Shown here piece after piece: positions 1 through 34,856 of a stretch of DNA of 34,856 bases; position 1 is the stretch's first letter, and the number at the start of each line of letters is the position of its first letter. Below the pieces are notes generated by a model. That model was not told the origin of the DNA, did no database searches, and worked only from the letters and a program-made list of their open reading frames with translations. This stretch comes from a virus: positions 1 through 34,856 of the IMG/VR virus record IMGVR_UViG_3300022752_000211; one strand, written 5' to 3'. The translations under genes and the position numbers were made by a program.

Positions 1-487
1 AATTATCATTTAAATAAAAAGTTGTTGTAATTCCAAATTTATTTCCTGGCATATCTTTTTCTGTTTGAACAAAATCTGTGTGATAGTTCATTGCATAATT
101 TGAAGATATGCCAGCTCCATTTGTATACTTATTAACAGATGCTGGTTTTTTTTCCCAATTTAACAATGAAACATCATTATATTTGTTTATAAAATGACTT
201 GTAACATCATAAAAAATTTCTCCAAGTTCTTTAGTTAATCCTGCTCTTAGTTTACTATTGTCATCATCACTTTGCCAATGTCTTGCTGCCATATACTCTT
301 CTTTAGATGGAAATAAATTAAATTTAATTGGATATTCTTGAAGTGCTAACATTTCTCCAAATGTATACCACTGTTCCCATCCAATACATTTTTTTGATTG
401 TTCTAAAAATTTATCAACATCATTAAATACATTTTTATAAACAATTATTTTGGGGTAAATTATTTCAAATTCTAATTCTTTTATCAT
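1..487 (-). CDS. 2OG-Fe(II) oxygenase, prolyl-4-hydroxylase type (C-terminus beyond window)
   Basis: The open frame starts with ATG at 487 and runs off the left edge with 162 residues visible. It shows the first half of a double-stranded beta-helix oxygenase: the iron-binding H-x-D as YHTDF (His136, Asp138) and the FYLNDN strand that precedes the usual YEGGEL motif in this family. The distal His and the 2-oxoglutarate-binding Arg/Lys would lie outside the window. The family hydroxylates an amino-acid side chain or small molecule using Fe(II), O2 and 2-oxoglutarate; the substrate here is unknown. It starts 2 bases after the stop of the neighbouring oxygenase, so it is the last visible gene of the operon driven from 4038. 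Confidence 0.8.
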   Translation of the reverse strand, partial: MIKELEFEIIYPKIIVYKNVFNDVDKFLEQSKKCIGWEQWYTFGEMLALQEYPIKFNLFPSKEEYMAARHWQSDDDNSKLRAGLTKELGEIFYDVTSHFINKYNDVSLLNWEKKPASVNKYTNGAGISSNYAMNYHTDFVQTEKDMPGNKFGITTTFYLNDN

Positions 488-489
488 GG

Positions 490-1155
490 TTAATTTTTTT
501 CAGTGTGTTTTAAGATTGTCCAAAAAAATGGAATTACATATCTAATGCCACTAGTAATTTCTTTGACTCCATGGCTATATCCAATATCTCCTGGGAAAAA
601 ATATGCTGCCCCTGGCTTTGGTTTAAATTCAATGCCTTGATTTTTAAAATATAATTCTCCACCTTCATAATCGTCATTTAAATAAAATAATCCAGCTAAA
701 TCGTACCAAGGGAAATCATTTGGCTCCCCATTTTGTAATTGCTTATCAGCGTGAGGCTCTTGTTTATATCCTGGCATCCATCTAACTATTGCTGGGCTAG
801 TGGGTTTAGCATCTACATTAAAAAAATTGTCTACTTCTACTTTAAGTCTTGCTACAAGTTTTTCAATTACTAAAGAAATTTCTGGATCTATTTTATCTAG
901 TATGGGACGGGATGCAACTCTATTATCCCAATATGATGCATCATATATTACAACTCCGTCATCATTATAATGTGTTTCTGTTTTATCCCAAGTATCAATT
1001 GATTTTGCTGCATTCAATAAAAATAATTTTTCTTCATCAGTCATAAAATTTTCTCTTTCCTGAATTTGATCTACTGATGTGCCAAAAAATCCAGGTGGGG
1101 TTATTGAAATTCTATTGTCCGAGTGACTTCTATCGTTTGCCAATAATTCATCCAT
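490..1155 (-). CDS. 2OG-Fe(II) oxygenase, prolyl-4-hydroxylase type
   Basis: A protein of 221 residues with a complete catalytic set: His135 and Asp137 (EPHADKQ), distal His195 (YSHGVKE) and Arg205 (SGIRYVIPF), which should bind the 2-oxoglutarate carboxylate. The FYLNDDYEGGELYF strand is typical of P4Hc-type enzymes. No signal peptide is visible, so it should act in the host cytoplasm. It is one of four related oxygenases in this operon, but only about 20-30% alike by eye, so they probably have different substrates. The substrate is unknown; candidates are phage structural proteins, host proteins or a nucleoside. The start at 1155 is the first ATG and has only a weak ribosome site. Confidence 0.88.
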   Translation of the reverse strand: MDELLANDRSHSDNRISITPPGFFGTSVDQIQERENFMTDEEKLFLLNAAKSIDTWDKTETHYNDDGVVIYDASYWDNRVASRPILDKIDPEISLVIEKLVARLKVEVDNFFNVDAKPTSPAIVRWMPGYKQEPHADKQLQNGEPNDFPWYDLAGLFYLNDDYEGGELYFKNQGIEFKPKPGAAYFFPGDIGYSHGVKEITSGIRYVIPFFWTILKHTEKN

Positions 1156-1172
1156 ATATTTATTATACCACC

Positions 1173-1901
1173 CTACTCATAATTTCTTTTAGACCATATG
1201 TTATTTTTATAAAATCCGCCATCTTTAATTCTATATGTATTACTATTATCTTGATTTTTTTTATTTATTTTTTTTATATCTTCTACAATAATTTCAGATT
1301 CCCAATCTTCTCTTTTAAATGGAATAATTTGAGCATAGGGAGTTCCTGCTGATATAGTTCCTTCGAATCCCTTAGCAATGAAAAATGGCATAGTTCCAGG
1401 CAAATTAACTTTATCATTATCAATAATACCAATAGTCATAAAAAATGGTAAATCAAATCTATTTAATGGATGAGTATATAATGCACTATATCCTTCTGGA
1501 AGTTCTACTGCCCAATCTGGGTACCAGGCAAAATGTTCTTGGTAGTATCCTTGTGGGTGAACAAACTGTGGCATAAATGGTCTTTCAGTACAAAAATCTT
1601 TATATTTAGGGTCAGAAACTTCTACTGTTATTTTTGAATTTTTTAAATAAAATTTTAAATCACATGGTGTTCTTAAAACATATCCCGTAGTTAATACATC
1701 AAATAACGCTGGGCAGGCTTTCCATGTTGGAATCTTTCCGCCTTCTTGATCTAACCAATAATCTTTTGTCATAGGATTTATGGCAAACCTATCTGCTTTT
1801 CTAAACCATTCTGGCATTTCTTTAATAGTTGGAGATGGTGCCGATACACTATCTTTTTTTAACCACGGTCTATTTGAAACAAATTTAATTTTATTAATCA
1901 T
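1173..1901 (-). CDS. DUF6065-like protein, paralogue of the next gene
   Basis: A soluble protein of 242 residues of unknown function. It shows NRPWLKK near the N-terminus, WFRKADRF, a TPCDLKF stretch, PQFVHPQGYY, LPFFMTIGI and AGTPYAQIIPFKRE. This order (entry strand with CD, aromatic middle, AGTP-x(3)-IIP near the end) resembles my recollection of DUF6065 proteins of aquatic phages and bacteria. The 1904-2611 product has the same order (CPVDVSF, AGTPIATIIPIS), so the two are ancient duplicates. It sits between oxygenase genes in one operon, suggesting it supplies or binds their substrate or product; that link is inference. Family assignment is from memory and needs a profile search. Confidence 0.6.
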   Translation of the reverse strand: MINKIKFVSNRPWLKKDSVSAPSPTIKEMPEWFRKADRFAINPMTKDYWLDQEGGKIPTWKACPALFDVLTTGYVLRTPCDLKFYLKNSKITVEVSDPKYKDFCTERPFMPQFVHPQGYYQEHFAWYPDWAVELPEGYSALYTHPLNRFDLPFFMTIGIIDNDKVNLPGTMPFFIAKGFEGTISAGTPYAQIIPFKREDWESEIIVEDIKKINKKNQDNSNTYRIKDGGFYKNNIWSKRNYE

Positions 1902-1903
1902 TA

Positions 1904-2611
1904 TTATTTCCTAGAATTATCTATTATTTTTAATTTTAAAGCTTTAGTTTCATGCTCTCCGATAGAGTTTCCATTTTCATCAATAGCATCTCTGTACCAA
2001 TCTGTCCACTGTCCAGATTGATTTATAATTTGAGCAGCATCACCATAGCTTTTTAATTTAGCATCGTAATCTTCTGGTTTAATAAAATCTTCTATTTCTA
2101 CAGATTCATCTTTTAATAAAGTAAGAGAAATTGGAATAATAGTAGCAATAGGAGTTCCAGCTTTTATAGTAATTTCTTTATTTGGAACCTTAGCTTTAAT
2201 TGCTAATGGAAAATCAACATCAAAAAAAGATGTACTTATTAATGATGACATTACTTCAAAATCTTCATAAAAATAATTTTGTGGAGTAATACTTAATACA
2301 CTTATATTTTTTTCTGATTTTAAAATAAGTCCCGTATTAAAACTTACTGAGCCTTGTCCTCTTCCAGTATAACAATACTCCTGACCAGATAAAATTTTAA
2401 CCCTATCTGGTGTTGTATCTATTTGACCATCCCATATAAACGATACATCAACTGGACATGCCAATGTCCATCCTATTGTATTTGCCATTGTTACTGGAAA
2501 ACATCTGTAAGCGTGTCCGTCTGGTGTGGCGTCCATCCAATCTCTTTTAACTGGTATGGGTTCAATTATAAAAGAATTTTGATGTCTTTTATATGCTTTT
2601 AATATAGACAC
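1904..2611 (-). CDS. DUF6065-like protein, GTG start
   Basis: A protein of 235 residues, function unknown. It begins with GTG, whose G overlaps the TAG stop of the upstream oxygenase (TAGTG), so translation is probably coupled. Recognisable stretches are GWTLACPVDVSFIWDG (about residues 47-62), YCYTGRGQGSVSFNTGL and AGTPIATIIP (about 154-163). They line up in order with the neighbouring 1173-1901 product. No membrane segment or catalytic motif is obvious. Its place between two 2OG-oxygenase pairs suggests a shared pathway. Confidence 0.62.
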   Translation of the reverse strand: MSILKAYKRHQNSFIIEPIPVKRDWMDATPDGHAYRCFPVTMANTIGWTLACPVDVSFIWDGQIDTTPDRVKILSGQEYCYTGRGQGSVSFNTGLILKSEKNISVLSITPQNYFYEDFEVMSSLISTSFFDVDFPLAIKAKVPNKEITIKAGTPIATIIPISLTLLKDESVEIEDFIKPEDYDAKLKSYGDAAQIINQSGQWTDWYRDAIDENGNSIGEHETKALKLKIIDNSRK

Positions 2612-3267
2612 TAGTTGCCAGTATCTTCATACATTGCTTGGGTATGGAATTTTGCGCTATAGTCTAGCATCGTAACTAAAGAATATTTAGTTCCAGATTT
2701 AACTACTTTAGCTTGATGTGGGTACATATATGTTGAAGGGAATATGTATAAATCTCCAGCTTTTGGCTTAATGTTTAAATTTTGTAATCTAAAATATAAT
2801 TCTCCACCCTCATAATCATCATTAATATAACCAACTAAAGAAACTGTACAGTTGTACGAAAATCCATGGTCGTGGTGCTCCATAAAATGGTGACCAGGGA
2901 CATATTTAATAAAATTAAAAGCTTCCCAATATTGTAATTTATGTATGTTATGCTTTTTGCAATAATCTTCTACTGCTGGCGCTTGTCTGTCATAACAATC
3001 TTGCCATAGTTCTTGCATTCTTAATGAAATTTCAGATTTATCTTGTTCAATGTCTGTTTTTTTAAATTTAAAATCAACACATTCTCTGTACTCTGGCATT
3101 CTTTCTTGATAGCCCACATATGCTGGTTGCCATGTCCAACCTGGAACTTTTCCGTCTAAATTTGATTCTAATCTATTAATAATATCTAAATCTTTTGTTA
3201 AAACATCTCTATAAACCCAAATCCCTGATCCCAAATCTTCTGCGCTTGACCAAGTTTGTTTATTCAT
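2611..3267 (-). CDS. 2OG-Fe(II) oxygenase, prolyl-4-hydroxylase type
   Basis: A protein of 218 residues with HxD as His131-x-Asp133 in EHHDHG, distal His184 in MYPHQAK and the YINDDYEGGELYF strand at 147-159. The residue expected to bind the 2-oxoglutarate carboxylate is Lys194 (SGTKYSLV) rather than Arg, as in many prolyl-4-hydroxylases. It shares CVDFKFK, YEAFNF-like and PGHHF-like stretches with the 3267-3986 product, so those two are the closest pair in the operon. Its ATG overlaps the preceding stop by one base (TAATG), implying coupled translation. Substrate unknown. Confidence 0.88.
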   Translation of the reverse strand: MNKQTWSSAEDLGSGIWVYRDVLTKDLDIINRLESNLDGKVPGWTWQPAYVGYQERMPEYRECVDFKFKKTDIEQDKSEISLRMQELWQDCYDRQAPAVEDYCKKHNIHKLQYWEAFNFIKYVPGHHFMEHHDHGFSYNCTVSLVGYINDDYEGGELYFRLQNLNIKPKAGDLYIFPSTYMYPHQAKVVKSGTKYSLVTMLDYSAKFHTQAMYEDTGN

Positions 3268-3986
3268 TAATTATTCTCCTTATGTCCTAATAGGTTAATA
3301 TCCATCATTACTACAACAGAATATTTATCTCCAGAAATCATTGGTTCCGAAGAATGTTCATATATATAGTTTGATGGGAATATTACTACGTCACCACGTT
3401 TTGGCTTGTATACTAATTTATCTAATCTTGGAAATGCTATTTCTCCACCTTCATAATCGTCATTTAAATAAATAACTGCTGATACTGTGCAATTATAATG
3501 TGGACCATGATCTGCATGAACTCTAAAGTGTTGTCCTGGACTACTGTACTTTACAAAATTAAATGCTTCGTAATATACGACACCAATTCCCCAATATTCA
3601 CAATAATCATCTATACAGCTTTTTAATATATCATATATTGATTTATGCATATCAAGAAGTTCTGCGTTGTTTTCATTTCGTGGTCCAAGATTTTCTGGCT
3701 TAAACTTGAAGTCAACGCAATCTCTTGCAGATTTTACTGGTTTGTCCGAGGTAGTAACTTGTGCCTCTGACCATTTATATAATTTACCATTAGTTAATTT
3801 ATCCTCTAATGTTTTAATTGATTTTTCGCAAATATTATTTGGAACAGCTGCTTCATAAATATTTAACCCAATTCCTGGATTTAAAACTTTAATATCTTTA
3901 AAGAATCTATTAACTCTAAAAGAAGTTGATTCCGACCTATCTTTTGTAAACCAAGGATTATTGTCTATATCATAAATATCTGACAT
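3267..3986 (-). CDS. 2OG-Fe(II) oxygenase, first gene of the oxygenase operon
   Basis: A protein of 239 residues. His157 and Asp159 (VHADHG), distal His211 (YEHSSEP) and Lys221 (SGDKYSV) form the expected iron and 2-oxoglutarate sites. YLNDDYEGGEIAF is the family strand. It begins 24 bases downstream of the -10 box of a consensus promoter, with AGAAAG as a modest ribosome site. It resembles the 2611-3267 product throughout (RDCVDFKF, EAFNFVKY, PHYNCTVS), so the pair arose by duplication. The target protein or small molecule is not evident. Confidence 0.9.
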   Translation of the reverse strand: MSDIYDIDNNPWFTKDRSESTSFRVNRFFKDIKVLNPGIGLNIYEAAVPNNICEKSIKTLEDKLTNGKLYKWSEAQVTTSDKPVKSARDCVDFKFKPENLGPRNENNAELLDMHKSIYDILKSCIDDYCEYWGIGVVYYEAFNFVKYSSPGQHFRVHADHGPHYNCTVSAVIYLNDDYEGGEIAFPRLDKLVYKPKRGDVVIFPSNYIYEHSSEPMISGDKYSVVVMMDINLLGHKENN

Positions 3987-4009
3987 TTTATTCTTTCTGC
4001 TAGAAATAT

Positions 4010-4038
4010 ATTATATATAATTATATATATATTGTCAA
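4010..4038 (-). promoter_or_regulatory. Consensus sigma70-type promoter for the oxygenase operon
   Basis: On the minus strand TTGACA (4038-4033) is followed by exactly 17 bp and TATAAT (4015-4010): a perfect match to the housekeeping consensus. The spacer is almost pure alternating AT. Transcription would start near 4003, 17 bases before the ATG at 3986. It lies just after the terminator of the upstream fibre gene, so the oxygenase operon is an independent and probably strongly expressed unit. Confidence 0.85.
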
Positions 4039-4042
4039 GAAT

Positions 4043-4070
4043 ATCAAAACCCCCTTTCGGGGGCTTTGAT
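4043..4070 (-). terminator. Rho-independent terminator after the Hint-domain fibre gene
   Basis: ATCAAAACCCCC / TTTC / GGGGGCTTTGAT forms a 12-bp stem with one mismatch. A run of four A or T lies in the outer part of the stem on each side, so it may work in both directions. It separates the fibre gene (stop at 4081) from the promoter at 4010-4038. Confidence 0.85.
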
Positions 4071-4080
4071 TATTAATTTA

Positions 4081-5412
4081 TTACTTATTATGCGTTAGTA
4101 TATTACCAGCAAAGTACCAGTTATATGGATCGCAACTAAATGTGTAGACATCTTTTGGATTATCTAAGGTTTCTTTAGTTACAGATGTTACTGTTATTTC
4201 AGAAACTGCATCTTGTGTTATAGCAAATTCATGTAATTTGTCTGGATCTATAATTATAATTACATCTCCTTCTGTAACACTTGACGCCTCTACTACACGA
4301 TATACTGAATTTCTCTTTATAAATATTGGGTGAGTGTCAGTAAATTTATTTGCATGATCATTATTAAAATATACTCTGTCTGCTTTTTGAGCAACAATTA
4401 TATTTGTAATTTCTGTCATTACAAATTTTGAATTTATATTCAAGTCTGTAGTGTTCAAGTCAAATGTACCTTGGCCTGATTCTAATGCTTGAACATCAAC
4501 TGTTAGTAGTGAATCTCCCATTTTTATATTTTTAGCAGAAGTTAATCCATTGCTAGTTAATATTAATGTGTCTTCGTCTACGCATCTAGTAAAATACGGA
4601 CCAAACCTTGGTGGGAAGAATGGTGGGAAGTACGGGAAGAACGGGAAGAACGGTGGGAAGTACGGTGGGAAGTACGGGAAGAACGGGAAGAACGGTGGGA
4701 AGTACGGTGGGAAGAATGGTGGGAAATACGGGAAGAATGGTGGGAAATACGGGAAGAACGGGAAGAACGGTGGGAAGAATGGGAAGAATGGTGGGAAATA
4801 CGGGAAGAATGGTGGGAAAAATGGTGCTGTAGTTGTTACAGAGTTTGTAGTTTCTCCTTCTGATGTTCCATTATCATTGATTGCATAAATAGTATAAGTT
4901 TGTGATGTATTAGCTGTTTCAGAAATTGTTGCTGGTGATGTTTGATTTGAATATGACGGACCATCTGATGAAACAATTGTATAACTTGTAATTGATTTAC
5001 CGCCATCAGCACCAGCTGACCATGTAACTACGTCTTGATCTGCATTTGGTGAAGATGCGCTTACTGAAATAGGTTTAGCTGGAACAGTAGTAACGCTTGT
5101 TGAACTTGATTGAGTAGCAGCTGAGGTTCCTGCTCCATTTGATCCAGTTACTAAAAATGTATATGATGTAGCAGATAAACCTGTTACTTGATATGAAGTA
5201 TCAGATGTTGTATATGTTGATGTGCTAGGATTTGTTGTAATTGAGTAAGAAGTTGCAGCTGGTGAACCTGCTGGTAATTCCCAAGAAAGGTCTACCGCAC
5301 CATTATTAAATGCTCTATTTGTTCCAACATCTGTAGCTGTTAAATTTACTACTGGTTTTGGTTCTAAAAAGTCATTTGCTGACTGTGAATGTCTACCAAC
5401 TTTTTTACTCAT
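4081..5412 (-). CDS. Fibronectin-III / PFFP-repeat / C-terminal Hint-domain protein
   Basis: A protein of 443 residues in three parts. Residues about 18-109 and 112-195 are two fibronectin type III domains (VDLSWELPAGSPAATSYSI and VVTWSAGADGGKSITSYTI are their cores). Residues 197-268 contain only Pro, Phe and Tyr in an FFP/YFP/PFFP pattern. Residues 277-443 form a Hint (intein-like) domain: it opens with Cys277 (CVDEDTLILTSNG), has the block-B-like DTHPIFI, and ends with Gly-Asn...THN then a single Lys and the stop. Hint domains cleave or splice their own chain; one ending at the C-terminus suggests N-terminal thioester chemistry that cuts or attaches the upstream part. It belongs to the fibre gene cluster, so it is probably a virion appendage or host-surface binder. 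No partner intein half is visible. Confidence 0.85.
   Translation of the reverse strand: MSKKVGRHSQSANDFLEPKPVVNLTATDVGTNRAFNNGAVDLSWELPAGSPAATSYSITTNPSTSTYTTSDTSYQVTGLSATSYTFLVTGSNGAGTSAATQSSSTSVTTVPAKPISVSASSPNADQDVVTWSAGADGGKSITSYTIVSSDGPSYSNQTSPATISETANTSQTYTIYAINDNGTSEGETTNSVTTTAPFFPPFFPYFPPFFPFFPPFFPFFPYFPPFFPYFPPFFPPYFPPFFPFFPYFPPYFPPFFPFFPYFPPFFPPRFGPYFTRCVDEDTLILTSNGLTSAKNIKMGDSLLTVDVQALESGQGTFDLNTTDLNINSKFVMTEITNIIVAQKADRVYFNNDHANKFTDTHPIFIKRNSVYRVVEASSVTEGDVIIIIDPDKLHEFAITQDAVSEITVTSVTKETLDNPKDVYTFSCDPYNWYFAGNILTHNK
4609..4824 (-). repeat. Degenerate tandem repeat coding Pro-Phe-Tyr only
   Basis: On the plus strand the tract alternates GGGAAGAAC, GGTGGGAAG and TACGGGAAG-type units of 9 and 12 bases; as coding sequence it reads 72 residues of only P, F and Y. 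Copies are nearly identical at DNA level, so the array probably expands and contracts by slippage or recombination. Confidence 0.9.
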
Positions 5413-5424
5413 TTATTTATCTCC

Positions 5425-8256
5425 TTAAGACTTCAAGTCTCCATATACTACCCAAGAATTTGTATTTCTCTTGAATAAAGTACATGATGACCATTGTGTA
5501 CGTAATTTTAATCCTGGGGTAGCATTTACAGTTACACCAGTATCTCCTGCAATTGTAATTAATCCTGTATTAACTCCAAGTATATCTAATGTTGTTCCAA
5601 TTGGATAAGCAACTGCATCATTTGTTGGAATTGTAATTGTTACAGGGTCTGTAGAGTTTACCTCGATTAATGAGTCTCTCTCAGATGCTGCAGACAATGT
5701 GTAGTCTGCAGTTTTTGAAATAATTGGAGTTCTTGAAGGAACGCCTTCTTTTGTCTGAGTTCCATCTGTAAATGCTACACCTGCTGCTGCAACTGTTACT
5801 GTTCCAGTAAATGTTGGTGAAGCAAGTGGGGCTTTTAATGCAATGCTGTTTGTAAGTGTTGTGCTTAAGTTTGCATCATTTCCAAGAGCGGTTGCAATTT
5901 CTCCAAGAGTATCAAGTGTTGAACCTGCACTATTTACAAGTGCTGCAACTTCTGCACGAACAAATTCTGTAGTAGCAATTTGTGTGGTATTAGTTGCTGC
6001 TGCTGCAGTAGGTGCTGTTGGGACTCCAGTAAGTGCTGGTGAGGCTAACGGCGCCTTAAGGTCAAGAGCTGTTTGTGTCGCTGATGATATTGGTTTATTG
6101 GCATCTGTAGTATTGTCAACATTTCCAAGTCCAACATCTCCTTTTACTAATCCAAGAGGTGTAGTAATTGTTTTATTTGTAAGTGTTTGTGAGCCAGTTA
6201 AAGTAGCAACTGTTGAATCTATTGCAACTGTTACTGCTGAGCTACCATTATAAGATGTACCAGTTAAACCAGTTCCAATTGTTAATGCATCTAAATTAGT
6301 TCCAAGTGCTTTTCCTGAAATTGTTGAATTAGAAAGCTTATTATTAGCAATTGATCCAGCAAGCATTGCATTTGTTACTGTTCCAGTATCTGCTTGTGTT
6401 ACCGCAGTTCCTGAAATCTTATTAGCAGCAATAGCTGCTCCAGATTTAATATTTGCGTTATCAATTTGATCTGTATTTTTTGCAAAATATGTTGTACCAG
6501 CATCAGTCTTTGATAAATATGTTGTTCCTGCATCTGTTTTTGATAAATAATCAGATGTTGCATCTGTTTTAGCTAAATAAGTTGATGATGCTGCAGATTG
6601 TGTTAAATATCCTGAGCTTGCATTTGCTTGAGTCAAATATATTGTGCCAGCATTTGCTTGAGTTAAATATGTTTCTTGTGCTGAACTTACTGAAAGGAAA
6701 GCAGTATTATCTACAGAAATTGTGTCTCCTGTTATATTAATTCCAGTTCCTTGAACTAATGTTGCTGTTCCTGAAGACTGAACGAATTCTATGGAGTCTA
6801 TTCCTATTTTAACGGTCTTATCTGTATTAGTACCTTCATTTTTTTGTGCAAATTGCTTTAATTTATTAGAAGTTCCATCGGTTACAAAAACAACGTCACC
6901 TTGAGCAATTGATCCTGGTGTTTGAACTAATGAGTTATTATAGTCTGCAGATCTTGTAAGAACTGCTGCTACTGATGGTGTTCCTAGGGTTGTTAATTCA
7001 TAAATACCATTATGCAAGAAATTTGATTGATTTTTTACTAATACCCTGTCATATATTGCAACTGTGTATCCATCAATTACAAGTACTCCATTAGAATTTA
7101 ATGTTAATTTAGCACCAATACCTGTGCCACTATGTTGATCTGAAGTGCCTGCTGTATATGTAGCAGAAAGTTGTTGTGTTGTTGCAACTGCTACTGCTTC
7201 GTGAACATTTAATGAAGCGACAACAGAATTAAGGGCTACTGTTGTTGCATAAGGTGTAAGGTCAGATGTTAAAGCTACTGTTCCTGTAGCGTTTGGTAAA
7301 GTAATTGTTCTATCTGCTGTTGGATCACCAGCAGTAAGAGTCGTTTCAAAAGCATTTTCGGTAGTTCCTTCAAAAACTAAACTTTGAGCAACTCCTAATT
7401 CTAGTCCTGTTACTTGCCCTGAAAAAGTTGGATCTGAAATGGTCGGACTTGTTAAAGTCTTATTTGTAAGTGTTTCTGTTCCAGCAAGTGTGGCAAAGTC
7501 GGCATCAGTAACTGCTGTATTGAATTGTGCAATTGTTCCTGATACTGTGTTTGAACCTAAAGCAACTATCTTATTTGATAATGTTTCTGAACCTGCAAGA
7601 GAGGCTACATCAGCATCACTAATTGCAGTATTTAACTGAGCAAGAGTTGATGTAACTGTGTTTGAGCCAAGAGAAATTGATTTATTAGTTAAGGTATCTG
7701 CAGTTGCACGTCCTACTAATGTATCTGTTGCATCTGGTAAAGTTAATGTTCTATCTGCTGTTGGATTTGTTACTGTAAGGGTTGTTTCAAAAGCATCTGC
7801 TGATGATCCCTCTAAAATAATACTTGATTTTGGAACAAGTAAATTACCGTCAACATCTAATTTTGCTGGTCCGCCTGCGTTACCTACATCTGCTAACAAT
7901 ACATAATCTGCAGCTGCTGCGTTGTCTAGTCCAGTTATTTGATCGTCTACGTATGACTTAAGTGCAACTACTGTGCTATCTATTCCAAGGGAAATTGTAT
8001 TTGCACCGTCATTGTAAGATTTTGTAAGACCTGAGCCCATAGAAAGAGCTTGATCAATTGCATCTTGTGCAATTTCTGTAATTCCTGGTGCATCTGACGC
8101 TATGTATGCAAGGCTAGTCCATGCTGTGCTACCAGTTCCAACTTTAATTTTTCTGGTGTCTGTTTCAACACCCATTTCACCTGCGGCTAATGTAGGATTT
8201 GCTGAGGTCCATTCTGATGCTGTTCCTCGTCTTACTTGAATTCTTACTGTTGACAT
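5425..8256 (-). CDS. Large tail-fibre protein with Mtd-type N-terminal domain
   Basis: A protein of 943 residues. The first 60 (VRIQVRRGTASEWTSANP, LAAGEMGVETDTRKIKVG) match the N-terminal domain common to phage tropism determinants and tail fibres. The body is low-complexity repeats: several TLTNKTLTSP-type units, a TADRTLTLP pair, and about seven 10-12-residue units of TYLTQANAG/TYLSKTDAG type (DNA about 6470-6680), which should form a trimeric beta or coiled shaft. The block DVGLGNVDNTTDANKP to IATTEF is also in the 8724-10670 fibre. The C-terminus (GDTGVTVNATPG, LFKRNTNSWVVYGDL) is a typical fibre tip. Role: host adsorption. It ends 13 bases before the Hint-protein gene, whose ribosome site AAGGAG is in the gap. 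Confidence 0.9.
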   Translation of the reverse strand: MSTVRIQVRRGTASEWTSANPTLAAGEMGVETDTRKIKVGTGSTAWTSLAYIASDAPGITEIAQDAIDQALSMGSGLTKSYNDGANTISLGIDSTVVALKSYVDDQITGLDNAAAADYVLLADVGNAGGPAKLDVDGNLLVPKSSIILEGSSADAFETTLTVTNPTADRTLTLPDATDTLVGRATADTLTNKSISLGSNTVTSTLAQLNTAISDADVASLAGSETLSNKIVALGSNTVSGTIAQFNTAVTDADFATLAGTETLTNKTLTSPTISDPTFSGQVTGLELGVAQSLVFEGTTENAFETTLTAGDPTADRTITLPNATGTVALTSDLTPYATTVALNSVVASLNVHEAVAVATTQQLSATYTAGTSDQHSGTGIGAKLTLNSNGVLVIDGYTVAIYDRVLVKNQSNFLHNGIYELTTLGTPSVAAVLTRSADYNNSLVQTPGSIAQGDVVFVTDGTSNKLKQFAQKNEGTNTDKTVKIGIDSIEFVQSSGTATLVQGTGINITGDTISVDNTAFLSVSSAQETYLTQANAGTIYLTQANASSGYLTQSAASSTYLAKTDATSDYLSKTDAGTTYLSKTDAGTTYFAKNTDQIDNANIKSGAAIAANKISGTAVTQADTGTVTNAMLAGSIANNKLSNSTISGKALGTNLDALTIGTGLTGTSYNGSSAVTVAIDSTVATLTGSQTLTNKTITTPLGLVKGDVGLGNVDNTTDANKPISSATQTALDLKAPLASPALTGVPTAPTAAAATNTTQIATTEFVRAEVAALVNSAGSTLDTLGEIATALGNDANLSTTLTNSIALKAPLASPTFTGTVTVAAAGVAFTDGTQTKEGVPSRTPIISKTADYTLSAASERDSLIEVNSTDPVTITIPTNDAVAYPIGTTLDILGVNTGLITIAGDTGVTVNATPGLKLRTQWSSCTLFKRNTNSWVVYGDLKS

Positions 8257-8298
8257 ATTTATTACCCCTTATTTGCTAATTATAGCATTTATTTTTTA

Positions 8299-8655
8299 CT
8301 AACCTATAACTCCAGAATCAAATGTTAACCCATATGTTGAAGTTGATGGGGCTCCACCGTCTGCGAATTTAGTTGCTGTTGTACTTACTCCGTTTGCCTG
8401 AACTGTATAGATTGGAAGACCATTGTAGTCAATAGCCAGTCCAATGTCCATAAATCCTATTTCTGTTGCTGGATCTGGAATGTCTGCCACAAACGCAATT
8501 GGGCTCCAGGTTCCATTTAATTGGATCTGTAGTTTATTTGTTGTTGTGTCAAATCTAAGGGGGGTTTCGCCTAATATAACGCTAGAGTCAAATGTTGCAT
8601 TTCCTGCGACATTTAATCCATTCTTAACTTTAAAGTTTTTATTCTCTGTTGCCAT
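8299..8655 (-). CDS. Small fibre-associated structural protein
   Basis: A protein of 118 residues. The N-terminus (MATENKNFKVKNGLNVAGNA) matches that of the 648-residue fibre next to it (DKNFRIKNGLVVEG), followed by the FDTTTNKLQIQLNGTWSPIA strand pattern common in fibre heads. This looks like an attachment module without a shaft: either a short fibre or a chaperone/cap. The C-terminal half (IDYNGLPIYTVQANG) is not recognised. It is part of the minus-strand fibre run. Confidence 0.75.
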   Translation of the reverse strand: MATENKNFKVKNGLNVAGNATFDSSVILGETPLRFDTTTNKLQIQLNGTWSPIAFVADIPDPATEIGFMDIGLAIDYNGLPIYTVQANGVSTTATKFADGGAPSTSTYGLTFDSGVIG

Positions 8656-8723
8656 TTAAGTTCACATATCCCCTAATTGTTTTTTGTAGGGAGATTCAGG
8701 CTCTCCCCTGGCCTTTTATTTAA

Positions 8724-10670
8724 TTATACTAACAGTGTACCAGTGATTAATACTTCGGTATTGTTATTTGCAGGTGTTACACGAATTCTTACATCTGTTC
8801 CGCTTACATCTGCTGAAACTGTTTGAAGTGCAACTCCACTTGTTGATGACATTCCATATTCTGTGATATAGACGTTATCTGAAGAGTCTAGGGTTACCAT
8901 AATTTTTGCAATTTCTGTATGGCTTCCATTCTTTGCCTTAATAAGGAATTCTCCGCTTCGGTATGAAGCCTTTGCCCATGCATAAGCTGTAGTTGCGGCT
9001 GCGGTAACAATATTACCTGTGGTTGCAGCAATTTGCTTGGCTACTGAGTTAACATTTACTGCTGTAAACGCTGTGGTTCCTGCAGTTACTCCAGAAAGAG
9101 CAGATGCTGCTGTGGCTTCTGCTGCTGACTGTGCTGCGTCGGCTTCTGCCTTAGCAAATGCTGTAGTAGCAATCTGAGTTGTATTAGTGTCTGCTGCTGC
9201 AGTAGGTGCTGTTGGAGTGCCAGTAAGTGCTGGTGAGGCCAACGGAGCCTTTAGATCAAGAGCTGTCTGTGCTGCTGTAGATACTGGCTTATTAGCATCT
9301 GACGTATTGTCAACGTTTGCTAATCCAACATCTGACTTTGTAATTCCAGTAGGTGTATTAATTACTGGTGAAGTTAAAGTCTTGTTAGTTAAAGTTTGTG
9401 TTCCAGTTAATGTTACTACGGTTGAATCAATATCAAGAGTGTTTCCAGTCTTGTCTAATCCTGTGCCAGCAATAATTTGTCCAAGACCAGTAAACTGTGT
9501 GAAGACAAGTGCTGTAGTACCAATTGTAACCGCACCGTTATTTGTTAGTGTAAATCCTGAGTCAGCGTTTACTGTTCCTTGCTCTACAAATACCGCAAAG
9601 TTTGCAGTAACTTCTGCACCTGTATCTGCATCTGTAGAACGATCTGGAGCACCAGATGATTTAACTATATAGATACCGTTTTCTGAGCCAGTTGCCTGAT
9701 CCTTAACAAGAACACGATCTCCAGTTGAAAGATTTACACCATCAAGAGTGTCTCCATTTTCAAGATCAGATGCAAGTGTTACGGCACCAGTTGTTGCTGC
9801 CTTTACAGATGCCTTCCAGTCAATTCCTTGAACTGTTGAATCTACATAAGCCTTTGTTGCTGCATCTTGTGCAGATGTTGGATCTCCAAGACCTGTGATC
9901 TTGTTTGTACCCATTGCAATTGCGCCAGACATTGTTCCGCCAGCTTTTGGAAGCTTAGCGTCAAGATCTGTGGTTAAATTTGAAATCTTAGATTGTGCGA
10001 TTGCTGCTGCCGAATTAATATCAGCATCTACGATTGTATCGTTAGCAATCTTTGCTGAGGTTACTGCACCGTCTGCAATCTTTGCTGTTTCAACAGAGTC
10101 TGAAGCAAGTTTAGCAGCGGTTACGTTAGCATCTGCAATCTTTGCTGTAGTTACTGCGCTTGAAGCAATTTCTGCTGTGTCAACAGAATTGTCTGCCATC
10201 ATTGCATTTGTAATTGTATTATTAGGTAATGTTACTGTACCTGTAAATGTTGGAGAAGCAAGTGGTGCCTTATCATTTAATTGTGTCTGAATTGCTGAAG
10301 TAACACCATCTAGGTATCCAATTTCAGTGTCAGATACATTTGCAACACGAGCCTGAATTGTGGCTGTGTCAACAGATATTGCACCTGTTGTATCGTTGTA
10401 TGAAAGTCCAGTTCCTACTGCATTACCGACGGCATCTTGTGCTTGTTCGTCTGTGTATGTTACTGCGCCAGTTAAACTAATTGTTCCAGTAGTGTCATTA
10501 TAACTTACTGAAATATTTGTATGTGTTCCGCCTGTGAGTTGTGCTGCTGCGGTATCTTGAAGAAATTCTACTGAGTTTTCAGTAAGGATATTAGATCCAT
10601 TTACTGTAGCTGTTGATCCCTCAACAACTAAACCATTCTTAATTCTAAAGTTTTTATCTACTGTTGCCAT
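8724..10670 (-). CDS. Tail-fibre protein with repeat shaft
   Basis: A protein of 648 residues. It starts with the KNFRIKNGL attachment peptide. Residues about 135-225 hold at least six 10-12-residue repeats of TAKIADxxVT type (DNA about 9995-10240), then a GGTMSGAIAMGTNKITGL segment typical of phage fibres with conserved KAYVD, and a DWKASVKAATTGAVTL domain with DRVLVKDQATGSENGIYIV, widespread in fibres. A DVGLANVDNTSDANKP...IATTAF block is shared with the 943-residue fibre. The C-terminal 100 residues (SYRSGEFLIKAKNGSHTEIAKIMVTLD...TPANNNTEVLITG) form the probable receptor-facing or capping domain. The ribosome site is AAGGGGAAAC. Confidence 0.88.
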   Translation of the reverse strand: MATVDKNFRIKNGLVVEGSTATVNGSNILTENSVEFLQDTAAAQLTGGTHTNISVSYNDTTGTISLTGAVTYTDEQAQDAVGNAVGTGLSYNDTTGAISVDTATIQARVANVSDTEIGYLDGVTSAIQTQLNDKAPLASPTFTGTVTLPNNTITNAMMADNSVDTAEIASSAVTTAKIADANVTAAKLASDSVETAKIADGAVTSAKIANDTIVDADINSAAAIAQSKISNLTTDLDAKLPKAGGTMSGAIAMGTNKITGLGDPTSAQDAATKAYVDSTVQGIDWKASVKAATTGAVTLASDLENGDTLDGVNLSTGDRVLVKDQATGSENGIYIVKSSGAPDRSTDADTGAEVTANFAVFVEQGTVNADSGFTLTNNGAVTIGTTALVFTQFTGLGQIIAGTGLDKTGNTLDIDSTVVTLTGTQTLTNKTLTSPVINTPTGITKSDVGLANVDNTSDANKPVSTAAQTALDLKAPLASPALTGTPTAPTAAADTNTTQIATTAFAKAEADAAQSAAEATAASALSGVTAGTTAFTAVNVNSVAKQIAATTGNIVTAAATTAYAWAKASYRSGEFLIKAKNGSHTEIAKIMVTLDSSDNVYITEYGMSSTSGVALQTVSADVSGTDVRIRVTPANNNTEVLITGTLLV

Positions 10671-10691
10671 TTTTTTGTTTCCCCTTACGCC

Positions 10692-11249
10692 TTAAATCTT
10701 TAAGGCGGTTCTATAATATCTAGCGGTTATAGATCCACTTGTCGGTGTTACTTTCAAACTAATTATACCTGCATTTTCTTCTAATTGCACAGTATAAAGA
10801 GAAGTATTTGTGTTTGATGATATTTCATATCTATTCATATGTAAGTCTGTTCCATCATTGACTATATCTAGTTGATCAGAAACAAACAGGCTACCTCTTT
10901 TTATTTGTAGTGTATATCTTATTGTTGAATATAGAGATTTAGCAAAACTGTCTACTGTTGTTTTGTTCTCTATTCCACTTATTGTTAAATCATTATTTCC
11001 TTCAAGACCTAACAAAAGTTCTGCTACTGAGGTGCTGTTTTCTATGTTGGTTAAAGTTGTTTGTATTGCTGCAACCTTGTACTGAATAGAGTTTGAATCA
11101 TTAGAGCCATTTGCTCCAATTTTTGCTTCTATTGCCTCAACAGCATCATTAAGATTTATATGCTGTTCAGAGTGCGATGGACTAGATAATGGATCCGTTG
11201 AATTAGGATTTACCAATGTATCTAATGAGTTTGGAAAATTTGTTGCCAC
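10692..11249 (-). CDS. Minor tail/fibre protein, GTG start
   Basis: A protein of 185 residues. The N-terminus FPNSLDTLVNPNSTDPLSSP with SHSEQHINLNDAVEAIEAKIG is a well-known phage module found at the start of many actinophage and other tail proteins. The C-terminal 90 residues (LQIKRGSLFVSDQLDIVNDG...YYRTALKI) look like a beta-rich head similar in layout to the end of the 648-residue fibre (repeated strand, charged loop, strand). It starts with GTG after AAGAGG. The name minor tail protein is by family habit; exact position in the virion is unknown. Confidence 0.78.
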   Translation of the reverse strand: MATNFPNSLDTLVNPNSTDPLSSPSHSEQHINLNDAVEAIEAKIGANGSNDSNSIQYKVAAIQTTLTNIENSTSVAELLLGLEGNNDLTISGIENKTTVDSFAKSLYSTIRYTLQIKRGSLFVSDQLDIVNDGTDLHMNRYEISSNTNTSLYTVQLEENAGIISLKVTPTSGSITARYYRTALKI

Positions 11250-11313
11250 ATTATACCTCTTAATTATGACTTAAGATAATTATATCATCTGTTATTTATA
11301 ATTGCCTAAAATA

Positions 11314-11670
11314 TTAAGCTTTTCCGCCATCTAACAGTGATAGTTCTAAGAAGCTAGGATCTTCAACAATATCTGAAGGTTGGCCTCCATCAAATCCTGT
11401 TATTTTAGGAATATTTTCTAAAACACTTGCGACATTATTTATCTCTTTAAATGTTATTGGGTTTTCAATATCAATTGTATGTATTGCTCCATCGTATGTA
11501 TGAGTGTGTAAATAAAATGGTGCTGGGTCTGTATTACTTGCTATTGTTACCCATATTGCTCCGTTATGAATCTTTAAAGCCTTTTCTGTTGTATTAAAAA
11601 AGACATCGCCTTCCGACCCCGCAGGGTCGGATGCTAATGTTGCTAAATTTAATAAAGACTTTAGTTTCAA
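11314..11670 (-). CDS. Small structural protein of the fibre cluster, TTG start
   Basis: A protein of 118 residues beginning with TTG, 4 bases after the upstream stop; AGGA lies 7 bases upstream. LASDPAGSEGDVFFNTTEKA and LKIHNGAIWVTI match the head module at the N-terminus of the 539-residue fibre (SSPVEGQIYFNTVDKIVYFYDGTNW). The rest (HTHTYDGAIHTIDIENPITF) is His-rich and not recognised. Probably a short fibre or fibre-connecting protein. The rare start codon suggests deliberately low expression. Confidence 0.7.
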   Translation of the reverse strand: MKLKSLLNLATLASDPAGSEGDVFFNTTEKALKIHNGAIWVTIASNTDPAPFYLHTHTYDGAIHTIDIENPITFKEINNVASVLENIPKITGFDGGQPSDIVEDPSFLELSLLDGGKA

Positions 11671-11674
11671 TTTG

Positions 11675-13294
11675 TTATCCTATAACTACTACTTTATATG
11701 CTCCAGATGATGGTGCGGTTGCAAATTTAATTGTTACCGCTGAGTCTGATGTAAGTTCTACATCTGTCTCGACCTTAGAATATGGAGATGCTACTTCTGA
11801 AACTTGAACTAACACATCGGCGGATCCTAAATTATGAGTTACTGTGTAGGATGTTGCAGAGGTTGAAAGAGTTTCTACATACTTTCTAGTAATAGCATGA
11901 TAGTTGGTTCCGTCATTTGTAAGTGTCCATTTGTCATTTGTTTCGTTCCAAATAATTGATGTATTTGCAGAGGTTCCACGCTCTACTTCAATTCCAGCAT
12001 TTGCTGCTGGAGAACCTGTGACATTGCTATTTAAAACAACTACGTTATCTTCAATTGTTACTTGTTCAGTATTTAATGAAGTTAATGTTCCATTAACTGT
12101 TAAATTTCCACCAACTGTTAAATCGTTGGTAATTGTTACGCTATCTGGAAGTCCAATTGTTACTGCTGAATTTTCAGATCCAGAGCCAGAAACCTCAATT
12201 TCATTAGCTGTTCCAGCAATTGTTGCAATGTAGTTTCCAGTTGTATCTGTTCCAAGCTCTACTGAGTTTGGCTGAATTGTAGCTGCAAAACTTACGTTGC
12301 CAAGATTGGTTACTGTTCCAGAACCTGTTACATCTCCTGTAAGGGTGATGTTAAAGTCATTTGTATCAAAATCAAGCTTCCCATTTGTATCATCATATGT
12401 TACTGAAATGCCTGACTCTGTATTTGTGCTGACCATCCCACCAACTACATCTTGAACGGCTTCTGTAAAGTCGTTTACCTGTGTAGATGGAATTGAAATA
12501 TTTTGCTCTGAGGCAGAAGTTAACTGTCCTTGGGCATTGACTGCAACTGTTGTAGTTTTGGTTGCAGATCCATATGTTCCTGCAGACACAGAAGTATTTG
12601 CAATACTAATTGTTTCTGTATTTCCAGCGTCATCATATGTCGCTGTAATTCCAGTTCCCCCTGCGACCAATCCACCGACGATATCTTGAACACGTTCAGC
12701 GTTTAATGTTACTGCTCCAGATGTTACTGTAAAATCTGTTGAATTAAAGCTGGCAACACCCTTGTTTGATGAGGTTGCATCTTCTGCTGAAACTGTAATT
12801 GTGTTGTTTGTTACAGCAACGTCAATTCCTTCTCCACCTGCAACAGTTAGTGTGTCAGTTAATAAATTAACTGTGTCTGTTCCAGTATCTCCAGCAATTG
12901 AAAGATTGGTTGCTACGTTTACTGTTCCTGCTGCAGTCAAACGACCTTGTGCGTCTACTGTAAATGTAGGAATTGCTGTTGTAGATCCATATGATCCAGC
13001 TGTTACTGCTGTATTATCTAAATCAATTGTTGTAGTGCCTGTTGAGTCACTATATGTCGCTGTTAGGCCAGTGCCACCAGAAACGTATGCCCCAATAGCA
13101 TCTTGAATTACTTCTAAGGATCCAGATGTAGAAATCCAGTTTGTTCCGTCATAAAAGTATACAATTTTATCTACTGTGTTAAAATATATTTGACCTTCTA
13201 CTGGGCTTGAAGGCGCAGTACTAAGGTTTTGAATTCGAGCATTTTGTAATTCATTTTTGTTAAGGTCTAAGCTAACTAAAAATTTTCTTGCCAT
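11675..13294 (-). CDS. Tail-fibre protein
   Basis: A protein of 539 residues. Residues 1-55 (LDLNKNELQNARIQNL, PVEGQIYFNTVDKIVYFYDG) are a common fibre N-terminal module. The middle has three imperfect copies of a segment of 60-70 residues containing GGTGLTATYSD/GGTGITATYDD, TAVTAGSYGS/TSVSAGTYGS and FTVDAQGRLT/VAVNAQGQLT. A GDLTVNG-type trimeric-shaft stretch follows (TNDLTVGGNLTVNGTLTS). The C-terminus (SYTVTHNLGSADVLVQVSE) is shared in style with the 151-residue neighbour (SVTLTHNLGFFPNVTTKD). A ribosome site AGGAG precedes the ATG. Confidence 0.88.
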   Translation of the reverse strand: MARKFLVSLDLNKNELQNARIQNLSTAPSSPVEGQIYFNTVDKIVYFYDGTNWISTSGSLEVIQDAIGAYVSGGTGLTATYSDSTGTTTIDLDNTAVTAGSYGSTTAIPTFTVDAQGRLTAAGTVNVATNLSIAGDTGTDTVNLLTDTLTVAGGEGIDVAVTNNTITVSAEDATSSNKGVASFNSTDFTVTSGAVTLNAERVQDIVGGLVAGGTGITATYDDAGNTETISIANTSVSAGTYGSATKTTTVAVNAQGQLTSASEQNISIPSTQVNDFTEAVQDVVGGMVSTNTESGISVTYDDTNGKLDFDTNDFNITLTGDVTGSGTVTNLGNVSFAATIQPNSVELGTDTTGNYIATIAGTANEIEVSGSGSENSAVTIGLPDSVTITNDLTVGGNLTVNGTLTSLNTEQVTIEDNVVVLNSNVTGSPAANAGIEVERGTSANTSIIWNETNDKWTLTNDGTNYHAITRKYVETLSTSATSYTVTHNLGSADVLVQVSEVASPYSKVETDVELTSDSAVTIKFATAPSSGAYKVVVIG

Positions 13295-13306
13295 TTTGTT
13301 TCTCCT

Positions 13307-13762
13307 TTATGACAGGTATGCTGTCCCTGAAAATGGTTGAGCCATTGTCAGCCTTATTCTATTTATATCTAAATAGTCCAGTCCAGTTTCAACTGTTTCT
13401 CCAGAGCTATCTTTTGTTGTTACATTTGGAAAAAATCCAAGATTATGTGTTAGGGTTACTGAATATACTTTATTAGTTGGTCCTACAACTTGAGCAATTT
13501 CCCATGAAGATGAATATGCATAATCTGAACCTTCTTGAATAAATTTAATAACAGTTGCGCCAGACCAACTTAAATCTGTAAGTTTAGGTCCGTAAAAATC
13601 TGTTGTAATTGTGTTATAGTAAAAATCTCCAGTAACTCCAAGATTATTTGATGGTGCAGAGATTCCATTTAATATAGTTCTTCCAGCAGGGCCTTGTGGT
13701 CCTGGTGATTTTATAATTACTTTATTTTTTACTTCTGTTACTATTACTTTTTCTGTTGACAT
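13307..13762 (-). CDS. Small fibre protein with a collagen-like GPQGPAG
   Basis: A protein of 151 residues. After VKNKVIIKSPGPQGPAGRTI it has the GVTGDFYYNTITTDFYGP strand pattern of phage fibres and ends with a THNLGFFPNVTTKDSSGE module. The two Gly-Pro-x units are the remains of, or a seed for, a collagen-like stalk. Its ATG overlaps the preceding stop (TAATG), so it is translationally coupled to the BppU-like gene. Phages with GXY collagen sections next to prolyl-hydroxylase-type enzymes are worth noting, but only two triplets exist here. Confidence 0.75.
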   Translation of the reverse strand: MSTEKVIVTEVKNKVIIKSPGPQGPAGRTILNGISAPSNNLGVTGDFYYNTITTDFYGPKLTDLSWSGATVIKFIQEGSDYAYSSSWEIAQVVGPTNKVYSVTLTHNLGFFPNVTTKDSSGETVETGLDYLDINRIRLTMAQPFSGTAYLS

Positions 13763-14112
13763 TATATAGTTACCGATCTACTGAGAGTTAAAAACCCTTC
13801 AAGGAGTTTTATTTTATTCCCGTTAGAATCGACAACCATAATGTCATAAGAAGATTTTGGATAAAAGAGTTTATTTGTCTGGGTAGGTGTCATTTTAACG
13901 GTTAGTGTTCCAGTTGCGCCATTAATTGTTATACCACCAGAGGGTGATGTTAGTGTAAATGCTAGTTTGGATCCACCTTTAGTATCACGTACTTGCATCT
14001 TTGCAGTTGCATTTACTAAACTTATTGGTGTGACTTCATCCTCTAAGGTGTATTGAACCTCAAAGGTAAATGTAGCATTTTGATCTACTTCAAAATTCTT
14101 TTGTACTGCCAT
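13762..14112 (-). CDS. Baseplate/upper fibre-type protein (BppU N-terminal-like)
   Basis: A protein of 116 residues when started at ATG 14112. I chose this over the in-frame TTG two codons upstream because AGGAGA lies 8 bases before the ATG but only 2 before the TTG. The layout NFEVDQNATFTFEVQYT, TAKMQVRDTKGG, FTLTSPSGGITINGATGTLT, KLFYPKSSYDIMVVD, LLEGFLTLSRSVT is that of phage proteins with a BppU-like Ig/beta-sandwich fold that attach fibres to the tail tip. It is the first gene after the holin terminator on this strand. Confidence 0.75.
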   Translation of the reverse strand: MAVQKNFEVDQNATFTFEVQYTLEDEVTPISLVNATAKMQVRDTKGGSKLAFTLTSPSGGITINGATGTLTVKMTPTQTNKLFYPKSSYDIMVVDSNGNKIKLLEGFLTLSRSVTI

Positions 14113-14138
14113 TTTCAAAATCTCCTAAAATAGGAAAA

Positions 14139-14164
14139 CTCCTATGCTTATTTTAGCACAGGAG
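14139..14164 (-). terminator. Intrinsic terminator after the holin gene
   Basis: On the minus strand CTCCTGTGCT / AAAATA / AGCATAGGAG forms a 10-bp stem with one G-T pair, followed by TTTT and then CCTATTTT. It separates the holin gene from the fibre genes. The next gene's ribosome site AGGAGA begins only about 10 bases later. Confidence 0.75.
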
Positions 14165-14187
14165 CCTTCTTAATTCAGTTTACTAAA

Positions 14188-14415
14188 TTACTTAGCTGAC
14201 TTGAAACCAAACTCTTGATTGCTTGGTGAAAGAGCCTTTAAAATTACTGGGGCTATTGCTGCAATTCCACCCATCAAAAGGTCCTTTGGATTTGTATTAC
14301 CAGTCATGTACAAAGCGATAGCTGCTGAAAGAAATGCACGAGCATAAGTTCCAACCGCTGCTAGGATTTGTTCTGTCATTGTTATTACTCCATTGTTATT
14401 TAGATCTTTTTTCAT
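14188..14415 (-). CDS. Holin with two candidate starts
   Basis: A protein of 75 residues (long form) or 63 (from Met13). The segment from residue 14 to 60 contains two hydrophobic stretches (AVGTYARAFLSAAIALYM and LLMGGIAAIAPVIL) separated by TGNTNPKD, then a polar tail NQEFGFKSAK: a small two-helix holin of the kind found in actinophages. It would open the inner membrane to the lysozyme-like enzyme at 17579. Both starts have a good ribosome site: AGGAGG 6 bases before the first ATG, GGAG 8 bases before the second. The long form adds MKK and DLNNNGVIT, which looks like a Ca2+-binding loop fragment. A dual start would let the long form act as inhibitor, as in lambda S; this is inference. Confidence 0.78.
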   Translation of the reverse strand: MKKDLNNNGVITMTEQILAAVGTYARAFLSAAIALYMTGNTNPKDLLMGGIAAIAPVILKALSPSNQEFGFKSAK

Positions 14416-14475
14416 TAAGATCCTCCTATTTCTGAGCCTTGTGCCCAGGAATTTTGGGGGTTACCCAATACTAAT

Positions 14476-14504
14476 ATAATACCACTATGCAGAAATATCT
14501 ACAA
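14476..14504 (-). promoter_or_regulatory. Probable promoter of the holin gene
   Basis: On the minus strand TTGTAG (14504-14499) is spaced 17 bp from TATTAT (14481-14476), with TGG just before it as an extended -10. The -35 box overlaps the last codons of the reductase gene. Transcription would start near 14469, giving the holin its own message. Confidence 0.5.
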
Positions 14505-16419
14505 GTTCACAATTTCCGTCAGACGTACATGCAAGCGTAGCGTTTGTAGAAGTTCCATCTTCTGTTTCATAAAAAGACAAATCTTCCCAACGAATAGATT
14601 TTGGCATCTTTGATAATAAGTCTTCGTATTCTTCTTTTGTTATTTCTTGATACGGTGCTTGCTTGTATGAATGATCAGAAGAAGGTAAAAATGAAATTCC
14701 AGAAACCTCATCAAAGTTTTTATATACCCAGGCACCAACTTCCATCCATTCATCTTCTTTTACTGAGACGGTGATAGATGGTTTATGTTCACACCATGCT
14801 CTTTGATAAACAAGCCATGTGTTTAAATGATCTATAGCGGTTAAATCGTTTCTAACAATTGCATCTTCTGGAGACTTTACTGGAAAAGAAAATACGTAGG
14901 TTTCTTTTGGCTTCATAACGTCATCTTCTACTGGTATGCCTACTTCTTTTAAGAAAACAGAGATTGGATCTGTTTTTGATCCACGAACTGTTCTAATGTA
15001 ATGTTTAGAGTGCCATGGGTGCATTCCAGAAGAAACACCAACTAACTGTGAAACTGTACCTGATGGCTTAACGCAAGTAATTGCTGCTGACTCTTGAATT
15101 CCAATTTTTTTAGCCTCTTCAGCATTTACCTTTCTTGCTGATTCACGAAGAGATACAAGAGTTTGTTCTAGTTTGTCTAAACCTTCTTTTCCAGAAAAAA
15201 ATTTATGTCCAAATTGTCCTGTTAAAGATACCCCAAGTAGTCTTTCTTCTTCTGTGTTGTCTTTCCAAATTTTACGCAAATATTTAAAATCTGTTAATGT
15301 AGATTGCCATGTTCCTAAAATAGTAGCAAGTTTTACTTTATTCTTAACATCATCAATTGTATCTTTTTCACGTAATACGACTTCTGAAAGGTTACAAAAC
15401 TGATAAGGACGCAAAATAATTTCTGAGCAAGGGTTTGTCCCATAGTGTATTTCAGGATCCCGCCTTCCATATCTAGCTGCCTGTGCTTGTGCAGCGGCAA
15501 CATTATAAATTCCACGTTCTCCAGATTTTGAGTCATAAAGATTTTTCCATTCTGCTATAAATTGTGCCATTTCTGGTTTTCTAGAATAAGCAACTGAGTT
15601 ATTTGACAATGCTCTTTGTGGACTATTTTCCCACCAATTACCTGACTTGGCTGCTGCCATTTCAATATCATTAATATTAGAAAGAGATATCATTGCAGAT
15701 CTACGAACTCCACCAACTACAACAACCTCTCCAATTTTACACATAAGGTCATGACATTCAATTGGCTTTAAGTTTCTTCCAACTGCATTTTTAAATATCT
15801 TAATTGTAAAATCAAAAAGATTTACTAATGGCTGTGGTCCAGAAGATCTTCCACCCATAGTTTTAAGTCTTGCGCCTGCGGGTCTAAGTTTAGTTACATC
15901 AACTGCTGGAATCTGTCCAGACCAAAGTAATGCTAATAGTTCACGATATGCTTTTGCCCAACCTTGTTTTGAATCTTCTACTGTAATTACTGTAGTTGAT
16001 TTTTCTAAAGATTCTGGGACGGCAGGAAGTTTATTAATATACTTATACTCAACAGAAAACCCTACGCCAGTGCCACACATAAGAATATACATTGTTTCAT
16101 CAAATGAACGTGGTGAATCAACTGGAACAAATGAACAATTGTATCCAGCAACATGATCTCTTTCTAATGCTGGGCCAGAAGTCATTACTGCTCTCATTGA
16201 TGGCATAACGTTTCTGTCTAAAACTGCTTGTTTTAATTCTGATATTAATTTTGCTGAAGGTTCGTATGAGTATTCTTTAAATAAATGATCTAGCATAAAA
16301 GAAAAGTATCTATCTACAGTTTCTTGCCAATTTTCTCTGCGGTTTTCTTCTGGAACCCACTTTGCATATCTAGATAATGCAATAAAATTTTCATATGGGT
16401 TTTCAATTGTAAATGACAT
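14485..16419 (-). CDS. nrdJ: Adenosylcobalamin-dependent ribonucleoside-triphosphate reductase (class II)
   Basis: A protein of 644 residues that makes deoxynucleotides from ribonucleotides for phage DNA synthesis. Visible catalytic residues: Cys94 (GYNCSF) and Cys342 (FCNLSE) as the reducing pair, Cys331 and Glu333 in NPCSEI as the radical-bearing Cys and its acid partner, and a C-terminal Cys631/Cys637 pair (ACTSDGNCEL) that should relay electrons from thioredoxin. The DETMYILMCGTGVGFSVE segment and absence of an ATP-cone and of an activase or NrdB gene nearby point to the monomeric B12-dependent triphosphate reductase. The length is shorter than the roughly 740 residues usual for the Lactobacillus enzyme. 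The host must supply cobalamin. It has its own promoter at 16473-16501. Confidence 0.93.
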   Translation of the reverse strand: MSFTIENPYENFIALSRYAKWVPEENRRENWQETVDRYFSFMLDHLFKEYSYEPSAKLISELKQAVLDRNVMPSMRAVMTSGPALERDHVAGYNCSFVPVDSPRSFDETMYILMCGTGVGFSVEYKYINKLPAVPESLEKSTTVITVEDSKQGWAKAYRELLALLWSGQIPAVDVTKLRPAGARLKTMGGRSSGPQPLVNLFDFTIKIFKNAVGRNLKPIECHDLMCKIGEVVVVGGVRRSAMISLSNINDIEMAAAKSGNWWENSPQRALSNNSVAYSRKPEMAQFIAEWKNLYDSKSGERGIYNVAAAQAQAARYGRRDPEIHYGTNPCSEIILRPYQFCNLSEVVLREKDTIDDVKNKVKLATILGTWQSTLTDFKYLRKIWKDNTEEERLLGVSLTGQFGHKFFSGKEGLDKLEQTLVSLRESARKVNAEEAKKIGIQESAAITCVKPSGTVSQLVGVSSGMHPWHSKHYIRTVRGSKTDPISVFLKEVGIPVEDDVMKPKETYVFSFPVKSPEDAIVRNDLTAIDHLNTWLVYQRAWCEHKPSITVSVKEDEWMEVGAWVYKNFDEVSGISFLPSSDHSYKQAPYQEITKEEYEDLLSKMPKSIRWEDLSFYETEDGTSTNATLACTSDGNCELVDISA

Positions 16420-16472
16420 TTATATACGACCTTTTCTCCGCCAACGCAGTTTTAAAATTTGATTGAAGTCTA

Positions 16473-16501
16473 AGTGTACCAAACTTTATTTTATTGGTCT
16501 A
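16473..16501 (-). promoter_or_regulatory. Probable promoter of the reductase gene
   Basis: On the minus strand TAGACC (16501-16496) is 17 bp from TACACT (16478-16473) with TGG directly upstream (extended -10). It lies in the 85-bp gap between the glycosyltransferase and the reductase. The leader has GGAGAAAAGG as ribosome-binding sequence about 10 bases before the ATG. Confidence 0.5.
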
Positions 16502-16504
16502 GGT

Positions 16505-17494
16505 TTAATTAAGTTTTTTTAAAATTTTATCAAATGAATTCTTAGTCAACTGTTTCCAATTATAATCTTTATGTATTTTAGTTGACTGAGCAAAATAATA
16601 TCCTGAATATGCATTAAAGTTTATTGAAACGTCTCTCATAAGTTCAAGTAGGTGTTGATAGTTTGGCTCAAAAACTTTTCCTTCGTGTGGGAATGGCCAA
16701 GGTGAATCTATTAGTTCTGATTTTAATTTTAATGGACCTAAATATTTTTCATAATGTGCCCAGCCGCTTGTACAAATTGTTGGCATGCCAGTTGCTAGTG
16801 CTTGCAGTGGAATAAATCCAAATCCTTCTCCATGGCTTGGATATACTAAAACATCATGAGACTGATACAGGCTTACAAGTTCTTTGTCATTTAAAACATT
16901 TGTAATTACAGACACATTGTTATAATATTTATCTGGAACACCTAAAATATTTTTATCTAGATAATTGTTATATACTCTAGTTGTATTTATTTGATCTGCT
17001 TTAATGGTTAATGAATATCCTTCTTTATTTCCAAACAAACTACCAAATGCATCTAGTACCATTTGTCCAGCTTTTCTTGGTGCTGGTTCTCCTATATGCA
17101 AAAATTTAATTACACCGTCTTCTTTTCTTCTATTTGGTATCCACATAGGATCAATGCCGTGTGGATATACATTAGAAACTTTAAAACCATTATCTTCAAA
17201 TACATTTGCACACCAATCTGAAGTTACCCAGACTTCGTCGCATGCATCCATATAATATTTCCAATCTTCTGGAATTACGGTAGATTCCCATGGTGTATAA
17301 CTAATTTGATATTGATTTTTATGTAATTTAAAATGTGATGGTTGTGAAAAATTTAATTGTAATTTAGATTTTGGATCTTGAAATGGAGTGAAGTGTCCTA
17401 GATTATTTAAAGATTTTATTATATTTTTGCTTGCATATCCGTATCCATTATTAGTTCTTAGGTTAACTATAGGCGTAGAAAATGAAATATTCAT
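16505..17494 (-). CDS. Glycosyltransferase, GT4-like (GT-B fold)
   Basis: A protein of 329 residues. It opens with NNGYGYASKNII, an acceptor-side glycine loop, and has the nucleotide-sugar half with HIGEPAPRKAG, LVYPSHGEGFGFIPLQALATG and MPTICTSGW. In GT4 enzymes the E-x7-E motif binds the donor; here the first Glu (HGEGFGF) is present and the second is Gln (IPLQ), a mild departure. It could decorate phage DNA, virion proteins or the host envelope; a GT32 enzyme also exists at 21253. It is the first gene of the minus-strand block, divergent from the lysozyme operon. Confidence 0.85.
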   Translation of the reverse strand: MNISFSTPIVNLRTNNGYGYASKNIIKSLNNLGHFTPFQDPKSKLQLNFSQPSHFKLHKNQYQISYTPWESTVIPEDWKYYMDACDEVWVTSDWCANVFEDNGFKVSNVYPHGIDPMWIPNRRKEDGVIKFLHIGEPAPRKAGQMVLDAFGSLFGNKEGYSLTIKADQINTTRVYNNYLDKNILGVPDKYYNNVSVITNVLNDKELVSLYQSHDVLVYPSHGEGFGFIPLQALATGMPTICTSGWAHYEKYLGPLKLKSELIDSPWPFPHEGKVFEPNYQHLLELMRDVSINFNAYSGYYFAQSTKIHKDYNWKQLTKNSFDKILKKLN

Positions 17495-17506
17495 AAATTC
17501 TTTCTG

Positions 17507-17521
17507 GTCAACTGAGTTGAC
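17507..17521. promoter_or_regulatory. 15-bp palindrome overlapping a -35 box (candidate operator)
   Basis: GTCAACTGAGTTGAC is a perfect dyad with one central base. It overlaps the TTGACA of the plus-strand promoter at 17517 and lies 13 bases upstream of the divergent glycosyltransferase start, so one bound repressor could control both directions. Related cores occur at 20804 (TAGTCAACTA) and 22955 (TAGTCGACTA). Confidence 0.5.
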
Positions 17522-17546
17522 ACGCTTAAGTAATTAATGCTACTAT
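17517..17546 (+). promoter_or_regulatory. Promoter of the lysozyme operon
   Basis: TTGACA (17517-17522), 18 bp, TACTAT (17541-17546) preceded by TGC as an extended -10. The start point would be about 17553, giving a 26-base leader with AAAGGAGG. Confidence 0.7.
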
Positions 17547-17578
17547 TATAGTTCGTTATCTCTAAAGGAGGAATGCCA

Positions 17579-18139
17579 ATGGAGAGAATCAAACAAAGTT
17601 TGAGCGATGTAGTTCATAATTGGACTGTTATTATAATGATAACATTATTTTTATTTACAGTCCAGCCTGGACCTACAGTTAGCCAAGCTTTAACAACTGC
17701 GCCTGAGAAGGTACAAAAAACCGAAAAACAACTAAAGAGAGAAATAATAAATAAGTTCAGCAATGAAACTTATAAGCATTCTGAAATGCTTGCAGCCGAA
17801 GATTTAAAAGATTTATTATGGGCTGTAGGATTTGAAGGAATTGCTTTAAAAACAGCTTGGGCTGTTGCTATGGTAGAGTCTAACGGGAGACCGCTTGCTC
17901 TAAACGACAACAAATCAACTGGTGATAAATCTTACGGGATTTTTCAAATTAATATGCTTGGAGAACTAGGCATAGATAGATTAGAAAAATTTAATTTAGT
18001 TTCAAATAAGGAATTATTTGACCCAGTAACAAACGCAGAGATAACGTATTATATGACCAATGGCGGAAAAGATTGGTCGTCATGGCCTAACTCAATAGGA
18101 AAGGCCAAGGAGTTGATTAATCAATTCCCTAAAGCTTAA
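17579..18139 (+). CDS. Lytic transglycosylase/lysozyme-like endolysin with N-terminal membrane anchor
   Basis: A protein of 186 residues from the ATG at 17579. I prefer this start to the ATG at 17573 because AAAGGAGG ends at 17571, 7 bases before it. Residues about 15-28 are hydrophobic (WTVIIMITLFLFTV) and serve as signal-anchor. Residues 80-185 are an SLT/goose-lysozyme-like fold: ALKTAWAVAMVESNG with Glu100 as likely catalytic acid, then SYGIFQIN at 118-125, the usual partner motif. It should cut peptidoglycan glycan strands. A signal-anchor release type would be activated when the holin depolarises the membrane; this is inference. Confidence 0.87.
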   Translation: MERIKQSLSDVVHNWTVIIMITLFLFTVQPGPTVSQALTTAPEKVQKTEKQLKREIINKFSNETYKHSEMLAAEDLKDLLWAVGFEGIALKTAWAVAMVESNGRPLALNDNKSTGDKSYGIFQINMLGELGIDRLEKFNLVSNKELFDPVTNAEITYYMTNGGKDWSSWPNSIGKAKELINQFPKA

Positions 18140-18148
18140 GGAGCAATT

Positions 18149-18361
18149 TTGCGACGGATACAATATGTATCTCAATATATAGCTTTATCAGAAGATGGTC
18201 TTGTGCCTAGGCTTGAGTGCCCAATGGACCAAGGCCTTCTTCAATCTAATTTAGATTTGGAAGACAATATATACTTATATTGTTTATCATGCTCCTATAA
18301 AAAATTTATTGGAGAAAAATTGTATAACGATATGAAAGAAAGAGTTGGTAAAAATGTCTGA
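18149..18361 (+). CDS. Small Cys-containing protein, TTG start
   Basis: A protein of 70 residues starting with TTG after AAGGAG (6 bases). It has ECPMDQG and YLYCLSCSYKKFIG, i.e. a single Cys followed by a CxxC knuckle, close to a zinc ribbon but with one Cys replaced by Asp. Function unknown. It is in the lysozyme operon and its end overlaps the next gene by 8 bases. Confidence 0.65.
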   Translation: MRRIQYVSQYIALSEDGLVPRLECPMDQGLLQSNLDLEDNIYLYCLSCSYKKFIGEKLYNDMKERVGKNV

Positions 18362-18575
18362 CAATAACAAGCAAGCCAAAGATCTTGAAGATAATTTGCC
18401 TATGGTAAATTATATAATGCTACATAGAATATACGATGTTTTAACGTTATTAGCAAAATACTCATCAAAGGATGATGGAGATGAGGTGGCTAAACTGATA
18501 GAGTATCATGAAAAGGGATTTTTATTAGGCCCAGCCCCTGCATTTACAACAGAAGGTGGAGACTCAAATGAATAA
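18354..18575 (+). CDS. Hypothetical small protein of the lysozyme operon
   Basis: A protein of 73 residues from the ATG at 18354 (MSDNNKQAKDLEDN), chosen over an in-frame TTG three codons earlier. It has one amphipathic helix (MLHRIYDVLTLLAKYSS) followed by an acidic stretch and a Gly/Pro-rich tail (LLGPAPAF). No family recognised. It overlaps genes on both sides, which implies coupled translation. Confidence 0.6.
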   Translation: MSDNNKQAKDLEDNLPMVNYIMLHRIYDVLTLLAKYSSKDDGDEVAKLIEYHEKGFLLGPAPAFTTEGGDSNE

Positions 18576-18756
18576 AGAAGAAATTATTAAATTAATGCTA
18601 GATGGATTTATTGAGGATATGAAATATATGTATTCTAATAGCGGAATTTCTGAAGAGGAATCTACTAATCATATTGAACAAGGTAAATTTAGTTTTGAAT
18701 TAATTTGTACAAATACATATCAAAGATTATTAGAAAAAGGTTTGATAAAAGAATAA
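18568..18756 (+). CDS. Hypothetical small acidic protein
   Basis: A protein of 62 residues starting MNKEEIIKLMLDGF. The ATG at 18568 follows AAGGTGGAG by 6-7 bases, better than the in-frame GTG at 18556. Mostly helical, with no recognised motif. It is the last gene before the terminator at 18772. Confidence 0.62.
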   Translation: MNKEEIIKLMLDGFIEDMKYMYSNSGISEEESTNHIEQGKFSFELICTNTYQRLLEKGLIKE

Positions 18757-18771
18757 AGTTTTATAATATCT

Positions 18772-18807
18772 ATAAGCCCTGGTCTATTGACTAGGGCTTA
18801 TTTTTTT
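18772..18807 (+). terminator. Terminator of the lysozyme operon
   Basis: ATAAGCCCTGGTC / TATT / GACTAGGGCTTAT with one mismatch, followed by seven T. A textbook intrinsic terminator 15 bases after the last gene. Confidence 0.92.
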
Positions 18808-18821
18808 GAGTAAATTTAAAA

Positions 18822-18905
18822 TTACTCTGGTTTTGATTTATGAGGATTTTCACATGTACATGCTTCACAGCATTTAATTGATACCTCGTTTGTATTTTCG
18901 GTCAT
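18822..18905 (-). CDS. Tiny Cys-rich peptide
   Basis: A peptide of 27 residues, MTENTNEVSIKCCEACTCEN followed by PHKSKPE. It has four Cys in CCEACTC plus a His, which could bind one zinc or iron. AGGAAA precedes the ATG directly and TATAAT lies 5 bases upstream of that in the divergent promoter. Too short for certain recognition. It is the only minus-strand gene between two plus-strand units. Confidence 0.5.
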   Translation of the reverse strand: MTENTNEVSIKCCEACTCENPHKSKPE

Positions 18906-18910
18906 TTTCC

Positions 18911-18936
18911 TATTATATCATATAGATGATATAATA
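18911..18936. promoter_or_regulatory. Symmetric divergent -10 region
   Basis: TATTATATCAT / ATAG / ATGATATAATA is a perfect 11-bp inverted repeat. Each arm reads TATAAT outward: one toward the Cys-rich peptide (minus), one toward the 2OG oxygenase at 18963 (plus). It may be two back-to-back promoters, an operator, or both. Confidence 0.5.
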
Positions 18937-18962
18937 TTGATATAAAAAAGGAGGAATGTTAT

Positions 18963-19772
18963 ATGTTTTATGATGACCCAAGATGCACAAAATTAGCCGA
19001 TAGAATTTTTATATACAAAAACATCATTCCTAAAGATATTTTAGAGGATCTTCAAAAAGACCTTAATGATTTTAAAATAGATAGGGATGAAAATTATTGG
19101 AGTGTTAGAAATTGGTATAAAGATAAAATGACTAAGCCATATCCTAGTACATTTAAATTATGGAAATTTATGTCAGAATTAATTTATCCAGAAATTGTTT
19201 TGCATCCAGTAAGAAATTTTATGGTTTCTCAACCTGATGACGACGGCATGTTTGTTCATACTGACAGTCCTGGAAAAGATAAATGTGATTTATTGCTTGA
19301 AATAGACCAATGGTCAACATGTTGTGATCTTGAATATGGAATGATTGCATACACTGGTGAATTTACTGGTGGTGCTTTATATTACCCCAATATAAATCCA
19401 GATGGTACTGAAAAAACTGGGGATATGCGTATTGATGCAAAAAAACTTTATGAACCTTGTTTTGAAGTCCAACCAGAACCAGGAGATATAGTATTACATG
19501 GTGCTTGTGTGCCATATGATCATGGTGTTAGAGAAGTAAATAGTGGTATTCGATTTGCCTTTTCTTGTTTTTCATTACTAGCAAAAGATAATCCAGGAAC
19601 TTTTTATAATTATAAAAGTCCAGAATGGTATCAACAAATAGGAAATATTGAAAATCCAAACGATGAACAATTAAATGAATGGAATACGCCATTAAAGTTA
19701 AATCCACAATTTATAGATGAAATAGATAAAAGAACAAAATTATTAAATGAAAGTAAAGGCTGGGATCAATAA
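18963..19772 (+). CDS. 2OG-Fe(II) oxygenase, divergent fifth member
   Basis: A protein of 269 residues. HxD is His99-Asp101 (MFVHTDSPG), distal His187 in YDHGVRE and Arg197 in SGIRFAFSCF bind Fe and 2-oxoglutarate. Between them YTGEFTGGALYYP replaces the YEGGELYF of the left-end group, and the insert CDLLLEIDQWSTCCDLEYG is unique, so the substrate differs from those of the other four. The DHGVREVNSGIR motif resembles the 490-1155 enzyme (SHGVKEITSGIR). AAAGGAGG lies 8 bases before the ATG. Confidence 0.88.
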   Translation: MFYDDPRCTKLADRIFIYKNIIPKDILEDLQKDLNDFKIDRDENYWSVRNWYKDKMTKPYPSTFKLWKFMSELIYPEIVLHPVRNFMVSQPDDDGMFVHTDSPGKDKCDLLLEIDQWSTCCDLEYGMIAYTGEFTGGALYYPNINPDGTEKTGDMRIDAKKLYEPCFEVQPEPGDIVLHGACVPYDHGVREVNSGIRFAFSCFSLLAKDNPGTFYNYKSPEWYQQIGNIENPNDEQLNEWNTPLKLNPQFIDEIDKRTKLLNESKGWDQ

Positions 19773-19777
19773 ATCTG

Positions 19778-19806
19778 TTGACTTTGAAAAATAATAATTA
19801 TACAAT
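19778..19806 (+). promoter_or_regulatory. Promoter of a small structured RNA
   Basis: TTGACT (19778-19783), exactly 17 bp, TACAAT (19801-19806). The predicted start at 19813 falls on the first base of a stem, and there is no open frame before the terminator. Confidence 0.78.
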
Positions 19807-19812
19807 TATTTT

Positions 19813-19888
19813 GTAAGTCGAGCTTAGGCTCCTTACGTAGCTACAATAAGTAGCAAAACCCAATCGGATCCGCCTCTGATTGGGTTTT
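19813..19888 (+). ncRNA. Predicted 76-nt structured small RNA
   Basis: The predicted transcript is almost entirely paired. Hairpin 1: GTAAG..GAGC / TTAG / GCTC CTTAC (19813-19836) with a 2-base bulge. Hairpin 2: GCTAC / AATAA / GTAGC (19840-19854). Hairpin 3 is the terminator: AAAACCCAATC / 12-base loop / GATTGGGTTTT (19855-19888). There is no start codon with a frame. GGCUCCUUAC in hairpin 1 is complementary to Shine-Dalgarno-type sequence, for instance TAAGGAGC at 18138, so a translational role is possible. No known RNA family is recognised. Confidence 0.65.
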
Positions 19889-19908
19889 ATACTATATTGG
19901 TGTATAAT
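19880..19908 (+). promoter_or_regulatory. Promoter giving a leaderless message
   Basis: TTGGGT (19880-19885), 17 bp, TATAAT (19903-19908). Six bases separate TATAAT from ATG at 19915, so transcription should start at the A of the ATG. Confidence 0.5.
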
Positions 19909-19914
19909 TATATT

Positions 19915-20064
19915 ATGAGTCCAAGACACTTTTCTAAGCAAATATTTAGTCCTTATTTTCAATCAGACCATTACAAAAATGAAAGTAATGAGCTTAAAAT
20001 GCAAAATAAACTTGAAGCATTTCTTAAAAAAATATTGTTTTGGAATAAGTTATTTAAAAACTAA
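19915..20064 (+). CDS. Small basic hypothetical protein, leaderless
   Basis: A protein of 49 residues, MSPRHFSKQIFSPYFQSDHY then a basic C-terminal helix (KLEAFLKKILFWNKLFKN). There is no Shine-Dalgarno sequence; a TATAAT box 6 bases upstream predicts leaderless translation. Its last 15 bases overlap tail-to-tail with the gene on the other strand. The amphipathic basic C-terminus could touch membrane or nucleic acid. Confidence 0.5.
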   Translation: MSPRHFSKQIFSPYFQSDHYKNESNELKMQNKLEAFLKKILFWNKLFKN

Positions 20065-20547
20065 AAATTTTCTTCTAGGGTATGGCTTAATACCTTCAAC
20101 CTCAACATTTGGCATATCTAAAAATGCTTTAAAATAAACCTTTTTATAATTACATAAAGTTTCTATTTGATCAAAATATGAATGATCATGAACATCTCTA
20201 GAGTATTCTATTACTGCTATTTTTGACTTTTTAAATAATTGAATAAAAGCATCCCATTGATCTTGTCCACCTTCTATGGCTAACCCTAAGCAAGATAATG
20301 AAAAATTAATTGGATTAACTTCTTGCAAGAAGGTTTTAACGTCTTTATTGTATCCTCCTGCAAATGTATTAAGTGGGTCTATAGATATCAATTCACCTTT
20401 AACATTAAGCGGAACCTTATAAGCTCCTATATCTACTACTAAGAGTTCGTCTGCTAAAAAATATTCAGCCATTCTTTGTCTAATAGTATATGGTTCTTCA
20501 TTTAAATATTCCCAGAGGGGCTCATCTCCTCTAATATATTGTTCCAT
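20050..20547 (-). CDS. Hypothetical protein, FkbM/methyltransferase-like fold possible
   Basis: A protein of 165 residues. LLVVDIGAYKVPLN followed by GELISIDPLN looks like motifs I and II of a Rossmann-type methyltransferase (hhDhGa..., acidic end of strand 2), and IEGGQDQWDAFIQLFKKSKIAVIEYSRD like later strands of FkbM-family enzymes, but the glycine loop is short (DIGAY rather than DxGxG). It may have lost SAM binding. It lies between two small leaderless genes. Function uncertain. Confidence 0.55.
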   Translation of the reverse strand: MEQYIRGDEPLWEYLNEEPYTIRQRMAEYFLADELLVVDIGAYKVPLNVKGELISIDPLNTFAGGYNKDVKTFLQEVNPINFSLSCLGLAIEGGQDQWDAFIQLFKKSKIAVIEYSRDVHDHSYFDQIETLCNYKKVYFKAFLDMPNVEVEGIKPYPRRKFLVFK

Positions 20548-20691
20548 AGTTATAGGATACTAAATCCTCTCAATTAGTGCAATTGCAAAAATTTCAGTGC
20601 GTCGAAAGTAGAGAACCCATACTTACCCCTAGCTATATACCCAGAAAATCGGGATATAGGCCTTAGAAGGCTTTTAAAGGCTATTTTAAAT

Positions 20692-20775
20692 TTAGGCTAA
20701 GATGTAAGCAAATGCTATATATGCCATCATAATGATTAAAGAACTTGCTACTAATTTCTGATAAATAGATCTCAT
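20692..20775 (-). CDS. Tiny membrane peptide, leaderless
   Basis: A peptide of 27 residues, MRSIYQKLVASSLIIMMAYI then AFAYILA: a basic N-terminus and one hydrophobic helix. No Shine-Dalgarno is present, but a consensus promoter (TTGACT-17-TATAAT) ends 6 bases before its ATG, predicting leaderless translation. The promoter is the main support. Confidence 0.5.
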   Translation of the reverse strand: MRSIYQKLVASSLIIMMAYIAFAYILA

Positions 20776-20781
20776 ATATGT

Positions 20782-20810
20782 ATTATATATCTGATATATA
20801 TCTTAGTCAA
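20782..20810 (-). promoter_or_regulatory. Promoter for the tiny membrane peptide
   Basis: Minus strand TTGACT (20810-20805), 17 bp, TATAAT (20787-20782). The -35 sits in TAGTCAACTA (20804-20813), a near-palindrome similar to the one at 22955-22964. Confidence 0.65.
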
Positions 20811-20828
20811 CTAGAATATATATGTAGA

Positions 20829-20987
20829 TTATATACTCCACCATATAGCTGGAGGATTGGGACCAACTACGTATGTATGGACCTTATGGCATCTATTAAT
20901 GTATTCCCAATCAGTCTCATGATCTACTGGTATTGGTCTGAGATCAAAGTCCCAAATTTTTATTTCCCCGCTTTTTAAATCTTTCAT
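20829..20987 (-). CDS. Small hypothetical protein
   Basis: A protein of 52 residues, MKDLKSGEIKIWDFDLRPIP...VVGPNPPAIWWSI. Its composition (Trp, Asp, Pro balanced, no low complexity) looks like a real folded protein. TATACT lies 6 bases before the ATG, matching the leaderless spacing of its neighbours. No family recognised. Confidence 0.5.
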   Translation of the reverse strand: MKDLKSGEIKIWDFDLRPIPVDHETDWEYINRCHKVHTYVVGPNPPAIWWSI

Positions 20988-21252
20988 ATCTTAAGTATAT
21001 CTTTATATTATTATAATCTATTATATTATGTTCTTTTAATTGGATACTTCCAGATTTGGAGCATACAACCCCTACACCCCTTTTTTTGTAAAAGGACCCC
21101 GAAATTGTCTTTTAAGGTTGTAAGCCTGCAATTCATCGGTTGAATAATCTATGGATTAGATCATCAGACTAATAACTTCCGTCATTGTCGCACTTGGAGT
21201 TTAACCCCTTGATATTATCTCCGAAAACTGTCCAAGGCTAAGATTGTAGCAT
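20988..21252 (-). other. Gene-free stretch, possible long leader or RNA
   Basis: No frame with coding signs. It is less AT-rich than its surroundings between 21100 and 21240. On the minus strand a promoter at 21272-21243 would start a transcript near 21236 that can fold CCTTG/CAAGG (21237-21206), GGGG/CTCC and TAAAAGAC/GTCCTTTTA pairs. No terminator run of T follows, so this may be a structured leader for the genes at 20987 and below rather than a separate RNA. Confidence 0.3.
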
Positions 21253-21272
21253 TTAAAAAATTAGTCTGTCAA
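21243..21272 (-). promoter_or_regulatory. Promoter inside the end of the GT32 gene
   Basis: Minus strand TTGACA (21272-21267), 18 bp, TACAAT (21248-21243) with TGC before it (extended -10). It lies across the last codons and stop of the glycosyltransferase gene. Confidence 0.6.
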
Positions 21273-21906
21273 GCGGTATTTCTTCTTCAGGTTTTAAATG
21301 ATCTCCATGATCTATTGCATTAAGTGTAAATGCTATATCATCTCTAAGTATAACTTCTGCGCCAAAAGTTAAATTATTAATTATAAATTTAGCTCTACTC
21401 AATTTTTGCTCATCAGTTAAAGATGAATCTTCCAAATTTAATGGTTTTAAAAATTTATCTAAAATAGATTTTAAAAAGTTTGATCCTTTTGGAGCTATAA
21501 AATTAGAATTATTAGATCCAATTTTTTTATGCTGAGGATCATTTGTACAAATTATACTGTAGTCCATTTTAAGATCATCAGCCTCTATGACAGCCCTATT
21601 TAAACAATTTGGGACCACAGGAATAGAATCAAGATCAGCGTAAGATCCACCATTTTTCCATATTATTGCAGCCCTCCAGATTTCAGACTGAGTTACTCCA
21701 TGCAAATGATCGTATCTATCTTCTCCAGACAAATTTTTAATAAATCCATTATTAACTAAAAATTGTTTTCTTTCTTCCGCATTATGATATACATATTGCC
21801 AATCTAAATTCCTAGATTTCCATAAAAAAACATTTTCTTTATACTCTTCTGGAAGGTTATCAAAATTATGGTTATGGGTTTGCCAAATAATTTTAGATAT
21901 ACTCAT
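21253..21906 (-). CDS. Glycosyltransferase, GT32-like (DXD sugar transferase)
   Basis: A protein of 217 residues. SKIIWQTHN at the N-terminus and QSEIWRAAIIWKNGGSYADL-DSIPV in the middle are the signature of OCH1/GT32-type transferases; the Asp-Leu-Asp is the metal/nucleotide-sugar DXD motif. Later NSNFIAPKGSNFLKSILDKF fits the family. It could add a sugar to phage DNA, capsid or host wall polymer. Upstream region has no strong ribosome site. It is the second glycosyltransferase in the window. Confidence 0.85.
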   Translation of the reverse strand: MSISKIIWQTHNHNFDNLPEEYKENVFLWKSRNLDWQYVYHNAEERKQFLVNNGFIKNLSGEDRYDHLHGVTQSEIWRAAIIWKNGGSYADLDSIPVVPNCLNRAVIEADDLKMDYSIICTNDPQHKKIGSNNSNFIAPKGSNFLKSILDKFLKPLNLEDSSLTDEQKLSRAKFIINNLTFGAEVILRDDIAFTLNAIDHGDHLKPEEEIPLDRLIF

Positions 21907-21925
21907 ATTGTTATTATATCAAATG

Positions 21926-21997
21926 TAGCTCCAACGGGAATCGAACCCGTCTTACCGCCGTGAAAGGGCGATGTCCTAACCGATAGACGATGAAGCC
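21926..21997 (-). tRNA. tRNA-Glu (anticodon TTC)
   Basis: A full cloverleaf on the minus strand: acceptor GGCTTCA/TGGAGCT (with wobble pairs), anticodon stem CGCC/GGCG with loop CTTTCAC (anticodon TTC, plus-strand 21962-21964), T arm ACGGG/TTCGATT/CCCGT. No CCA is encoded. It reads GAA, a codon that is abundant in these AT-rich genes. Confidence 0.93.
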
Positions 21998-22001
21998 AAA
22001 A

Positions 22002-22094
22002 CTAAGATGCTATAACAATAGAAAGAATAACTATTACTGCCAAAAATGCGCCAATTATTATTGCGCCTTCTGGTGTTAATTTATTATGCTCCAT
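22002..22094 (-). CDS. Tiny membrane peptide between two tRNAs
   Basis: A peptide of 30 residues: MEHNKLTPEGA then a single hydrophobic helix (IIIGAFLAVIVILSIVIAS). AAGGAGGTAATT before the ATG is a strong ribosome site with 6-base spacing, which makes it likely real despite its size. It sits between tRNA-Asn and tRNA-Glu on the same strand. Confidence 0.68.
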   Translation of the reverse strand: MEHNKLTPEGAIIIGAFLAVIVILSIVIAS

Positions 22095-22116
22095 AATTAC
22101 CTCCTTGTAATATATG

Positions 22117-22189
22117 CTGGTCCACCAGGGCTCGAACCTGGGACATCAGAGTTAACAGCTCTGCGCTCTGCCAGCTGAGCTATGGACCA
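22117..22189 (-). tRNA. tRNA-Asn (anticodon GTT)
   Basis: Minus-strand cloverleaf: acceptor TGGTCCA/TGGACCA, D arm GCTCAGCTGGCAGAGC, anticodon stem CAGAG/CTCTG with loop CTGTTAA, T arm CCAGG/TTCGAGC/CCTGG. No encoded CCA. AAC/AAT codons are common in the fibre genes. Confidence 0.94.
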
Positions 22190-22265
22190 ATTAGACCAGT
22201 ATACTAAATACAGAGCAAAATTAAAAGTGAATTGCGGAAAAAAGTGCGACGGCGGAAATAAGAGA

Positions 22266-22928
22266 CTAATTTATACCCAATGCTCCATATATTTCTTGCA
22301 TAAGCATATTATATATACTAACCCTATATTTATAGAGTAATCTATCAGTATTTTTTTCAATATGATTCATAGTAAATTCATTTAATCCAGTTGACTGATA
22401 TATTTGTTGTTGAGTAATAGTGGGACCTAGACCCAATCGTAATGAATGTTTTTGAAGAGATTCACAAAGTTTTTTATTTTCAATTTCTCTTAATTCGTAA
22501 CTATATTCTGGTAGACCTTCTTCTTTTCTTACTATTGTTTCAACAAACTGAGGATGTGGCTCAATTATACGTATCTTAGATTCTGGAAAATTTTCTTTTA
22601 AATTTTTAATATATCTAATAACCATTTGATCTACAATGGTGTTATATTTAGGTAAATAATTTTTTACGTCAATATAGCCAAACCAACATAATATTAACCC
22701 GTCATCTTTTATATCTTTAAATGATAGTAATTTAGGCCATGATTCTGGTAAACCACTTTCAAAATTATATGATATAGTATCACTTGATTTATAACCTAAA
22801 GCATCAAAATTAAATATATTAGCTCCGCCCACTCCCCAAACCTGAAAATTAATATTGCTATTTTTAAAATTATGACATTCAGCAATTCTAAGAACATTAC
22901 AATCACCAATTAAATATACATTTTGCAT
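22266..22928 (-). CDS. Hypothetical protein, SGNH-hydrolase-like
   Basis: A protein of 220 residues. VYLIGDCNVLRIAECHNF near the N-terminus resembles block I of SGNH/GDSL hydrolases (GDSH-x-x-R in many phage versions) but has Cys where the catalytic Ser should be. LILCWFGYIDVKNYL resembles the middle G-x-x-D/N block. A C-terminal FTMNHIEKNTDRLL may supply the His. If correct it could add or remove acyl groups from glycans, which fits the neighbouring glycosyltransferases. Assignment is tentative. Confidence 0.5.
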   Translation of the reverse strand: MQNVYLIGDCNVLRIAECHNFKNSNINFQVWGVGGANIFNFDALGYKSSDTISYNFESGLPESWPKLLSFKDIKDDGLILCWFGYIDVKNYLPKYNTIVDQMVIRYIKNLKENFPESKIRIIEPHPQFVETIVRKEEGLPEYSYELREIENKKLCESLQKHSLRLGLGPTITQQQIYQSTGLNEFTMNHIEKNTDRLLYKYRVSIYNMLMQEIYGALGIN

Positions 22929-23025
22929 ATCTCTATTATATAATATAAATATTCTAGTCGACTAATATATTCATATTTACCAAAATGTTAATATAGATTT
23001 TATTTGTATGATCCAGGGTTTTAAA

Positions 23026-23120
23026 ATGTCCGATTTGTCCAGATAGAGCGACCATATGTGATTAACCTCACACGATTATTCTAAAATAATTCTAGAAATG
23101 TCCGACATGTCCGATTTGTG
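23026..23120 (+). repeat. ATGTCCGATTTGT repeats
   Basis: ATGTCCGATTTGT occurs at 23026-23038 and 23107-23119, the second preceded by a half copy ATGTCCGAC at 23098. Another exact copy is at 34137-34149 and a one-base variant at 34174-34186, i.e. at the far end of the same gene block. Probably protein-binding sites. Confidence 0.6.
23057..23072. promoter_or_regulatory. CRP/GlxR-like dyad TGTGA-N6-TCACA
   Basis: TGTGATTAACCTCACA has both half-sites perfect for a CRP-family site. Related dyads are at 24429, 24522, 25690, 26880 and 32075, each upstream of an early promoter. The protein that would bind is not in this window; a host CRP/GlxR-type regulator is the obvious candidate (inference). Confidence 0.5.
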
Positions 23121-23128
23121 ATAGGCAT

Positions 23129-23152
23129 AATGTCAGTCCCCCATGTTAGGAT
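23129..23152 (+). promoter_or_regulatory. Early promoter module 1
   Basis: ATGTCA (23130-23135), 11 bp, TAGGAT (23147-23152), with TGT directly before the -10 box. It drives the first early gene at 23264 through a leader with the 17-base GTGAGCCTAGCAAATAA repeat. Confidence 0.5.
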
Positions 23153-23192
23153 TATAGTATAACAAATTAAATAAAGAATAAAAAATTAGAGC

Positions 23193-23236
23193 GTGAGCCT
23201 AGCAAATAATCCCGAAAGGGTGAGCCTAGCAAATAA
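23193..23236 (+). repeat. Direct repeat of 17 bases in the leader
   Basis: GTGAGCCTAGCAAATAA occurs at 23193-23209 and 23220-23236. The spacer contains CCCGAAAGGG, similar to the AACGAAAGG ribosome-site sequence that follows the second copy. It looks like a duplicated leader. Confidence 0.8.
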
Positions 23237-23263
23237 CCGCTCAACCTAACGAAAGGAAATAAA

Positions 23264-23371
23264 ATGAACGAATACCTTAACTATCTAGATGAGGTCTATG
23301 ATGACCTAGTGTCTGAATATGGTGAGGGCATAACATTTGCCTACCATGTCGCTAATGAAAAGGAGATGTGA
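23264..23371 (+). CDS. Small early protein
   Basis: A protein of 35 residues, MNEYLNYLDEVYDDLVSEYG then a short polar tail; strongly acidic and helical. AACGAAAGGAAA ends 4-5 bases before the ATG. First gene of the early block. No family recognised. Confidence 0.6.
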   Translation: MNEYLNYLDEVYDDLVSEYGEGITFAYHVANEKEM

Positions 23372-23414
23372 GGCAACTCACACTCTACCCGTCAGCGTGT
23401 CGGCTTGATAATGT

Positions 23415-23437
23415 CGGACGCTAATGATAGTCTTACC
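23415..23437 (+). promoter_or_regulatory. Early promoter module 2 (weak -10)
   Basis: ATGTCG, 11 bp, TAGTCT in the gap between the first two early genes. It keeps the exact module spacing but has a poor -10. The leader has AACGAAAGAAGG before the gene at 23471. Confidence 0.35.
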
Positions 23438-23470
23438 TTAATGAACAACCTAACGAAAGAAGGACAGAAA

Positions 23471-23563
23471 ATGGATAAACTAAACGAGGCACTAGAAGCC
23501 TTACAACAAGCAAACAAGATGTTTGCTGAAATGTTTGACATAGATGAGAGCGAGGCTAACTAA
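23471..23563 (+). CDS. Small early protein
   Basis: A protein of 30 residues, MDKLNEALEALQQANKMFAE then MFDIDESEAN: one amphipathic helix with heptad-like Leu/Ala spacing, likely to pair with a partner. AACGAAAGAAGGAC precedes the start. Its stop overlaps the next ATG (TAATG). Confidence 0.6.
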   Translation: MDKLNEALEALQQANKMFAEMFDIDESEAN

Positions 23564-23721
23564 TGAAAATAACAATAACATACTCACTATGGCAAGGTGG
23601 CAGTTTGCTATCAGTAGGAAACAAGGCTGAAAGTGCTGATGACTTATTAGCAGTAATGGCTGAATTAAATAAACTTGGTAATGGTTTTACTTACAACATT
23701 AGAGAGGTAGAGGTCAAATAA
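23563..23721 (+). CDS. Small early protein
   Basis: A protein of 52 residues, MKITITYSLWQGGSLLSVGN..., with a beta-helix-beta pattern and an ADDLLAVMAELNKLG helix. Coupled to the preceding gene by a 1-base overlap. Resembles small beta-alpha-beta phage proteins in style; no family assigned. Confidence 0.62.
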   Translation: MKITITYSLWQGGSLLSVGNKAESADDLLAVMAELNKLGNGFTYNIREVEVK

Positions 23722-23724
23722 ATA

Positions 23725-23898
23725 ATGATGACTAAATGGGACACTATTCAAGCGGATATAGCAGACGCTTATGCCTACTTAGATGAGGCAGAAAAGTTAG
23801 ACAAGCATAACGAGGAAAGCCTATTTGATGAGGACATGATTAGCATGGACGAGGTAATCGAAAAGGGTTTAACACTAGATTGGGAGGAATACGAATAA
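23725..23898 (+). CDS. Small acidic early protein
   Basis: A protein of 57 residues, MMTKWDTIQADIADAYAYLD..., ending in an acidic LDWEEYE tail. More than a quarter of residues are Asp or Glu, as in DNA-mimic or decoy proteins, but no specific family can be named. The first of two adjacent ATG codons is used; the stop overlaps the next ATG. Confidence 0.6.
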   Translation: MMTKWDTIQADIADAYAYLDEAEKLDKHNEESLFDEDMISMDEVIEKGLTLDWEEYE

Positions 23899-24050
23899 TG
23901 AACTTAGAATTATTATTTGATAGCGAATACTTTTCGCTATACATTAACGGGCTATGGCCTAATGGTGTCGGTATAGATATCCCGACATGGTTACTAGTTG
24001 GCTCTATTGCTTTTATTTATTCCATTATACTAATTAGGAGAGATAAATGA
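23898..24050 (+). CDS. Small single-pass membrane protein
   Basis: A protein of 50 residues. After an N-terminal soluble part with WPNGVGIDIP there is one membrane helix (WLLVGSIAFIYSIILI) and a basic end RRDK, giving an N-out/C-in arrangement by the positive-inside rule. Overlaps both neighbours (TAATG and ATGA). Confidence 0.65.
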   Translation: MNLELLFDSEYFSLYINGLWPNGVGIDIPTWLLVGSIAFIYSIILIRRDK

Positions 24051-24238
24051 AATCACAATTCGAAAAGGATTTGGAATTAAAGGAAAGTTTCTGCCAGATG
24101 TTAGATGAGATTTATCCTACTTATAAAATCGGTCATTCTACTTTCACCGCCAGCGAAATCTTAGAGTGTTGCGATCCGATTGCGTTCTCTATTGGTTTAA
24201 TAGAGCATGAAGATTATTTAAAAGAAACGGAAAATTAA
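24047..24238 (+). CDS. Small early protein
   Basis: A protein of 63 residues, MKSQFEKDLELKESFCQMLD..., with EIYPTYKIGHSTFTASEIL and LECCDPIAFSIGLIEHEDYL. This layout is seen in small phage proteins of unknown function. Coupled to the previous gene by an ATGA overlap. Confidence 0.68.
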   Translation: MKSQFEKDLELKESFCQMLDEIYPTYKIGHSTFTASEILECCDPIAFSIGLIEHEDYLKETEN

Positions 24239-24240
24239 AA

Positions 24241-24369
24241 ATGGAAAATCCCGCAGAAAAGTTAGCTAACCAATTTAAAAATTCGGTTGAGGTAGATCAC
24301 CTAACCGAATTACAATTAAAAATGGTTGAAGAAATTTTATTAAATAAATTTAATAAAAAAATAAAATAA
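24241..24369 (+). CDS. Small early protein
   Basis: A protein of 42 residues, MENPAEKLANQFKNSVEVDH..., helical with a Lys-rich end. It begins 3 bases after the previous stop and shares its operon. No family recognised. Confidence 0.58.
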   Translation: MENPAEKLANQFKNSVEVDHLTELQLKMVEEILLNKFNKKIK

Positions 24370-24545
24370 ATAACGGCGTGTTGCCTTGACAAAAGGCGGA
24401 AGCGCCCACAAAAGCTGTGGGGGCAAAATGTGATTTAAGACACATTTAAAAAAAACCCTGAAATCTGTGGATAACTTTCGGGCGTGTCGTGGCGTGTCGG
24501 GCGTGTCGTCCACAGGCTAAATGTGATTAAGAACACACAAATTGA
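24370..24545. other. Candidate replication origin (iterons, DnaA box, hairpins)
   Basis: No gene here. In order: hairpin GCCTT/GACA/AAAGGC, hairpin CCCACA/AAAGC/TGTGGG (24400-24422), CRP-like dyad (24429-24444), an A/T run, a perfect DnaA box TTATCCACA on the minus strand (24466-24474), three GGCGTGTCG iterons (24481, 24491, 24500) flanked by an inverted repeat CTGTGGA/TCCACAG, then a second dyad (24522-24537). These are the usual parts of an iteron origin. The idea is inference; similar pieces also occur in other gaps. Confidence 0.4.
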
Positions 24546-24585
24546 GCGTCTCAAAATATGGAATTACTCACAAGTAATATGAAAA

Positions 24586-24608
24586 TTGTCAGTAGGTTAG
24601 AGTATAAT
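24586..24608 (+). promoter_or_regulatory. Early promoter module 3
   Basis: TTGTCA (24586-24591), 11 bp, TATAAT (24603-24608), followed by AACGAAAGGAA before the start at 24639. Confidence 0.65.
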
Positions 24609-24638
24609 ATCGGCTATAACGAAAGGAAGTGGCTAACA

Positions 24639-24836
24639 ATGGCTAACTTATACACAATAGAAAACCTTTTACAAGGTAAAGAATATCGCTCTAATTCTCT
24701 TAATGGAGAAATTATTAACGGCGAAAAAACCGACCATTGGTTTGGTAATGATAAAGAAGCGTATCGTGTTTTAATTCGCACACCGCATTCTTATAAAGAC
24801 CACTATCGCATTATTGCGGTTAAGGTAGGTGAATAA
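24639..24836 (+). CDS. Small early protein
   Basis: A protein of 65 residues from ATG 24639. I prefer this start to the in-frame ATG at 24558 because the promoter and AACGAAAGGAA lie between them. MANLYTIENLLQGKEYRSNS and DKEAYRVLIRTPHSYKDHYRI suggest a small beta-rich protein. No family recognised. Confidence 0.68.
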   Translation: MANLYTIENLLQGKEYRSNSLNGEIINGEKTDHWFGNDKEAYRVLIRTPHSYKDHYRIIAVKVGE

Positions 24837-24838
24837 TA

Positions 24839-24964
24839 ATGGGATATATTGAGATATTTAGAATGAATGATGAGGGTGCTGGCTGGGTAGATTTAGACGA
24901 AGCCACCCCCGATGAATTATTTAATATCAAAATTGGTTTATTAAATGAAGGGGCGTTTGACTAA
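24839..24964 (+). CDS. Small acidic early protein
   Basis: A protein of 41 residues, MGYIEIFRMNDEGAGWVDLD..., very acidic. Starts 2 bases after the preceding stop, so it is co-translated. The next promoter's TTGTCA begins at its stop codon. Confidence 0.6.
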   Translation: MGYIEIFRMNDEGAGWVDLDEATPDELFNIKIGLLNEGAFD

Positions 24965-24987
24965 TTGTCAGACCCCTACGCTATAAT
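24965..24987 (+). promoter_or_regulatory. Early promoter module 4
   Basis: TTGTCA (24965-24970), 11 bp, TATAAT (24982-24987), then AACGAAAGGAAAAC before the start at 25020. Confidence 0.7.
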
Positions 24988-25019
24988 TACCAATAACAAC
25001 AACGAAAGGAAAACTATAA

Positions 25020-25151
25020 ATGGGAAATATACTAGAGATACTTGCCGTAGAATGCGATGAATGCGGTGGCGCAGGATTTGTATTTTGGGGCGATGAAAAC
25101 AATTATGATGTAGAGAGTTGCGATTGCTCTTTAGATAAGTGGGTAATTTAA
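25020..25151 (+). CDS. Small zinc-finger-like protein
   Basis: A protein of 43 residues. Cys12-x2-Cys15 followed by GGAGF is like the CxxCxGxG zinc motif of DnaJ-type proteins, and Cys34-x-Cys36 would complete a four-Cys site. Reduced single-knuckle forms like this occur in many actinophages. Its stop overlaps the next ATG. Confidence 0.68.
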   Translation: MGNILEILAVECDECGGAGFVFWGDENNYDVESCDCSLDKWVI

Positions 25152-25351
25152 TGTATAGACTAGATACTTGGTATGATGGTGAATTAGAATTCACACACAA
25201 ATTCTCTGACGCATTAACAGCGTTTGAGGCTTTCGCAAAATGTTATGATGTTGGATTTGCTAATGAATTCGCAACATATAATTTATCAATGCCTGATGGC
25301 AAAATGTATACTAAAAACTTTAGTAGATTAGGATTGGTATCTATAAAATGA
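25151..25351 (+). CDS. Small early protein
   Basis: A protein of 66 residues, MYRLDTWYDGELEFTHKFSD..., then LTAFEAFAKCYDVGFANEFA. The DGELxxxHxFxDALxAFxAFxxCxDxG style is common among small actinophage proteins of unknown function. Coupled by TAATG to the zinc-finger gene and by ATGA to the next. Confidence 0.7.
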   Translation: MYRLDTWYDGELEFTHKFSDALTAFEAFAKCYDVGFANEFATYNLSMPDGKMYTKNFSRLGLVSIK

Positions 25352-25539
25352 TGACCCGTAAAGATTATATTGCTACTGCTGAAATTATGAAATATGTTTC
25401 AGATAAAACTCACCCTGCTTTATTTTCTAAAGTAATTGTGGATTTTGCTTTAATGTTTGCTAAAGATAATCCTAAATTTGACGCAAACAAATTTTATGAA
25501 GCAAGCGGTTATCATGTTCCCCAATTTAATTCTAGATAA
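25348..25539 (+). CDS. Conserved small phage protein (MTRKDY family)
   Basis: A protein of 63 residues. MTRKDYIATAEIMKYV, ...FAKDNPKFDANKFYEASGY is a layout I recognise from many actinophage genomes (MTRK-Y-x-IA ... DNPxFDxxxF). Function unknown. It overlaps the next gene by 26 bases. Confidence 0.78.
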   Translation: MMTRKDYIATAEIMKYVSDKTHPALFSKVIVDFALMFAKDNPKFDANKFYEASGYHVPQFNSR

Positions 25540-25642
25540 AGTAAAACGAATACAAGAATTGCGCCGTAGTAATGCGGCGCAACCTATTCGCAATAAAAAA
25601 AAATATAATAGAAAATTAAAACATAAAAAAGCTTTAGATTAA
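25514..25642 (+). CDS. Small basic early protein
   Basis: A protein of 42 residues, MFPNLILDKVKRIQELRRSN then AAQPIRNKKKYNRKLKHKKALD. The LRRSNAAQP...KKxYxRK pattern is seen in short basic phage proteins. About a third of residues are Lys or Arg, which suggests RNA or DNA binding. Start chosen as the ATG inside the end of the preceding gene. Confidence 0.6.
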   Translation: MFPNLILDKVKRIQELRRSNAAQPIRNKKKYNRKLKHKKALD

Positions 25643-25745
25643 CTATTCGAACAAATGTTCGGCGCCCACAAATACCTGTGGGGGCATTTTGTGATTTAAG
25701 ACACATGCACAAAATCCCCTGGATTTTGTGGCGTGTCGATTAGGT
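25643..25745 (+). repeat. Intergenic repeat with terminator-like hairpin
   Basis: Matches the 24395-24490 gap piece by piece: GCGCCCACA/loop/TGTGGGGGC hairpin (25662-25685), TGTGATTTAAGACACA (25690-25705), CCCCTGGATTTTGTGG, GGCGTGTCG (25729). A further hairpin CGAAC/AAAT/GTTCG (25649-25662) precedes. Probably a transcript end plus regulator site. Confidence 0.7.
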
Positions 25746-25746
25746 A

Positions 25747-25769
25747 ATGTCGTAGGTCTCTGTTATAAT
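25747..25769 (+). promoter_or_regulatory. Early promoter module 5
   Basis: ATGTCG (25747-25752), 11 bp, TATAAT (25764-25769) preceded by TGT, then AACGAAAGG before the start at 25798. Confidence 0.68.
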
Positions 25770-25797
25770 TCTTATTCACCCAACGAAAGGTCAACTT

Positions 25798-25953
25798 ATG
25801 AACGATGTAAACTCATGTTACTGCACTAACCATTCTATTTGCACAATTTGTGCCCGTGGTTATTCTACCGAAGGAATGGCCGTCTATGATCGGGATTTAG
25901 CTCAAGATTGGGCTATGTCAAGAATGGCCGATGCAGAAATGGGGGATTTATAA
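25798..25953 (+). CDS. Small Cys-rich protein
   Basis: A protein of 51 residues with a metal-site-like start: Cys7-x-Cys9, His12, Cys15-x2-Cys18, then RGYSTEGMAVYDRDLAQDWA. Overlaps the GP88-like start by one base (TAATG), so the two may form one functional unit. Confidence 0.65.
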   Translation: MNDVNSCYCTNHSICTICARGYSTEGMAVYDRDLAQDWAMSRMADAEMGDL

Positions 25954-26702
25954 TGTCGGCCCCAACTGCTATAATTCCCCTTATGCTAAAAAGATCTAAT
26001 GATCGTAAGGTTACTAACCTTGTATCTAAAAATGGTAAGACTTCTGCCATTGCTAATACTTTCGGCCTGCCTGCGGGTAAGGCATTCTCATGCCCTGGCG
26101 CTACTAGCATATGCGAAAGCGTATGTTATGCGGGTAAGTTAGAAAAAGTATATAAGGGCGTTAGAGACGTGCTCATTCACAATTGGAATTTACTTAAAGA
26201 CGCCGACGAGCCCACTATGGTGGACTTAATAGAAAATATGATTAATGATTTTAGAAAAGATTGTGAAAAGAAAAATGCTAAGTTATTATTCCGCATTCAT
26301 TGGGACGGAGATTTTTTTAATGATACCTATGCACGTGCATGGCAATATGTTATTTTAAATAATACCGATATTCAATTTTGGGTGTATACACGAGTTAAGT
26401 CTGCAGCGCTTATCCTAGACGGTATTGAAAACTTATCTCTTTATTATTCAACGGATGATGAGAATAAAGATATTGCTCATGATCTGCGTAAGACTGGTAC
26501 TAAAATTAGATTGGCTTATTTAGGAAAAACTTTTGCCGTTACCGAAAGTACTATGAAAGAATTAATTGGTAAGCCTGGCGCTAAATGTCCTGAAAATAAT
26601 AAAAGCATTCCGCTAATTTCTGCTAACGGTTCCGCTTGCGTGTCATGCGGATTGTGTGTTTATGGTAAAGCAGATATAAGATTTTCTGCTACTAAGAAAT
26701 AA
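25953..26702 (+). CDS. GP88-like phage protein with Cys clusters
   Basis: A protein of 249 residues from ATG 25953, the start coupled to the previous stop. It resembles the actinophage Gene-product-88 family: KNGKTSAIANTFGLP, Cys47-x6-Cys54-x3-Cys58 in SICESVCYAG, LLFRIHWDGDFFNDTYARAW and WVYTRVKSA. C-terminal CVSCGLC (229-235) adds three more Cys. Such Cys sets could hold an iron-sulfur cluster, and a radical-SAM-like barrel has been suggested for such layouts; I cannot prove it here. Substrate unknown. Confidence 0.8.
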   Translation: MSAPTAIIPLMLKRSNDRKVTNLVSKNGKTSAIANTFGLPAGKAFSCPGATSICESVCYAGKLEKVYKGVRDVLIHNWNLLKDADEPTMVDLIENMINDFRKDCEKKNAKLLFRIHWDGDFFNDTYARAWQYVILNNTDIQFWVYTRVKSAALILDGIENLSLYYSTDDENKDIAHDLRKTGTKIRLAYLGKTFAVTESTMKELIGKPGAKCPENNKSIPLISANGSACVSCGLCVYGKADIRFSATKK

Positions 26703-26837
26703 ATGCCCATGGATTTTTTGTTAGGTGAAATAATTGGAGCAATTTTATCAATTGCAATAATTGCTCCATTTATTATTTTTCTTTTTGTTTTATTGTATTC
26801 TAAACCTGATATAGATCAAGACGGGCTTAGCGGATAA
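26703..26837 (+). CDS. Small membrane protein
   Basis: A protein of 44 residues, MPMDFLLGEIIGAILSIAII then APFIIFLFVLLYSK and a polar tail DIDQDGLSG. One long hydrophobic helix; the tail resembles a Ca2+-loop fragment, like the holin N-terminus. It begins directly after the GP88 stop. Confidence 0.65.
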   Translation: MPMDFLLGEIIGAILSIAIIAPFIIFLFVLLYSKPDIDQDGLSG

Positions 26838-26922
26838 AAGGCGCCCACATAGCTGCGGGGTCGGGCGTGTCTTTAAGGGTGTGATACAAATCACCCTGGA
26901 AAATATGGGCGTGTCTTAAAAA
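26838..26922 (+). repeat. Intergenic repeat, third copy
   Basis: Contains GGCGCCCACA..GCTGCGGGG, GGGCGTGTC (26863), GGGTGTGATACAAATCACCC (dyad 26880-26895), CCCTGGAAAAT and GGGCGTGTC again (26908). It is the same set of elements as in the gaps at 24370 and 25643 in a shortened form. Confidence 0.65.
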
Positions 26923-26945
26923 ATGTCAGTTAAATCTGCTATAAT
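26923..26945 (+). promoter_or_regulatory. Early promoter module 6
   Basis: ATGTCA (26923-26928), 11 bp, TATAAT (26940-26945) with TGC before it, then AACGAAAGGAAAAC before the start at 26969. Confidence 0.72.
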
Positions 26946-26968
26946 TCCAATCTAACGAAAGGAAAACA

Positions 26969-27238
26969 ATGGGATATAACACAGCGTCAGACTTAGCAGA
27001 GAGTTTTGACTTAGACCAAGCAATTTTAATTCATCTACGGGGTAATCATTACCCACCCGTTCCATCATCTATGGTAGCACCATGTATTGATGCTATTGAT
27101 GCTTATTATGCTGATGAACTTAATAAGTTAATCAAACTGCCTGAAGGCATATATTGGAAAGGTAAGCCTGAAGCCCCTGCCTATGCGATTATAGAGGCTC
27201 ATCACCTAGAAGCGTGGCTACCTGAAACCGACTACTAA
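26969..27238 (+). CDS. Conserved small phage protein (MGYNTASDL family)
   Basis: A protein of 89 residues. MGYNTASDLAESFDLDQAIL, GNHYPPVPSSMVAPCIDAID and PAYAIIEAHHLEAWL match a family I have seen in many actinophages (same order, same PPVPxSMV core). Function unknown. Its stop overlaps the next promoter. Confidence 0.8.
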   Translation: MGYNTASDLAESFDLDQAILIHLRGNHYPPVPSSMVAPCIDAIDAYYADELNKLIKLPEGIYWKGKPEAPAYAIIEAHHLEAWLPETDY

Positions 27239-27261
27239 TTGTCGGTGGCTGGTGCTATAAT
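27239..27261 (+). promoter_or_regulatory. Early promoter module 7
   Basis: TTGTCG (27239-27244), 11 bp, TATAAT (27256-27261) after TGC, then AACGAAAGGAAAC. Confidence 0.72.
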
Positions 27262-27284
27262 AAACCCCTAACGAAAGGAAACAA

Positions 27285-27437
27285 ATGAACCAAACACTAG
27301 AGGTCGGACAGACCTATACAACTACAACAAGTAATGTTGTAGGTATCATTAAAGCAATAGACAACCACCCAAGCGGTGTAAGTCGTATCTTGCTTGATGT
27401 AGAAGGCAAAGAGCGTTGGACAAGTCTAACTAACTAA
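27285..27437 (+). CDS. Small early protein
   Basis: A protein of 50 residues, MNQTLEVGQTYTTTTSNVVG..., beta-rich, resembling an SH3-like barrel (VGxxY...VxGIIKAI...RILLDVEGKERW). Alone in its transcription unit. Function unknown. Confidence 0.66.
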   Translation: MNQTLEVGQTYTTTTSNVVGIIKAIDNHPSGVSRILLDVEGKERWTSLTN

Positions 27438-27455
27438 GCACAGGTTGGATACCGC

Positions 27456-27478
27456 TTGTCGGTGGTATCCGCTATAAT
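27456..27478 (+). promoter_or_regulatory. Early promoter module 8
   Basis: TTGTCG (27456-27461), 11 bp, TATAAT (27473-27478) after CGC, then AACGAAAGGAAAT. Confidence 0.7.
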
Positions 27479-27505
27479 AAACCCACCTAACGAAAGGAAA
27501 TACAA

Positions 27506-27928
27506 ATGGCAAGAAGCAAACCAATTAGCGTGAAAATCGCTACTACTAAGGTTATCAAAGCCTTAGAAACAAGATTAGCCAAACTAGAGGCTGATTACAC
27601 AAAGCAAGACGAAAACGAAGCCAAATACCAAAAGGCTTTAGAGAAGTGGCGTAAGGAAATTGGCAAGTGGGCTATTGCTAATTTTGCTAAATCAGAAAAC
27701 CTACGCACCAACTATCGCAACTGGAATAAAACTCTCAATGTTGATTTTGATATAATCGTTGATGAGAAAGACTTTCCTGCCGAGCCAACTAAGGACTACG
27801 AGCAACTACATCAGCACTCTTATCGTGAGATGAAAGATGAGATGGAAAATGCTATCCGTATCCTTAAAATGACAGACGAGGAAGTAGTTAGCGCAAGCAC
27901 CTACAACGCTATTGCTCGTTATCTTTAA
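27506..27928 (+). CDS. Coiled-coil early protein
   Basis: A protein of 140 residues. Residues 1-65 are a Lys/Glu-rich helix (KALETRLAKLEADYTKQDEN...KALEKWRKEIGKWA) typical of a coiled coil, then an extended segment and a second helix (SYREMKDEMENAIRILKMTD). The TxxVIKALExRLxxLE style is common in actinophages; function unknown. Monocistronic. Confidence 0.72.
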   Translation: MARSKPISVKIATTKVIKALETRLAKLEADYTKQDENEAKYQKALEKWRKEIGKWAIANFAKSENLRTNYRNWNKTLNVDFDIIVDEKDFPAEPTKDYEQLHQHSYREMKDEMENAIRILKMTDEEVVSASTYNAIARYL

Positions 27929-27960
27929 TTAGATAATCATAAGGGTGGGTGCGTGGGCGA

Positions 27961-27989
27961 TAGACAACACCTACCCCTTATGGTATAAT
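27961..27989 (+). promoter_or_regulatory. Early promoter without the TGTCAGT box
   Basis: TAGACA (27961-27966), 17 bp, TATAAT (27984-27989) with TGG. The spacer lacks TGTCAG, and the leader is AACAAAGGAAC instead of AACGAAAGG. It is the outlier among the early promoters, so its gene may escape the common control. Confidence 0.65.
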
Positions 27990-28016
27990 TTTTATCCCTA
28001 CTAACAAAGGAACACA

Positions 28017-28229
28017 ATGCGGTATCGTGTAGAAATCTATGATGCTAATAAAGCTCATGATCTAACAATTTATTCTGCAAACAGTTATAATCGTGATTCA
28101 TTAACTAAATTGGTTAAACCTAATTTAAAAAAATTTCAAGGTAATGTTAAAGTGTATGTTGTTGATACACAAGAAAACAAAAAAGTATTTGCAGCATTCT
28201 TTCCAGAAGAAATTCATAACTTAATCTAA
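28017..28229 (+). CDS. Small early protein
   Basis: A protein of 70 residues, MRYRVEIYDANKAHDLTIYS..., with a beta-helix-beta pattern and a VKVYVVDTQENKKVFAAFFP strand pair. No family recognised. It is followed by a terminator. Confidence 0.68.
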   Translation: MRYRVEIYDANKAHDLTIYSANSYNRDSLTKLVKPNLKKFQGNVKVYVVDTQENKKVFAAFFPEEIHNLI

Positions 28230-28235
28230 TAAACT

Positions 28236-28260
28236 TGGGCCAGATTAGTCCCCTGGCCCA
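28236..28260 (+). terminator. Terminator-like hairpin
   Basis: TGGGCCAG / ATTAGTCCC / CTGGCCCA, a perfect 8-bp stem, then TTTCT. It follows the gene at 28017 by a few bases. Confidence 0.72.
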
Positions 28261-28287
28261 TTTCTCCTGCCCTCAATAGCTGGGGAC

Positions 28288-28319
28288 TTATCCACAGCCT
28301 TACGGCACCCTGTGGAAAA
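28288..28319. promoter_or_regulatory. DnaA box in an inverted repeat
   Basis: TTATCCACA (28288-28296) is a perfect DnaA box; TGTGGAAAA at 28311 is a two-mismatch copy in the opposite direction. TCCACAG/CTGTGGA makes a 7-bp stem around CCTTACGGCAC. It may bind DnaA or simply fold. Confidence 0.4.
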
Positions 28320-28345
28320 CCCCCGCAAATTCATGTCAAATAAGA

Positions 28346-28374
28346 TAGACAATGTCAGTCGTGTATGTTAGAAT
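28346..28374 (+). promoter_or_regulatory. Early promoter module 9 with a good -35
   Basis: TAGACA (28346-28351) then ATGTCAGT (28352-28359) and TAGAAT (28369-28374): total -35/-10 spacing 17 bp. It shows that the ATGTCAGT box lies in the spacer, directly after the -35. AACGAAAGG follows. Confidence 0.72.
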
Positions 28375-28401
28375 AAGCATTCAACCAAACGAAAGGATAA
28401 A

Positions 28402-29409
28402 ATGGCTCATAATCTCGAAGAGCAAGATGGTCAAGTAGCATTTGCATTGCGTGGTGCACCTGCTTGGCATAATCTTGCAAATCGCATTTTCGCTCAAGAT
28501 GAAAATGTAACTACCGCAACAATGCTTGAAGAAGCAAAGTTGAATAACTGGAATGTCCGCTTGTCAGATGTTGCAGATCATATCCCAAACACATGGAGAA
28601 ATACATCAGATAATTTCTATGTGATTAGAGATAACCCGTTTGATCAAGGCACTGATGTTTTATCAGTAGTTGGCAAGCGATACAAAACTGTTCAGAATGA
28701 AGAGTTATTTGCATTCGCTGATAATGTATTAGACAACGATTCTGCTAAATGGGAATCTGCTGGCTCAATCAAGAAGGGCAAAGTTGTATTTGGCTCATTG
28801 GATATACCTAGAGAGATCGTATTAGACCCACAAGGTATTAACGATAGAACTAAGTTATATCTAATTGTATGGACATCTCACGACGGTTCAGTTGCAGTTC
28901 AAGCAGCAATCACACCCGTTCGCGTTGTATGCCAAAACACTCTTAATCTTGCAATGAAGGGCGCTAAGCAATCATTCAAGATTCGTCATACACAAACTGC
29001 TGAAGGCAGAATTGTGCAAGCCCGTCAAGCATTGGGATTAACATTTGCATATGCAGATGCATTCCAAAAGGAAGCGGACGAATTGTTTAAGCAATCAATT
29101 ACCGATAAGCAATTTTCGGATTTGATTCGCAATCTATATCCAAAGCCTGAAGCAGATGTTAAAGGCGCATTAAAGAAGTGGGAGAACAAGGTTGTTTTAA
29201 TTGATGACCTTTATCATAACTCACCAACTAATAACACAATTAAAGGCACTGCTTGGGGTGCGTTTAATGCATTGACTGAGCGTTTAGATTATTACCGTAC
29301 CGCCCGTACTGGTAATACTGAATCGCTAAATGCTGGTGCAAGTGGATTTGACCCAATCATTACCGCAGAAAAGAATAAAATTCTCAAAGCGGTCAAGGCG
29401 TTAGCCTAA
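28402..29409 (+). CDS. DUF932 family phage/plasmid protein
   Basis: A protein of 335 residues. MAHNLEEQDGQVAFALRGAP-AWHNL is the signature start of DUF932 (phage/plasmid-like TIGR03299) proteins, followed by ATMLEEAKLNNWNVRL, FYVIRDNPFD, VVGKRYKTVQNEELFAFAD and the VRVVCQNTLNLA core. These proteins are widespread on phages and plasmids; function is unproven. The C-terminal half has TAWGAFNALTERLDYYR, also typical. Followed by a G/C hairpin. Confidence 0.93.
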   Translation: MAHNLEEQDGQVAFALRGAPAWHNLANRIFAQDENVTTATMLEEAKLNNWNVRLSDVADHIPNTWRNTSDNFYVIRDNPFDQGTDVLSVVGKRYKTVQNEELFAFADNVLDNDSAKWESAGSIKKGKVVFGSLDIPREIVLDPQGINDRTKLYLIVWTSHDGSVAVQAAITPVRVVCQNTLNLAMKGAKQSFKIRHTQTAEGRIVQARQALGLTFAYADAFQKEADELFKQSITDKQFSDLIRNLYPKPEADVKGALKKWENKVVLIDDLYHNSPTNNTIKGTAWGAFNALTERLDYYRTARTGNTESLNAGASGFDPIITAEKNKILKAVKALA

Positions 29410-29414
29410 TCAAC

Positions 29415-29434
29415 TGGGGCCCGAAAGGGCCCCA
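29415..29434 (+). terminator. GNRA-type hairpin before tRNA-Asp
   Basis: TGGGGCCC / GAAA-type loop / GGGCCCCA: a very stable 7-8-bp stem with GAAA tetraloop, 7 bases before the tRNA. No T run follows, so it may be a processing or 3'-end-protecting hairpin rather than a terminator. Confidence 0.55.
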
Positions 29435-29440
29435 CATCTA

Positions 29441-29514
29441 GGTCCATTAGCTCAGTTGGTTAGAGCGCTACCCTGTCACGGTAGAGGTCGACGGTTCAAG
29501 TCCGTTATGGATCG
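29441..29514 (+). tRNA. tRNA-Asp (anticodon GTC)
   Basis: Acceptor GGTCCAT/ATGGATC, D arm GCTCAGTTGGTTAGAGC, anticodon stem CTACC/GGTAG with loop CTGTCAC (GTC at 29475-29477), T arm ACGG/TTCAAGT/CCGT, discriminator G. No CCA encoded. It is transcribed in the same direction as the DUF932 gene and probably processed from its message. Confidence 0.94.
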
Positions 29515-29580
29515 CAAAGCCCCCAGAGGTGAAGGCCATTTAGCTCTCTTACGGCATGTATATAAAAAGCCCCGAAATCC

Positions 29581-29609
29581 TTGATAATGTCAGTTGACTC
29601 TGCTACAAT
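29581..29609 (+). promoter_or_regulatory. Early promoter module 10
   Basis: TTGATA (29581-29586), ATGTCAGT directly after, TACAAT (29604-29609) preceded by TGC; -35/-10 spacing 17 bp. AACGAAAGGAAT follows. Confidence 0.72.
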
Positions 29610-29634
29610 TGCGCTAATTAACGAAAGGAATAAT

Positions 29635-30393
29635 ATGCCTAACTGGGTGTATAACACATTAACAATCCAAGGACCTAAGTCTGAGATAGATTTTATCAAA
29701 GATAAACTTAACGAGCCATTTATGGTATGGCACGATAGTTGGAATATGGAAACTATGAAAATGGAAGTAACAGAATCAACTTACTCTAATCCTGTCTTTG
29801 CATTTTGGAATATACATTCTCCACTACAAGACGGTATTACAATGCAAGAATATGTTCAACAGCCTACACGACTAGGAACAGACACGAGTGCACCTGACTG
29901 GTTTGCTAAAGAGGTAGCACATGCTAAAACTCAGAAAGATTGGTATTCATGGAATACATCTAACTGGGGAACAAAATGGGATGTCGCCGTAGCAGACAAA
30001 GATGAATATCCTGATACTGAATTACTTGAGTATACATCAGAGGGTGATGATAACTGGCTAGTATATAAATATAACACTGCTTGGTCACCTGCTGTAACTA
30101 TATTAACTAAACTAAGTAATCTTATTCCTAACTCTTTACTAACCCTTGAATTTGAGGAAGAGACAGGTTGGGGTGGAGAATATGAGATTGTCCGTGGTGA
30201 AGTTAAAGAGAATCTAGAATATACCAATATGTGCTATGCCTGCCAATCCTATGACACAATAGATTATTGTGAAGAGGGATGTGGGGAATTCTGTTCATCT
30301 TGCAACGAGGGTAGTTGGAGAGATGATAAGGCTATGGCAGAATGTCAGACCCATAAGATATACTTAGCCACTACCGAAACGAAAGGGAACTAA
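29635..30393 (+). CDS. YubB/DUF1281-like protein with C-terminal Cys cluster
   Basis: A protein of 252 residues from the ATG at 29635, which has AACGAAAGGAAT upstream. MPNWVYNTLTIQG is the hallmark start of DUF1281-type (ferredoxin-like fold) proteins on phages and plasmids; SPAVTILTKLSNLIPNSLLT followed by EEETGWGGEYEI is the second hallmark. Residues about 198-232 hold eight Cys (CYACQSYDTIDYCEEG...CSSC), a probable zinc-binding addition. Function unknown. TAATG overlap with the next gene. Confidence 0.85.
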   Translation: MPNWVYNTLTIQGPKSEIDFIKDKLNEPFMVWHDSWNMETMKMEVTESTYSNPVFAFWNIHSPLQDGITMQEYVQQPTRLGTDTSAPDWFAKEVAHAKTQKDWYSWNTSNWGTKWDVAVADKDEYPDTELLEYTSEGDDNWLVYKYNTAWSPAVTILTKLSNLIPNSLLTLEFEEETGWGGEYEIVRGEVKENLEYTNMCYACQSYDTIDYCEEGCGEFCSSCNEGSWRDDKAMAECQTHKIYLATTETKGN

Positions 30394-30845
30394 TGTCAAT
30401 AGAAACATATAATCCTAATCTACTTGTAACTTACAAGAAGATTGCAGGAACCTATGCAGCACCTGAAGAGCCTGAATATATTACAGATAAAGTAGTACAA
30501 ATTGAATGGGATCTAGATCAAGCCCGTCGAGTTGTAGAAAACTTTAATAATCTTAAAGGTAAAGTTAGCCAATTGGAAGATCTTCTAATTGAATTGTATA
30601 ATCCTAATTATACAAAAGAAGAAGCGCTTCAACAAATAGCAGAACTGTTTGACTTTGAACTATCAAAGACTGTTACTGTAACTGGAACTATTGAATTCGA
30701 AGTAACAGTTCAGGTTCCACTTGATGACGTAGAAAACTTTGACGCTCATTACAAACTTGGTGATGAACTTTCATTAACAGCATATGGCGACGATGTTGAA
30801 ATAAATACTTGGTCAATCCAAGACACAGATGTGGATTGGGACTAA
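30393..30845 (+). CDS. Conserved early protein with coiled coil
   Basis: A protein of 150 residues. Residues 38-65 form a helix (QARRVVENFNNLKGKVSQLE), then a YTKEEALQQIAELFDFELSK helix and an acidic beta stretch (TVTVTGTIEFEVTVQVPLDD...YGDDVEINTW). The order (coiled coil, LFxFELxKTVxVxGTIxFExxVxVPL) is familiar from actinophages. Function unknown. AACGAAAGGGAA lies just before the start and shares 12 bases with the complement of the small RNA at 31867. Confidence 0.78.
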   Translation: MSIETYNPNLLVTYKKIAGTYAAPEEPEYITDKVVQIEWDLDQARRVVENFNNLKGKVSQLEDLLIELYNPNYTKEEALQQIAELFDFELSKTVTVTGTIEFEVTVQVPLDDVENFDAHYKLGDELSLTAYGDDVEINTWSIQDTDVDWD

Positions 30846-31084
30846 TGTTTTATAAATTAAAAGCAGATTCATCCAGGGCGTTCCATTTTTCTATATGGGA
30901 CGCCGAGGTTGGTGGATTAGATCCTGATTCATACAACAAAGAAACATTGACTTTCGAAATAGGAACTGGTAACATTGAGAAGGTAACTAGATTAATATCT
31001 AAGCATCAACTTAAGGTTTTAGTCGAAAGTAAATATGCTGATAACGAATTGGCATATAGATATGATAGGATGTTAAATGTCTGA
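30845..31084 (+). CDS. Small early protein
   Basis: A protein of 79 residues from the ATG that overlaps the previous stop. MFYKLKADSSRAFHFSIWDA, then a beta-rich middle and VTRLISKHQLKVLVESKYAD. No family recognised. Confidence 0.65.
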   Translation: MFYKLKADSSRAFHFSIWDAEVGGLDPDSYNKETLTFEIGTGNIEKVTRLISKHQLKVLVESKYADNELAYRYDRMLNV

Positions 31085-31223
31085 TTATAAAGATGGATTC
31101 CAAGAAGGCTATAAGTTTGCCCGTGAAGAAATGATTGAGAAGTTACGGGAGATTGATATCGCTGACATTGATTCATGGTTATTAGATAGACTATCAGACA
31201 TGATTGAAAGTAATAAACTATGA
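31077..31223 (+). CDS. Small helical early protein
   Basis: A protein of 48 residues, MSDYKDGFQEGYKFAREEMI then EKLREIDIADIDSWLLDRLS: the YxDGFxEGYxxAREE start is common in short phage proteins. It overlaps both neighbours (8 and 4 bases). Confidence 0.68.
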   Translation: MSDYKDGFQEGYKFAREEMIEKLREIDIADIDSWLLDRLSDMIESNKL

Positions 31224-31444
31224 GCGAATGGGTTAAATGCGATTCTTGTCCAGCTCAGGCTAAATGGATAATCAGATTTGTTAATAAGTCAGATGTAGAT
31301 ACAGTGGGAGGGCTTACATCAAATGAGCTCAGCTTCTGTAGCCACCATTTAAACAAGAATAAACAGGCTCTTGACAAAGTAACACTAGAAATAGTAGAAT
31401 TAAATAAAAAGGAAAAAGTCCCTCAACTAGAAAAGGCGGTTTAA
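31220..31444 (+). CDS. DUF7455-like small zinc protein
   Basis: A protein of 74 residues. Cys7-x2-Cys10 in KCDSCPAQAKW and LSFCSHHLNKNKQAL near residue 40 match the CDxCPAxAxV...LxFCxHHxxK layout of DUF7455, a family I know mainly from actinobacteria and their phages. One Cys-x-His-His knuckle plus the CxxC would hold one zinc. It is one of the better clues to the host group. Confidence 0.8.
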   Translation: MSEWVKCDSCPAQAKWIIRFVNKSDVDTVGGLTSNELSFCSHHLNKNKQALDKVTLEIVELNKKEKVPQLEKAV

Positions 31445-31445
31445 A

Positions 31446-31850
31446 ATGGGAGATAGAGCAAACTACGTATTCGTAGACGGAGCAGGCGATACCATATGTC
31501 TATACGGACACTGGGCTGGATATAACATGTTAGGTAAATTGGCGGATGCTGTCATTGCTGCCCGTCCCCGTTGGACAGATGAATCATATGCTACACGCAT
31601 TGCGATCAGTCAATTAATTGGAGACCAATGGAATATGGAAACAGGCTGGGGTCTTCAAGTAAATTCAATCGGAGATAACGAGCACAAGATTGCTGTTATC
31701 AACTGGAAAGATCAAACGTTCTCGCTACACGAGCAAGACGATCACCGAAACCTTGAAAACAAAGTTCTTGGTATGAAGAATGAAGCAATCTTTACCATGG
31801 ACCTATCGGCATTTTGTGAGAAGTATGCATTGGAAAGACTACTCGTTTAA
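31446..31850 (+). CDS. Conserved early protein (MGDRANYVFV family)
   Basis: A protein of 134 residues. MGDRANYVFVDGAGDTICLY-GHWAG is the hallmark start of a small family found in phages and actinobacteria; TRIAISQLIGDQWNMETGWGL fits its middle. Function unknown. It starts 2 bases after the previous stop. The -10 box of the small RNA promoter lies just after its stop codon. Confidence 0.82.
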   Translation: MGDRANYVFVDGAGDTICLYGHWAGYNMLGKLADAVIAARPRWTDESYATRIAISQLIGDQWNMETGWGLQVNSIGDNEHKIAVINWKDQTFSLHEQDDHRNLENKVLGMKNEAIFTMDLSAFCEKYALERLLV

Positions 31851-31855
31851 TATGA

Positions 31856-31861
31856 TATAAT
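31856..31861 (+). promoter_or_regulatory. Extended -10 promoter for the 31867 RNA
   Basis: TGATATAAT: TGA then TATAAT (31856-31861), an extended -10; the -35 position (GAAAGA) is poor. The predicted start is 31867-31868. Confidence 0.6.
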
Positions 31862-31866
31862 TTGAA

Positions 31867-31999
31867 TAGGCCCTGTGCCTATTTATATAAATGGTGCATC
31901 TCCTCTAGATGCTAAGTAAGGCAGGTTTTCCCTTTCGTTGAGGTCCTAGCAGCCATTTATCTTAGCCCCCGTGATCCCATACACGGGGGCTTCTCTTTT
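31867..31999 (+). ncRNA. Predicted regulatory small RNA complementary to early ribosome sites
   Basis: The roughly 130-nt transcript is not coding. It can fold as: hairpin AATAGGC/CCTGT/GCCTATT (31865-31883); an 8-bp long-range stem ATAAATGG (31887-31894) with CCATTTAT (31953-31960) that encloses hairpin GCATCT/CCTCT/AGATGC (31896-31912) and the stretch GTTTTCCCTTTCGTTGAGG; and a terminator GCCCCCGTG/ATCCCATA/CACGGGGGC with TTCTCTTTT (31965-31999). CCCTTTCGTT (31930-31939) is the exact complement of AACGAAAGGG, the leader sequence of the early genes. The CCTCT loop is complementary to AGAGG. It probably base-pairs with early mRNAs; this is inference. No known RNA family is recognised. Confidence 0.62.
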
Positions 32000-32100
32000 G
32001 CGCTCACGGGTGAGGGTAGCATATGTTGTTTACGAGAGTCAAATATATTTCCTGGAAATCTCAAAGCTTGGACATGTGGTGTGAAACACACCTATATTCT
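32000..32100. other. Gap with dispersed motif copies and CRP-like dyad
   Basis: TTTACGAGAGTCAAATATATTT then CCTGGAAATCTC match the gaps at 34340 and 29537, and TGTGGTGTGAAACACA (32075-32090) matches TGTGA-N6-ACACA except for one base. No gene is seen. Confidence 0.5.
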
Positions 32101-32101
32101 A

Positions 32102-32130
32102 TATACAATGTCAGTGGCATGTTATATAAT
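32102..32130 (+). promoter_or_regulatory. Early promoter module 11
   Basis: TATACA (32102-32107), ATGTCAGT (32108-32115), TATAAT (32125-32130): 17-bp spacing. AACGAAAGGATT before the start at 32157. Confidence 0.72.
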
Positions 32131-32156
32131 TAAGCCATACTAACGAAAGGATTAAA

Positions 32157-32396
32157 ATGGCAGAAGTATCATTTCTTGAAAATGAGAATCAAATGGTAAT
32201 TGACGCAGAACTGCAAGCAATTGCAGAACAATTACTAGATGACTGGATGAATGAAAATCTAAATGAAGGTACATTCTATGCTGATTGGTGTATTGCTGAT
32301 AGGGTAGATAGTAATTACTTGAAAGGTAGATTTAATAAACATTATAATTTAACATCTACAGATGAACATTATATTGAATATGATGAGGAGAAATAA
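32157..32396 (+). CDS. Small acidic early protein
   Basis: A protein of 79 residues, MAEVSFLENENQMVIDAELQ... with QLLDDWMNENLNEGTFYADW; very acidic. It starts the last early operon, and its stop overlaps the next ATG. No family recognised. Confidence 0.68.
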   Translation: MAEVSFLENENQMVIDAELQAIAEQLLDDWMNENLNEGTFYADWCIADRVDSNYLKGRFNKHYNLTSTDEHYIEYDEEK

Positions 32397-32572
32397 TGTT
32401 AGGTTATACATATAAGGATATACAAGCATTTGGTAATAGTTTAACTTGGGCTATTGATACCGCCAAAATCCAGGGGGATGAGCAAAACTATAAACAATTA
32501 CTAATAGTATGGGACTTCTTTGAGGGCCTACTAGCAGAAGGGTACATAGATGAAAACACATTCTATGGATAA
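32396..32572 (+). CDS. Small early protein
   Basis: A protein of 58 residues, MLGYTYKDIQAFGNSLTWAI..., then NYKQLLIVWDFFEGLLAEGY. Helical, with a conserved-looking FxxSLxxAIxxAKxxGDEQNY that reminds of small phage helical proteins. TAATG coupled. Confidence 0.66.
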   Translation: MLGYTYKDIQAFGNSLTWAIDTAKIQGDEQNYKQLLIVWDFFEGLLAEGYIDENTFYG

Positions 32573-32744
32573 GTTAATTGAATATATGAAAATACACTTA
32601 ATTAGTCTTAATCAAGATAGAGACCCATTAGATAAAAGCCCTGAAGATATTATATTTATAGAAGGAAAAATACATGCAACTGAACATTTAATGTCAGTGG
32701 CTACTGATATAATGAATGATGATTTCCAAGGGAAAGGTTATTAA
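32550..32744 (+). CDS. Small early protein
   Basis: A protein of 64 residues, MKTHSMDKLIEYMKIHLISL..., with PLDKSPEDIIFIEGKIHATE. AGAAGGG 8 bases before supports this ATG over the one at 32565. It overlaps the previous gene by 23 bases. Its EGxIxAxxHLM end resembles the next product's FEGRMDALTEIY, so they may be distant paralogues. Confidence 0.66.
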   Translation: MKTHSMDKLIEYMKIHLISLNQDRDPLDKSPEDIIFIEGKIHATEHLMSVATDIMNDDFQGKGY

Positions 32745-33001
32745 TGATTAATATTAATGGCAAACTTGAACCCCGTCTTCAAAAGCTTGTAGACATGGGT
32801 GAGACAGGTACAGACATCATGCATGGACATATGAAGAATCTAATGTATGAATGTGAAACTAAACTATTAGAAATAGGTGATTCTGATAATATTGCAGATA
32901 AATTCTATTTTGAAGGACGTATGGACGCATTGACAGAAATATACATTATGACGTATAATTTATCATTCGCTATCAACGAAAGGGCTAAACAACGTGGATA
33001 A
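32744..33001 (+). CDS. Small early protein
   Basis: A protein of 85 residues, MININGKLEPRLQKLVDMGE..., helical, with NIADKFYFEGRMDALTEIYI. TAATG-coupled to the previous gene. No known function. Confidence 0.66.
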   Translation: MININGKLEPRLQKLVDMGETGTDIMHGHMKNLMYECETKLLEIGDSDNIADKFYFEGRMDALTEIYIMTYNLSFAINERAKQRG

Positions 33002-33434
33002 TGCACAACATGACCGTAGTGTCAAGATTAGAATGCAATTGGACCAAATTGTAAATACTTTAAATGGCATAGATGTTCCAATGTCATTAGTATGGCTTTG
33101 GGTATGGGATGTTATCAGAGATAAGTATACAACTTATGAAACTACATCTGAATGGAATGATTTTGTAATTACTGAAGGTATTACTCTGGATAATATCTGG
33201 GAGAAACTCTGGGAAAACCCGCCTTCCGAATTTACCCTTGAATATGGGGCAGAGTATGTTGATGAGGCTATAACAGATTGGATGTTAGAAAACGGCTTCC
33301 TTGCCGTGCTAGACGATGACGGCTGGCTAAATGACGAGGATTCTGATGATGAATCAGATAACACAACTGAATATGGAACGCAAGAAGCAGACTTCAAGGC
33401 GGAGCCTGTAGTATTAGAAGGGTCAACACAATGA
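32994..33434 (+). CDS. Early protein with acidic tail, GTG start
   Basis: A protein of 146 residues starting with GTG, 9 bases after AACGAAAGGG, which lies inside the end of the previous gene. VPMSLVWLWVWDVIRDKYTT and SEWNDFVITEGITLDNIWEKL suggest a helical domain; residues about 107-130 are almost all Asp/Glu (DDDGWLNDEDSDDESDN). A highly acidic tail may bind a basic host protein. No family recognised. Confidence 0.7.
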   Translation: MDNAQHDRSVKIRMQLDQIVNTLNGIDVPMSLVWLWVWDVIRDKYTTYETTSEWNDFVITEGITLDNIWEKLWENPPSEFTLEYGAEYVDEAITDWMLENGFLAVLDDDGWLNDEDSDDESDNTTEYGTQEADFKAEPVVLEGSTQ

Positions 33435-33574
33435 CAACAAAGCGTGAATATCTAAAAACCAAGGGCATTACAGTGGGCAAGCGTGGTCGCTTCTCAGGTG
33501 CTGCTAAGCAAGCTCTGTCAGAGGCAGAGAAGAACGGCGTCAAGTTTACTGCAGAAGTTAAACTAACTAAGTAA
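33431..33574 (+). CDS. Small basic protein (GRGRFS motif)
   Basis: A protein of 47 residues, MTTKREYLKTKGITVGKRGR then FSGAAKQALSEAEKNGVKFT. The REYLxxxGxxxGxRGRFSxxAKxAL pattern is familiar from small actinobacterial and phage proteins related to the Lsr2-type nucleoid group; DNA binding is plausible but not shown. ATGA overlap with the previous gene. Confidence 0.7.
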   Translation: MTTKREYLKTKGITVGKRGRFSGAAKQALSEAEKNGVKFTAEVKLTK

Positions 33575-33584
33575 ACAATAAATA

Positions 33585-33634
33585 TTGGAGAGGGTTGACG
33601 AGCCCCCAAATCGTTGACCTTCTCCAACCTTTTT
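33585..33634 (+). terminator. Long terminator hairpin overlapping a promoter
   Basis: TTGGAGA..GACGA / loop / TCGT..TCTCCAA with a few central mismatches gives a long stem (33585-33627) followed by CCTTTTT. The right arm contains TTGACC, the -35 of the next promoter. Confidence 0.75.
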
Positions 33635-33642
33635 GGTATAAT
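33614..33642 (+). promoter_or_regulatory. Promoter of the last two early genes
   Basis: TTGACC (33614-33619), 17 bp, TATAAT (33637-33642). No TGTCAG box, and the leader is ATGAAAGGCGG, so it differs from the common early module. Confidence 0.72.
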
Positions 33643-33659
33643 CTTTATGAAAGGCGGAC

Positions 33660-33929
33660 ATGGCTAAAAAAACAGATGAAGAAAAAATCGCAGAACAATT
33701 AGCAAAAGTGTTAGACAACCATTGGTTTAATCCAATGATATGCGCTAACATAATTGTAAATAACTTTCCTCTATATACCCAAGATAGACTTATGGAGTTG
33801 ATGAAGGAAATTATTAGATATCAGGCTGGCAACTTTGAACCTTATTGGGCCGAAGGCATTACCTCTGAGGCTCTTATGCTATCGAGCCACCTTGCTGAGG
33901 TTATAGAATTGCATGAGCCTACCGCATGA
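33660..33929 (+). CDS. Small early protein
   Basis: A protein of 89 residues, MAKKTDEEKIAEQLAKVLDN..., helical. NHWFNPMICANIIVNNFPLY and FEPYWAEGITSEALMLSSHL are seen, but no family. Ribosome site GAAAGGCGG, 4 bases before ATG. Confidence 0.68.
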   Translation: MAKKTDEEKIAEQLAKVLDNHWFNPMICANIIVNNFPLYTQDRLMELMKEIIRYQAGNFEPYWAEGITSEALMLSSHLAEVIELHEPTA

Positions 33930-34117
33930 CCAAATCTACGGGATCATCTCAACGTAAGCCGAAGAAATGGGAGGACACAAAGCGGGGTAGAGATAAGAAT
34001 CATGCCCTAACCGCTTTCCGTAAATGGAAGAAAATAGAGAAGGCAAAAAAGCTGGCGGAACAAGATAGATACAATACCCTATGTGGTCCAGTAACCGTAA
34101 CACGTATAACTAAATAA
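33926..34117 (+). CDS. Small basic protein
   Basis: A protein of 63 residues, MTKSTGSSQRKPKKWEDTKR..., more than a third Lys/Arg, with a basic helix (HALTAFRKWKKIEKAKKLAE). Nucleic-acid binding is possible. ATGA-coupled. Last clear gene of the early block. Confidence 0.66.
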   Translation: MTKSTGSSQRKPKKWEDTKRGRDKNHALTAFRKWKKIEKAKKLAEQDRYNTLCGPVTVTRITK

Positions 34118-34637
34118 CAAAACATATTGGGACAGTATGTCCGATTTGTACTATATGTACATCTTGGATATATATGTCCCATTTGTTATATCTGAGTAAG
34201 GGCAGAATATCTCCTTTACGACAAGCTATAAAAAATCCCTGAAAATCTAGGATAATTTAATATAAATGTATATTAATCTTATTAAACATATATAGAATAT
34301 AACAAAATATATATAAAATATGGCAGAATATGTGGGCAAATATATGCCTTTACGAGACATGTTTATATATCCTGGAACACATTTATATAACATATATATA
34401 ACATATGGTCCAAAGCTCTTGACAATATGGGTAATATATGCCATGTGCCCTACATGTGGAGCATTATGGGGAGTTGTGGGGATCGCTCAATAACATGTAT
34501 ATATATCTGAGTATATATCAATAGTATTTACTAATAAATTAATAGTATTTACTTTCATAGAATACTGATAGATATGGCTCTAAAAAGGCTTTAAAGGGGG
34601 TTTAGAGAGATGTATATGAAAGGGGGGAAGCTAGGAT
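34118..34637. other. AT-rich non-coding region with repeats
   Basis: No convincing gene. Contains ATGTCCGATTTGT (34137-34149) and a variant (34174-34186), two copies of a GGCAGAATAT...CCTTTACGA unit (34202 and 34322), many TATATA runs, and CCCTGAAAATC/CCTGGAACAC motifs. It marks the right end of the early block. Confidence 0.6.
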
Positions 34638-34656
34638 ATGGAGCATATTTTAGCCA

Positions 34657-34856
34657 TTAGTATGGAGTTTCTCCAGACTCTTTGGCTATGGCTATTTGCT
34701 CTATTTGCCATGTATGTAGTATATCGATCTGATTCTGAGTATATAGACATGAACTACATAGTGAATATATGAGATCCCTTTTACTATATAGATATAGTTC
34801 CTTATTGAGATTACATACGTTACAGTTCACTTCAGTTCCCACCTTATTTACAACTA
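34657..34856 (-). CDS. Zinc-ribbon protein fragment (N-terminus may lie beyond window)
   Basis: From GTG at 34842 the product has 61 residues: NCNVCNLNKELYLYSKRD...SLCSSCLY with two CxxC pairs, as in recombination endonuclease VII/HNH-type zinc ribbons. The frame is open upstream to the window edge (34856), so the true start may lie outside. Strand and position are opposite to the early block. A plus-strand frame at 34638 overlaps it, and only one is likely real. Confidence 0.55.
   Translation of the reverse strand, partial: VVNKVGTEVNCNVCNLNKELYLYSKRDLIYSLCSSCLYTQNQIDILHTWQIEQIAIAKESGETPY

Follow-up and report, generated by a model that had tools for sequence, protein, structure and literature searches.

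A locus on the early (+) strand of a 34,856-nucleotide stretch of viral DNA (IMG/VR record IMGVR_UViG_3300022752_000211; "the window" refers to this whole stretch) raises the question of whether one phage-encoded RNA could control the translation of an entire early gene set. A preliminary description had proposed that positions 31867-31999 encode a structured small RNA that contains the reverse complement of a leader shared by the early genes. We analyzed the window and related phage sequences to see how far this proposal holds.

The RNA locus and the leaders in the window

The leader, AACGAAAGG, occurs 12 times on the + strand of the window and once on the - strand, against a chance expectation of 0.12 copies (the largest number in any shuffle was 2). 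Its sole reverse copy is CCCTTTCGTT at 31930-31939 (+), inside the predicted RNA, as had been proposed. All 12 + strand copies precede early gene starts, and these are the 12 starts that the preliminary description had listed: the copies are located at 23248-23256 (gene at 23264), 24618-24626 (24639), 25001-25009 (25020), 25782-25790 (25798), 26954-26962 (26969), 27270-27278 (27285), 27489-27497 (27506), 28388-28396 (28402, DUF932), 29620-29628 (29635), 30378-30386 (30393), 32142-32150 (32157), and 32975-32983 (32994); none belongs to the leftward strand, with its tail-like and ribonucleotide reductase genes. The gene at 30393 does have the longer match of 12 bases that had been reported (AACGAAAGGGAA; its duplex is predicted at -23 kcal/mol), which is confined to this one site.

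The locus lies between the gene at 31446-31850 and the gene at 32157. Both transcription signals named earlier are present: an extended -10 promoter, TGaTATAAT (31853-31861, +), directly 3′ of the stop codon of gene 31446-31850, and a strong, GC-rich intrinsic terminator (31964-31999, +), whose 10-bp stem (31964-31991; 8 GC pairs, followed by a T tail) is the first-listed terminator-like site in the half of the window that was scanned. The predicted RNA between them (31867-31999, +; about 130 nt) folds 3.4 SD better than its shuffles (z -3.4). It begins with a 5′ hairpin, UAGGC/GCCUA (31867-31881), comparable to one visible in many relatives, and continues into a three-way-junction core (31887-31960) made up of helix P1 (31887-31895/31952-31960), helix P2 (31896-31901/31907-31912), the joining segment J23 UAAGUAAG (31913-31920), and helix P3 (31921-31925/31945-31947+31949-31950), all on the + strand; the loop of P3 contains the anti-leader sequence CCCUUUCGUU (31930-31939). 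One earlier suggestion has to be abandoned, namely that a CCTCT loop pairs with AGAGG: CCTCT is the loop of P2, which varies freely among relatives (in L007 it is different and shorter).

The upstream gene, 31446-31850 (+), matches phrog_31860, a family with no assigned function, and its own ribosome-binding site is not the leader. In Streptomyces phage Karimac (L195, 5001-5695), a homologue of this gene is followed directly by a tmRNA gene, and the gene family may therefore mark a site for structured RNAs. We rejected a tmRNA identity for the RNA itself, as neither ARAGORN nor Rfam found a tRNA-like domain with a tag frame. A further non-coding stretch is conserved on the 3′ side of the terminator, at about 32000-32060; with the consensus TGAGGGTAnCATAT...TTTACG...AtttCCtGaAAT, it follows the RNA in many relatives, including L062. 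Elsewhere in the window (4081-5412, 490-1155, and 2611-3986), inspection by eye revealed a tail-like protein with long Pro-Phe repeats and an apparent Hint/intein-type domain at its end, near three genes resembling 2-oxoglutarate/prolyl hydroxylases.

A covarying three-way junction with an invariant loop

A protein search with the upstream gene retrieved 65 IMG/VR loci, and in nearly all of them the RNA directly follows the homologue of this gene. Pooling these with the results of pattern scans, which demanded the junction but not the P3 loop, and with other loci gave a total of 204 loci; 104 distinct sequences fit the junction, and 103 of these 104 contain CUUUCGUU exactly, having been found mostly by searches that made no use of the loop. 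In 200 of 202 RNA loci, the core is preceded, at a median distance of 46 nt, by a homologue of the upstream gene. A -10-like hexamer lies upstream of 79 of 103 distinct relatives, and a terminator-like site was found in 76 of 102; where no clear promoter is recognisable (24 of 103; a recognisable terminator is absent in about a quarter), the RNA may be processed from the upstream mRNA.

The family has no counterpart in the collections that we searched. Rfam, applied to the window at the gathering score, returned tRNAs only and no RNA family match, and for L127, L089, and L066 (E up to 3) only tRNAs scored above the gathering threshold; the pistol ribozyme, considered on account of GGUGC and GUUAAAUA, had no model match in either of these searches and was dropped. 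Nucleotide searches of INPHARED for the RNA gave no matches, and bacterial genomes (one per species) gave two pattern matches, both without the junction, which we take to be chance. Streptomyces phages of the Karimac type and the lake phage DSL-LC01 encode relatives of proteins from the window, which makes an actinobacterial host likely; the hosts of this family of uncultured phages are probably freshwater actinobacteria.

Covariation in related phages, which the preliminary description had put forward as a check, supports the junction. Among 53 sequences below 95% identity, 95.8% of the cells in P1, P2, and P3 (18 pairs in all) are paired, as compared with 78.5% in shuffles; ten of the 18 pairs vary on both sides, and the covariation score is 0.462 vs. 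0.135 in shuffled alignments (reached in 0 of 500 shuffles). As a control, sliding the partners by 1-3 columns reduced covariation to 0.012-0.097. The covarying helices and a length that varies freely among relatives support the claim that the RNA is non-coding, and in these respects it has the properties of a structured, non-coding, phage-encoded RNA of the antisense class. In the joining segment UAARUAAR, the preceding base and the fourth base change together (C/G in 31 sequences, U/A in 36, and U/C in 2), probably reflecting a tertiary contact. In one subtype the P3 loop contains UUUACUU, which could form a pseudoknot with J23 (AAGUAAA); we rejected this possibility because J23 becomes AAAUAAA in close relatives (L045/L046 vs. 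L048) and the loop shows no corresponding change.

The loop and its scaffold can be found apart from one another. In L062 the junction is lost, and only a single hairpin, GUGGGGAGG-UUUCCUUUCGUUCUC-CCUCCCCAC, and the terminator are left; this minimal hairpin still displays CCUUUCGUU, and the same phage keeps about ten leaders. The predicted accessibility of the octamer is only moderate (mean unpaired probability 0.66; 0.2-0.9 in the window), a point against antisense pairing. Conversely, the junction scaffold is seen with other or very short P3 loops in L127 (2994-3059), L089 (2748-2818), L225 (147-205), L229 (6225-6284), and L312 (526-576), with a homologue of gene 31446 near the scaffold in the contig of L089 and in L229; the scaffold therefore probably has a role besides the one involving the leader.

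Leaders, promoters, and their link to the loop

Across the RNA-bearing loci, leaders before ATG codons are found almost entirely on the strand of the RNA (457 exact and 296 with one mismatch, vs. 1 exact and 6 one-mismatch copies on the opposite strand). Most of the exact leaders lie 5-10 nt from the ATG, and a gap of 6-8 nt prevails. A -10-like hexamer mostly ends 8-16 nt upstream of the leader, and the mRNAs therefore probably begin at or just before it. The typical actinobacterial 16S rRNA ends in CCUUUCU, with which GAAAGG can pair. The AAC of the leader cannot pair with this end (C3 faces its terminal U), yet A1, A2, and C3 each remain unaltered in over 90% of the leaders that have no more than one mismatch (C3 in about 94%). 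Sorted by gene family, the 647 distinct leaders represent 46 families, so the targets change while the leader persists. Predicted duplexes between loop and leader (-14 to -23 kcal/mol) are stronger than those of the same leaders with the typical 16S tail (-7.6 to -14.9 kcal/mol) in all 12 cases in the window, by a narrow margin at 24618.

A promoter class, TGTCAG-N10-TATAAT, precedes 432 of 583 leader sites across the relatives; examples in the window are found at 26920-26960, 29590-29630, and 32110-32150. Its TGTCAG box sits within the usual spacer, which suggests a dedicated activator or repressor. Promoters of the RNA in the relatives are of another kind, with an extended -10 (TGn) in 56 of the 75 scored and a TGTCAG box in none of the 75, suggesting a difference in timing between the RNA and its targets.

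The loop and the multiplied leader occur together. All 25 long phage records that carry the loop RNA have a cluster of about 6-14 copies of AACGAAAGR on one strand. The opposite strand has only 0-2 copies (4 in one record), and in many cases these include the copy within the RNA. Four records that carry the scaffold with another loop (G001, G002, G029, and G030) have 0-4 copies, near background; among them G002 has three true leaders and mostly uses AAGAAAGG. The refuting test set by the preliminary description therefore turned out in its favor: relatives that retain the scaffold but not the CUUUCGUU loop are also without the leader set. Together with the covarying scaffold, the invariant loop, the minimal hairpin, and the way leader positions differ with loop type, this co-occurrence supports the earlier interpretation, with a structured RNA whose loop is kept to match the leader.

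The base before CUUUCGUU in the loop is C, A, or U, and the facing base of the leader differs accordingly (647 leaders in 46 families): it is G in 270 of 282 leaders facing a loop C, and in 252 of 365 facing a loop A or U, where A rises. With gene family controlled for, the odds ratio of leader G vs. loop C is 38; on the other side of the loop, the odds ratio for leader C facing loop G is 4.4. These figures come from pooled leader counts and a family-controlled test, which replaced an ortholog-by-ortholog comparison that proved too noisy, with imprecise starts. No compensatory U appears in leaders facing a loop A. Since loop type follows clade and a few gene families carry most of the effect, this association between sequences is supportive, but not proof.

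The leader also occurs without the RNA. In phage DSL-LC01, ACGACGAAAGGACAA, an extended form of it, recurs about 20 times, but neither such an RNA nor a complement on the same strand is present, so conservation beyond the Shine-Dalgarno sequence does not require the RNA. The first role of the leader was therefore probably ribosome binding, and the RNA may make use of a leader that predates it.

Probable antisense control of early translation and its alternatives

Several known systems resemble parts of this arrangement. In the c4 antisense RNA of phages P1 and P7, complementary stretches, likely in loops, pair with a ribosome-binding region and block translation (PMC12197685). By description, c4 is the mechanistically closest system, a structured phage-encoded RNA directed against the ribosome site of a phage mRNA; here, too, sequence and predicted duplexes indicate a loop complementary to such sites. 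However, c4 acts on the ant mRNA, whereas the RNA described here has its own three-way-junction fold and is complementary to leaders from 46 gene families, with some ten leaders in each phage. The OOP RNA of lambda and the sar RNA of P22 are likewise small phage RNAs (about 70-77 nt) that act by pairing with a phage mRNA, but each has one target gene (cII and ant, respectively) and there is no shared leader. Among bacterial small RNAs, RsaE/RoxS, AbcR, and the actinobacterial 6C RNA have anti-Shine-Dalgarno loops; they are encoded by host chromosomes and bind generic G-rich sites of many mRNAs. They share with the phage RNA a pyrimidine-rich loop aimed at many ribosome sites, but the pairing proposed here goes beyond the Shine-Dalgarno sequence to a phage-specific leader.

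The leader set itself is comparable to the Start Associated Sequences (SAS) described in mycobacteriophages of cluster K (GGGATAGGAGCCC) and in Microbacterium phages of cluster EF (GGGAAAGGACCCC). These conserved sequences are longer than the Shine-Dalgarno sequence and directly precede the starts of many non-structural genes, in many cases following a promoter element that is likewise shared (PMC3203893, PMC11373665, PMC7302621); whether the partner of the cluster K SAS is an RNA or a protein was left undecided (PMC3203893). The leader is such a repeat, at the ribosome site of many genes and conserved beyond the Shine-Dalgarno sequence, and appears to work like the cluster K SAS, but its sequence is different (AACGAAAGG is not GGGATAGGAGCCC) and here an RNA partner is encoded. 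In mycobacteriophage Adephagia (JF704105), the SAS has a single reverse copy, which falls precisely within the 10-nt loop of a strong hairpin located between genes 92 and 93 (L208, 28660-28715; JF704105 ∼58660-58715); the seven Anayavirus sequences that we aligned retain this copy. It is absent in representatives of K2, K3, K6, K7, and Amginevirus, though they have the SAS, and the Microbacterium phage AnnaSerena has no reverse SAS copy at ≤2 mismatches. As only the K1 phages examined show an anti-SAS loop, we rejected a general rule for SAS phages, and the K1 parallel is a lead.

On the sequence evidence, we consider antisense control of early translation, most likely repression, to be the probable function of the RNA. 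Transcribed from its own extended -10 promoter, the RNA would use the three-way-junction body to hold arm P3, whose loop would present CCUUUCGUU. A duplex of 9-12 bases would form between this loop and the common leader, AACGAAAGG(AA), which includes the Shine-Dalgarno bases GAAAGG. In many early mRNAs, the leader is probably part of the first dozen nucleotides, and pairing there would cover the ribosome-binding site and lower the translation (perhaps also the stability) of the whole early set together. Repression could grow as the RNA builds up, for example with genome copy number.

Pairing might instead activate or protect the mRNAs, by shielding their 5′ ends or delivering them to a phage factor: located 8-16 nt downstream of a -10-like hexamer, the leaders probably stand at the very 5′ end, where pairing can also block decay. 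We regard this as quite unlikely, since GAAAGG, the Shine-Dalgarno bases, would be included in the pairing, and the duplex is predicted to be stronger than the one with the 16S tail. Somewhat more weight, still well short of likely, goes to the possibility that AACGAAAGG is merely a good ribosome site or a mark for a phage or host factor, that the loop serves another use (a protein or host mRNAs), and that the complementarity is a by-product of shared ancestry. DSL-LC01, which conserves its extended leader without a complementary RNA, and AnnaSerena, whose SAS also lacks a near-exact reverse copy, are consistent with this; against it are the exact complement kept in 103 of 104 loops, the co-occurrence of loop and multiplied leader, and L062, which retains the loop hairpin alone.

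That a transcription factor binds the repeat as DNA, with the copy in the RNA gene as an inverted autoregulatory site, is highly improbable. Its closeness to the TGTCAG-N10-TATAAT promoters (432 of 583 sites) would fit, but the repeat keeps its distance to the ATG (mostly 6-8 nt) while shifting by several bases relative to the -10, and the copy in the RNA gene has a fixed place in a covarying RNA loop, away from its promoter. Chance complementarity or an assembly artefact is practically negligible: we found no point in its favor, the arrangement recurs in about 200 loci from many metagenomes, and the 12 leaders against one reverse copy, the covariation, the invariant loop, and its co-occurrence with the leader all speak against it.

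The RNA thus represents a genuine family of phage RNAs that had not been catalogued before and whose invariant loop matches a regulon-wide leader; it is a structured family without an Rfam match, present on about 200 viral contigs. The antisense RNAs described for phages address one or a few genes each. More tentatively than antisense control as such, we suggest a one-to-many "master antisense" arrangement, in which a shared leader behind each early promoter might make every early mRNA the target of one RNA, with an exchangeable display loop on a reusable scaffold providing a dosage-sensed, protein-free shut-off of the gene set. The partner of the SAS in actinobacteriophages has not been known since 2011; here, a conserved RNA containing an exact complement of such a repeat is present together with it in 25 of the 25 long phage records checked, so that an RNA partner can be tested directly.
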